Made by a program: the position numbers and the translations under genes. A stretch of 64,000 nucleotides of DNA from Neoarius graeffei (Eukaryota; Chordata; Actinopteri; Siluriformes; Ariidae), in NCBI RefSeq assembly GCF_027579695.1, contig NC_083569.1, positions 77,053,149-77,117,148 of the forward strand, read 5' to 3'. Below the pieces are notes generated by a model. That model was given only the letters and a program-made list of their open reading frames with translations. It did not search any database and was not told where the DNA came from. This document shows, piece after piece, positions 1 to 64,000 of the stretch (position 1 is its first letter; each line of letters begins with the position of its first letter).

Positions 1-900
1 ATGCCACTCCAACATAGTCTGTTGAGCTCAACATCTTCCAAAGAATTTCAGTTCTCCATGTTTCACTTTGCCATAAATGGAAATACCAAATGGGCAAGTC
101 GACAACATGGCTATGTAGGACTATTTTAGAAGATATTCTGTGCCAAGTGACTGACTTCGCTGGTAACTAGCCAAGTAATCAGTGGGTTAATATAAACAAA
201 ATGCACAGGAAAACAAGACTTCTGTGTTCTGTACCACGGTTGATTTTGTGATAACCACCAACTTCCTGTAGGTTATGTTGCATAATGCAAATTGCTCGGT
301 CTATAAAAGAACAATAATTCTGTCCGATGCTGAGGAATGGAAAGTCTTTGAAATCTGTAAAGCTTGAGATTATACTTGTAGGACTTATAGGAAGTTAGAC
401 AGGAAGCAGGGATAACTGGTGTGCAGAGAAAAGCGTTTTGTAAACTGATGGACGAGGTCAGGAATAGGAACTATAAATGCGCCTCAGCAATAACAATAAA
501 CAAACTCTGTATGAAACCTTTGACCGCAATGTGAGAAAGATGGACAGAGGGCGCTGGGGAGTATTTCTGCGTGCGCGCGCGCACAAACAGACACTGTGGA
601 GAAAAATAGTTTGCCTCTTCTCTGTCTGAGCTCAGCAGATAATCTAATTCCTTAATATCAGCGTGAGATTGGGGTTTGGAATCAATTTTATTTTTGAGAT
701 AAAACTCTCTTCATTGCTGTGCATTCTTTAGGAGAGCCATTAATAAGTAACAGTGGCTGTGCTTCAGGAAGAGAGAGTGACCGAGTTAACTATAAATCTC
801 AAGCAGCCAGACTTTGCACTGTCGAACGCTCCAACAGATTTGAGATTGATAACAGTGTTGATTAAACAAATGAAAACACATATACATAAAAAAAAAAAAA
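1..900. other. No gene seen; AT-rich intergenic or intronic DNA
   Basis: I find no convincing exon, RNA gene or classifiable repeat here. Short open frames have no recognisable domain and end in an A-run and a TG microsatellite near 888-940. If tnfsf11 continues leftward, this stretch is probably intronic to it on the minus strand. Confidence 0.4.
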
Positions 901-924
901 ATCCTTTTTCTCAGGCACATACGT

Positions 925-940
925 GTGTGTGTGTGTGTGT
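925..940. repeat. (TG)n microsatellite
   Basis: A run of about eight TG dinucleotides follows a 13-base A tract. It is simple sequence and the small overlapping open frames through it are not genes. Confidence 0.8.
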
Positions 941-974
941 TTATACACTATATACTTGTGCTGTGTTTTTGGGT

Positions 975-1625
975 CAGTGCAGTCTGGCATTCATGGCTTC
1001 ACGATGAAGCTGACCCAAAACCACGTCCTGCTCTGTTACACTTGAGCAGAGAGCTCGTTGTTGCTCTGATGCACACTCCACACTTTTTCAGACTTCTCAA
1101 TCTTATTTGAGACCACGCTTCTGTCCCATCTGTTCCTTGCCTGCTCAAACCGTCCCCTTTACTTGACCTTTCAACACTTAATGCAAGTGTTAAAGACCTG
1201 ACAGTTTGCCTTCAGTCTTGGCAGTACACAAAACTGTCATGGCGGCTTCCAAACATTTTAAAGCTGCCTTTAAATCTCGCTCCGTCTCTCTCTGCCTCTC
1301 TCCCTCAGAAGGTCGCTGTAGCGGGTTAGTGAAATCTGACTCTAAGTAGAACCAGCTTCAAGCGCCTCGAGAACATTTTTGGCAGGCGGCAAGCCCTCGC
1401 GTACTCCACAGCACAGCAACACGAGAGCGCCAGCCGTCCCTGGCTCCATCACCTTATTAACTACTTCTCTTTTTTTTTTTTTTTTTCCCCTTCCCTGGCT
1501 TTTTGTGTTTCTTTCGAACTTTTTTTTTTTGTCCCTCGTCTTTCCCAAATGTCTTCTGCTCACATTCTCTCTCTCTCAAAAACCTGTTTTACAGCTTCTG
1601 AAAAGATTAGAAAATAACACATGTA
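975..1625. other. No gene seen; pyrimidine-rich tracts
   Basis: This stretch has CT-rich and T-rich tracts (around 1281-1310 and 1466-1530) and no recognisable coding domain. Open frames on both strands are compositional. Confidence 0.4.
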
Positions 1626-1973
1626 GCTGAGTGCAAAAGTTTGTATACCTTTCGGAAATTAACCTCTATAAACAAAGAAGCATTGAGTATGTTCTGTTTT
1701 AATGATGTTTTTTTTATGTCACAGATATAACACAACCCAAATGTTCAAATAGTGTACATTACGATGTCAATAGTAAGTTAGATCAAAAGTTTTCACTCTC
1801 CTGGACCTTCCTTTGGTTCTTTTTGAAGCAGTTTTCTATTCATTTTGCCTCATGATATGGATTTTGTCTTGAAGATGTTTTATCGTGTATACCTACAATT
1901 TTTTTTTTTGTGTGTATATACTTTATTAGTCCTTTGAGAAATCAAAGGGGATGCAAACTTTTGCACTCAACTG
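1626..1973. mobile_element. Short Tc1/mariner-type MITE
   Basis: A 348-bp non-coding element. Its ends are inverted copies of a TGAGTGCAAAAGTTTG-like sequence and TA dinucleotides flank it on each side, as expected for Tc1/mariner-mobilised MITEs. It carries no transposase frame. Confidence 0.7.
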
Positions 1974-2172
1974 TATTATCTTTCTGACCACATAAATCTC
2001 TCTCAGAAAAAGAGTTACTGAACTGTACAAACACCTGTCCTTTGAGTTTCTGGTGCCATCCCAAGGTTGATTTATTTTCTATGAATAGCACTTTCCGAAG
2101 TGTTTTGTTCCACTTATACTACAGCAATTTGGCAACAATTGCACGTTTTATTTCTTACAGCACAACATTACA

Positions 2173-2174
2173 TT

Positions 2175-2205
<31 letters not shown>

Positions 2206-2208
2206 TAG
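2173..2208. repeat. (TTTA)n microsatellite
   Basis: Nine or so tandem TTTA/ATTT units, simple sequence. Confidence 0.85.
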
Positions 2209-2257
2209 TTTAACATTGTAGAATGAGCTGCTGTTATAGAAGATTTATCAGCAATCA

Positions 2258-2393
2258 GGGGTGGGTTTCCCAAAAGCATCGTAGCACAAAGATCATCATT
2301 TTAAATGGTAGTGCGAGCATCACAATGAACCCTCTCTCTCCTAGTTAAGATGCTCTTAGCGTTAGGAGGCTTTTGGGAAACCCAGCCCAAAAC
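2258..2393. mobile_element. Short foldback MITE
   Basis: About 135 bp with terminal inverted repeats. The left end reads GGGTGGGTTTCCCAAAAGC and the right end carries its complement, GCTTTTGGGAAACCCAGCCC. The body is non-coding. It lies immediately before the LINE fragment. Confidence 0.65.
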
Positions 2394-2404
2394 AGTTCTA
2401 TGGT

Positions 2405-4415
2405 GTGTGTGTGCAGGGCATGCATGAACATGTGTTTTGCCTAAAGACGGGAATTGATGATTTTAAACATGATTCCAGTAAATTCTATGCCGTATTTCTG
2501 GACTTCCGTGATGCGTTCGGCACCCTGCCCCATAGCGTAATGCTACATGCGCTAAAAGAAATACATCTCCCCCAGGCTTACGTAAACATTATTACAGATG
2601 TCTACAGATCATCCTTCACCCAGGTGATCTGTGGAAAGGCCCTTACTGATCCAATCTCATTGGAAGTAGGGATTAAAACAGGCTGTCCCTGGAGCGCCAT
2701 CAACTTTGTTTTGGCCATTGATAACTGGCTGAAATGGATGGGCCAGTGCGCACCTGAAGGGGTGTGCTCACCAAGTCCAGTACAGGGATACGCAGACGAC
2801 GTACAGATTGCCTCAAGACATGAGTCAGTCATACAACACATGCTCACTTGCACGGAACATTTTTTGTTGTGGTCAAAGCTTCAGGTTAAGCCCACTAAAT
2901 GCGCTGTTTTTTATGAGAGGCGCAGCGGAGGAAACCGCTGGTATCAGTCGCAACGCGACAAACCACCAGCCTTTTCATTACTACAGCAACCACTACGAGT
3001 GTACTCGCGCAATGAAACCTACACCTACCTCGGCCATCAATTCAGTGTCGCAGGCGACTGGGAACATCAACAGTCAGAACTCATCAGCAAGTACACTCGT
3101 AGATTGCAACTCATAGACTCAGCCCCCCTACCCGTTATGTTCAAAGTACAAGCCATTCGAGAAATAGCCCTGTCCAAAATTCAACACCTTTTTGCAAATC
3201 TTCATCTCCCACAAAAAACCCTCACTGAACTCAATAACATAACTGTCCAAACTGTAAGACAATGGTTCGGGCTAAACACACACTCAACCAGGGACATACT
3301 TTTTCAGTCTAAAAGGAAGGGGGGGGCTGGGAGTACCCAACATCGAATGGATCTACACCGCTTCCAGAACCAGCCACCTGCTCAACATGCTACACAGTGA
3401 CGATCTACAGATCCGAGAAATGGCCCGGGCTTCATTATTTCAACACCTAAAGCGACGGAAGATTCCCGTTGCGCATGATGCCGACGCTCAATTTCTAGGA
3501 TTCCAGGTGAAGAGCAACGGTAAACTGGATATTAGAGCAACCGGATTTGGTGTGAGGTCAGACTGGATGGATCTAAATGATCTTTGCATCTGCACAGGAA
3601 TACATCTGCGATGGGGCAAACTAGACGGCACAAAAATTACACCCGATGACAATATAATCACAGACCCACTCATCTACCCATGCGCAACTTATGCGCAAGG
3701 CGACGGTGAGCAAGAGCTGCCCGCGAAACATGCGCGGGCCTTCATCCTCCAAATGAAGCTGTCAGAGAGCGCACAGCACTGGGCCAGTCTAAAGCTGCAA
3801 GGGAAATTGGCGGGTTTAGCCTTTGCAGATCATGCGTTGTCACACTCTGTGCTCTCTAACTGCTCCGTTGGTGAGGACATATTAATGTTTACCATCAAAG
3901 CCCGCCTCCAAGTCCTCCCAACGAAGTATAACTTGGCCACCTGGTATCCCCATAATCATGACCCACACTGCATCCTTCACTGTTCTACTAGGGAAAATGA
4001 AACAACTGCCCATATCTTTAATGGCTGTAGTTTTTATAAAGGACTCTACATTGTAAGACATGACCGACTGGTTGACCTGATCACAGAGAGCATTAAAGAC
4101 ATTCTAGATGCAACTACAAATATACATAAACACAGTGCGGTGCAGATCAACTGGTTTAATACAGAAAATCATGACAATGTTCAATTGGATAATCTCCCAA
4201 ACACTCCAGATATTACCATCATTGATGAAACAAACAGAACAGTAACCATTGTTGAAATAGGCTGCTCTTTTGATTTATATATGGACACTTGTTTTAATGC
4301 CAAAATGTTGAAGTACCAGCCACTTCTTGAATCACTCATGGGTCTTGGGTATAACTGCAAATTAATTGTTCTTGTATTTGGGAGCCTTGGACATATACAT
4401 AAACTGGTCATGTGA
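2405..4415 (+). pseudogene. 5'-truncated non-LTR retrotransposon ORF: reverse transcriptase plus restriction-like endonuclease
   Basis: This is the C-terminal half of a LINE polyprotein, broken into two frames (2405-3400 and 3387-4415). The first frame has reverse transcriptase: an AFLDFRDAFG-like catalytic block near its residues 30-40 and a YADD box near 128. The second frame ends with a Cys/His knuckle (C-x3-C-x9-H-x4-C spacing near residues 195-215). After this comes a PD...VEIGCSFD...K.LKYQPL region, which fits the PD-(D/E)XK endonuclease of site-specific R2-like LINEs. The break falls in a G-run near 3322-3330, where a one-base indel separates KRKGG from its continuation. N-terminal reverse transcriptase motifs are missing, so the copy is truncated and dead. 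The exact clade is uncertain. Confidence 0.8.
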
Positions 4416-4650
4416 GGCTTGCAACTGTGTGGATTATGCAAAACAAGCGCGAAGAGACTGGCCAGATACTGTTCAATTTCTGCCATAATAGGAAGCTTGT
4501 CCATTTGGAGACGGAGATGTCATATTTATCCATAGAGACTACTGGACTTATTATTTTTATATGATCACACTTGCCAATCTGCAGAATATTTCCAATAATG
4601 TTTGGATTTGTAATCCTTCCCTGTGCGACGATCCAAATAAAAGTATTAAA

Positions 4651-4686
<36 letters not shown>
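4416..4686 (+). mobile_element. LINE 3' UTR ending in AATAAA and a (TG)n tract
   Basis: Non-coding tail of the preceding LINE. An AATAAA-containing segment near 4636 is followed by about 17 TG repeats (4652-4686). Whether the TG run is the element's own tail or its target site cannot be told from one copy. Confidence 0.55.
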
Positions 4687-4689
<3 letters not shown>

Positions 4690-4761
4690 GATTTATTTAA
4701 AGGGATCCTTCAGCGGATTTATCCTCAAATTTATTTTAAGTAAAAGTAGTCACAGATTTGA

Positions 4762-5745
4762 AAAATCAAACTTCCATTTTCGGAGACCGAATAGTGTTCG
4801 AGAAAAATGAATTTTCTTTACAATGCCAGATGGGCTTCCTGCGGTGGTGACGTATGCGATGACGCCATGTAGCAGTCGCTTGGAGCAACTTGGCTGTGTA
4901 TATTCTCTGTTTACATCGTAGTTTTGCTAGTTTTACAAGTATTTTACTGCATTTATCAGTTTTTAAGTAAGTATGCCTCATTGTGTAGCATATAAATGCC
5001 ACAGTGATGCGAAACAGAAAGCACAAGCTGGAACTGGACTGCATTTCCGCAGAGAAAACGCAAAGTGTGCTTGATCAGCTGGAACAGAGGGATATCAACA
5101 GAAACTGGATCAGACATGAGACCTCATGCTGCAAATCTTTTTTTACATGATCTACAGAAAGTGTGTGTGGCTGCATGCTCTAAAATCTCTGTTTTAAACC
5201 ATGCCCCACACTCTCTCTGTTAATCTACCCAGCACCAGCTGTAGATCATGTAAAAAAAGATTTTAGAGCATGAAGTGTCATGTCGCGCTGTGAGTTGAGC
5301 CATTTTAAACTGAGATTTTGGAGCACGCAGCCACACACACTATCTGTTGATCATGTGGGGGGAAAAAAGGGTTTGCAGTACAAGGTCTCATGTCTGATCC
5401 AGTTTCTGTTGATATCCTTCTGTTCCAGCTGATCAAGAACACTTTGCATTTTCTCTGTGGAAATGCAGTCGAGTTCCAGCTCGTGCTTTCTTTTTAGCAT
5501 CACTGTGGCATTCATATGCTCCACAATGAGGCATACTTATTTAAAAACTGATAAATTCGTTAAAATGCTTGTAAAACTAGCAAAACTGCGATGCAAACAG
5601 AGAATATAAACAGCCAAGTTGCTCCAAGCGACCGCTACCCAATGTCATCGCATACATCACCACTGCAGGAAGCCAGTCTGATATTTTAAAGAAAATTCAT
5701 TTTTCTCGAACACTATTTGATCTCCGAAAATTAAAGTTTGATTGC
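4762..5745. mobile_element. Long inverted-repeat (foldback) unit carrying a duplicated THAP-like domain start
   Basis: Two arms of roughly 480 bp are inverted copies around a centre near 5255. Each arm begins with a CAAACTT...CGGAGA block and contains MPHC-A-x-x-CHSDAK, followed by G-x-x-LHF[RH]RENAK. This looks like the N-terminal C-x4-C part of a THAP DNA-binding domain; it starts at 4974 (+) and is mirrored on the minus strand near 5535. A stop follows shortly in both copies. THAP domains occur in P-element-type transposases and host regulators. The downstream part is not coding here. Arms have diverged by substitutions and small indels. Confidence 0.6.
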
Positions 5746-5759
5746 TTCTAACTTTTAGA

Positions 5760-6490
5760 GAGAATGGGATTTCTGGTATGTTTTTTTTTTCAGTGATGTG
5801 TAAAAGTGGTTCTTGAGCTTGAAGAAATGCTTCCTCTCTGATTTAAGGAGTCATTAGACTGAAACAAAGATGGACGAGATGGACGTGGGACCAGGGCAAA
5901 GGGACAAAAAGTCCCATTGAGAAACGAGGGGGAAATGGAGCCTGGATTTAGGGATTTTCAGAAGGCTTTGTTAGCTCCTCCTTCGCTCCTGCTTACTCAG
6001 GTGGAGTCAGTGTTCATGATATTAACTGGCACAGGAAGGCTGATATTATCACGAGTCTTGCCCTGATGTATTTACTACAACTGCTCATTTCTATCCGAGA
6101 AATCCAGCCAGGTCTGTGCAGGTCCCCGTGTGCAGGGTTAAACAGAAAAAACTCTCTCTGTATTGGAGACGAGCAGCAGATCTTTGTTTTGGCTTTACAT
6201 CAAAGTTGAGCCCAGGACACAATAATTGCAGCAGTAACAAAGGCCTGGGTTGATCGTGCGCATGCATGTGTTCAAGGGGCTTTCTAATGATCTCACACTC
6301 TGCTGTATGTAATATGTAAGCGTGAGCCTGGGATTTTTTTTTCTTGTTTCAATCTATCAGTAATAACTACCATGTGTGCTGGCATTCTCAACATTCTGAA
6401 GGCCTACACTTAATAAACATTCCTCTCTCTCTTTCACTGCCTCGGTTGTTTTCTCTTCTGCTCACTTGTTTTGTTTCTCTTTTGCTGTTT

Positions 6491-6526
<36 letters not shown>

Positions 6527-6636
6527 CTTACTGCTTGTTGGGCCTGTTTCTTTTCTTCCTCTAATGAAGCCCAAATCTCTCACACTAACTTGTATAGACA
6601 CGCAAGCAAATGCAAAGACGCTGTAACATGTATCCA
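5760..6636. other. No gene seen
   Basis: This stretch contains a (TC)n run at about 6495-6523 and unclassified sequence. The opposite open frames across the TC run are low-complexity and not credible genes. Confidence 0.4.
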
Positions 6637-7992
6637 TTTTATATATCGTACCTTTCACTCCACTACATTTCTATCAAGGTCCTCGTTACTTGTTACTATG
6701 AAGCAGCTTTGAAAGTGGATGTTTTTTCTTTTCTTTTCTAAAACGTGATTGTTATTTTCGCAGGTGACACTGAGACAGCCGATCAGTAATCACTAGGGTC
6801 ACGTCACATCCATAGACTGAATAAAACCAAGATCAATGATTTCTCTGCATCATTATTTAACTTGATCAGTTGATGGCTGAATGGAAGGAGGCGGTTCTTC
6901 TGGAGAATGCACGCACTCATGGCTATACCTAGAACCCATGTTTCAGTTTTCAGAAAGGAATAAAGAGTTGTTTAATTTTAAATCTTTGCTTTGTTTGCCT
7001 AAAACGAACCACATCACGGCCTACAAAAACTCACCATCCAACCTGCGCTAGTATATTGAGGTCTGTAAACGTTTTATTTCAAGAGAAAGCTTGTACTGAA
7101 GTTGTCTGTGCTTTTAGAGCTAGTGATAATGCTGCAATAGCTATGCAGTCTGGTTAGTCAAATGACTTTCTATGGATTTGCCCACCAAGTTGCCATCGCC
7201 TTGTCCATGGCTAATGTTTACACATAGCTAGTTAACTTGGACACTGTTAGCATGTAAAAACAGAGTTACGCTAGCATGAAAAACGTTAACTGATCTGAAG
7301 TCCTTTCAGAAATATTTTAGCATCTCATCTCATCTCATTATCTCTAGCCGCTTTATCCTTCTACAGGGTCGCAGGCAAGCTGGAGCCTATCCCAGCTGAC
7401 TATGGGCGAAAGGCGGGGTACACCCTGGACAAGTCGCCAGGTCATCACAGGGCTGACACATAGACACAGACAACCATTCACACTCACATTCACACCTACG
7501 GTCAATTTAGAGTCACCAGTTAACCTAACCTGCATGTCTTTGGACTGTGGGGGAAACCGGAGCACCCGGAGGAAACCCACGCGGACACGGGGAGAACATG
7601 CAAACTCCACACAGAAAGGCCCTCGGCGGCCCCGGGGCTCGAACCCGGACCTTCTTGCTGTGAGGCGACAGCGCTAACCACTACACCACCGTGCCGCCCC
7701 ATATTTTAGCATAATCTTGCCAAATAAACAATGTAGAAATCTTTCTTTTCTAGTAACATTAGCTACCCAATATGATTTCGAGTTTGAAAAGATTTTGCTA
7801 GCATGTCAGGTGGAGCCTCACTGACTAGCTAGCTTAATGTTAAACCACCATGATTCCACAGGCAGATTCATATGTGCATGAATACACACACTTGCGCATA
7901 TGAGACCTGTGAGATGGACAGTATTGTACTAGTCAGTCACAACAAATTACTGGAATTTTTTTGTTTTGATGTCAGATGATGGTCTTGCACTT

Positions 7993-8028
<36 letters not shown>

Positions 8029-8583
8029 TGCTTAAAGCAGTGCTGCTGTTGGGCAGTTACCAAGCACGAGGTGTGGACCTGGGTTTTAAGCGGGTTGGAT
8101 TGTCATTTTTATTTTCTGAGCAAGCTGCATTTACAGCTATTCCACTGTCCTGATTAACATACACATGCATGTGTGCACACACTGCCACAGCTGGGTCAGA
8201 ACACTACCGTGCTGCTTTGTGGGGGTGGGGAGGAGTGTTACAACTACAAAAAAGAAAACGACAATGGCTCTTTTTCAGTTCAGTTGTGTTTAATTTTGTA
8301 ACATTCTACCAGGCATTTATTCTACAGGTTCTACAAGCGAGTCAGTAAATCCAGTCAGTTTCTTCAGAGGCGTTAGGTTTTGTAAGCGTTGTGACAATAA
8401 TACAATGATGCATTGACAGAAGATGTACTTTTAATACTTAAGTATTTTTAAAAGCAAATACTTCAGTACTTTAACTTAAGTAGAAATTTGACTGGACAAC
8501 TTTCACTTGTATCGGAGTAACATTTGTCCAGTGGGATCTGTATTTGACTTAAGTAATGAAGTTGGGTACTTTATCCACCTCTG
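6637..8583 (-). mobile_element. hAT-like non-autonomous element, copy 1 (left-truncated, SINE inside)
   Basis: This is an inverted relative of the element at 12569-14151. It shares the central block (for example GTTTGCCTAAAACGAACCAC and its complement), and the right end reads TACTTTATCCACCTCTG, the complement of the other copy's left end. The outer left end is missing beyond 6637. It is interrupted by a complete SINE at 7324-7700 and a TG-rich stretch near 7997-8027. No transposase remains. Confidence 0.65.
7324..7700 (-). mobile_element. Full-length tRNA-derived SINE with exact target duplication
   Basis: The tRNA-like head lies at the right end (complement of GGTGGTGTAGTGGTTAGCGC and GGTTCGAGCC, the A- and B-box regions). 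It is followed by the conserved body and a CATCT-repeat tail at the left. The 12-bp duplication ATATTTTAGCAT flanks it (7312-7323 and 7701-7712). Long open frames on both strands across it are SINE artefacts. Confidence 0.92.
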
Positions 8584-9478
8584 ATATATATAAAATCCAT
8601 ATCTTTCTCAGATCTTGCATCAAGGACATGTATGTGTCCTCATGAGGGTTTTTTTCCCCCCCCACTGACTGACCCTTAAGTCGATCTGGGTATTCTTTCG
8701 GGAGCCATAATTGCGTCCACATCTTTCAGAAAATGGCACATGTGTTTTGAATTAAGTGCCAAATGCCTCAGTCTCCCAGCACCAATAAATTGTTTGCAGC
8801 CTCACTCAATTAGTAGTGAAAGATTTGACAGAGCGGGAGGGGTGCTGTGCGTCAGAAAGCCTCTAGTGGAGAACTGGAGGTGCTGGATTAGAGCAAACAA
8901 AAGAAATCGATTCAAATCGTATATATTTGGTGCCTAAGATGGATAAATGCACTTTTTACACCAGTGTGATGAGACACGCCATCCTCCATCACCTAAAAGA
9001 CAAAAACTTGCTCTGTGTCCATTTCTACAGGATAGAACATGAACTAACTGAACACAGGATTAACCAGATGTTCCAGTGGAAATCGAAGTCATTCCCTTCA
9101 AGCTGGGACTTATAGGAAAGTGGTTCATGAACAGGGCACACTGGTGACTCACTTGGCATAATGCTGCGAAAGTCCCTACAAACATGAAGTTCCTTAAAGC
9201 AATTGATGAGTCACACAGCCACGTTTTCTGCATGAAGAAATGATTGCCTTGCTTTGACACATTTATGGTAACAGTAATGAAGACCTTAACTAAAAACTGC
9301 CTACTGCTTTTGCCACTGAGCCCAAACATATTATTTCAAAAGCGCTGATCTGAACATTATCGGAGTCAGCAAAACGAGCCGGCTGTCGATAAACAGGCCT
9401 GGTGACGGCATGCGTCGGCTTTGCGGGTTGCGTAATGGAGCTCTTGTGCTTCTTAACCACTTCCAGATGTAGACTCAC
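8584..9478. other. Presumed tnfsf11 intron; no exon recognised
   Basis: This lies downstream, on the minus strand, of the stalk exon. Small open frames on either strand show no TNF-homology motif. The next exon is expected below this point or off the window. Confidence 0.35.
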
Positions 9479-9628
9479 CTTAGAGATGTAGGCTTTGATG
9501 CCTTCAGCCAGTTTGATGCAGGATTCTCCTAAGAGCTGGGCTAGGTCCTCGGGGATATCCCGGTTTTTATCCAGGGCATTGAGCAATCCCAGACATCGCA
9601 GCTCTTCTGTTACTCCTTGGCTCTTCAC
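9479..9628 (-). CDS. tnfsf11: TNF ligand stalk exon (tnfsf11, exon 2)
   Basis: A 150-nt, 50-codon internal exon in phase 0 at both ends. The acceptor reads ATTGACAG before 9628 and the donor is AAG|GTGAGT after 9479. It encodes VKSQGVTEEL through KAYISK, with two cysteines (RCLGLL and ESCIKL) spaced like those in the stalk exon of human RANKL (HCIYRIL and DSCRRIK) and TRAIL. It would join the 65-codon start exon in frame. The stalk lies outside the cell between the membrane anchor and the receptor-binding TNF domain. The TNF-homology domain itself is absent from the sequence to the left, so the 3' exons probably lie outside the window. RANKL is preferred over TRAIL because AKAP11 is the neighbour. 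Confidence 0.72.
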
Positions 9629-9965
9629 CTGTCAATGCGCCAATCACAGTAAGGTTTAAATAATCAAGCTGAGTTTATTATAGTTTGTCCAAAACGATTC
9701 TTATAATTGATACAAATTTTTTTCAGTGAGCTCTGTAGAATATTTGATGATAAATTTATATATACTGTATATATTTGCCTGCAACATGCAGAGCACACTC
9801 ATCAAATCACACTTATTTTTTTCCTTAGAACTTTCACTCCTTGGCTCTTCACCCTCCATTACACCAACCTCAGAGACGTTTCACACATCAGGCTGCCGTT
9901 CTTATTGTTTGACAAAAAGACTTTTTCACTTCTTTTTATTCACCGGTCAAATACACCTCACACTT

Positions 9966-10520
9966 TATTCTATCACATTCCCTGGATACAAGCAATTGCG
10001 CGCTCTGATTGGCTACTCTACTACTAGGATATCAGCCCATATACCATGAGTTGAGAAAAACAAAATGGAGGAGCACATTAAGTCAGATATATCACTTTAT
10101 CAGGTATTTAAAAGAAACAGAAATGGCTAAGTAAAAGAAAAGTGTCTTTACTTAAACCAACCGAGGATGAAATGAAAACTCGACTCGAAAACAAAACCCC
10201 CAAAATACAAAAAAAGGCAACAAAATATGTAAAGTATTTGAGCGCAAGAATGTATCTTTTTATTTTTCAAGAATTATTATTATTATAGCAATTTTCACAC
10301 ATTGCTCCTGTCACTTCACCAGTTTGTTCACATTCTAAGCGGAAATTATTTTGTCGTCTGTTTTGTATAAAGTTTTTATTGATCAAATTTGCAAAAAATA
10401 AAAATGCTCCGTGTTTCAAAATCCAGTGAACGTGGATAGAATAAAAGTTATTCCACTCAATCTTGTCGTTCATGGTTTATCAGTGCATATACGACTGGAT
10501 TTTGTGGAATAACTGTTAGA
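9966..10520 (+). mobile_element. Dispersed element X, copy 1
   Basis: About 560 bp shared with copies at 14826-17490, 50787-53830 and 57346-58028. Diagnostic blocks are GCGCTCTGATTGGCTACTCT near the left and TTTTGTGGAATAACTGTTA at the right. Short inverted ends of the form TTATTC...GAATAA suggest a DNA transposon. It is non-coding and I cannot assign a superfamily. Confidence 0.55.
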
Positions 10521-10657
10521 TGTCTTGGTCTTTTTTGATTGTCTACTTATTTTTGAATGTATTTCTTATCCCCTACCCATGATCATCATCATCATCTCCT
10601 TGTCCAGCACTGTTGCCGGGTCGGGGTCCACATGGACCTTAGTGATCCACATGTCAT

Positions 10658-11026
10658 CTCATCTCTCATCTCATTATCTGTAGCCGCTTTATCCTGTTCT
10701 ACAGGGTCGCAGGCAAGCTGGAGCCTATCCCAGCTGACTACGGGCGAAAGGCGGGGTACACCCTGGACAAGTCGCCAGGTCATCACAGGGCTGACACATA
10801 GACACAGACAACCATTCACACCTACGGTCAATTTAGAGTCACCAGTTAACCTAACCTGCATGTCTTTGGACTGTGGGGGAAACCGGAGCACCCGGAGGAA
10901 ACCCACGCGGACACGGGGAGAACATGCAAACTCTGCACAGAAAGGCCCTCGCCGGCCACGGGGCTCGAACCCAGGACCTTCTTGCTGTGAGGCGACAGCG
11001 CTAACCACTACACCACCGTGCCGCCT
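10658..11026 (-). mobile_element. Full-length tRNA-derived SINE
   Basis: Same family as the SINE at 7324. The flanking 11-bp duplication CCACATGTCAT is exact (10647-10657 and 11027-11037). Relative to its siblings it lacks one short CACTCACATT block in the body. Confidence 0.9.
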
Positions 11027-11098
11027 CCACATGTCATATTAATTGGAATGTAGTTTTATGCCGGATGCCGCAACTTTCTTGCTGCAACCCTCCTATTT

Positions 11099-11260
11099 CT
11101 GCATGTCTTTGGACTGTGGGGGAAACCGGAGCACCCGGAGGAAACCCATGCGGACATGAGGAGAACATGCAAACTCCACACAGAAAGGCCCCCGGGCTCG
11201 AACCCAGAACCTTCTTGCTGTGAGGTGACAGTGCTAACCACTACACCATCGTGCCGCCCC
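11099..11260 (-). mobile_element. SINE fragment (head and first body segment only)
   Basis: The sequence runs from CTGCATGTCTTTGGACTG to GTGCCGCCC. This keeps the tRNA-like head and the part of the body next to it but lacks the 3' half and tail. It lies only about 70 bp from the complete SINE at 10658-11026. Confidence 0.8.
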
Positions 11261-12568
11261 TCCCCTCCCCATTATCTTGTTTAGATTTATATAGGCATGT
11301 GCCATGAGAAACCCGTGGTGCAGTGTGTGCTTGGCAAAGTAAGCCTATAACCCACTCAGAGTGCTTTGTTCTCCGCTGTGTCTGAATCTAACCCAATAAA
11401 TTCTGAACAACATTCAAAGAACAATCTGTACAAGCCCCCGGGGAATAGTTAACAAGAGAGCAGTCTGAAACCCATGACACGATTCGTGGCCAGTTTGAAC
11501 ACAACTCGTAACCTTTTCTGTGAGAAGTGCATAAGGATGTGTGAGGGCAAATTGAGTCGGGACGTGTTCAACTGATCCAGCTGAATAAATGTTACATCTT
11601 TGAGGGGACGTATAAATGACCTTGCTTGGGGGCAGGTCCTTTCTTTTCTCTTCTCTTCTCTTCAGCCACATTCACAAATCTGTGCAAATGATCCAAAGAG
11701 GTCTGCATGCAATTTGAAGCCGAGAATCAGAAATTGCTTTCCGTCACGGTTGGCGTTTGCTCTTAATGATTCTTTAGCAGTTGCCTCCAGAGCATGACGG
11801 CGAGGGCATGCAGGGTGAAGGGATGAAGGTTTTTCAGAACCAGTGATGTTACATGAATCAGGCAGCTAATGAAGAGGCTTTACCTCGGCAACGTGTAGGG
11901 CAGGGCTGATCCGAGGCCAGTTTTATGGGTCATGCTGTTATGATTTTTAGGGCTGGGACTTGGGGGGGGGGGACAGACTTTCAATTAAAAGCAAACTTTG
12001 GTTTGCGCTGTGCAAGGATTTACAGGAAATCAAACTCCTTTTCATGCATTTTGCCAGTTTTTCTGCAGTTACTTGCATAGATTGTAAATTGTGTCTGTTA
12101 CATGCAGAGCATGATGACGTCTTTAAAAAAAAAAAAAAAGACCCGAGTACAGTTTTGTGGTTTTCCTTTAATGGGTATGGTTATGATTTGTGGATTTTTG
12201 GTCGAACTGTTAACATTTTCATAGCTCATGCCAAACTGCTGGAGCCACTTTAATATTTCACTGTCTACTTGACAAATATATCCTGGCTTATACAAGTTCA
12301 TGCTTGCTTGAAGCTGCAGCAGAAAAAAAAGAAGAAATTCTACAAGTGGTAGCAGGACAACAACTGTTTTGAAGAGATGGAGTTATATTTGTGTACTCGT
12401 ATCTGACAGCGCTGTCCAAGGCGTGGTTTGTTATTGTGTGCCAGTAATTCGTGGCATGCCCACGGATTAAGATTTATAAAAAACAAGCTGTAACATCAGA
12501 AGTACACAGCGAGCCGTCCTTCCTTATAGAAACTGCGCATCAGGCTCCATCACCGCATCTGATATAAC
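11261..12568. other. No gene seen; presumed tnfsf11 intron
   Basis: Unclassified sequence with an A-run near 12124-12139 and a G-run near 11961. Short open frames on both strands have no domain and cross these tracts. Confidence 0.4.
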
Positions 12569-14151
12569 CAGAGGTGGACAAAGTACCCAACTTCATTACT
12601 TAAGTCAAAGTACAGATCCCACTGGTCAAATGTTACTCCGATACAAGTGAAAGTTGTCCAGTCAAATTTTTACTTAAGTTAAAGTACTGAAGTACTTGCT
12701 TTTAAAAATACTTAAGTATTAAAAGTACATTTTGTGTCAACGCATTGTATTATTGCCACAACATTTACAGTACCAAATACCTCTCAAGCAACCGACTGGA
12801 TTATTTTGTGGATTCACAAAATGAACGCATGCTGTGCCATCATGGTGGTTTAATGTTAAGCTAGCAAGTCAGTGAAACTCCATCTGACATGCTAGCAAAC
12901 ACTTTTCAAACTTGAAATCATATTGGGTAGCTAACGCTACTAGAAAAGAAAGATTTCTACATTGTTTATTTGGCAAGATTATGCTAAAACAGATTTCTGA
13001 AAGGACTTCAGATAAGTTAACGGTATTCATGTTAGCATAGCTCCATTTTTACATGCTAACTAACGGTGTCCAAGTTAACTAACTATGTTAGCCGTGGACA
13101 AGGCTACAGCAACTTGGCGGGCAAATCCATAGAAAGTCATTTGACTAACCAGACTGCACAGGTATTGCAGCGTTATCGCTAGCTCTAAAAGCACAGACAA
13201 CTTCATTGCAAACTTTCTCTTGGAATAAAATGTTTATTTCCCTCAATATGCTTCTGCAGGTTGAACAGCAAGGTTTTGTAGGCTGTGACGTGGTTCGTTT
13301 TAGGCAAACAAAGCAAACATTTAAAACGAAACGCATCTTTATTCCTTTCAGAAAACTGAAACATGGGTTCATGGGCCATGGGTGCATGCATTCTCCAGAA
13401 GAACCGCCTCCTTCCATTCTGCCATCAACTGATCGTGTTAAATAATGCTGCGGAGAAATCACTGATCTTGATTTTATCCAGTCTATGGATGTGACGTGAC
13501 CCTAGTGATAAGCTGTCTCAGTGTCACCTGTGAAAAAACCAATCACGTTTTGGAAAGGAAAAGAAAAGACATCAATTTTCAAAGCTGTTTCATAGTAACG
13601 GGTAGCGATGACCTTGATAGAAATGTAGTGGAGTGAAAAGTACGATATTTGTCTTTCAAATGCAGTGAAGTTAAAGTCTCATCTCATCTCATTATCTCTA
13701 GCCGCTTTATCCTGTTCTACAGGGTCGCAGGCAAGCTGGAGGCTATCCCAGCTGACTACGGGTGAAAGGCAGGGTACACCCTGGACAAGTCGCCAGGTCA
13801 TCACAGGGCTGACACATAGACAACCATTCACACTCACATTCACACCTACGGTCAATTTAGAGTCGCCAGTTAACCTAACCTGCATGTCTTTGGACTGTGG
13901 GGGAAACCGGAGCACCCGGAGGAAACCCACGCGGACACGGGGAGAACATGCAAACTCCACACAGAAAGGCCCTCGCCGGCCACGGCCACCTTCTTGCTGT
14001 GAGGCGACAGTGCTAACCACTACACCACCGTGCCGCCCGAAGTTAAAGTCAAGTTTCCAAAATTAATAATACTTAAGTAAAGTACAGATACTCAAAAAGC
14101 ATACTTAAGTACAGTACTCAAGTAAATGTACTTTGTTACTGTCCACCTCTG
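12569..14151 (+). mobile_element. hAT-like non-autonomous element, copy 2 (complete, SINE inside)
   Basis: The ends are inverted: CAGAGGTGGACAAAGTACCC at the left and ACTTTGTTACTGTCCACCTCTG at the right. The 8-bp flanks GATATAAC and TGTATAAC match at six positions, which fits a hAT-type 8-bp duplication. Without the nested SINE the element is about 1.2 kb and has no transposase. The subterminal regions contain many ACTTAAGTA motifs in both orientations. Confidence 0.7.
13679..14038 (-). mobile_element. tRNA-derived SINE inserted in the hAT-like element
   Basis: Complete SINE with exact 12-bp duplication GAAGTTAAAGTC (13667-13678 and 14039-14050). A short deletion removes part of the B-box side: CGGCCACGG runs directly into CCACCTTCTTGC, so the GGTTCGAGCC box is lost. 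Confidence 0.9.
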
Positions 14152-15339
14152 TGTATAACATGGATTGGAAGTAAAATATACAGTAAGGTGCTATAAAATC
14201 AGCAGCAGTAATATGCCAGTTGTAGGGATGCAAGTGTGGGGTCCAGAAAGGGTGAGTGAGGATTTCTGATCTCAGCGAGAGTAGCAGGAAATGAGGAACA
14301 ATGCTCTAGTGTTACTCCTGGTTTCTGGAGCTGGGGGAAGAGTGGAGTGGACCTGCCACTGCTCAACTTTATGCTTCACTCAACATATCGCTACTTTTTG
14401 GGGAAGGATTAAAAAGAGAAACCGGTCATGTAACTTAAAGCTGTGCCAGGATTCCCCCCCACACACACACACACGGTCTCTCACACACTCTCAATTTGCC
14501 TCCTTGCCTCTCGATCATCCTGGGTCTTTGTCAGTGTGTGAATTATTTTGTTGTTGTTGTTGTTTTTTTCTAATTCCACCTGTGACGTCAGAAAGAAACA
14601 GGACTCATCAGGGTTTGCGGGGAAAAGCTGTTGAGCTCGTTTCTGTTCCAGCTCGTCTGCTTGGCCTCAGCCTGGGAGAGAGCAGGTTGTCTGAGCAGGC
14701 CTGACAAGCCCCTGGTTATTTACTTTACAAGGAAAAAGCATTTGAAGCCCTTTTTTCTACTCCAAGTAAATCTGTCAGTGTTAATAGTCCATCATTAATA
14801 ATCCCCTTTCAAGGATAATAACTATTATTCTGTCCACATTCACTGGATATGAGCAATCGTGCGCTCTGATTGGCTACTCTACTACTAGACTATCAGCTCC
14901 TATACCATGAGTAGAGAAAAACAAAATGGCGGCGCGTGTTGCTGAACCAGCCGAGGACGAAATAAAAACAAACCCCCCCAAAAATACAAAAAAGCAACCA
15001 AGTATGGAATGAAAGTATTTGATGGTAAGATCTTTTTTTTTCAAGAATTATTATCATCGCATTTTTCACACATTGCTACTGTCATTTTGCCGGTTTGTTT
15101 ACATTCTAAGTGGAAATGATTTTGTCGGACGTTTTGTATAAAGTTTTTATTTATCGAATTTGCAAAAAAATAAAAATTAAAAACGCTCTGTTTCTCAAAA
15201 TCCAGTGAATGTGGATAGAATAAAACAGTTATTCCACTCAATCTTGTCGTACATGGCTTACAATGGTGCTTGAAAGTTTGTGAACCCTTTAGAATTTTCA
15301 ATATGTCTGCATAAATATGACCTAAAACAACATCAGATT

Positions 15340-15717
15340 GGCGGCACGGTGGTGTAGTGGTTAGCACTGTCGCCTCACAGCAAGAAGGTCCTGGGTTCGA
15401 GCCCCGGGGCCGGCGAGGGCCTTTCTGTGTGGAGTTTGCATGTTCTCCCCGTGTCCGCGTGGGTTTCCTCCGGGTGCTCCGGTTTCCCCCACAGTCCAAA
15501 GACATGCAGGTTAGGTTAACTGGTGACTCTAAATTGAGCGTAGGTGTGAATGTGAGTGTGAATGGTTGTCTGTGTCTATGTGTCAGCCCTGTGATGACCT
15601 GGCGACTTGTCCAGGGTGTACCCCGCCTTTCGCCCGTAGTCAGCTGGGATAGGCTCCAGCTTGCCTGCGACCCTGTAGGACAGGATAAAGCGGCTAGAGA
15701 TAATGAGATGAGATGAG
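15340..15717 (+). mobile_element. Full-length tRNA-derived SINE (reference copy for the family)
   Basis: 378 bp, bounded by the exact 13-bp duplication ACAACATCAGATT (15327-15339 and 15718-15730), which fixes the family's ends. It begins GGCGGCACGGTGGTGTAGTG, with A-box-like TGGTGTAGTGGTTA and B-box GGTTCGAGCCC. The conserved body contains a TCAGCCCTGTGATGACCTGG block typical of fish SINE/LINE tails. It ends in GATGA repeats. Confidence 0.93.
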
Positions 15718-16035
15718 ACAACATCAGATTTTCATAAGTCAAGTCAACTTTGTCAAATATGCTATACATGCTCGACATACAGCACAGATGAAATTTCAGT
15801 CCTCTCTGACCCACGGTGCAAACAGCCAATGCAATAAATAAAAAATAGAATAATTGAAATAAACAATATAAACAAACACTCATATATAAGTGTTTATATA
15901 CAAGTCCTAAAAGTAGATAAAGAGAACCCAGTTAAACAAATGAGAAAAAAATATTATACTTGGTCATTTATTTATTGAGGAAAATGATCCAATATTACAT
16001 ATCTGTGAGTGGCAAAAGTATATGAACCTTTGCTT

Positions 16036-17049
16036 TCAGTATCTGGTGTGACCCCCTTGTGCAGCAATAACTACAACTAAATGTTTCCGGTAACTGTTGA
16101 TCAGTCCTGCACACCGGCTTGGAGGAATTTTAGCCCGTTCCTCCGTACAGAACAGCTTCAACTCTGGGATGTTGGTGGGTTTCCTCACATGAACCGCTCG
16201 CTTCAGGTCCTTCCACAACATTTCCATTGGATTAAGGTCAGGACTTTGACTTGGCCATTCCAAAACATGAACGTGATTCTTCTTTACCCATTCTTTGGTA
16301 GAACGATTTGTGTGCTTAGGGTCGTTGTCTTGCTGCATGACCCACCTTCTCTTGAGATTCAGTTAATGGACGGATGTCCTGACATTTTCCTTTAAAATTT
16401 GCTGGTATAATTCAGAATTCATTGTTCCATCAATGATGGCGAGCCATCCTGGCCCAGATGCAGCAAAACAGGCCCAAACCATGATACCACCACCACGTTT
16501 CACAGATGGGATAAGGTTCTTATGCTGGAATGCAGTGTTTTCCTTTCTCCAAACATAACACTTCTCATTTAAACCAAAAAGTTCTATTTTGGTCTCATCT
16601 GTCCACAAAACATTTTTCCAATAGCCTTCTGGCTTGTCCACGTGATCTTTAGCAAACTGTAGGCAAGCAGCAATGTTCTTTTTGGAGAGCAGTGGCTTTC
16701 TCCTTGCAACCCTGCCATGCACACCATTGTTGTTCAGTGTTCTCCTGATGGTGGACTCATGAACATTAGCCAGTGTGAGAGAGGCCTTCAGTTGCTTAGA
16801 AGTTACCCTGGGGTCCTTTGTGACCTTGCTGACTATTACACGCCTTGCTCTTGGAGTGATCTTTGTTGGTCGACCACTCCTGGGGAGGGGAACAATGGTC
16901 TTGAATTTCCTCCATTTGTACACAATCTGTCTGACTGTGGATTGGTGGAGTCCAAACTCTTTAGAGATGGTTTTGTAACCTTTTCCAGCCTGATGAGCAT
17001 CAACAGCGCTTTTTCTGAGGTCCTCAGAAATCTCCTTTGTTCGTGCCAT
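16036..17049 (-). pseudogene. Tc1 transposase with a single premature stop
   Basis: A 337-codon DD34E transposase reading from ATG at 17049 (MARTKEISEDLRK) to the stop at 16036. The N-terminus is a paired-like helix-turn-helix region (HQAGKGYKTISKEFG, then QSTVRQIVYKW). Catalytic residues are visible in [15 protein letters not shown] and NPMEMLWKDL, with 34 residues between the second Asp and the Glu. An in-frame TAA at 16363-16365 (codon 229) is the only disruption I see; the frame is otherwise open on both sides. It would cut and paste its own element at TA sites. The stop lies before the second catalytic Asp, so this copy should be inactive. Confidence 0.9.
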
Positions 17050-17838
17050 GATACACTTCCACAAACATGTGTTGTGAAGATCAGACTTTGATAGATCCCT
17101 GTTCTTTAAATAAAACAGGGTGCCCACTCACACCTGATTGTCATCCTATTGATTGAAAACACCTGACTCTAATTTCACCTTCAAATTAACTGCTAATCCT
17201 AGAGGTTCACAAACTATTGCCACTCACAGATATGTAATATTGGATCATTTTCCTCAATAAATAAATGACCAAGTATAATATTTTTGCCTCATTTGTTTAA
17301 CTGGGTTCTCTTTATCTACTTTTAGGACTTGTGTGAAAATCTGATGATGTTTTAGGTCATATTTATGCAGAAATATAGAAAATTCTAAAGGGTTCACAAA
17401 CTTTCAAGCACCACTGTATAGCCAACTCGGCGCTATGCGCCTCGTCAGCTATCAGCTCATGTAGTACTCGATTTCGTGGAATAACTGTTAATTGTATAAT
17501 TCTACAATATGTAACTGTACCCTGTAAAGGATATCTATTTCAGTATTGTTTTGTTTCTTCAAATGAAGCGTTGAAGTGCAAGTTGTAAACAAGTGCCTTT
17601 CTTCTTCTTGTTATCTTGTTATTTCAAAGTATTACGTCTTTATTTCAGCGTTATAACTCTTAATTTCAACTTAAGTCATTATTTCGGTATATTATACCAT
17701 TACTTTGACCTATACATTATAAAACAGCCTACACTCTATCAGTAAGGCTAAATGACTGACTATTAGCTTATAAATCAAATTCAGTACGCTGCTTGCCAGA
17801 CAGTAAGCAAGCCAGATGTTGCTTAAGTGGAATATATA

Positions 17839-18398
17839 CAGTACTGTGCAAAAGTCTTAGGCACCCTGGGTTTTTTTTTTTCATACAAACTGTGTTACAG
17901 ATTTCTATTTTATGACTTGTACATTATCGAGTCAGTACAAAAACACTTTAGACTCCAAACGTTTATTTTCCAGCACAAAATTAAATGCTACAGAAAACAA
18001 ATGTTTGTATCTGAGCAGCATATTCCATAAGAGAGCACTTTTCAGACTAAAAAAGAAAACATAATGAACGTTGCTGGGTTTTGGTGCAAAATGAAGAAGC
18101 GAGTGTGATGGTCAAAGTGTCCAGAAGAACTGTGGCTGGTTCTGTAAGATGCTCAGTAAAACCTACAGCTCACTTCCTTATAAAACTGCACTCACTGTAC
18201 CTGAGACTACTGTTTTTTTTTTTTAAAGCAAAGGGTCGTCACACACCAAATATTGACTTTGTTTCATTTATTATGGCTTACTGCTTACTGTTTTATAGCT
18301 TTTTTTAATGTTGAAACATTTCATTTCATTATTTTAAAGCATTTTTTTTTGTTCGACAGCATTTCTTTACACGTGCCTAAGACTTTTGCACAGTACTG
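17839..18398. mobile_element. Tc1/mariner-type MITE
   Basis: 560 bp with inverted ends CAGTACTGTGCAAAAGTCTTAG and its complement, flanked by TA at both sides. Non-coding; the short open frames inside it have no transposase motif. Confidence 0.8.
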
Positions 18399-18399
18399 T

Positions 18400-19917
18400 A
18401 GATCTACTAATACTAAATTCGGCTAAATGTGTTCAGGAATGGTATGTCGAATTCGAACCGTCAAAAATAACCGCTATTATCATTATAGAGTTTGGTCAGT
18501 TTTAGTCTTAGCAGTCAAAGTAATATATCAAAATAACAAGTTGAAATTATGAAGCATGAAGTCTAAATATTGACATAGCACTTAAATCTTTTTTTTTTTT
18601 CCTCAACTTGTCATTCAAGGCTATAACACACCTGGAAAGCCTTCCGGGTGGAGATTTTTCTCAGAAATCACTGCACAACAAGGAGTGCCTGCTGATAAGC
18701 CTCAGCCTGTCGTGAATTTTTTTTTTAAAGTTTGCTTCCCTGTAGATGCTGAAGTGAAAGTTAACGTGCCATCTTGGCAGCTCCGTAACACCAGATTTCA
18801 CACCTGAGCGCACAAACACTGAGGCAATCACACACAATAGAAAGAAAGCTGACGACAAAAAAAAAAACCCCAAAACAAAACCCCGACCACATGTTGCTAC
18901 AGGAAACCATCCTTTTACGCATAATCTCCTTTCTTTTTCCTATCCTCATTGGCTTGTAAATCACTTCAGTGACCAGTGGAGACGGACCCCTTTGAGACGT
19001 CGTTTGTAAGGCGTTTTCAAAGAGATTCTGGTCGTTCAAATGGCTCTCAAATCTGTTGCTTTCTGTGGTGTTAGTCTTCAGTTCGGGTTCATCACCAAGA
19101 ATGCTTGCAGCATACTAACTACAGGCCTGAGAGTGGAATCGAGCCGATATCCTGCAGCCAAAACCACAAAAAAGTTCCTATTAAGGCAGTCAGGCACTCA
19201 GAAGAGGTGGTAATGCCCCTCGTTTTTTTAATTTATATACAAAATCAGTCCAAACACATAAGCAGCTCTTGGACTGAGTATCAAACACGTCTCAATCTTA
19301 ATGTGGTGTGTGTTACTTGTTGGGTTTGGAAGAATGCAGCCTGTCCAGCCTTCCTGCCTTTCTCAGCTCTGAGCATATTCAAACCGGAAAGTGTGTGTGA
19401 TATGATGGTAAAATGAAGTGTTATTTCCAGCACAAGTGAGAGCCTTGAGCAGCGAGAAGAACCTACTGTGTGTGATGTGACTCACTAATGGGTCCTAATG
19501 AAGAGATAGAGGCTATCTTTTGGTGTAGCGCTGGAGTAAACTGGAGGGCCAGTTAACGGCTGGGTCTTTTTATTTTCGCCAATATTGTTCTTACGAAATG
19601 TGATAATGTGAGCCTGAGTGCAGATGTTTACATGCTTTTAGGTCAACAGTGCTGGTAGGCTGTCCCATCTGGAGGCTATGTTGTGTGTGAGCAAGGGATA
19701 TTTATGCTAGTTCTAAAGATCCTTTGTCAGGTTGCAGCTGGTTTACACGAGGAGCAAAAAAACCCCCCCAAAAACTAAAAAAAAAAGCAGCAAGATTCAG
19801 GTTAAGTGTAAGGATAGTATTGAATATTAATTAGCTGCATGAATAATTATGTCAGTGGATTGTCTTCATATTGATAGCGTGTTTGTTTCATGTGCATGAT
19901 TGCATAACTCATCTCAT
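18400..19917. other. No gene seen; presumed tnfsf11 intron
   Basis: No exon with plausible splice sites and recognisable domain was found. Open frames near 18661-19039 (-) and 19105-19416 (+) show no family resemblance. There are T-runs near 18589 and 18718. Confidence 0.4.
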
Positions 19918-19929
19918 GAATAAAAATCA

Positions 19930-20308
19930 TCTCATCTCATCTCATTATCTCTAGCCGCTTTATCCTGTTCTACAGGGTCGCAGGCAAGCTGGAGCCTATC
20001 CCAGCTGACTACGGGCGAAAGGCGGGGTACACCCTGGACAAGTCGCCAGGTCATCACAGGGCTGACACATAGACACAGACAACCATTCACACTCACATTC
20101 ACACCTACGCTCAATTTAGAGTCACCAGTTAACCTAACCTGCATGCCTTTGGACTGTGGGGGAAACCGGAGCACCCGGAGGAAACCCACGCGGACACGGG
20201 GAGAACATGCAAACTCCACACAGAAAGGCCCTCGCCGGCCACAGGGCTTGAACCCGGACCTTCTTGCTGTGAGGCGACAGCGCTAACCACTACACCACTG
20301 TGCCACCC
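19930..20308 (-). mobile_element. Full-length tRNA-derived SINE
   Basis: Same family and layout as at 7324. The 12-bp duplication GAATAAAAATCA is exact (19918-19929 and 20309-20320). Confidence 0.92.
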
Positions 20309-20320
20309 GAATAAAAATCA

Positions 20321-20718
20321 GTCTAATTAAAAAAAGTGTATTTTACAATGGAGCCGCACAAGAGTAAACGAATAGCGTGTGTTCATTTAAAGAACAAACA
20401 CACTTCTGTGTGTTTTGAAGAATCGTATATTCTAGGTGATAGAGATTTAAAAAAAAAATCCACAGACAGCTTCAAGCTTGCTTCAGATAAAAAACATACT
20501 TTTGTGCGGGCACCAGTGTCGTGTTTTATTTTAAACTCCGTGAAACAGTTGAGATTAAACCTTATGTCTAACTGGGAAACATCCAAGCCCTGCTTGGGGC
20601 TAGCTAACATAGCGTAACATGAATCCACAAAGAAAGGCAGCCAAATTTAGCTGCGTAAGGTTCTCACTGTTCTGCATAAACCCCAAAAGTTCAGACTGAC
20701 AGAGAAGAGTCAAAAGAA

Positions 20719-20758
<40 letters not shown>

Positions 20759-22219
20759 ACAATAAATATGCAGGCGCAGGAAGGTGTAAGCGAGTCAGTT
20801 TTTTTGTGGATCTTGGCAATAGAAGCTGTCACAGAAAGGTTTGACAGAGTTGTGGGGAAAAACTAAACACTGCTTTCAGGATATAATTTTACACCAACTT
20901 TTGTTATTGTTGGTGAAGGTTTCTCTCACAGAGCACCTGAAGTGGAACGACATGGTATGACGAAAGCCTTCAACGGGCGCTGACTTGCAAAAAAAACAAC
21001 AACAGTAGCATGTGGAAGTGGGCGCACCAGTCACACTCTGCGGCAAACCAACTTAGTCACGGGCTCAGTCAAGTGCCATGACGTACCCAAGAGCAGAGCA
21101 GAGTGACTCCATTCTGGTATGCACCTTCGCATTGGACAGCAGGAAGTTGACAGAAATAGGTCAGCATTTGGTTCAATGCAATGTCAGCTCCATACCCTTA
21201 TGCGAGAGTCTTTCCCTTTGGTCGTCTTCTTCTACTGCTTGCAGTTTTTCTCTCTGACCAAGATCTGACCTCTTCCTTTTCCATTTCACTGAGCGTCATG
21301 GAGCCGCATCTATCATCTAAACTCCTGAATCTATTTCCGATTCAGGTCTTTATTTACGACCCAGACGCATGGAAAGGTAACGAATAATCAACTGTGTAGA
21401 AGTTGTAAGTCAACGTTGCTGAATCCGGCTGATGATCTTATCATCTTGTAAGGACAACAGTGATGCATTATACATCACCCCATGACCTAAACCAAAACTG
21501 TCCTTGGTGTAGCCTCAGTTGCTTACAACAGCGTACTCCCAAACCACAATGTCTATTTTTGAAAAGAATTATGGCTATCTCCTGGCAAACAACAAGGAAA
21601 AGTCCCTTTAAAGTGATCAAAAACACCACAAAACAACCAGGAGCTGAATGTAACCAAACAATACTACTGTTCCTCCTTCACTTCACATTACAAAAGTGCA
21701 GCTCGACACATGACAAAGACACCGTTACAGATCCCAACCTCTTGTTTTAAAGTGCTCAGTGCAGATTTACAGCACTCCTCAAGGATTTCTCGAGTCTTTA
21801 TTTGGCAGATTCACAGAAAACGAAGCCTCAGGAAACATTCGTATCTGTTCTGCTGTAAGAAGTAGGCTTCTATGTGAAAAGCATACATGAGGACAAAAAA
21901 AAATCTCTCCATTACTAATCGCATATATGTGTGGTAGTTGAGGACAAGCCAAGGATACTTTTTTTTTTCTGTCTAAACCTGCTGCTAATCAGGAAGAGAT
22001 CCTGAAACAATTTAGCATTTTAAGACGTACATGCTGCAATCAATCAGAACCACACAAGGATGATATTTAACTTTTATTGTTTTATTATTGCCTACATTCC
22101 TGGTATAATGGGACGAAACTGTACCTTTCCATGTTGAAGGGTTGGTATCATCAAGAGGGCACATTTTATACTTTTAGTAGCCGATGAGTCTGAGAGAGAA
22201 TTATTTACAATCAATAAAT

Positions 22220-22254
<35 letters not shown>

Positions 22255-22550
22255 GAATCATGCTTTTATTCTGTATTAAACATTGCTTTTATTTTGTTGA
22301 CGAAATAATTTTTAACCCCACACTCTAACTTTTGTACCTACTTGTTGATCGTGTAACTCCTTTTGGACCACACTTTGTGTTTTCCGTTCATTATTATGTT
22401 TAAACTTTATTATACACAGAATCCAAAAAAAGATAAACCTTATTTCCATTGGCGCTGTGTTTTAGTTAAAAGAATGATGTATGAATATATATTAAAAAAT
22501 ATATAAATATATTCAAAGAAGGAGCAGCAGTAGCCTAGCCTGACAAAAAG
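20321..22550. other. No gene seen; intronic sequence with microsatellites
   Basis: This stretch contains an (AAAG)n run at about 20717-20758 and a (GA)n run at about 22224-22250. I recognise no exon. It lies between tnfsf11 exons 1 and 2. Confidence 0.4.
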
Positions 22551-22554
22551 CAAT

Positions 22555-22795
22555 ACTGGACAATGTGTGATATAATGTGCAATACCTCTCCTGCTGGACT
22601 TTTTTTCCCCTTCCCATATCTTATTCTTTTTTAATATTTGTATATGTAAATACTTAATTTATCTAGAAGTTTTTTCTCTATTTTCTATTTATCCTGTAAT
22701 GATGCTGCTGGGATTTTAATTTCCCTGAGGGAACCCTCCCAACCGGATCAATAAAGTTCTATCGAATCTAATCTAAATAAAAATCAACAAAGATT
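22555..22795 (+). mobile_element. LINE-type retroposon 3' end
   Basis: The segment ends with TTTCCCTGAGGGAACC, GGATCAATAAAGTTCTATC and a short TCTAA-like tail. That arrangement is typical of 3' ends of fish LINEs. No coding part is attached, and the clade cannot be assigned. Confidence 0.45.
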
Positions 22796-23276
22796 AATAA
22801 TGATAATGTTATTGTGTCATTTTTTTAAAATACAATGTCATTTCAATACTGAGTAAATCAACACAGTACAATACAAATATGATTCATTTATGTAATAATA
22901 ATATATTTTATTTAAGGTGCCTTTCAGGGCACTCAAGGTCACTTCACAATACACATAAACGACAATAAAAAGAGCAAAAAGACAACAATATAAATGCAAT
23001 AAAATCAGAAATCAGCAGTAGTGGATGTACTATAGATATAGCATTTGATACAGAAGAAGTGCATACTGTCACTTTGAAGGTGAGCTGTAAAATGTCTAAA
23101 AATGTATAAATACTAGAATACAAAATGAAACTATGTACAGATTTGGGTGTCAGTAACACACTGAGTGTCAGTTGTCTTCCCTGTCATTAATCTAGACTTT
23201 TTGTTTCAGTCTTGGAAAAAGTTGAAGAAGGAATGCACAGAAGATGCATCTAAGAACTGAAAGCCATGGTGCTCAC

Positions 23277-23471
23277 CTGGGACAGGGACATGTTCAGGTA
23301 GAGGAAGAGTCCAGTGGTGGAGGCGATCTGCAGCACCACCACCACGATCACCACCATGGCGAGCCACAGCTTGGAAGGAGACTCTTTGCGGCCGCTCGCC
23401 GGCACCATCATGTAGGTAGTGGACTCGCTGCTGACCGAGCGGAAGTAGTCCTGGTTGGGCTGAGTGGCCAT
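23277..23471 (-). CDS. tnfsf11: TNF ligand start exon: cytoplasmic tail and membrane anchor (tnfsf11, exon 1)
   Basis: A 65-codon exon starting at ATG 23471 (MATQPNQDYFRS) and ending at the donor CAG|GTGAGC (23277/23276). The layout is a type II membrane protein: a short polar cytoplasmic tail (residues 1-35), then a hydrophobic anchor at about 36-58 (LWLAMVVIVVVVLQIAS...LFLYL), then the first extracellular residues. The DYFRS stretch recalls the DYTKYLRG tail of human RANKL. The next exon (9479-9628) is also phase 0 and continues the stalk. RANKL acts at the cell surface or as a shed trimer on the receptor RANK. AKAP11 upstream in the same orientation supports tnfsf11; TRAIL (tnfsf10) is the main alternative. 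The open frame extends upstream of this ATG without another Met near it. That extension is CT/GA-rich and is taken as 5' UTR. Confidence 0.75.
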
Positions 23472-23956
23472 GGCATTCCTGGGCTCGAGTGACGGCCGGG
23501 TGAAACTAGGCGTGTGTGTGTGTGTGTGTGTGTGGCTCACTGAGCTGGCTGTGGTGGAGGAGGGCCAGGCGGAGACTTTCCTTCCTTCCTTCCTTCTTTC
23601 TTTTTCTTTCTTTCCTTCTTTCTTTCTTCTCACTCCGGGTTTCTTGGAGAGTGAAGATTCTGGGCGAGTCCCGAACACGGGTCGTGTCCCAAATCACCCC
23701 CTCCTCCTGACACGTGCGCGCTGCGATCGATACCCAAACGCGCTTTGTGCTCCCTACTGAGTGCACTAAAGTGACGAACAGGGAGGTGTTTGGGATTGAG
23801 GCAGAACTTTTGGAAACTGAGGATGGGGATGTGTTTAACCCCTTTTTCTGTTGTGAGAAACTTTCTTTTTCTACAAATGTTTTATTGAACTTCCTTTTAC
23901 ATCTTCTTATGATTTATACACTGTCTGAGATAAGTGTTCCACATTTTGTAACATAG
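23472..23956 (-). promoter_or_regulatory. tnfsf11 5' UTR and proximal upstream region
   Basis: About 485 bp lie between the start codon and the SINE-head array. It contains a (TG)n run at about 23513-23534 and a polypyrimidine tract at about 23579-23632, which is purine-rich on the sense strand. No TATA box or defined start site was identified, so the promoter call is positional. Confidence 0.4.
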
Positions 23957-26900
23957 ACGGTGGTGTAGTGGTTACTGTCGCCTCACTGTAAGAAGGTTCT
24001 GGGTTCGAGTCCAGTGGCGGACGGGACCCTTTCTGTGTGGAGTTTGCATGCTCTTCTACAGTCCAAAGACATGCAGGTTAGGCTAATTGGTGGCGTAGTG
24101 GTTACTGTGGCCTCACAGTAAGAAGGGTGTGGGTTCGAGCCCAGTGGCTGACAGGAGCATTTTTGTGTCGAGTTTGCATGTTCTTCTACAGTCCAAAGAC
24201 ATGCAGGTTAGGCTAATTGGTGGCACGGTGGTGTAGTGGTTAGCACTGTCGCCTCACTGTAAGAAGGTTCTGGGTTCGAGTCCAGTGGCGGACGGGACCC
24301 TTTCTGTGTGGAGTTTGCATGTTCTTCTACAGTCCAAAGACATGCAGGTTAGGCTAATTGGTGGCGTAGTGGTTACTGTGGCCTCACAGTAAGAAGGGTG
24401 TGGGTTCGAGCCCAGTGGCTGACAGGAGCATTTTTGTGTCGAGTTTGCATGTTCTTCTACAGTCCAAAGACATGCAGGTTAGGCTAATTGGTGGCACGGT
24501 GGTGTAGTGGTTAGCACTGTCGCCTCACTGTAAGAAGGTTCTGGGTTCGAGTCCAGTGGCCGACGGGAGCCTTTCTGTGTGGAGTTTGCATGTTCTTCTA
24601 CAGTCCAAAGACATGCAGGTTAGGCTAATTGGTCGCACGGTGGTGTAGTGGTTAGCACTGTTGCCTCACAGTAAGAAGGGTCTGGGTTCAAGTCCAGTGG
24701 CTGACGGGAGCCTTTTTGTGTGGAGTTTGCATGTTCTCCTACAGTCCAAAGACATGCAGGTGAGGCAAGTTGGTGTCACGGTGGTGTAGTGGTTAGCACT
24801 GTCACCTCACAGTAAGAAGGGTCTGGGTTCGAGCCCAGTGGTCGACGGGAGCCTTTCCGTGTGGAGTTTGCATGCTCTTCTACAGTCCAAAGACATGCAG
24901 GTTAGGCTAATTGGTGGCACGGTGGTGTAGTGGTTACTGTCTCCTCACAGCAAGAAGGTTCTGGGTTTGAGCCCAGTGGCCGACGGGAGCCTTTCTGTGT
25001 GGAGTTTGCATGCTCTTCTACACTCCAAAGACATGCACGTTAGGCTAATTGGTGTTACAGTGGTGTAGTGGTTACTGTCACCTCACAGTAAGAAGGGTCT
25101 GGGTTTGAGCCCAGTGGCCAACGGTAGCCTTTTTGTGTGGAGTTTGCATGTTCTCCTACAGTCCAAAGACATGCAGGTTAGGCTAATTGGTGTCACGGTG
25201 GTGTAGTGGTTAGCACTGTCGCCTCACAGCAAGAAGGGTCTGGGTTTGAGCTCAGTGGCCGATGGGAGCCTTTCTGTGTGGAGTTTGCATGCTCTTCTAC
25301 AATCCAAAGACATGCAGGTTAGGCTAATTGGTGGCATGGTGGTGTAGTGGTTACTGTCTCCTCACAGCAAGAAAGTTCTGGGTTCGAGCCCAGTGGCGGA
25401 CGGGAGCCTTTCTGTGTGAAGTTCGCATGTTCTCCTACACTCCAAAGACATGCAGGTTAGGCTAATTGGTGTCACGGTGGTGTAGTGGTTAGCACTGTCG
25501 CCTCACAGCAAGAAGGTTCTGGGTTCGAGCCCAGTGACGGACGGGAGCCTTTCTGTGTGAAGTTCGCATGTTCTCCTACACTCCAAAGACATGCAGGTTA
25601 GGCTAATTGGTGTCACGGTGGTGTAGTGGTTAGCACTGTCGGCTCACAGCAAGAAGGTTCTGGGTTCGAGCCCAGTGGCTGACGGGAGCCTTTCTATGTG
25701 AATTTCGCATGTTCTCGTACACTCCAAAGACATGCAGGTTAGGCTAATTGGTGTCACGGTGGTGTAGTGGTTAGCACTGTCACCTTACAGCAAGAAGGTT
25801 CTGGGTTCGAGCCCAGTGGCGGACGGGAGCTTTTCTGTGTGGAGTTTGCATGTTCTCCTACAGTCCAAAGACATACAGGTTAGGCTAATTGGTGGCACGG
25901 TGGTGTAGTGGTTAGCACTGTCGCCTCACAGTAAGAAGGTTCTGGGTTCGAGCCCAGTGGCTGACGGGAGCCTTTTTGTGTGGACTTTGCATGTTCTCCT
26001 ATAGTCCAAAGACATGCAGGTTAGGCTAATTGGTGTCACGGTGGTGTAGTGGTTAGCACAGTCACCTCACAGCAAGAAGGTTCTGGGTTCGAGCCCAGTG
26101 GCGGACGGGAGCCTTTCTGTGTGAATTTCGCATGTTCTCGTACACTCCAAAGACATGCAGGTTAGGCTAATTGGTATCACGGTGGTGTAGTGGTTAGCAC
26201 TGTCGCCTCACAGCAAGAAGGTTCTGGGTTTGAGCCCCGTGGCCGATGGGAGCTTTTCTGTGTGGAGTTTGCATGTTCTCCTACAGCCCAAAAACATACA
26301 GGTTAGGTTGATTGGTGGCACGGTGGTGTAGTGGTTCGCACTGTTGCTGCACAGTAAGAAGGTTCTGGGTTCGAGTCCAGTGGCTGATGGGAGCCTTTTT
26401 GTGTGGACTTTGCATGTTCTCCTACAGTCCAAAGACATGCAGGTTAGACTAATTGGTGGCACGGTGGTGTAGTGGTTAGCACTGTCGCCTCACAGCAAGA
26501 AGGGTCTGGGTTTGAGCTCAGTGGCTGAAGGGAGCCTTTCTGTTTGGAGTTTGCATGCTCTTCTACAGTCCAAAGACATGCAGGTTAGGCTAATTGGTGT
26601 TACGGTGGTGTAGTGGTTAGCACTGTCGCCACATGGTAAGAAGGTTCTGGGTTTGAGCCCAGTGGCTGATGGGAGCCTTTCTGTGTGGAGTTTGCATGTT
26701 CTCCTACAGTCCAAAGACATGCAGGTTAGACTAATTGGTGGCACGGTGGTGTAGTGGTTGGCACTGTCGCCTCACAGTAAGAAGGTTCTGGGTTTGATTC
26801 CAGTGGCCAATGTGAGCCTTTCTGTATGGAGTTTGTATGCTCTTCTACAGTCCAAAGACATGCAGGTTAGGCTAATTGGTGGCGTAGTGGTTACTGTGGC

Positions 26901-29865
26901 CTCACAGTAAGAAGGGTCTGGGTTCGAGCCCAGTGGCTGACAGGAGCATTTTTGTGTCGAGTTTGCATGTTCTTCTACAGTCCAAAGACATGCAGGTTAG
27001 GCTAATTGGTGGCACGGTGGTGTAGTGGTTAGCACTGTCGCCTCACTGTAAGAAGGTTCTGGGTTCGAGTCCAGTGGCCGACGGGAGCCTTTCTGTGTGG
27101 AGTTTGCATGTTCTTCTACAGTCCAAAGACATGCAGGTTAGGCTAATTGGTGGCACGGTGGTGTAATGGTTAGCACTGTTGCCTCACAGTAAGAAGGGTC
27201 TGGGTTCGAGTCCAGTGGCTGACGGGAGCCTTTTTGTGTGGAGTTTGCATGTTCTCCTACAGTCCAAAGACATGCAGGTGAGGCAAGTTGGTGTCACGGT
27301 GGTGTAGTGGTTAGCACTGTCACCTCACAGTAAGAAGGGTCTGGGTTCGAGCCCAGTGGTCGAGGGGAGCCTTTCTGTGTGGAGTTTGCATGCTCTTCTA
27401 CAGTCCAAAGACATGCAGGTTAGGCTAATTGGTGGCACGGTGGTGTAGTGGTTACTGTCTCCTCACAGCAAGAAGGTTCTGGGTTCGAGCCCAGTGGCCG
27501 ACGGGAGCCTTTCTGTGTGGAGTTTGCATGCTCTTCTACACTCCAAAGACATGCACGTTAGGCTAATTGGTGTTACAGTGGTGTAGTGGTTACTGTCACC
27601 TCACAGTAAGAAGGGTCTGGGTTTGAGCCCAGTGGCCAACGGGAGCCTTTTTGTGTGGAGTTTGCATGCTCTTCTACAGTCCAAAGACATGCAGGTTAGG
27701 CTAATTGGTGGCACGGTGGTGTAGTGGTTACTGTCACCTCACAGCAAGAAAGTTCTGGGTTCAAGCCCAGTGGCCGACGGGAGCCTTTCTGTGTGGAGTT
27801 TGCATGTTCTTCTACAGTCCAAAGACATGCAAGTTAGGCTAATTGGTGTCACGGTGGTGTAGTGGTTAGCACTGTCGCCTCACAGCAAGAAGGTTCTGGG
27901 TTCGAGCCCAGTGGCGGACGGGAGCCTTTCTGTGTGAATTTCGCATGTTCTCGTACACTCCAAAGACATGCAGGTTAGGCTAATTGGTATCACGGTGGTG
28001 TAGTGGTTAGCACTGTCGCCTCACAGCAAGAAGGTTCTGGGTTTGAGCCCCGTGGCCGACGGGAGCTTTTCTGTGTGGAGTTTGCATGTTCTTCTACAGT
28101 CCAAAGACATGCAGGTTAGGCTAATTGGTGTCACGGTGGTGTAGTGGTTAGCACTGTCACCTCACAGTAAGAAGGGTCTGGGTTCGAGCCCAGTGGTCGA
28201 CGGGAGCCTTTCTGTGTGGAGTTTGCATGCTCTTCTACAGTCCAAAGACATGCAGGTTAGGCTAATTGGTGGCACGGTGGTGTAGTGGTTACTGTCTCCT
28301 CACAGCAAGAAGGTTCTGGGTTCGAGCCCAGTGGCCAACGGGAGCCTTTCTGTGTGGAGTTTGCATGCTCTTCTACACTCCAAAGACATGCACGTTAGGC
28401 TAATTGGTGTTACAGTGGTGTAGTGGTTACTGTCACCTCACAGTAAGAAGGGTCTGGGTTTGAGCCCAGTGGCCAACGGGAGCCTTTTTGTGTGGAGTTT
28501 GCATGTTCTCCTACAGTCCAAAGACATGCAGGTTAGGCTAATTGGTGTCACGGTGGTGTAGTGGTTAGCACTGTCGCCTCACAGCAAGAAGGGTCTGGGT
28601 TTGAGCTCAGTGGCCGATGGGAGCCTTTCTGTGTGGAGTTTGCATGCTCTTCTACAGTCCAAAGACATGCAGGTTAGGCTAATTGGTGTCACGGTGGTGT
28701 AGTGGTTAGCACTGTTGCCTCACAGCAAGAAAGTTCTGGGTTCGAGCCCAGTGGCCGACGGGAGCCTTTTTGTGTGGACTTTGCATGTTCTCCTACAGTC
28801 CAAAGGCATGCCGGTTAGACTAAATGGTGTCACGGTGGTGTAGTGGTTAGCACTGTCGCCTCACAGCAAGAAGGTTCTGGGTTCGAGCCCAGTGGCCAAA
28901 GGGAGCCTTTCTGTTAGGAGTTTGCATGCCCTTCTACAGTCCAAAGACATGCAGGTGAGGCTAATTGGTGGCACAGTGGTTACTGTCTCCTCACAGCAAG
29001 AAGGTTCTGGGTTCGAGCCCAGTGGCTGACGGGAGCCTTTTTGTGTGGAGTTTGCATGTTCTCCTACAGTCCAAAGACATGCAGGTTAGACTAATTGTTG
29101 GCATGGTTGTGTAGTGGTTACTGTGGCCTCACAGTAAGAAGGTTCTGGGTTCGATCCCAGTGGCCAATGGGAGCCTTTCTGTGTGGAGTTTGCATGCTCT
29201 TCTACAGTCCAACGACATGCAAGTTAGGCTAATTGGTGGCATAGTGGTTACTGTGGCCTCACAGTAAGAAGGGTCTGGGTTCGAGCCCAGTGGCTGACAG
29301 GAGCATTTTTGTGCGGACTATGCATGTTCTTCTACAGTCCAAAGACATGCGGGTTAGGCTAATTGGTGGCACGGTGGTGTAGTGGGTAGCACTGTCGCCT
29401 CACAGCAAAAAGGTTCCGGGTTCGAGCCCAGTGGCTGACAGGTGCCTTTCTGTGTGGAGTTCGCCTGTTTTCCTACAGTCCAAAGACATGCAGATTAGTC
29501 TAATTGGTGGCACGGTGGTGTAGTGGTTACTACTGTCGCCTCACACTACGAAGGTTCTGGGTTCAAGCCCAGTGGCCAACGGGAGCCTTTTTGTGTGGAG
29601 TTTGCATGCTCTTCTACAGTCCAAAGACATGCAGGTTAGGCTAATTGGTGGCACGGTGGTGTAGTGGTTAGCACTGTCGCTTCATAGCGAGAAGGTTCTG
29701 GGTTCGAGCCCAGTGGCTGACAGGATCCTTTTTGTGTGGACTTTGCATGTTCTTCTACAGTCCAAAGACATGCAGGTTAGGCTAATTGGTGGTGCAGTGG
29801 TTAGCACTGTTGCCTTAAAGTAAGAAGGTTCTGGGTTCGAGCCTAGTGGCCGACGGAAGCCTTTC
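23957..29865 (+). repeat. Tandem array of SINE-head units (about 141 bp, roughly 40 copies)
   Basis: Head-to-tail copies of the tRNA-like head plus first body segment of the local SINE, from GGCACGGTGGTGTAGTGG to GACATGCAGGTTAGGCTAATTGGT. Unit starts at 24493, 24634, 24775 and 24916 are 141 bp apart. A common variant lacks AGC after GTGGTT, giving 138 bp. A shorter one lacks ACGGTGGT. Most units keep an A-box-like TGGTGTAGTGGTTA and a B-box such as GGTTCGAGTCC or GGTTCGAGCCC. The SINE 3' body and tail are absent throughout. The array begins about 485 bp upstream of the tnfsf11 start codon and runs away from the gene. Confidence 0.95.
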
Positions 29866-30335
29866 TTTTTTTTTTAAAATCAATTCATATGCAATACAAT
29901 TACACAAAACAATTATAATACAATTATACAAAAAATTAGAATTCAAATACAACACCGAATTAAAAATTAAGTGAAAAAACAAAATTAACAGTAAAGAATA
30001 ATGTGTATATTTAGATGTCTGTGTGTGTGTGTGTGTGTGTGTATAAGGAGTAGTACTGACTTACTGTTGGACCGGGGAGATGGAGGCTGGATCGCAGAGA
30101 AGGAGGGTTTCAGAGGAAATGAGTATTATTATCTTTATGTAGGTTAATAATAAGAGAAATAAGAATAGGGATAATTTGATTAACTGACTGATTATCCAGA
30201 TTGCCTGGGCACCCAAGTATGGCCACGGTGTCGTCCCGCCCCCGCACAAGATATACCACAATGAGACAGCAGAGGGAAGGCCCTGCGTGTTAACCAGCCC
30301 ACGGCCCATGGCCCAGGGCCCCCAGCACCCCCCAT
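29866..30335. other. Unclassified insert between the short-unit array and longer units
   Basis: About 470 bp unrelated to the array. An AT-rich left part begins with T10 and contains a (TG)n run at about 30019-30042. The GC-richer right part includes CCACGGTGTCGTCCCGCCCC. Open frames through it run into SINE sequence and are not credible. It may be an inserted retroposon, but no target duplication is clear. Confidence 0.45.
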
Positions 30336-31140
30336 TGGGTTTGAGCCCAGTGGACAACGGGAACCTTCCTGTGTGGAGTTTGCATGCTGTGCTACAGTCC
30401 AAAGACGTGCAGGTTAGGCTAATTGGTGGCTCTAAATTGACCGTATGTGTGAATGTGAATGGTTGTTTGTCTCTGTGTCAGCCCTGTGATGATGACGACA
30501 GGAACCTTTCTGTGTGGAGTTTGCATGCTCTGCTGAGGCCAAAGACATGCATGTTAGGCTAATTGGCGGCTCTAAATTGACCGTAGGTGTGAATGTGAAT
30601 GGTTGTTTGTCTCTGTGTCAGCCCTATGATGCTCGCTTCACAGCAAGAAGGTTCTGGGTTCGAGCTCAGTGGCTGACGGGAGCCTTTCTGTGTGGAGTTG
30701 CATGTTCTCCCCGTGCCTGTGTGAGTTTCCTTCACAGTCCAAAGACATGTAGGTTAGGCTCATTGGTGGCTCGAAATTGACCCTAAGTGTGAATGGTTGT
30801 TTGTCTCTGTGTCAGCCTGATGATGATCGCCTCACAGCAAGAAGGTTCTGGGTTTGAGCCCAGTGGCCGACGGAGGCCTTTCTGTGTGGAGTTTGCATGT
30901 TCTCCCCATGTCAGCGTGGGTTTCCTCCACAGTCCAAAGACATGCAGGTTAGACTAATTGGTGCCTCTAAATTGACCATAGGTGTGAATGTAAGTGTGAA
31001 TGGTTGTCTGTGTCTCTGTGTCAGCCCTGTCATGATTTGGTGACTTGTCCAGGGTGTACCCCGCCTCTTGCCCGTAGTCAGCTGGGATAGGCTCCAGCTT
31101 GCCTGCAACCCTGTACAGGATAATGGATAGATGGATGGAT
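30336..31140 (+). repeat. Longer SINE-derived units closing the array, ending in a SINE 3' tail
   Basis: Four partial units of about 170-180 bp each extend past the head segment into the body (GGCTCTAAATTGACCGTA, then GGTTGTTTGTCTCTGTGTCAG) before the head motif restarts. The last unit continues through the complete 3' body (GTCCAGGGTGTACCCCGCC, GGCTCCAGCTTGCCTGC) to a GGAT-repeat tail at 31120-31142. This suggests the array grew from within an ordinary SINE whose 3' end survives here. Confidence 0.8.
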
Positions 31141-31485
31141 GGACTTAATTGGGGTTATATGTCATGAATGTACTGTATTATAGTGGGACTGAGAATTCTA
31201 TATGGTTTACCAAGTTGTGATTGCATAAGTATTCATCCCACACTGCACTGAGACCCCTTAGTTTGGGGGTATTTTTTTATAGTAATATAAGTCATATAGT
31301 TCTGATACTTCTACCAGGAGCAGGTGTGGTTATATTAAAGTCATGTGACACTTTAACTGTATACAGGTGCACTTCTTCATACCATAGCCTGCAAGGGTCG
31401 TAGGGACACCACTGATGACACTCAGTCCATCATTGGTGTGTCTGGGGCATTTTAAACTTGGCAGAGCCCATCCCTTTCCAAGCTT

Positions 31486-31664
31486 GATCAATGGGCAATT
31501 TAGGGTAGCCAGTCAGCCTAACTTTGGATTGTAGGAGAAACTGGAGGAAACCCACACAGACATGGGAGAACATGCAAACTCCACACAGACAGACCCCCGG
31601 GCTCAAACCCAGAACCTTTTTGCTGTGAGGTGACAGCACTAACCACAACACCACCATGCCGCCC
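31486..31664 (-). mobile_element. Degenerate SINE fragment
   Basis: The complementary head lies at the right (CTAACCACAACACCACCATGCCGCCC) and part of the body to the left (CAATTTAGGGTAGCCAGTCAG). It is more diverged than the other copies and lacks the tail half. Confidence 0.75.
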
Positions 31665-31867
31665 ACAGGTGTACGCCATTCAGCTAATATACATACATAA
31701 CGTACTACAAGGGCACTCGGTAGAGTGCATACCTCCGCCAAGCTACATATTATCAACAACAAAACCAAATCACTTGAACCTAGGATAATACTAAAGCTGT
31801 ACACCAAATCTCATCACAATCCATCCATCCCATCCATCCATTATCTGTAACCTCTTTTCCTGTTCTA

Positions 31868-33504
31868 CAACTCCGATTCCAAAAAAGTTGGGACAAAGTA
31901 CAAATTGTAAATAAAAATGGATATGCAATGATGTGGAAGTTTCAAAATTCCATTATTTATTCAGAATAGAACATAGATGACATATCAAATGTTTAAACTG
32001 AGAAAATGTATCATTTAAAGAGAAAAATCAGGTGGTTTTAAATTTCATGACAACAACACATCTCAAAAAAGTTGGGACAAGGCCATGTTTACCACTGTGA
32101 GACATCCCCTTTTCTCTTTACAACAGTCTGTAAACGTCTGGGGACTGAGGAGACAAGTTGCTCAAGTTTAGGGATAAGAATGTTAACCCATTCTTGTCTA
32201 ATGTAGGATTCTAGTTGCTCAACTGTCTTAGGTCTTTTTTGTCGTATCTTCCGTTTTATGATGCGCCAAATGTTTTCTATGGGTGAAAGATCTGGACTGC
32301 AGGCTGGCCAGTTCAGTACCCAGACCCTTCTTCTACGCAGCCATGATGCTGTAATTGATGCAGTGTGTGGTTTGGCATTGTCATGTTGGAAAATGCAAGG
32401 TCTTCCCTGAAAGAGACGTCGTCTGGATGGGAGCATATGTTGCTCTAGAACCTGGATATACCTTTCAGCATTGATGGTGTCTTTCCAGATGTGTAAGCTG
32501 CCCATGCCACACGCACTAATGCAACCCCATACCATCAGAGATGCAGGCTTCTGAACTGAGTGCTGATAACAACTTGGGTCGTCCTTCTCCTCTTTAGTCC
32601 GAATGATACGGCGTCCCTGACTTCCATAAAGAACTTCAAATTTTGATTCGTCTGACCACAGAACAGTTTTCCACTTTGCCACAGTCCATTTTAAATGAGC
32701 CTTGGCCCAGAGAAGACATCTGCGCTTCTGGATCATGTTTAGATATGACTTCTTCTTTGAACTATAGAGTTTTAGCTGGCAACGGCGGATGGCACGGTGA
32801 ATTGTGTTCACAGATAATGATCTCTGGAAATATTCCTGAGCCCATTTTGTGATTTCCAATACAGAAGCATGCCTGTATGTGATGCAGTGCCGTCTAAGGG
32901 CCCGAAGATTAAGGGCACCCAGTATGGTTTTCCGACCTTGACCCTTACACACAGAGATTCTTCCAGATTCTCTGAATCTTTTGATGATATTATGCACTGT
33001 AGAAACACTTTTAGAATCAGAAACACTTTTAACATGATGATATGTTCAAACTCTTTGCAATTTTACACTGTCAAACTCCTTTCTGATATTGCTCCACTAT
33101 TTGTCGGCGCAGAATTAGGGGGATTGGTGATCCTCTTCCCATCTTTACTTCTGAGAGCCGCTGCCACTCCAAGATGCTCTTTTTATACCCAGTCATGTTA
33201 ATGACCTATTGCCAATTGAGCTAATGAGTTGCAATTTGGTCCTCCAGCTGTTCCTTTTTTGTACCTTTAACTTTTCCAGCCTCTTATTGCCCCTGTCCCA
33301 ACTTTTTTGAGAGGTGTTGCTGTCATGAAATTTCAAATGAGCCAATATTTGGCATGAAATTTCAAAATGTCTCGCTTTCGACATTTGATATGTTGTCTAT
33401 GTTCTATTGTGAATACAATATCAGTTTTTGAGATTTGTAAATTATTGCATTCCGTTTTTATTTACAATTTGTACTTTGTCCCAACTTTTTTGGAATCGGA
33501 GTTG
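31868..33504 (-). mobile_element. Tc1/mariner transposon B
   Basis: 1637 bp with inverted ends CAACTCCGATTCCAAAAAAG and complement, duplicated TA on both sides. The terminal repeats extend inward about 100 bp (GTTGGGACAAAGTACAAATT). The same family as the element at 51418-53022, in opposite orientation. Confidence 0.93.
32089..32997 (-). pseudogene. Tc1 transposase, N-terminal part frameshifted
   Basis: A long open frame of 302 codons covers the end of the DNA-binding region ([14 protein letters not shown]-like start, KGQGRKT) and the whole catalytic core: [16 protein letters not shown] and SPIENIW, with 34 residues between the second Asp and the Glu. The C-terminus (RRLQTVVKRKGDVSQW) is intact. 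The first part of the protein is out of frame: an A-run near 33067 is one base short, and a duplicated GTGTTTCT-type segment sits near 33000-33030. Inactive by sequence, but the catalytic domain is well preserved. Confidence 0.9.
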
Positions 33505-34343
33505 TACAGGGTCGCAGGCAAGCTGGAGCCTATCCCAGCTGACTACGGGTGAGAGGCGGGGTACACCCTGGACAAGTCGCCAGGTCATCGCAGGGCTGAC
33601 ACACAGACACACACAACCATTCACATTCACACCTACGGTCAATTTAGAGCCACCAATTAGCCTAACCTGCATGCCTTTGGACTGTGGGGAAAACCGGAGC
33701 ACCCAGAGGAAACCCACACGGACACGGGGAAAACATGCAAACTCCGCACAGAAAGGCCCTCGCTGGCCTTGAACCCAGGACCTTCTTGCTGTGAGGCGAC
33801 AGTGCCCTCGTCACAATCCATTCACTATTTTTGAGTTATGTTGGGAACAGACAAAAAAAAAATCCTGGATCCACATACATATCCGGATTTGCATCAAAAT
33901 CTAACCAATTGTTCCTTGGCCCATGGCTCAACTTTCCTCAAAATTTCAACAAAATCCATTCAGTACTTTTTTGAGTTAGGTTGGGAAGAGACAAACATGC
34001 AAATGTAGGTGAAAACACAACCTTTTCCAACAAAGTTGGCAGAGGTAATAATGTGACTAGGTTAAAGGGGGGGCATACTTATGCAAATTACATTATCACG
34101 TCCCAGATTAATTTTATGAACATCATTAAACTATTGAACATATTGAGCACAACATTAATAATTGGCTTTAATATGGTGTTTTTTATTCTGGATATATATA
34201 TATTTTTAACAAATAAGTTTTCTTAGTTTTATTAAATTTGCCGTTAGATTCAAGCAAAAATTACTTCCACTTGTTTTTAGGTTATTGAACTTTCAATTAG
34301 AAATTAGCAACTTTATATAAGAAACACATTAGTGTGACATATA

Positions 34344-34870
34344 CAGTACTAATCAAAATTTTGTACACCCCTACTCATACATAGTTTTTTCTGTATTTTG
34401 ACTATTTTCTACATTGTAGAACAATACTGAAGATATCAAAACTATGAAATAACATCTGGAACATGTACAGAATTTTGTGGTAAACAAAAAAAGTGTTAAA
34501 AAAAAACAAAAAAGTTTCATATTTTAGATTTTTCAAAGTAGCCAGTGTTTACTTTGACGCTTTGTACACTATTGGCATTATCTTAACCAGCTTCATGAGG
34601 TCGTCACCTGGAATGTTTTTCAATTAAAAGGCGCCTTGTCAAAAGTTAATTAGCGCAATGTGTTTGAGATCAAATAGTAGTAAATAATGACAATACAGTA
34701 AATAGCCCTATTCCACAATTGTAGTAATCCATATTATGTCAAGAACCGCTCAACTAAATAAAGAGAAACGACATCCATCATTACTTTAGGACATGAAACG
34801 AATTTTAATTAATAAAAATAAAGAAAAAACATTGAATTGGAAAGTGTGTCCAAACTTTTGGCTGGTACTG
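34344..34870. mobile_element. Tc1-type MITE, copy 1
   Basis: 527 bp with inverted ends: CAGTACTAATCAAAATTTTG on the left, complementary to CAAACTTTTGGCTGGTACTG on the right. A flanking TA is present on each side. The body is shared in reverse with 49625-50767 (CCAGCTTCATGAGGTCGTCA and its complement). Confidence 0.75.
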
Positions 34871-35940
34871 TATATTTTTAAAGCCGTTTAGCTAAAGTGG
34901 GCAATATGCTTATAATTATTAAATAATAACTAAATAATAACTACAGCCCTCTTGAACTGCAATATGAAACCATTGATAAAGGATAAAAAGAAAGGAAAAA
35001 GAAGTCAATGAATATAGCATGTTCTATCCCAGATGACCTGCTAATAAATTACTTATTTGATAATGCCTTGGGAGACTATTGTGTTGCCAAGAAAAAAAAA
35101 CATGTAAAAATAGTACACATGTTTTCATCCCCCTTTCCATTAACTTAATAAATAATCTTTATCTCCATGAAGATAAAGGTTAAAGCTTACAGTCCACAAT
35201 GTGTAGATACTCTTCCGAATTCAAGATAAACACCCTGTGGGGGAACTGTGAAGCTTCCTCGGTCTTATCCGTACAGTGCAAATCTCAGTCTGCTCCATGT
35301 CCCTGTCAGAACTGGAGAGAAAGCAGCTGGACACAAGCATCATGGGGCGGCTTGGGAAAGTTTTTGGCAATGCACCAAACTATATGCAATTGCACTAAGT
35401 AAAAGTTCAAAATATCACACAACTTATGGCATAAATCAAAAATGGCATGGTTACCAGAATAAGATGATGATGCGATTATGCTAAAAATGTTGCATTTGCA
35501 ACACATGGGAAAAGGAGTCTTGATTTGACCAAGGTCATTCAACTATAATTTTAAAATGCAAACTTTTTAGTCCCCTCCATCTAGGAGCCCTAAAATTTTT
35601 TTAAAAAACTAATCTCCCTTCATTGACACCCATGTAGAATATCCATGTACAGAAATTTGCTGTTTTGTAAATATTGCATATATTATGCATAAATGCAACT
35701 GTTACTGTATATTCGGTAGCTTTAGTCATAGAAAGTTAACTAATTACCAAAAAGTTGGCAGGGTATAAACGGAATACATCAGAAATTAAACGGTTTTGAA
35801 AGGACCAATATATATTGATGAGTTATCAGGAGTCAACAGTCACTAAGCACAATGCTTAGTTATGATTTGCTAGTAAGAAATGTAACTTATTTAGGTAATA
35901 AATAATGTAAATTATTATACATACAGGACACTTTTTCGAT
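34871..35940. other. No gene seen
   Basis: AT-rich sequence with no recognisable domain or repeat. Overlapping open frames at 35199-35542 on both strands look like chance. Confidence 0.4.
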
Positions 35941-36366
35941 GGAATAAAAACATGTATTCTATTCCCTTCTAGCGGGTTCCATTCATTTGGTTTGATAGCA
36001 TGCAATATTGTTAGTATATTGTTTATCCTACGTGTATTATGCCACTCTACCCAATGGAGAATGAGGGTTGAATATGGTTTACGATATTGCATGGTTGTCA
36101 AGACAACATGATGTCACACGTCGGAGCTGATGTGAATATCCAATAAGAAAGTTTTCTCTTGAGCATGCGCAGAAGCATTTCTTTGTTCACCGGCGGCGCC
36201 TGCAGTAAACTGTTGTGGTGAATTGAAAATGCCATAAGATACGTATTACATATAAAATGTCTGCACTAGCGAGCGACTCTAACAATTTGTAAACAAACAT
36301 GGCCGCCAAGTTTGTTCCATCAAATGTGTATAATAATAATAATAATAATATAATAATAAGAAGAAT

Positions 36367-36512
36367 AAGAATATTGGCTGGCTTTTTTTCATGGTATATC
36401 AGATGTATTCCATTCAGCTTGCATGATATTGAACTCGTCTTCAACCCGTTCAGTATCATGCTAGCTGAATGGAATATATCTGATATACCACGAAAAAAAA
36501 GCCAGCCAATAT
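36367..36512. repeat. Hairpin-forming inverted repeat, arms about 70 bp
   Basis: The left arm begins AATATTGGCTGGCTTTTTTT at 36370 and the right arm ends with AAAAAAAAGCCAGCCAATATT near 36511. The loop around 36436-36442 is only a few bases. Arms match with a few substitutions. An (ATA)n run precedes it at about 36331-36352. It is probably the inner foldback of an unclassified repeat that may begin near 35940. Confidence 0.75.
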
Positions 36513-36608
36513 TACTTATTAGGTGGGGGAAAATCAAAGTTACATGGTATACCACCAGCACAAGCTCTCTCCATTCCAAAGTTAACTGGATGATGACGTT
36601 CCAAATTA

Positions 36609-39026
36609 CAGTGCTTTGCAAAAGTATTCATCCCCCTTGGTGTTTGTCCTGTTTTGTCGCATTACAAGCTGGAATTAAAATGGATTTTTGAGGGGTTAGC
36701 ACCATTTGATTTACACAACGTGCCTACCACTTTAAAGGTGCACATTGTTTTTTTTTATTGTGACACAAACAATAATTAAGATTAAAAAACAGAAATCTGG
36801 AGTGTGCACAAGTATTCACTCCCCCCAAGTCAATACTTTGTAGAGCCACCTTTTGCTGCAATTACAGCTGCAAGTCTCTTGGGGTATGTCTCTATTAGCT
36901 TAGCTCATCTAACTACTGGGATTTTTGCCCATTTCTCAAGGCAAAACTGCTCCAACTCCTTCAAGTTAGACGGGTTGCGTTGGTGTACAGCAATCTTCAA
37001 GTTATGCCACAAGTTGAATTGAGGTCTGGGCTTTGATTAGGCCATTCCAAGACATTTAAATATTTCCCTTTAAACCATTCCCGTGTAGCTTTAGCAGTAT
37101 GTTTAGGGTCATTGTCCTGCTGGAACGTGAACCTTCATCCCAGTCTCAAACCTCTGGCCGACTCAAACAGGTTTTCCTCCAGAATTGCCCTGGATTTTAA
37201 AACATATCTGTTTTGTCAAGCCTTTTGTTAATAGTGTTTATGAGGGAAAGGAGTAGATCTGGAGGGTCCTCAGACATAGTATTTTGGTAAACTGGGATGT
37301 ATGGATGCTGTCAATCCCCCACTCGCTTGCTCACTTGAGTTTGTTGATAATGTAATGGCTGGCTGCTTTATGTCCTGGGGCTCCCTCATGCCTGTGTTAC
37401 CTTCTGGCTCTCCCCTTTTAGTTATGCTGTCATAGTTAGTTTTGCTGGAGTCCCTGCTTGCACTCAGTGCAAAATGTATACTGTTCCTACTTATCAGGTG
37501 ACATTGGGCATACCTAACAACCTGTGTCATCCCCCCCACGGTCTGTCCTTCTGAGTTACAGGTCAATCCTGAGATCGAGATGCTGACCTCTTCTGCTCCT
37601 CGGAACTGCCTGATCCATCCTGATGCCCTACGTCTGGTTGGAGTCTCATCACATCGCTCCTGTGGAGGACGGCCCCATATGTACAGTTGAAAGTCGCACT
37701 TGGAAGATGCTCTGGACACTTACAGTAATGCTTTTATAGCTGAAGACTACAACTGACTTGCTAACTTTAGGACTGCAGTTGTCATGAACAGTTTTGCACT
37801 CAAATTTCCATCAATGAAGAGTTATAACTTCAACAAAACAGACTTCATGTTAAAACTGTTAAAAATGTTATATTCCCATTGTCTGTTATCACCCAAATGA
37901 GGATGGGTTCCCTTTTGAGTCTGGTTCCTCTTGAGGTTTCTTTCTCATGTCGTCTGAAAGGAGTTTTTCCTTGCCACCGTCGCCACAGGCTTGCTCATTG
38001 GGGATAGATTAGGGATAAAATTAGCTCATGTTTAAAGTCATTAAAATTTCTGTAAAGCTGCTTTGCGACAATGTCTATTGTTCAAAGTGCTTTAAAAATA
38101 AACTTGACTTGACTTGAATTTAGTGCCATCCATCCATCTTGAATTTAGTGCTACCACCACCATGCTTCATTGTAGGGATGGTGTTCTCAGGGTGATGGGT
38201 TTGCGCCACACATGGCATTTCCCATGATGGCCAAAAAGTTAAATTTTTGTCTCATTTGACCAGAGAATCTTCTTCCATGTGTTTGGGGAGTCTGCCACAT
38301 GCTGTTGGGCAAACTCCAAACATGATTTTTTTTAAGCAATGACTTTTTCTGGCCACTCTTCTATAAAGCTCCACTCTGTGGAGTGTACGGCTTAAAGTGG
38401 TCCTATGGACAGATACTCCCATCTCCGCTGTGGATCTTTGCAGCTCCTTCAGTGCATTGTTGGTGTCTTTGTTGCATCTCTGATTAATAGCCTCCTTGCC
38501 CGGTCTGTGAGTTTTGGTGGGTGGCTTTTTCTTGTCAGGTTTGTAGTGGTGCCATGGATTTAATGGTGCTCCATGGGATATTCAAAGTTTAGGATATTTT
38601 TTTTATCACCCAATCCTGATCTATACTTCTCCACAACTGTTTGGTGGCTCCTTGGTTTTCATGTTTCTTGTTTAGTAGTGCTGCAGAGTCAGGGTCCTTC
38701 CAGAACAAGTTGATTTATACAGACATCATGTGATAGATCATGTGAAACTTTGATTGTACACAGGTGGATCTTAATCAACTAATTATGTGACTTATGAAGT
38801 GAATCAGTTGGAGCAGCCCTTATTTAGGGGTTTCATATGAAAGGGGGTGAATACCTATGCACACTACAGATTTCTGTTTTTTCATCTTAATTATTGTTTG
38901 TCACAGTAAATCAATTTTATGTAAATCAAATGGTGCTAACCCTCCAAAAATCCATTTTAATTCCAGCTTGTAATGCGACAAAACAGGACAAACACCAAGG
39001 GGGATAAATACTTTTGCAAGACACTG
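36609..39026 (-). mobile_element. Degenerate Tc1 transposon D, split by repeat R
   Basis: The inverted ends CAGTGCTTTGCAAAAGTATTC and complement are flanked by TA and extend about 130 bp inward (GTTTGTCCTGTTTTGTCGCATTA). The interior aligns with the minus strand of a Tc1 family common in fishes, but its transposase is broken by many indels and no long frame remains. Repeat R interrupts it at about 37197-38115. Confidence 0.8.
37197..38115 (-). repeat. Dispersed repeat R, copy 1
   Basis: This is the complement of the sequence at 60527-60607 plus 62306-62725. Shared blocks include CAATAGACATTG, AGCAGCTTTA, ATCCCTAATCTATCCCCAAT and GGAGCGATGTGATGAGACTCC. An open frame of 149 codons on the minus strand falls in its 3' part but shows no known domain. 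It sits inside the degenerate Tc1 element D. Confidence 0.65.
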
Positions 39027-39082
39027 TATATTTAAAAATGAGTATGATCGGCCCTGCTATTTTACAGAGTTCATTTAAAATG

Positions 39083-39238
39083 AAAATTAGCCCTGCGATC
39101 ATTTGGCGACTTGTCCAGGGTGTACTCCACCTCTCGCCCATAATCAGCTGGGATAGGCTTCAGCTTGCCCATGACCCTGCACAGGATAAGCGGTTACAGA
39201 TAATGGATGGATGGATGGATGGATGGATGGATGGATGG
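39083..39238 (+). mobile_element. SINE 3' fragment with GGAT tail
   Basis: Only the end of the SINE body (GGCGACTTGTCCAGGGTGTA, then GGGATAGGCTTCAGCTTGCC), followed by about nine GGAT units. The tRNA-like head is missing. Confidence 0.8.
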
Positions 39239-39595
39239 AAATGAATATATGTAGCTAAATAATATCACTTGAAAGCAATTGTAGAAAGATCAGTGAAAGA
39301 AGTTTTGGATAAGATTTGAGTAAGTTAAACTTATGTTACCACATTAGGCTTTAGTTTAGCTTCAACAAAAGACACCACTGAACATTTAGAGTAATCGGAA
39401 AATTGTGCAAACTACACTTTTCAACCTTCTATTCATTTTATATTGGTGTGGTGCAATAATTGAATCCCAGGCAGAGGAGATTGCAGGGAGAAGACGCATG
39501 ACAACCACTTGTATGACCGTTCCTTTTGACAAATAACAGCAACAAGCTATAAATTAAAGTTCATCTAAGCCAAGAAGCTATGAATTACAAAATGT

Positions 39596-39788
39596 TACGT
39601 TACAGGCATTTAGAAGACGCTGTCATCCAGAGCGACTTACAACATACCTAGAACAGCCTGGGGAGCAGTTGGGGTTAGATGCCTTACTCAAGGGCACTTC
39701 AGCCATTCCTGCTGGTCCAGGAAATCAAACCAGCAACCTTTTGGTCCCAAAGTTGCTTCTCTAACCATTAAGCCACAGCTTCCCCCAT
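39596..39788 (+). repeat. Dispersed fish repeat
   Basis: A block containing ATCCAGAGCGACTTACAACA, CTCAAGGGCACTTCAGCC and CCAGCAACCTTTTGGTCCCA, recognised as a common fish interspersed repeat. It is bounded by ATGTTACGTTACAG-like and CCCATGTTACAG sequences. Class uncertain. Confidence 0.5.
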
Positions 39789-39789
39789 G

Positions 39790-42028
39790 TTACAGTAATA
39801 GTCATAAAATGTTGTAAAATGTATAGTGGGCTTAGTATAATAGTTAGTCCCGTTAAATGGAAAATTAATTGTTATCTAGGCTCCAAAATACATCGTATCA
39901 GTCACATCTATTTATTATTGCTGTTGAGATACTCATTTACATAAGTGTCAGTAATTATGCATCAGTGGAGCACTGGTTTTACATTAAGGTAATGACATTA
40001 GTATGTACAAATTGCATGTGAATTGAAGTTAATATTCAGAGAATAACAAGCAACTATTATGAGCAAATTGCCCATTGCTTAGTCCTGTTAATAATAACTA
40101 TTTGAAATGCCCTTGAAAACAAATGCTTCAAAACATTTCACTTTGGAAGCACTTCCCTTTCTGAGTCCCTAGTGTAGGCTTCAATTATTTAGTTTGGACT
40201 GTGTTACGGGTTGTGCTTTTAAAAGCTGTGAACAAAAGCCACCTTGCCAAAACAGAACCCGTGCCAGAACTGTGTTAAAACTGTGATTGGGCCCAGGGCT
40301 ATAAACCTTGATAGAGCCCTGAATCAAAAGTTGTTCCTACAGATAAGATACATAACCACCTGCTGCCTAAACATACACTAATTAAAACAGAAATGTTTCA
40401 CATAATCATACCTGGCAGACAAATCATCTATGTAATATCCAAGGAAATAAAAGGGTCATTCTAGAATTTGGGGTACATTTCACATCTCTGAGATAAACCT
40501 TTTGTTATTTTCCACATTAGAAATCTTTATTGAATCAGTTTTGAACAATATTGCAAATTATGATAAACTTTCACCAAAAGCAATGTTTGATGTACATTTT
40601 AGACCCAATTTATCCATAAAACATTAACTAAATGACTCCCACCCCTCCCCCCACATTATTGGCTGTCTCCTGATTCATACATTCAACTTGAATAAACATG
40701 AAGTGATTCAGTCTAACAATCTGTTTTTGGGGGCTTATTCTATTAACTGTTATCAAATCAATTGCATAGAAAGTCTATTTTCTGTATTTTGTGAAATTTC
40801 AGGAACAAAAAAAAGAGATTTTTTTTAAATACTGCCCCAATGTTACTGTCAACTCTGTTATAAAACCGCATAAAATCCACAAAGACTTTTAATAATATGC
40901 ATGACACCTGCACTGAGAGATGTCACTTCCTCTGGCGGGAAACTTCAGAAAGGCAGTGAGGGATGTTATGTTTCTTTTCTCATTAATTTGAACAAAATTT
41001 TGAGGATACACCAACAGGAGATTAATTATTCGTCAATTCTGTTATTGTGATATTGGAGTGAATCTCTTACTCCTTTTAAAAAAAAACAATAATTTGATTA
41101 AAATCCATAAAATTCTGTTCTTATACATGCCATATGGTAGGTAGTTTGAGGTTAGCATATGGAGTTAAAACACAAAATGGTGGAAAATGACAACTCTGTT
41201 ATCATCAAGTCCGTTAACAGATTGCCCAGTTTAATTATGTTTTTTTTTTTTTTTTTAAATAAATACTTAAAGTCTTACAGGTTTAAGGTTTGAAAATACT
41301 TGTAATGTTAAATTTGAAGTGTGTTCTATAATGATAAAGTTTAATGGAAAAAAAAATTCCAATTTTTTTGTTTTCTTTCAACGCTTAAAATGTACCTGCA
41401 ATTATAGAACGGGCCAAATCCAACCAGGGGCGTATTCAGGATCTAAATTTTAGTGAGGTCCACATTGTAGAAGCCTATAGGTAAAACACCACAATACTGA
41501 ATGTGCACAACATGAATCGCTAATTAGTAATGCCTATTATCTTATCTTTATGTTCTTTCATAAACAGCTCTGACTGCAGGTAGACCAGAGACTACGGAGT
41601 TAAATATTTTGGTTTAGAAGACAGTATGTTTTTCAGAAATAACACTGACAAATCCAACAACTTTATAATGTAACTAACATTAAGTGTTTATTCATAGCTA
41701 ACTAAAGAGCTTGCAATTAGCAAGCTGATTTAGCAAGCAATGTCATGAGTAGACTAAACAAAATTGCTTTGCATTTTACAACCTGCCAATTGCCCTCATA
41801 AACAAAGCTTTGTCAAATGTTAGCAAGGGATAATTCAATTGCATAGCTCTCAACAAGAAGCCTATTAGCATAGTGCCTTGTGAAATCTAAACATAATGGT
41901 TGATTAAGTGTATGATCTGGGTGCGATTAAAACGCGAGGTTCCTGCCTTGTTCTGACACTGCTGTGATAAACTGGTGACTCATAAGGCATTTGATTGAAA
42001 GCATCTTGTAAGAATGTTTATTTCGAAT
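39790..42028. other. No gene seen
   Basis: AT-rich sequence with no long open frame, recognisable exon or classifiable repeat. T- and A-runs occur near 41240 and 41348. Confidence 0.4.
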
Positions 42029-42041
42029 GACCTTTCAGGAT

Positions 42042-42403
42042 GGTGGTGTAGTGGTTAGTGCTGTCGCCTCACAGTAAGAAGGTCCTGGGTCAAGCCCAGC
42101 GGCCGGCAAGGGCCTTTCTGTGTGGAGTTTGCATGTTCTCCCCGTGTCCATGTGGGTTTCCTCCGGGTGCTCCGGTTTCCCACACAGTCCAGAGGCATGC
42201 AGGTTAGGTTAACTGGTGACTCTAAATTGACCGTAGGTGTGAATGTGAGTGTGAATGGTTTTGTCTCTATGTGTCAGCCCTGCAATGACCTGGCAAGTTG
42301 TCCAGGGTGTACCCCACCTCTCGTCCATAGTCAGCTGGGATAGACTCCAGCTTGCCTGCTACCCTGTAGAACAGGATAAGCAGCTACAGATAATGGATGG
42401 ATG
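42042..42403 (+). mobile_element. SINE with GGAT-type tail
   Basis: Head (GGTGGTGTAGTGGTTAGTGC), body and GGAT tail are present. The 13-bp duplication GACCTTTCAGGAT is exact (42029-42041 and 42404-42416). It belongs to the subfamily ending in GATAATGGATGG rather than GATAATGAGATG. In the B-box region the G of TTCGAG is lost (GGGTCAAGCCC). Confidence 0.9.
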
Positions 42404-43201
42404 GACCTTTCAGGATAGCATTGACAGTAATGTTTAATGTCAGCATGCCATGTAAATAAACTTGTTAGTTTTGAGCGAGCTACCAAATGTTAGCTAGTTG
42501 GCTAACAGATGCCTCATAAATGATATCAAACAAATTTACTTGGTTATGGTCATGGGGTTATAAGATAGTACTTCTCATTAGCTTTTTAAAGATCCAAGCC
42601 CAAAAATTACTTTCATATATGATTTGACTTTTCTGTGAAGATTCATCTGTTACATGGATTTATGGGTAATTGGCAGCATTGAAGATACATTGATGATGCC
42701 TTCAACTTGGGGCAGTATGAAGGCATTTTAGAAGACAGGAAATGATAGTTTGATCAATTTTGAATGGTCTTTGATGCCTCGCTGTCCTGTTAGACACCCT
42801 CTGAGAGAGCATTTTCCCCATTTCGAACACACCCAAAGTGTCCTCCTTAGCTGTTCTGAGATCATTTGAGAACCAGCCATCAATGGTCATTGAGTTAATC
42901 TTGGAATGCACTTCTTTTTTTTCCCTCCTCCACAAAATAGACTATTCTGCCACCAGATTATCTGGACGTCACTGTTTCCCTCATAAATTTGACATCTGGA
43001 CATGGCTATGGGATGGGGGGAGCAACTTTCCAAAAGTACTGAGGTCCAGATTTCAGTGTCCTCACTGCTAGTTCCAACTATGAATAAAATTTTGGTTTAC
43101 ACTAATATATAATGTACAATTACTGTATATGAGCCTATACTGATGAATAAAACACACATACTGTAATACAAAAGAAAATCAGAGTGGATCTATAGATCTA
43201 T

Positions 43202-43275
43202 AAAAACTGGAGTAACCCACAAAAAGTAATTTTAGGTATACCTAAAATTACTTTTTGTGGGTTACTCCAGTTTTT
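43202..43275. repeat. Perfect 74-bp palindrome
   Basis: Two 37-bp arms are exact reverse complements with no spacer, centred on GGTA|TACC between 43238 and 43239. The left arm starts AAAAACTGGAGTAACCCAC. No other copy was noticed in the window. Confidence 0.95.
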
Positions 43276-43599
43276 CCCTCCAAACTTATCAAAGCTGGTC
43301 ATCCAACACCAATAAATGTAGTAGCTGTTAAGATTTTTTCCACAGAGCACACAGATCTAGTTTGCCCTGAGCTAAATGGAAATTTGGGTAAGTCTGTATA
43401 AGGAGTTTGAAGCCTTGTATCGATTCTCTCCTTGTCTTTGGTCCGGTTTTGAAATCCGCTCTCCTCTTGTACCTCTGAGACATGATTACATTTGGCAATG
43501 AGACTGTCAATGATGGTGTAGCTCACTCCGGCCCCATCTAGTCCAGAAGGAATGATCTAAAATCGGCTACCTTGCACAATAAATGTTGCAAGCTATATA

Positions 43600-44520
43600 C
43601 ACTATATACAAGCTATATACATTATATACAAGCTATAGACAAGCTATATATAGAAGCTCTATCCACCCTAGGAATACCGACCTATTTGCCAGAAAGAATC
43701 CAAAACGGTGAGGAATTGAACGAGAAGAAGCGATTTTTGTTGAACTGCTCATTAAGCCTTAATTAGTCCATAACTTCATTAATAATTGTATTTAAACAAA
43801 TCTGGGGGTGGCACGGTGGTGTAGTGGTTAGCGCTGTCGCCTCACAGCAAGAAGGTCCAGGTTCGAGCCCCGTGGCCGGAGAGGGCCTTTCTGTACGGAG
43901 TTTGCATGTTCTCCCCGTGTCCGCGTGGGTTTCCTCCGGGTGCTCCGGTTTCCCCCACAGTCCAAAGACATGCAGGTTAGGTTAACTGGTGACTCTAAAT
44001 TGACCGTAGGTGTGAATGTGAGTGTGAATGGTTGTCTGTGTCTATGTGTCAGCCCTGTGATGACCTGGCGACTTGTCCAGGGTGTACCCCGCCTTTCGCC
44101 CGTAGTCAGCTGGGATAGGCTCCAGCTTGCCTGTGACCCTGTAGAACAGGATAAAGCAGCTAGAGATAATGAGATGAGATGAAACAAATCTGGGTAAAAG
44201 TTATATGCACCCTAGGTAAAGGTGACCCTTCATGCCAGAAAGAATCAAAATCGGTGAAGAATTGAGGGAGAAGAAGCGATTTGTGTGGAAACTGCTTGTT
44301 AGTGCTTAATTACTCCATATCTTCATTATTAATTGCAATTATGCAAATTTGGGTAGACACTATATGTACCCCAGGCAGACCTACCTTCCTGCCAAAAAGG
44401 ATAAAAATCGGTGAAGAATTAAGAAAGAAGAAGCGATTTTTGTGAAATGTGGATGATGACAGACAGACAACAGACAATACATGATGGGATAAGCTCATCA
44501 CTTGTCAGCTGAATGAGCTA
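43600..44520 (+). repeat. Three tandem units of about 157 bp, interrupted by a SINE
   Basis: The motif CCAGAAAGAATC, with AAATCGGTGAAGAATTGAG in the clearer copies, recurs at about 43691, 44236 and 44392. Removing the SINE and its duplication gives a spacing of about 157 bp in both intervals. The block ends with GACAGACAGACAACAGAC and ATGATGGGATAAGCTCATCA, a 3' end seen in dispersed fish repeats. Confidence 0.7.
43807..44181 (+). mobile_element. Full-length tRNA-derived SINE inside the 157-bp tandem repeat
   Basis: Complete head, body and GATGA tail, with the exact 13-bp duplication AAACAAATCTGGG (43794-43806 and 44182-44194). Confidence 0.92.
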
Positions 44521-44584
44521 ATAATTATTTGGAGTAGGGATGTGCCCTGGGTTTGAGCCCATAAATACAGAGAATGCAAATATC

Positions 44585-44949
44585 CTTTCCATCCATCCAT
44601 CCATTATCTGTAATCGCTTATCCTGTGCAGGGGCACGGGCAAGCTGGAGCCTATCCCAGCTGACTATGGGTGAAAGGTGGGGTACACCCTGGACAAGTCG
44701 CCAGATCATTGCAGGGCTGATACATAGAGACAAACAACCATTCACACTCACATTCACACCTACAGTCAATTTGGAGCCACCAGTTAGCCTAACCTGCATG
44801 TCTTTTGGACTGTAGGAGAAACCAGAGGAAACCCACGCAGACACAGGGAGAACATGCAAACTCCACACAGAAAGGCCCCCGTCAGCCACTGGGTTCGAAC
44901 CCAGAACCTTCTTGCTGTGAGGCGACAGTGCTAACCACTGTGCTGCCCC
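44585..44949 (-). mobile_element. SINE with CCAT-type tail
   Basis: The head is at the right end (complement, GTGCTAACCACTGTGCTGCCC) and a CCAT-repeat tail is at the left. The 8-bp duplication CAAATATC flanks it (44577-44584 and 44950-44957). Part of the A-box region is deleted. Confidence 0.87.
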
Positions 44950-44993
44950 CAAATATCATTTTCGATTTGTAAATTATTTATTGATTGCATTGT

Positions 44994-45030
44994 CCTTCCT
45001 TCCTTCCTTCATTCCTTCCTTCCTTCCTTC
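44994..45030. repeat. (TTCC)n microsatellite
   Basis: About nine TTCC units with two interruptions. Simple sequence. Confidence 0.85.
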
Positions 45031-46359
45031 ATTGTTAGTACCTACTTTATCTTGGTCAGGGTTGCAGTGGATCCGAAGCTCGTTGTGAGAGACAAAGCAG
45101 GAATACACCAAGAATGAGAAACCAGGCCACTGTGACCTACCATAATGGTTTTGTACTTTGTCTGCAAATTGTTCTGTCATTTATGATACAATTCATGTTA
45201 CACTTTGGATCATGTTTCTTATTGTTTGCTGTTTTGTGTGTTTATTATAATGAATACCGCTGATATGCTGATTTTGCATGTGAAAGGAACATAGAGTGTT
45301 GTTATTATTGGCATATGCAACAGTATTGTCATGCAGTAAATTTCCTGCCAAAAACAGCAACTTAGCGTGAGTTCATTTAGGCTGAAGCTAGTTAGTTCTG
45401 GATGTTTTTCTGGTGTTGGTTTAGCTGATCAATGAGCAGACTACATTCTGGGAAATGGAAACTTCTCTGTCGGGGGGGATGACCAACAGCATATTAGACC
45501 ACCATGAACTGCATAATGCATTCTGGCTTGAAGCATACATCCAGCACGACCAGCTCCTTTAGCAGGCAGCAAGGTTTTGCTAAAAAAAAAAAAGTATACT
45601 CAGGATGGTTGCTGTCTTCCAACCAGCAAATATAATGCTGATAATGATGATTGCTTCTACTGGTGAAGAAGATCGTCAGATTTTTTCCCTATTAGATTCA
45701 CTTCCAGGCTTATGGCTATTGACGTCTAGCAAAAAAAAAAAAAGATCTGATGCCGTTTGAAGTTGGCATCACTATAGGCTATGTCTGAGGCAACACACTT
45801 TATAATACAGCAAAATGTGGTTTGGGACATAGTCTTTGTCTTCAATGGATGGAAATGGAAGACAGATGTTTGGTCAAACGGGACAACGGAGAGCTCTGTG
45901 GTTAACGTGTGTGGCATCTGAGCTGCCAGATTAGCCCAACTGTTTCCAGTCCATACTGTAACCTTCCAAATGAATGCAAGACCATAAAACCCACAAAGTC
46001 CAAATTATATCTACCAATTCAAAGGCATTTCCCCCCAGGCATTTCTTCTGATTAAAAATAGCCTACATGGGTGGTAAAACTCCCACTCTGGCAACCGTCC
46101 ATGATAGTGTCTGTCCCTGAGACTATAAATGCAAATCTGTTGGTTTTTTTTTTATTTTTTTATTTATTTATTTTTTGGTCCACTTTGATGTTGGATCATT
46201 TCCAAACAGGAATTAATTCACAAACCTCCTCATTCTCCCTAGTGAAAACATTTTATTTCATTTGCTAATATTTATTTTCCTTCTAGGTTTTTTTGGACTC
46301 CTTTTCCATTACCTGTATGATCGATTACATTACATTATGATATGACAGCTTGTTCTCCA

Positions 46360-46360
<1 letters not shown>
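45031..46360. other. No gene seen
   Basis: No recognisable exon or repeat. A-runs occur near 45582 and 45731, and a T-rich stretch near 46145-46176. The region lies between the AKAP11-like exons and tnfsf11. Confidence 0.4.

Positions 46361-46368
<8 letters not shown>

Positions 46369-46427
<59 letters not shown>
46369..46427. repeat. Long (CA)n microsatellite
   Basis: About 29 uninterrupted CA dinucleotides. Likely to be length-polymorphic. Confidence 0.95.
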
Positions 46428-46429
<2 letters not shown>

Positions 46430-46431
<2 letters not shown>

Positions 46432-48145
46432 GCAAGACCTGATGAATTGGCATGGTAAGTGAAAATGTGTATTTAGAGACGTTCATGAGGCCTGCTTGGG
46501 TGTAGAGAGCTTTTACGTCGATATTTTTGGCTCTTGGTGGAGAAAAATAAATCTGTGTGATATAGCTCCCAGGAAAAGTGGGGATCGAAACTGGGAGATT
46601 TTCCAGGCCCCAGTCATCCAGTCAACCTCATACATCTTGGCTCTTTTGTAATCACCCTGTCCGTCTTTCCTTCTCTCCCTCTGTGGTCACGTTCCAGCCC
46701 TTCTCGCTTGCTCTCCTGGTCCTTTTCTCTTTCTGGGGGCAGTGGAATTCCCTAAGAAACTGAAATAAATACTTCTCCAGATGAAGTAACAGGCGTGGAC
46801 CCATTGTGTCTTCTCTGAACCACAGCTGCGATGTCAGCAGACCGTGTGTGTATGTGTGTGTCTGTATGGTTGTTGTTATACTTGAGCAGTGGTCGCCAAG
46901 AGTGGGAGCGAGTGGGAGGCAAGAGTTCACTAAAACACATTCCTGCCATGTTAGGTATCTCTGCTCTGGGAGTATTAATGGAATGCTGTAAAAAGTCTGC
47001 TTTTACAGGCTCCAAACAGCCATTTCAGTCACAAAGGAGAACATGATGGCGTCATACTGCACACTTCAGCATTGTTTTTTTTTTTTTATTGCTCACATTA
47101 ACAACATATTTAGAATATTACTGATGTTTGAACTGATAATTGCTAATATAATACAGATTAGCTAGCTCACCAGAAAGATAGATAGATGGAACTCTTTTAC
47201 GCTGATGTGAGAGCAGTGTCAGTTTTCATGGGCATGATTAGCATTACCATATTAATGTACTAATATGAAATGGCTTCGAACTGAACAACCATCTGTGTTT
47301 TTTATTATTTCATCCTTGATCTGATGTCCTGCCTTTATTAACATAATGTAATGGTTAAGTAAGTGAGTGCAATTTCAGCAGATGTTCATAATGCTGTTGG
47401 CCTTGACTCTTGTTTCCTCCCAGCTGACCGTCCAACTGGGTGTTGCGCTACATTGATGACTATCTTTCTGGATCATCCTGGTGTTATACTCTGCGTACTG
47501 CAGTTTTAGTCATTTTCATGTTCTCCCTCTGCAAATTGCTCCCATGCAGAGTTGATCACTGATATTCATCCAAAGGCACAGACATGACACAGAATGACAT
47601 TCCATCGTGAGTGATTGTCAGCTAATGAGTGTTGTCGCAGATTTATACACAAAATTGAATGCACATTTTGTCAGATTTTAATCAGAAAAGGCTTACTCCA
47701 GGACAGACTACAGATAGATGGGTGTTATGTTAAGTTGAATCCAGTTTTTTTTTTTATTAGCCTGCTCTTTTACTCATTTGATGCAGTTCATCAATATTCA
47801 TTTCCATCTACAGATTTCACATGACACTGTGTCAATCACATATCAATCCAAAGTAACAGAGAATCTTTTTTTAGACTGATAGTCAGTCCTAATGGACTCA
47901 AGCTTTAGTCCAGAGCCATGCAGCTCATGATTGTGTGAGCAGGAGATGCCCCAGGAGAGAGGTGGAAATCTTAGAGTGCCCTCTGCTGGCAGTCTGGAGA
48001 TCTTCACAGTATTGGAAGAGAGATGTCATCATATGGCCCACGGTCCAGCCGTGAAACTGAGCTTGCAGCGAAACACTGTAGAGCTGAAGTACAACAAATG
48101 CATCATTAACATATGTATCAGAAAAGCAGGTAGACTGATATTTAC
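46430..48145. other. No gene seen
   Basis: Several short open frames on both strands (46578-47046, 47615-47824, 47925-48230) show no domain and overlap one another. The missing AKAP11 C-terminal exon was looked for here and not recognised. Confidence 0.35.
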
Positions 48146-48150
48146 AATAT

Positions 48151-48518
48151 ATCCATCCATCCATCCATTATCTGTAGCCGCTTATCCTGTCCTACAGGGT
48201 CACAGGCAAGCTGGCGCCTATCCCAGCTGACTATGGCGAGAGGCAGGGTACACCCTGGACAAGTCGCCAGGTTATCACAGGGCTGACACATAGACACAGA
48301 CAACCATTCACACTTACGGTCAATTTAGAGTCACCAGTTAACCTAACCTGCATGTCTTTGGACTGTGGGGGAAACCGGAGCACCCGGAGGAAACCCATGC
48401 AGAAACAGGGAGAACATACAAACTCCACACAGAAAGGCCCTTGCCGGCCGCTGGGCTCGAACCCAGGACCTTCTTGCTACGAGGTGACAGTGCTAACCAC
48501 TACACCACCGTGCTGCCC
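48151..48518 (-). mobile_element. SINE with CCAT-type tail
   Basis: Complete SINE with the tail at the left (ATCCATCCATCC) and the head at the right (CCACTACACCACCGTGCTGCCC). It abuts an AT dinucleotide run (about 48525-48567), which obscures the target duplication. Confidence 0.88.
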
Positions 48519-48520
48519 TA

Positions 48521-48524
<4 letters not shown>

Positions 48525-48567
<43 letters not shown>
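48525..48567. repeat. (TA)n microsatellite
   Basis: About 20 TA units directly beside the 5' head of a SINE. Confidence 0.9.
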
Positions 48568-48571
<4 letters not shown>

Positions 48572-48713
48572 CTTTATATTTTAACCAATCAGTGAACTGT
48601 TAAATTCTCAAATCCATTTGAACTTTCTGTCACAGCAAATTTACAGTAACGCCAGTGGTACAACTTTAATGTAATTCAAATCACAGGTGTATACTGATGC
48701 GCTCCTTTCTACA

Positions 48714-49077
48714 TCCATCCATTATCTGTAGCCGCTTATCCTGTTCTACAGGGTCATGGGCAAGCTGGAGTCTATCCCAGCTGACTATGGGCAAAAGGCA
48801 GGGTACACCCTGGACAAGTCGCCAGGTCATCGCAGGGCTGACACATAGACACAGACAACCATTCACACTCACATTCACACCTACGGTCAATTTAGAGTCA
48901 CCAGTTAACCTAACCTGCATGTCTTTGGACTGTGGGGGAAACCGGAGCACCCGGAGGAAACCCATGCGGAGAACATGCAAACTCCACACAGAAAGGCCCC
49001 CATCGGCCGCTGGGCTCGAACCCAGGACCTTCTTGCTACAAGGTGACAGTGCTAACCAGTACACCACCGTGCAGCCA
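48714..49077 (-). mobile_element. SINE with CCAT-type tail
   Basis: Complete SINE with the 12-bp duplication CTCCTTTCTACA (48702-48713 and 49078-49089). It lacks one ACGCGGACACGG-like segment in the body. Confidence 0.9.
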
Positions 49078-49089
49078 CTCCTTTCTACA

Positions 49090-49624
49090 GTAACAGTTAA
49101 TTCACAGGGACTATGGCAGATGTGCCATATAGAACTAATAATAAACAATTTTTCTGTTATTGAACAAAAACAATTGTATTGATATGGCGAATATTTCTGT
49201 CAGGATATGTTTAACATTTTTGCAAGGAGTTTCCACTTGAAGTGATTGGTCACATTTAGAAATAAAGCTATAAATTTAGGTTTTCCACCAAAGGAAATGA
49301 TGGAGGATGTTGCTGTTCACATTTTATTGACTTCAAGAGAAAGTGAGGGGACAACTCTTAATACAGTAGCTGTTATACTGTATGTGAAAACAGGGACTAA
49401 CTTGTTGACAGCCATTTCACAGAATCAAAAATTGATTTATTAAAGTATTATGTGTCATTCTTTAATGAATAATAAATGGATAGGTCACCAGATTGCTGCA
49501 GTATAAGACAAATAGAAATCCTAAGGATATGCTGTTATAGGAAAATAACCAACTTTGAAGTAGAAGCAACTTCCTGTCAGGTTGCATCACACCGCATTGC
49601 CACTGATTATTTTCCTGTTACATT
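49090..49624. other. No gene seen
   Basis: AT-rich intergenic sequence; the one open frame here (49246-49443, +) has no recognisable domain. Confidence 0.4.
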
Positions 49625-50767
49625 ATAGTCATTTCTCTTCACTGAGTTGAGTGGTTTTTGGCATAATATGGATTACTACAGTTGTGGAATAGGGCTATTT
49701 ACTGTGTTTTTATTACTTACCATTTAGTGTTTGATCTCAAACACATTAAAGCTAGTTTGCCTTTCAGATTTTTCAAGTGTAGGTCATGAAAATAATTTTC
49801 CATGACACCCAATTTTTTGTTTAGTGGACCGAAAGCTACTGAATTGGAATCACAGACATCCAATTTTATTTTATTTTTTAAAGAACTATTAATGAATTTG
49901 GAGCCACGTGGCCCTAAATTCTCCGCTATTTTTTTCTGCTTCACCATGACCCAATTCAAGATACTACATCATGCATCAAATGGTGGGCTTTCCCTGTTCG
50001 CGCAAGGCATTGTGGGATACAAATTTGAAACAGGAGAGAAAAATGGAGGACAAGAGTGTGCGAATAAAACGTGAAAGACTGACTACAGTAATGGAAAGTG
50101 AGAAGAAAAGACGTTATGTTGAGAAAGAAAGGAAATGCAGGACCAAACTAATAAATATCGGCGGTCAGCGATCACCTCGGTGTGATCAGCTGTTTGTTTA
50201 GTGACAGAATGATGGAACTGTCAGTGCACAGTCAAAGGTAAACCTATACATAGCAGTAATGCAACACTGAATGCCAGCTTCTGTAAAACCCAAAAGAAGA
50301 AGAAGAAGGTAAACCTGCGCATGTGCACACGGACTTCCTCTGTCTGTTTGACTGTGTGAAGCGAGCGATTTCATGTACATTACTTGCTCGGGAATCCCCT
50401 CAAATTAAATAACTTCCCAGCCACAGGATGGCCTGATATTTTGTGAGATATTACAGAAATAAACATATATCACAATGACCAAATTTCAGAGGGAACTAAA
50501 TTTCACCAATTTTATGAAATCGAAAAGCTGTCTAGCTTTAAGAAGGCAGGAAATTACACTAATTAACTTTTGATGCGACACACCTGTTAATGGAAAACCA
50601 TTCCAGGTGATGACCTCATGAAGCTGGTTAAGATAATGCTAATAGTGTGTAAAGCATCATCAAGGTAAACACTGGCTACTATGAAGAATCTAAAATATCA
50701 AACATTTTTTAAACACTTTTTTGTTTCATAGTTTTAATGTCTTTAGTATTGTAGAAAATAGTCTACA
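49625..50767. mobile_element. Tc1-type MITE, copy 2, split by an 800-bp insert
   Basis: The left part (49625-49757) and right part (50550-50767) are reverse complements of parts of the MITE at 34344-34870. Shared blocks include TTGTGGAATAGGGCTATTTA and CCAGGTGATGACCTCATGAA. The intervening sequence is described separately. Confidence 0.65.
49750..50548 (+). mobile_element. Putative insertion with short inverted ends and a small charged open frame
   Basis: The insert starts near TTAAAGCTAG and ends near CTAGCTTTAA, which are inverted. It contains GCAAGGCATTGTGGGATACA and an open frame from ATG 50043 to 50201 (MEDKSVRIKRERLTTVMESE...). This is strongly charged, about 52 codons long and of no recognised family. 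I cannot tell whether it is coding. Confidence 0.4.
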
Positions 50768-51417
50768 AAATGGAAAATATATATTTAAGTTATTCCATGA
50801 AACTGAGTCGTACATGAGCTGATAGCTGACGAGTCGCGTAGCACCAAGTTGGCTATAAGCCATGTACGACAAGATTGAGTGGAATGATTGTTTTATTATA
50901 TCCACATTCACTAGATTTTGAGAAACAGAGCATTTTTATGTTTTTTTTTTTGCAGATCCAATAAATAAAAACTTTATCCAAAACGTCTGACAAAATAATT
51001 TCCGATTAGAATGTAAACAAACCGGTGCAATGACAGGAGCAAATTGTGAAAAATGCGATAATAATTCTTGAAAAATGAAAAAGATACATATACGTTATTT
51101 ACCAGCTGGGAGGTCCGTATCGTGAAATACCGTGACCGAGGTCTTGAAAGTACTGAGCAAGGCCCTCTGGGCCGAGGTCAGTATTCAAGGCCGAGGTCAC
51201 GGTATTTCACCACACGGACCGACCTTAAGCTGGTAAATAATATATTTATTTTTTTCTTTACGAAATTCTAACAGAAAACGAGAGCGCCCGAAAGGGAAAA
51301 ACCGAGCCGAGCCGCCATTTTGAATCCTCATTCACGGCTGTAATGCAAATTGCTTCCTCCTCGGTATACAAGTGCACTTCCATGGCAGGAAAAAAACTAC
51401 ATTTTGCCACCTATGTA

Positions 51418-53022
51418 CAACCCCGATTCCAAAAAAGTTGGGACAAATTACAAATTGTAAATAAAAACAGAATGCAATAATTTACAAATCTCAAAAACTG
51501 ATATTGTATTCATAATAGAAATATAGACAACATATCAAATGTCTAAAGTGAGACATTTTGAAATTTCATGCCAAATATTGGCTCATTTGAAATTTCATGA
51601 CAGCAACACATCTCAAAAAAGTTGGGACAGGGGCAATAAGAGGCTGGAAAAGTTAAAGGTACAAAAAAGGAACCGCTGGAGGACCAAATTGCAACTCATT
51701 AGGTCAATTGGCAATAGGTCATTAACATGACTGGGTATAAAAAGAGCATCTTGGAGAGGCAGCAGCTCTCAGAAGTAAAGATGGGAAGAGGATCACCAAT
51801 CCCCCCTAATTCTGTGCTGACAAATAGTGGAGCAATATCAGAAAGGAGTTTGACAGTGTAAAATTGCAAAGAGTTTGAACATATCATCATCTACAGTGCA
51901 TAATATCATCAAAAGATTCAGAGAATCTGGAAGAATCTCTGTGCGTAAAGGTCAAGGCCAGAAAACCATACTGGGTGTCCGTGATCTTCGGGCCCTTAGA
52001 CGGCACTGCATCACATACAGGCATGCTTCTGTATTGGAAATCACAAAATGGGCTCAGGAATATTTCCAGAGAACATTATCTGTGAACACAATTCACTGTG
52101 CCTTCCACCGTTGCCAGCTAAAACTCTATAGTTCAAAGAAGAAGCCGTATCTAAACATGATCCAGAAGCGCAGACGTCTTCTCTGGGCCAAGGCTCATTT
52201 AAAATGGACTGTGGCAAAGTGGAAAACTGTTCTGTGGTCAGACAAATCAAAATTTGAAGTTCTTTATGGAAATCAGGGATGTCATGTCATTCGGACTAAA
52301 GAGGAGAAGGACGACCCAAGTTGTTATCAGCGCTCAGTTCAGAAGCCTGCATCTCTGATGGTATGGGGTTGCATTAGTGCGTGTGGCATGGGCAGCTTAC
52401 ACATCTGGAAAGACACCATCAATGCTGAAAGATATCCAGGTTCTAGAGCAACATATGCTCCCATCCAGACGACGTCTCTTTCAGGGAAGACCTTGCATTT
52501 TCCAACATGACAATGCCAAACCACATACTGCATCAATTACAGCATCATGGCTGCGTAGAAGAAGGGTCCGGGTACTGAACTGGCCAGCCTGCAGTCCAGA
52601 TCTTTCACCCATAGAAAACATTTGGCGCATCATAAAACGGAAGATACGACAAAAAAGACCTAAGACAGTTGAGCAACTAGAATCCTACATTAGACAAGAA
52701 TGGGTTAACATTCCTATCCCTAAACTTGAGCAACTTGTCTCCTCAGTCCCCAGACGTTTACAGACTGTTGTAAAGAGAAAAGGGGATGTCTCACAGTGGT
52801 AAACATGGCCTTGTCCCAACTTTTTTGAGATGTGTTGTTGTCATGAAATTTAAAATCACCTAATTTTTCTCTTTAAATGATACATTTTCTCAGTTTAAAC
52901 ATTTGATATGTCATCTATGTTCTATTCTGAATAAAATATGGAATTTTGAAACTTCCACATCATTGCATTCCGTTTTTATTTACAATTTGTACTTTGTCCC
53001 AACTTTTTTGGAATCGGGGTTG
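51418..53022 (+). mobile_element. Tc1/mariner transposon C
   Basis: 1605 bp, ends CAACCCCGATTCCAAAAAAG and complement, flanked by TA. Same family as transposon B at 31868-33504. Confidence 0.93.
51781..52802 (+). pseudogene. Tc1 transposase with frameshifts
   Basis: The candidate start ATGGGAAGAGGATCACC is at 51781. The readable protein runs at 51875-52430 ([24 protein letters not shown], then [12 protein letters not shown]). It continues in another frame at 52432-52802 ([16 protein letters not shown], ending KGDVSQW). A 2-bp deletion near 52432 causes the shift: the sister copy has GAAAGGTATATCC where this has GAAAGATATCC. The first catalytic motif also has Asp-Lys instead of Asp-Glu after SD. 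The A-run near 51861 is one base short, as in transposon B. Confidence 0.9.
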
Positions 53023-54048
53023 TAGTTCCCTATTTATACAAATAGGAGTCATTCAGGATTCAGCCATGTTTTTGCTCGGCGTTAGCAAGTTAGAGGTTTT
53101 AGCTTTCTCCTGAAATGTTTTCTTTTATTTCTTCTTCCTCAGGGTAGTAAAACTCGCTTTCACTGTGAACTGTCGTTATCGCTATCCATGCCGCAAAATT
53201 AATGCTATTTTCCTGAGAAATGCTGGCAAAAATTTATAAGATTTTTGAAAATCTTATAAAAAAATCTTAGAAAAAAAGATAAATGTCGACAAAAAATGCT
53301 ACTATGTTTGTTGTTGTTGTGAACGAGCGAGTCGCCAGAGGTCCGTAACAGTGGTCCGTAACTGGGATCTGTATCGTAGGATACGGACCCGCTTGCCAGC
53401 CAATCAGAGTGCAGGATTTGATGGAAACTGGACCGCGAAAAAAATAAATTCTTATTATCAAATACTTTTATTCCATTTTTTTTTTGCTTTTTTTGTATTT
53501 TTTGGGGGTTTTGTTTTTGAGTAGAGCTTTTATTTTGTCCTCGGTTGGTTCAGCAAAACGCTCTGCCATTTTCTTCTTCAGGGTTTTTTTGGTGGTTGGC
53601 AAACCAACTTAAAGGTGCATTACTGCCACCGACTGGGCTGGAGTGTGGAACAGGAACTATGGGGGGGGGGGGTGAAGAGACAAGCTATTTCTGTTTCTTT
53701 TAAATACTTTATAACAAAGTGATATAACTGACTTGATGCACTCAGCCATTTTGTTTTTCTCTATTCACGGTATATGAGCTGATATCCCAGTCATAGAGTA
53801 GCCAATCAGAGCACGTTATATTTGTGTAGTTAATGGTTCTTCACTTCCTAAACAGGTTCTAATGAGAACCCTCTATTGCGCGCAGAACCTTCCAGTGTTA
53901 CACCAAATGGACAAACTGAATAACACTTTAGGGCCCTAGATTTAACATTTAACCTGCTTCTGATTCAGAGCATCAGTGGAAAAATCCAATATCAAAATTC
54001 ACATGTGGATTCCAGTTGGTGCTTAATTTTTATCAAAATGTTTCATAC

Positions 54049-55716
54049 CTGTTGCTGAATGTGTGTGTCAGTAAGGTCGATCTGTAACGTGGAAGCTCCC
54101 ATTTGAGACGCTACAGCCCACAGCAGGATACACTGCAGCTCCTGTGTATCACGGCAGAATGTTTCGGATATGAAGGCCCTCATTACAGCGTGTGATGCTA
54201 CTGAGGAACTCTGTCGATCTGAATTAACGGATATTTGTCTGCTTTTTAAGTGACAGTTTGAAGCTTCTCTTGTGGAGCACTTGAGCACTTCATGCACAAT
54301 CTTCTCAGCAAAAATGTGCTCTACTGTCCCTGTTCTGGAGTCAAGTGAGATATAATTAGTCTCTGATTCCACATTAGAGCTTCCATTGGTTTGGATTTGA
54401 TGGGAGTTTGTGATATGCAAACCCATATTTAAATATTGATCATTCCCTTGTTCCCATGGCACTGGTTCTGATGCTGGATCAGGTAGCTGTTTGCTTGTGG
54501 CATGTTGTAATGAATCAGTTCCAAGCTCAGAGAAAGCCTGGATCAGTGTGTCAGTGATTAATGTGCCAGCCATAGCTCTCAGAGCCTCCAGAGGAGGAAT
54601 ATCTGGGGTCGACTCTGACAATAAGGTATCACTCGAAGCTTGGGTTGTGTTCTCAAAATGAGATGGGATTTCTTGGCTTGTTCTGTCCTCTCTCTTGCTC
54701 CTCATAACCTCTGCTATAGATGTCATAATGAGCTCCTCTGCCAGGTGGTCAGCCAGGACCTGCACATCTCTGACGGGCGTTTCTATATTTCTATTACTGC
54801 CTGCTTGGGCTACAGTGATGCAGTGGACGATCTCTGCTGAGAGCTGTGCCGCATAGTCTGAAATCTCACTCTGAAACCTGTTTTCTTTTTCTGTGCCATT
54901 ATCTTCCCCAAGCTGTGAGCACGCTAGTGAGAGCGAACGTATCAACCGAACCATAAACTCTGATTTGTCTCCAGTGCTGTCAGTCATTTTGTCCTCCAAC
55001 AGAGATTGTTGATCTTTAGGGGTAGGTGGAGGGGTTGAAGGTAGGAACTCTTTAGCAAGACCACCTTTCAGCTTCCTGGTGAAGCTTGAACGGCTCTTCA
55101 TCATCTCTGGCAGTAATGGCGTACTTGGAGGAGCATCAGGGTAGTCAAGGGAGCCCAGATGGGCCATATCATCCAGAGTGGTGGGATTGATGGTCGATCT
55201 TCTGTGATAGCTATTATCTATTTCCATTGCAGATCCTTCTTCGTCACAGTCATGCATAGAGGAACAAAGGTAGGATGCAGGCTCACTGTAGATTTCTGGA
55301 TGTTCATCATATTTCCTACCAGCAGAGAAGCCATGCCTGGCTAGTTCTTCCAGTGCATTACTATAGATCTCAGCTGCTAGCCTCTTTGCTAGCTTTTCGT
55401 GATCACTCATTGTCCACCTGTTCACCTCACTTCTTTGACTGATGTCACCATCTTTAGTGGTCTGAGTGTCTTGGATCCTCACAGCTGCATCCAGTATGTC
55501 TTCAGATAACATCTCAGCAAAGTGGTTAACAACATCTGTCTGAACTGGCTTGGGTCCAAGAGCATTCTGATCCATGTAGTTCATCTTCACATCTGATCTC
55601 CTGCCTTGTAATTCATCGAAGGCACCGCTGAAAGTCTCCAGTGTCAAGAGAATCGAGGATGGATTATAGTGAGGTTGAGGATATGACTGGGTGTTAATCA
55701 CCACTTCTACTGAATC
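54049..55716 (-). CDS. akap11: A-kinase anchoring protein, large exon (AKAP11-like)
   Basis: A 1668-nt, 556-codon internal exon, phase 0 at both ends. The acceptor is TTTTCTAG before 55716 and the donor CAG|GTATGA after 54049. Near residues 191-233 it has APPSTPLLP, then TRKLKGGLAKEFLPSTPPPTP and SEFMVRLIRSLS. These parallel PPSTPLVP, KLKGELAKEFAPATPPSTP and EEFMLKLMRSLS in human AKAP11. Several amphipathic helices of the type that bind PKA RII are visible: FAEMLSEDILDAAVRI (66-81), LAKRLAAEIYSNALEEL (109-125), AAQLSAEIVHCI and FAEKIVHEVLK. The exon ends in ELQCILLWAVASQMG, like the LRIILQWLIASEA segment near the human C-terminus. It is much shorter than the human protein (about 1900 residues), so either exons are missing or this is a reduced paralogue. 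SPHKAP is a related alternative. AKAP11 tethers PKA and also interacts with GSK3 and PP1. Confidence 0.85.
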
Positions 55717-56171
55717 CTAGAAAATACAATAATTATTCAGCCAAGATTGCGTTCAAAGGAGCATCTGCAGCAACTGCTGATAGCATATTGTCTCTAGGGT
55801 AATTATTGTTTCACAGTTACACTTGTGCGCAAACGTTTTGGTCAAATCATGACTTTTTCTTTTCAAGGTTTAAAGTGAATGCAGCCTCTGCAAGGAGAAA
55901 AAATTAGTGCATATCTGCAACTTATTTCCTAGATTATGACACTGGAAAAAAAAAACCAAACACTTCTTTTGTGGCTTGTGTGAAAGTTTGGACACCCATC
56001 CCTTTGACCTGCTAATGTTTTTTTTTTTAAGATCTTGGAACATAATTAAATAATTAGGTCTTAACGTATGATTCTCCTTTCCTTTGAATCTCTGATGGTG
56101 TTTAAAATAAAATAATTATAAATGTAAAAAATATGAATTTACAGAGATTGTCTTTTTTTTAACCCCAACAA

Positions 56172-57164
56172 CATATGTCCAAAGGTATGTGGACACCTGT
56201 CTATCACACCCACATCTGCTTATTAATTAAGAAGAATGAAAAAGATTGGAGATTGTTATTGCAGCCAAAAGGGACCGACTCAGTGTTCATGCCTTTTCTT
56301 AAACTATGGACATTACCATTAAGTTGGACCATTATTATAACCTCCACTCTTCTGGGAAGGCTTTCCACTAGATTTTTGGAACATGGGCATGATGATTTGT
56401 GCTCATGCAGCAACAAGAGCATTAGTGAAGTCAGGCACTGATGTCGAGTGAGAACGCCTGCTGTGCAGACTGAGTTCCAATGGTGTTGAGGTCAGGGCTC
56501 TGTGCCAGACACTTGATATGTTCCATATCAACTTTGGCAAGCCATGTCTTCATGGAGTTTGTTTTGTGCACAGGAGTGTTTTCATGCTGGAACAGATTTG
56601 GGCCTCTTAGTTCCACTGAGGGGAAGTTGTAATGCTCATCTCATCTCATCTCATCTCATCTCATCTCATCTCATCTCATCTCATTATCTCTAGCCACTTT
56701 ATCCTTCTACAGGGTCGCAGGCAAGCTGGAGCCCATCCCAGCTGACTACGGGCGAAAGGCGGGGTACACCCTGGACAAGTCGCCAGGTCGTCACAGGGCT
56801 GACACATAGACACAGACAACCATTCACACCTACGGTCAATTTAGAGTCACCAGTTAACCTAACCTGCATGTCTTTGGACTGTGGGGGAAACCGGAGCACC
56901 CGGAGGAAACCCACACGGACACGGGGAGAACATGCAAACTCCACACAGAAAGGCCCTCGCCGGCCACGGGGCTCGAACCCAGACCTTCTTGCTGTGAGGC
57001 GACAGCGCTAACCACTACACCACCGTGCCGCCCAAGTTGTAATGCTACAGCATGCAACCTGCATCCTGTACAAGTGTGTACTTCTAGCTTCGTGGTAACA
57101 GTTTCAGAACGAACCACATATGGGTATGAAAATCAGGTGTCCACATACTTCTGGCCATAAAGTG
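56172..57164 (-). mobile_element. Degenerate Tc1 transposon E with nested SINE
   Basis: Inverted ends resemble AAAGGTATGTGGACACCTG and CAGGTGTCCACATACTTCTG, near TA sites. The minus strand keeps a transposase remnant at 56431-56616: FQHENTPVHKTNSM, then AQSPDLNTIG. The canonical NPIE glutamate has become Gly. The element is short of full length and dead. Confidence 0.75.
56637..57033 (-). mobile_element. Full-length tRNA-derived SINE with expanded CATCT tail
   Basis: The exact 13-bp duplication AAGTTGTAATGCT flanks it (56624-56636 and 57034-57046). The tail has about ten CATCT units, the longest in the window. It lies inside Tc1 relic E, within the AKAP11-like intron. Confidence 0.93.
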
Positions 57165-57207
57165 TATGTGTTCTGTTGAGTGAGTTAATAAGGATTTTAA
57201 GGGTTAC

Positions 57208-57291
57208 CTGGACATTAGATGAATCAACAATTGGACCAGTGATCAGCTGACAAAGTTTCACTCTACTGTGCAACCAGTCTTCAGTCATCAT
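57208..57291 (-). CDS. akap11: AKAP11-like short exon
   Basis: 84 nt, 28 codons, read as MMTEDWLHSRVKLCQLITGP and on to SSNVQ. The acceptor is TTTTGATAG before 57291 and the donor CAG|GTAACC after 57208. It joins in phase 0 to the large exon, which opens with DSVEVVINTQ. The first two codons are ATG, so this could hold the translation start after an untranslated exon, or be internal. I do not recognise a domain in it. The call rests on splice sites, open phase and position 1.5 kb upstream of the large exon. Confidence 0.6.
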
Positions 57292-57345
57292 CTATCAAAA
57301 CATCAAGAAATATTAAAATAACATCATGCAATATATTTAACAGTT

Positions 57346-58028
57346 ATTCCACGAAATCGAGTTGTACATGAGCTGATAGCCGACGAGGCACATAGCGCTG
57401 AGTCGGCTATAAGCCATGTATGACGAGATTGAGTGGAATAATTGTTTTATTCTATCCACATTCACTGGATTTTGAGAAACGGAGCATTTTTATTTTTTGC
57501 AAATTCAATAAAAACTTTATACAAAATGTCCAACAAAATCATTTCCACTTAGAATGTAAACAAACCGGCGAAATGACAGTAGCAATTGGTGAAAAATGCT
57601 GCTATAATAATAATAATAATAATAATAATAATTCTTGAAAAATAAAAAAGATACGTTTTTACCATGAAATACTCTTTTTCCATATTTTGTTGCTTTTTTT
57701 GTGTCTTCTTCTTCTTCTTTAAAGTTTTTTGACAGCTGACAAACCAGCTTAAAGGTGCGTTACTGCCACCAACTAGGCTGGAGTGTGGAACAGGTGATAT
57801 CGGGGAGGGGCGATATCTTTTAGCTATTTCTGTTTCTTTTAAATATTTGATAACAATTTTTTACTTTTGTTTTCGAGTAGAGTTTTTATTTCATCCTCGG
57901 TTGGTTCAGCAACACGCTCCACCATGTTGTTTTTCTCCACTCATGGTATATGAGCTGATATCCTAGTAGTAGAGTAGCCAATCAGAGCGCGTGATTGTTC
58001 ATGTCCAGTGAATGTGGACAGAATAACA
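57346..58028 (-). mobile_element. Dispersed element X, copy 4 (least interrupted)
   Basis: About 680 bp, from TTATTCCACGAAATCGAGTT to GTGAATGTGGACAGAATAAC. It contains an (ATA)n run at about 57606-57632. It is the best copy for defining the element's ends. Confidence 0.6.
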
Positions 58029-58029
58029 A

Positions 58030-60074
58030 CAAATATTTAAATTTTTTTTTCGACTGGGTATTTCAATAAACATACAAATTTTCTTCCATCCAAAAATTAT
58101 CAAAATAATGTGTACTGACTTACCGTTAGGATATTTCTTACTCACCATTCATCATGTTTACTTAAATAAGATGTGTCTGATCTTTATCTTAGTCATCCCA
58201 TATGATATTTAGCACAAAAAACACACCACCATGAAAGCTGACTGTGATATTTGACCCTCATGTATTTGTGCTGCCTTGTTGTGAACATGTTATCACAGAA
58301 AGAGCTCGTGTCCTTCTTTGCTTTAAAACAGGTTTTGCTTACTCCAACTTTACCCATAACTTCGAAGACCTAATAAAACTGTGCATGGGTTTGTGTAAAT
58401 AAGAAATTAACAGCTTAACACACAACCGCAACTGATCACAGGATAAATGTTGTTCCAGGAAGTAGGTCATGTGGTGACAGGAAAGAAAGTGGGTTTTGGT
58501 GGCGACAAATGTTTGCAAGGTTTGCTTGTCTGAGATCATCTAATCTCCGTTTATAGAGCTTGTGAGAGGGGCCATGTTCTCATGAAAAGAATATGCAGAG
58601 AAAGTATATTGTAAAAGATTTTCAATACATTGCATGTCATATAGGATTACGGCTAGCCAAAGGAACCGTGTTCCAACTGATTAAAAGGAAACTGAAAGGT
58701 GGAGGTGACTGTAAAGTATAAATCCTTATAAGAAAAGAACTGCATCTGCTACATGATCTTGCATTGCAGTTTCAATGACAGACTGACATTTCATTTTCTC
58801 TTTATTTTCTCCCAGTGTGCCCTCAAATAGACCTCATGTAGGAGTAAATGGGAAGTAAATTGCATTTTGAGGTCTGGTGGATAGCAAAGAGGTTGCTTTG
58901 GGTACAAAAACTGCAGGGTGGATATTTATCGGCTTGTACAAATAATTGTGTGTTGATTTAATTTGGTAAATATGAAAAATGCGTAGCAAATTCTCGGCAA
59001 AATGTGCACAATAGAGATGTTTCATGGAATCACAAAATAACAATGTGACTAGGGTTATCCTATTAATATAACAGCCCTGACCAATATAAATAAATCAGGA
59101 ATGTTTTTATGTCTTTATCACTTGCAGTGCTAGATAATTCATGCACAGGAGCATAAATTGGAGTCATCGTCAGCCTTTAACTCGAAGAGATATAGCAGTA
59201 AGATAATGAAAAGCAGATCAGTTCAGGACATGAGAATATGAATGCTTTATTTTCTTATCAATAAGGTGATATTGCAAGGACAGCTTGAAGGATTTTATAA
59301 GAAAGATTCAAAGACTCAGAGATTACTTATCTAAAAGGCTGAGAGGTGGCCAAAGTGTAAAACTTCCCATCATTTAAATGCCACAAAATCGCCTTTAAAA
59401 GCAGATGGTCTTAACTAATCCAGTCACATAACGTGTTTAGTATTCTGCGTCTCCCAGTGGTTTGTCGTTACAACATTTAACATGCACCTTTTCCTTTCAT
59501 AATATAAGTGAACTAAATATAATTAGCTGAGGCTTTGTGATATTTAGATGCAAGGTATTAAGATATTAAAGAAAGCAGATGATAGACCAGTGTTTTCCTG
59601 TAAGAGGAGTAAAGAAGGTAATAAAATGATCATACCTTCAGACAAGAAAGTTGTATTTGATGCAGATGTGAGACTATGCAGAAGTGCAAATGGGGTTACA
59701 GTTGCTTTCAGGAGCCTACGTGTACTTCCTGTGTGTGCGTGTGTGTGTGTGTGTTTTATGCAAATGTGTTTGACTGTATGGTGCATTCATATGTGGAGAG
59801 AGAGAGAGACAAATAAAGAGGCATTATATAAACATTTAGAAATGATGTGGTTTTTATTCAAGAGTCAGTTCTTCAGGATTAAAAATGAAAAATGAAAAAA
59901 AAAAATGTACTTAGGAAATACATGCCATATGCTTAATCTCAAAATCTGTTAAATAGAGCACTCCAGGATCATTTATTGTATGTATCATAATGAGAACAAG
60001 TAGTGAGCATTTAATTTGTAGGTAGAAGAATAACATTAAACCTGTTAAACTTGTTGTATTACACAGTGTTTAGT
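58030..60074. other. No gene confirmed
   Basis: AT-rich sequence with a TG run at about 59738-59755 and a GA run at about 59796-59808. Upstream AKAP11-like exons would be expected to the right on the minus strand, but I found none with matching phase. Confidence 0.35.
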
Positions 60075-60485
60075 GCGGCACGGTGGTGTAGTGGTTAGCG
60101 CTGTCGCCTCACAGCAAGAAGGTTTTGGGTTCGAGCCTGGTGGCCAGTAGGGGCCTTTCTGTGTGGAGTTTGCATGTTCTTTCCATGTCTGTGTGGGTTT
60201 CCTCTGGGTGCTCCGATTTCCCCAACAGTCCAAAGACATGCAGTGAGGTTAACATGGGGCAGCCATGGGTTGAAGTGCCCTTGATCAAGCAAGGCACCTA
60301 ACCCCCAACTGATCCCTGGGTGCTGTAGCATAGCTGCCCACTGCTCTGGATATGTGTGTGTGTGTGTGTGTGCGCTCATTGCTCGCATGTGTGTGTTCAC
60401 TGCTTCTGATGGGTTAAATGCAGAGGATGAATTTCACTGTGTGCTTGAGTGTACGTGTAACCAATAAAGTAGTCTTCTTCTTCTT
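60075..60485 (+). mobile_element. Chimeric SINE: same tRNA-like head, different 3' body
   Basis: The first about 175 bp match the local SINE head and first body segment (GCGGCACGGTGGTGTAGTGG to AGTCCAAAGACATGCAG). It then switches to an unrelated body: AGTGCCCTTGATCAAGCAAG, CCCAACTGATCCCTGGGTGC and GGTTAAATGCAGAGGATGAA. It ends CCAATAAAGTAG and TTC repeats. That body is a recognised fish SINE tail. A short TTAGTG match may be the target duplication. Confidence 0.8.
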
Positions 60486-60855
60486 AGTGTTTTATTTCAA
60501 ATCAGTAAAGAATGGCTAGCGTGTCAAGTCAAGTCAAGTTTGTTTGTATAGCACTTTTAACAATAGACATTGTCCCAAAGCAGCTTTATAGAATCTGAAT
60601 GACCCAATAGGCTGGCAGCTGTAACTTGTATATTTCACTCTCGTGGCACATCTCGTGGAACTACATAATTTTTACGTAGAATGATTGATAACGATATTTA
60701 GAACGTAGAATAAAAAGTTCTCCATTCAAAACCACACACACTGATAGTTATAGCACCTTGAAATATTCAAAATTAGCGCGATGAAGAGTAATCTAGGTCA
60801 GCTTTCCAGCCAATGAGCGAGCGCCTAAGTAGGCCGTGACATAGTATAAACAAAG

Positions 60856-61432
60856 ATGGCTGCGCCCACGGAGGGCAGCGTGGAGAGAGAAAATCGCCAA
60901 AAAACCCCTTCTGCAGCAAAGTATAAATGTCTTATGCACCTCCCGTCAGTTGGAAATGAAGAGTCTGAACCGTTTTCGAAAAAGAGGTGGGATACATTCT
61001 GTAAATGTTGTTCTGACTGGAAGGAAACTGACGGGATTGAGCGGACAATTGTCGAGAACACTGAACCACTACAACATCTCGAATGTGAAGATCTACCGAG
61101 CGGTACAGGCTTTCATCCTACTTGTTATCGATGGTTTGTCGACAAGAAGCGAATAGCTACCGCTAGAAAGAGGCAGACAGCCAAAGCTGAGTCGGCTCAA
61201 CAGAGGATTTCCTCTCCAAAACTATTACGATCTAGAACAGAGGGTTCTGGCCAACAACAACTACAGCACACCAAAAGGAGGAAAACAGAAACAACGCTTG
61301 GATCGTCTGGTACAGAAAAAAGCCGCATATTACCACCTGTCTGCATAATATGTAAGAAAATCGACAGATTTATCACAGCCAAGGGTAAAAGAACAAGAGC
61401 TAAACTTGTAAAAGCTGAGACAGTTGATGGAG
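60856..61432 (+). CDS. Cys/His-rich protein of unknown function, exon 1
   Basis: 192 codons plus one base from ATG 60856 (MAAPTEGSVERENRQKTP), ending at GATGGAG|GTAAGT. It contains KRWDTFCKCCSDWKETDG, then GFHPTCYRWFVDKKR near residues 95-109, a basic linker with RKRQ and KRRKTE, and PPVCIICKKIDRF with a C-x2-C pair. Spaced Cys and His suggest metal binding, and the basic runs suggest a nuclear protein. I recall similar N-terminal sequence in many uncharacterised teleost proteins but know no function. The gene lies wholly inside a TIR element, so it is probably transposon-encoded rather than a host gene. Confidence 0.65.
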
Positions 61433-61709
61433 GTAAGTAAAAAGATAGTTGTTAAAATAAATCCTATAAAAAGTCCTAAAATCTTAATGGCTGGCCCAAC
61501 CAATCTTTTAAATACATGTAGGCCTAATGAGGGATGTAAACCCCCAAGCTTGTTCCAAATTAAATAGGTTTTATCAAAATTGAATTTTTTCATGAATAAA
61601 GAATTCATAGGCTAAAATGATATGATTTAACCACATGGCTATTTCTTTTGTTGTGATTTTTGTTGGCATTTGATGAAACTTAGGCATATTGTTTTATTTA
61701 CTTTTCTAG

Positions 61710-61861
61710 GTTTGTTGCGAAATGCTGCCGAGGCAAAAAAAGATGAAAGCGTGCTTGTACATATTCGTGAAAAAGACTGTATAGCAATTGAGGTCCGCTA
61801 CCACAGACCATGCTATGCTGACTACACCAAGTTTCTTACAAGAAAACAACCTGCTGGATAG
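61710..61861 (+). CDS. Cys/His-rich protein of unknown function, exon 2
   Basis: The acceptor is CTTTTCTAG before 61710. Joining to exon 1 in phase 1 restores Gly at the junction and gives DGGLLRNAAEAKKDESVLVH, continuing to a TAG at 61859-61861. The total is 242 residues. The exon repeats the H-x2-CY motif (RYHRPCYADYTKFLTRK), echoing GFHPTCYRWF in exon 1. The stop soon afterwards may truncate a longer ancestral protein. The intron is 277 bp. Confidence 0.62.
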
Positions 61862-62879
61862 GTTTATCTTTCAGAGATGATATTATTGATGGATACAGTT
61901 TGAGGTAGTTGCTGGGTAATATGCATTTTTATGCAGGGGCCTAATAGAATGAGTTATAGCACTATTCATCATAACCAAGATGCCGTCACTTACATCTCCA
62001 CTAGAAATTATTGATTCAGCATGTGACAAAAGTGCCCAAATGTCCCCCAAATAATGAGGCCACTCTGAGAAAAAAGTGTAAAAGAATGAGAAATATCTAA
62101 GGAAATATTATTACCTATCACCTATTCATTATTTCTGACAATCATAGAATTTTTATTCACTTATGTGCAGGTATCTCATGGAGAACTTTTATCACATAGT
62201 TGGATACATATTTGAGACCAGAAAAACCATTTCAGAAAGTAGTTCCAAGATAGTTTCCACGAAAGTAATTTTCTAGGCATTCTACGTGTTACAGCTACCG
62301 GCCTACAAGACATGAGCCAATTTTATCCCTAATCTATCCCCAATGAGCAAGCCCGTGGTGACGGTGGCAAGGAAAAACTCCCCCAGATGACACGAGGAAG
62401 AAACTTCGAGAGGAACCAGACCCAAAAGGGAACCCATCCTCACCTGGACAACAACAGACAACATGACTATAACATTAACAGTTTTAACATGAAGTCAGTT
62501 TCGTTGATGTTCTAACTCTTCATTGATGGAAACTTGAGTGCAAAACTGTTCATGACAGCTGCAGTCCCAAAGTTAGCAACTCAACTGTAGTCCTCAGCCA
62601 CAAAAGCATTACTGTAAGTGTCCAGAGCGTCTTCCAAGTGTGACTTTCAACTGTCCATATGGGGCCGTCCTCCGCAGGAGCGATGTGATGAGACTCCAAG
62701 CAGAACGTGTATCAGCTCTAACAAGTAGTTTCAGCTTCCCAAGTTCCTATTCTCTTGTAACATCTTACATGAACACTGTGTTTCTGACTGGGTTTTGTGG
62801 AAGCAAGAATGATGTAGCACTGTAGTATGGTGTATAAGAAACCTGGAGAAACTTCTCTTCAGCCAGTTGGAGTCTTATG

Positions 62880-63245
62880 GTTGAAAGCAAATTGACTGTT
62901 CAGAACAACTGAACAAATTGGTGGGCCTCTCCATCAACCTTCACTGACTCCTACTACAAATGCTGCATCTGCAAGACCAACAGCATTATGGATGACCCCT
63001 CCCACCCTTCTAATGAACTCTTCACCCTTCCTCCATCTGACAGATGGTACTGGAGCATCTGCACCATCACCAAAAGACACTGCAACAGCTTCTTCCCTGA
63101 GGCAGTCTGACTGCTGTGTCCTGACACTCCCAACACTTGGACGAGTCAAACCATTCCCAACACCCACCATCGTACATCCTCCACTACACATCTGCACTTT
63201 ATAATGCTGATATGGGCCCTTTTTTAAAAAAAAAAAAAAACACTT
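62880..63245 (+). pseudogene. LINE reverse-transcriptase ORF 3' end, degenerate
   Basis: Conceptual translation gives CKTNSIMDDPSHPSNELFTL, PPSDRWYW and HCNSFFPEAV followed by a stop. This resembles the C-terminus of LINE ORF2 proteins common in fishes (I recall TNSI.DPSHP and R...N.SFIP.AV motifs). A poly(A)-like run ends it near 63223-63240. The remainder of the LINE is absent. Confidence 0.6.
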
Positions 63246-63304
63246 GCTGTTACTTTTCACTTGATATTGCTACTTTCACAGACGATAGTTTTATTGTAGT
63301 AGTT

Positions 63305-63600
63305 TAGTTCACTGTTAGAAAATTGGGAGTCCCAAAAGTCTCCATGCATAGAGGAAATTAACACTTTTTAGCAATATGTAACTTTATTTACAAAAAAACT
63401 TCGACATTATTGCCATTACTTTGGAAACACACGTGGCGTCATCTCTCCCACTCATGATGAACTTGTGTTAACACATCTGGTGTTACGCATGTAATTACAC
63501 TTCGAATGCATTCCTTTAAATGATCTTTGGACCGTAGCCATAAGAATGATTCAATACCTTCTTCTTTGGTCAAAGACATTCTTAAAGTGTGTGTATATAT
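63305..63600 (-). other. Unclassified; possible mariner-like transposon end
   Basis: GGGAGTCCCAAAAGTCTCCA at 63327 looks like a terminal sequence of a mariner-type element. The partner end was not found, and no transposase frame is visible. Confidence 0.25.
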
Positions 63601-63624
63601 ATTTACACATCAGTTTTTCAAACA

Positions 63625-64000
63625 AGTCCTAAAAGTAGATAAAGAGAACCCAGTTAAAAAAACGAGACAAAATTCTTATACTTGACCATTTATTTATTGA
63701 GGAAAATGATCCAATATTACATATCTGTGAGTGACAAAAGTATGTGAACCTCTAGGATTAGCAGTTAATTTGAAGGTGAAATTAGAGTCAGGTGTTTTCA
63801 ATCAATGGTATGACAATCAGGTGTGAGTGGGCACCCTGTTTTATTTAAAGAACAGGGATCTATCAAAGTCTGATCTTCACAACACATGTTTGTGGACGTG
63901 TATCATGGCGCAAACAAAGGAGATTTCTGAGGACCTCAGAAAAAGCGTTGTTGATGCTCATCAGGCAGGAAAAGGTTACAAAACCATCTCTAAAGAGTTT
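63625..64000 (+). mobile_element. Second copy of Tc1 family A, cut by the window edge
   Basis: Sequence from AAGTCCTAAAAGTAGATAAA through ATCCAATATTACATATCTGT matches the inverted repeat of transposon A, in the opposite orientation. Only its left part is present. Confidence 0.88.
63905..64000 (+). CDS. Tc1 transposase N-terminus, partial at window edge
   Basis: ATG at 63905 starts MAQTKEISEDLRKSVVDAHQ and remains open to the window end (32 codons). It matches the N-terminus of transposase A with two substitutions (Arg to Gln at residue 3, Ala to Val at residue 15). It covers the beginning of the helix-turn-helix domain. Whether the rest is intact cannot be seen. Confidence 0.85.
   Translation, partial: MAQTKEISEDLRKSVVDAHQAGKGYKTISKEF

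Follow-up and report, generated by a model that had tools for sequence, protein, structure and literature searches.

Positions 23957-29866 of the window (the 64,000 nucleotides of Neoarius graeffei DNA analysed here) are occupied by a tandem array of 43 units, each consisting of a fragment of a SINE with a tRNA-like head. What is observed directly is that the units stand in tandem, that they come from a SINE, how their parts are joined and that blocks of them were later duplicated. The array is best read as a local SINE-derived satellite that would have grown from one SINE insertion upstream of a gene and is most likely neutral (probability roughly 0.78). The locus tells little about the neighbouring gene, probably tnfsf11. 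It is a clean fish example: the SINE termini at the two edges, the joins and the later block duplications are all still readable, so that the passage from dispersed repeat to satellite can be traced step by step at one site.

Structure of the array

Run over the whole window, Tandem Repeats Finder (TRF) reports the type A array with a period of 141, 42.6 copies and a score of 8789. The runner-up, with a 194-bp period at 30539-30990, scores only 661 and belongs to the same locus, so chance is no concern for the main array. When the array is cut behind the conserved TTGGTG, 43 pieces result, all but one of them complete, in agreement with the original prediction of about 40 head-to-tail units of about 141 bp. 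Most units (27) are 141 bp long, nine are 138 bp and five 130 bp; the first has 136 bp and the last, which is truncated, 75 bp. Pairwise identity among type A units averages 90.4%, with a minimum of 81.9% (gaps excluded), and alternating units are found among units 2-5. The limits first proposed hold for the array but fall short of the locus, in which SINE-derived sequence resumes at 30336-31143 with two other unit types.

Table 1. Features of the array, its locus and related sequences, with coordinates in the window
Feature	Position	Strand	Description
Probable first exon of a TNF-ligand gene, candidate tnfsf11	23250..23471	-	Frame from ATG 23471; identity inferred
Type A array	23957..29866	+	43 units, mostly 130-141 bp: SINE head (A box, B box) plus first body piece with internal deletion
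First type A unit	23957..24092	+	Begins ACGGTGG, about SINE position 7, at or very near the SINE 5' end
Block of units 4-9	24364..25192	+	Copy at 26882-27710 (units 22-27), 98.8% over 829 bp
Block of units 7-10	24776..25333	+	Copy at 28131-28688 (units 31-34), 99.1% over 558 bp
Non-SINE stretch, 469 bp	29867..30335		T-run at start; splits the SINE-derived region
Type B pieces (TRF 30353-30631, period 140)	30336..30632	+	SINE about 53-258 and 81-257
Type C, two pieces (TRF 30539-30990, period 194)	30633..31143	+	Start at SINE 31
Dispersed SINE copy nearest to the array unit (unit-matching part)	44776..44950	-	95.4% over 131 positions

SINE origin of the unit and its joins

Fifteen dispersed SINE copies were taken from the window for comparison, and a local consensus was made from 11 of them, leaving out copies 11252, 31655, 33825 and 60080, which are incomplete or cut short. 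The 141-bp unit corresponds to positions 5-107 of this consensus joined to positions 145-186, with overlapping ends at both joins, and is 87.5-95.4% identical to the 15 copies over the aligned part. This mapping bears out the view that the unit carries the tRNA-like Pol III head of a SINE. The composition originally proposed, the head and the first body segment only, stands for the head and fails in its simple form, as an internal stretch is missing from the unit.

The nearest dispersed copy, 44950, carries GGTTTCTCCTACAG and CTGGTGGC at the sites of the two joins of the unit, where the array has GCATGTTCTYCTACAG at the deletion join and TTGGTGGCACGG at the tandem (head-to-tail) join. Compared with this copy, the unit has lost 32 internal nucleotides flanked by TTCTCC direct repeats, a deletion with a 6-nt microhomology. 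Microhomology of at least 6 nt occurs in 0.17% of 174,728 random breakpoint pairs in copy 44950, a figure that is a rough yardstick only, because the breakpoint was picked after the data were seen. The head-to-tail join puts the body GGTGGC onto the SINE 5' end GGYGGC. Sharing at this join would amount to all 6 letters if the founder began with GGTGGC, as do two of the 11 distinct readable SINE 5' ends (copies 20301 and 43813; the repeat of the 5' end of copy 11019 counted once), and to 5 of 6 positions if it began with GGCGGC.

Among SINEs of fish with a tRNA-like head, the element presumably resembles such families as Mermaid/DANA (V-SINE) or AFC, which likewise combine this head with a body and a 3' region with short tail repeats. 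These names occur in the available part of PMC3747384. Five SINE strings of 22-28 nt have no occurrence in the literature texts searched. Exact patterns from the unit and the SINE have no match in collections of viral and prokaryotic contigs, a result uninformative on fish.

Remainder of the locus

The type A array stops in truncated unit 43, before the 469-bp stretch, of which the window holds no second copy apart from its GT repeat. Beyond it, type B consists of two pieces, each about 140 bp long, from which both the A box and the internal body stretch are missing. The type C pieces retain the internal stretch, and the last of them extends to SINE position 338 and includes a GGAT-like tail, with its end at about 31143. 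The locus as a whole thus has a SINE 5' end on the left and, on the right, a SINE 3' end and its tail, in a single orientation throughout. These ends bracket about 7.2 kb, which is SINE-derived apart from the 469 bases. A comparison of the two flanks gave no target-site duplication, their best common word being 6 nt long and out of place, so the single founding insertion is putative.

Duplicated blocks

Besides the two blocks given in Table 1, units 25-27 match units 31-33 at 99.0% over 417 bp, units 2-3 match units 4-5 at 99.3% over 270 bp, and units 16-17 match units 29-30 at 96.8% over 282 bp. The duplicated blocks, of two to six units, are thus 96.8-99.3% identical, compared with about 90% array-wide, which indicates that they were copied later onto an older array. 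Such duplications are compatible with unequal exchange, judging from their pattern.

Neighbouring gene

The minus-strand frame from ATG 23471 encodes a short membrane N-terminus. The array had been placed about 485 bp upstream of tnfsf11, and 485 bases do separate it from this putative first-exon ATG, a distance that runs to an ATG and not to a mapped start site. Pfam gives a weak, sub-threshold sterol-sensing match for the first-exon frame and none for the ORF at 9290-9631. The 23 kb below the ATG yielded no convincing exon for a TNF domain, nor did a motif scan of minus-strand ORFs of at least 40 amino acids give a TNF-domain match. Among ORFs of at least 25 amino acids below 23300, TNF-motif matches at 15044-15931 and 10270-10476 were judged to be chance.

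An AKAP-like ORF (54043-55716) lies upstream of the first exon on the same strand. Its SmAKAP match in Pfam (E 9.1e-05, 23.9 bits) is below the cut-off of 27, and a PDB search with it gave no match. The strands of mouse Akap11 and Tnfsf11 are taken in this comparison as we assume them to be. Akap11 is upstream of Tnfsf11 in mouse, according to the available part of PMC6872636. The gene beside the array is therefore probably tnfsf11, a name that is given on account of one exon and of an AKAP-like ORF placed as Akap11 is in mouse.

Relation to known satellites

The locus adds another case to a known kind, the SINE-derived satellites, of which those of squamates (sSats; Vassetzky et al. 2023, PMC10702118) are the closest to it. 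In the available part of that paper, sSats are described with a few to over 1200 monomers and a mean monomer similarity of 63-97% depending on the variant, and the authors were unable to say whether such satellites occur outside squamates. As here, their tandem units derive from part of a tRNA-headed SINE and are shorter than it, with a similar range of unit size and a similar degree of homogeneity. Alternating subvariants and a SINE terminus at the array edge, with both termini in minor variants, are described of them as well (PMC10702118). At least four head-to-tail middle monomers are expected of an sSat, as is a unit made of part of a SINE and shorter than the whole element; the present array has 43 units, and its unit is 141 bp long against a SINE of about 380 nt (length read off the consensus). 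Also expected of an sSat are a longer terminal unit that extends to a SINE terminus, monomers closer to each other than dispersed SINE copies are, with subvariants that alternate, and a presence at many, preferably subtelomeric loci. At the present locus a SINE 3' end lies at the right edge of the whole, while the type A array itself closes with a truncated unit, and alternation is seen among units 2-5. It differs from what is described of squamate sSats in its SINE family, its fish host and the two extra unit types at one locus.

OAX or satellite I of Xenopus and the Pol III tandem families of newts and frogs are likewise tandem repeats with a tRNA-like part; their link to SINEs is called unconfirmed in the same source (PMC10702118), whereas it is direct at the present array. 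Among fish, the complex satellite DNAs of Harttia catfish contain SINE- and tRNA-derived sequence, as here, but are described in the available part of PMC11955569 as mosaics of SINE/LINE and tRNA parts with intervening sequence, whereas the present units consist of SINE sequence only. A 5S/SINE mosaic tandem repeat is described from hagfish in a source available in part. Among the papers listed in searches of the open-licence literature there is no report of a fish sSat, the Harttia and hagfish cases being the nearest.

Pol III boxes and CpG decay

The A box occupies columns 7-17 of the unit and the B box columns 51-61. The array has 41 A-box and 28 B-box matches on its plus strand, forming 26 pairs with a spacing of 41 or 44 bp; the window outside it has 14 and 10 matches, respectively, on both strands. 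The canonical B box is missing from 15 of the 43 units, and TTTT is found within about 130 bases in 11 of the 26 pairs. The Pol III heads point away from the neighbouring gene, and any Pol III transcripts would run away from it.

Boxes that mattered should decay more slowly, and their CpG loss and divergence were therefore compared with the rest of the unit. The B-box CpG is lost in 14 of the 42 complete units, compared with 73 of 163 cases at the four other consensus CpGs (p=0.22; five gapped units were dropped at one of the four). Divergence of the B box is 5.8%, against a unit mean of 5.9%, and its non-CpG columns are 3.4% diverged against 4.7% for all non-CpG columns. The A box is 2.2% diverged, which places it at the 11th percentile among 131 windows, each 11 columns wide; of the windows listed, the least diverged is outside the promoter, around GTCCAAAGACA in the body. 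Because of block copying the units are not independent, so these tests of box retention are weak in both directions. CpG columns are 20.9% diverged, 4.4 times faster than the other columns (4.7%), and 67 of 87 CpG losses are to TG or CA. This pattern is as expected for methylated, unselected DNA.

ARAGORN (bacterial code setting) finds no tRNA gene in the window. The Rfam tRNA model has no match at the gathering threshold in the window, nor any at E up to 1 over 23900-31200. A functional tRNA array is accordingly rejected.

Proposed origin and alternative explanations

Beyond what is observed directly, we infer a single founding insertion, an order of events and neutrality. A SINE of a GGAT-tailed subfamily (like copy 44950) would have inserted upstream of the gene, and short direct repeats inside it may have been used for slippage or unequal exchange. 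The TTCTCC repeats would have led to the 32-nt deletion, and a tandem duplication would have joined the body GGTGGC to the SINE 5' end GGYGGC. Once two copies were present, unequal crossing-over and block duplication could have expanded the array to about 43 units, and other segments of the same element could have given the short type B and C stretches on the 3' side. The mapping of the unit with its overlapping joins, the microhomology, the identity of the blocks, the SINE ends at both edges and the CpG decay support this local birth; the lack of a target-site duplication, the 469-bp interruption and an A box better kept than average weaken it.

Rolling-circle amplification in place of unequal exchange would be expected to leave a similar array. 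The 141-bp unit might also have been born elsewhere and spread by rolling circle or exchange, the array being one locus of a dispersed SINE-derived satellite. In squamates such satellites can reach thousands of loci, with a unit common to most snakes (PMC10702118, available part), but the 32-nt deletion is in none of the 15 dispersed SINE copies of the window, TRF finds no SINE tandem in the window outside 23957-30990, and the pieces at 30336-31143 resemble leftovers of one local element, which makes this origin unlikely. An assembly artefact, with unit copy number or order wrong, is very improbable: block duplications are of the kind that would invite it, but no exact repeat inside the array exceeds 238 bp and the units are on average about 10% apart, so that reads of a few kb would presumably place them.

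A boundary that binds TFIIIC, or a Pol III-transcribed cluster affecting tnfsf11, would agree with the number of boxes and their regular pairing, and with the somewhat better than average preservation of the A box and of the B-box columns outside CpGs. In mouse neurons, genes near SINEs are controlled by TFIIIC bound to these elements (PMC3744447, available part). Against such a role, the B-box CpG is not lost at a significantly different rate from the others, over a third of the units have no canonical B box, fewer than half of the pairs have TTTT nearby, the decay suggests CpG methylation and transcription would be directed away from the gene. The TFIIIC or insulator role suggested originally is thus not clearly supported, with B-box divergence at the average, and we give it hardly any credence. 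Equally slight is the prospect that a lineage-specific cluster of putative TFIIIC sites shapes tnfsf11 expression, with copy number as a tunable dose. No sequence feature demonstrates that the array regulates the probable tnfsf11, and its position near the gene is a single case with no genome-wide control behind it.

Other elements in the window

At 10840-11252 on the minus strand, a SINE copy with a truncated 3' side (head 11252) adjoins a second copy (head 11019). The second carries ATGACATGTGG on both flanks, which indicates an adjacent insertion and not a tandem. Two overlapping ORFs in different frames at 2366-4415 match RVT_1 and, below threshold, zf-RVT in Pfam, respectively; on these matches they represent a LINE with a frame break. 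Of three Tc1-like transposase ORFs, the one at 32092-33045 matches DDE_3 in Pfam, and those at 51854-52802 and 16036-17127 were judged by eye.
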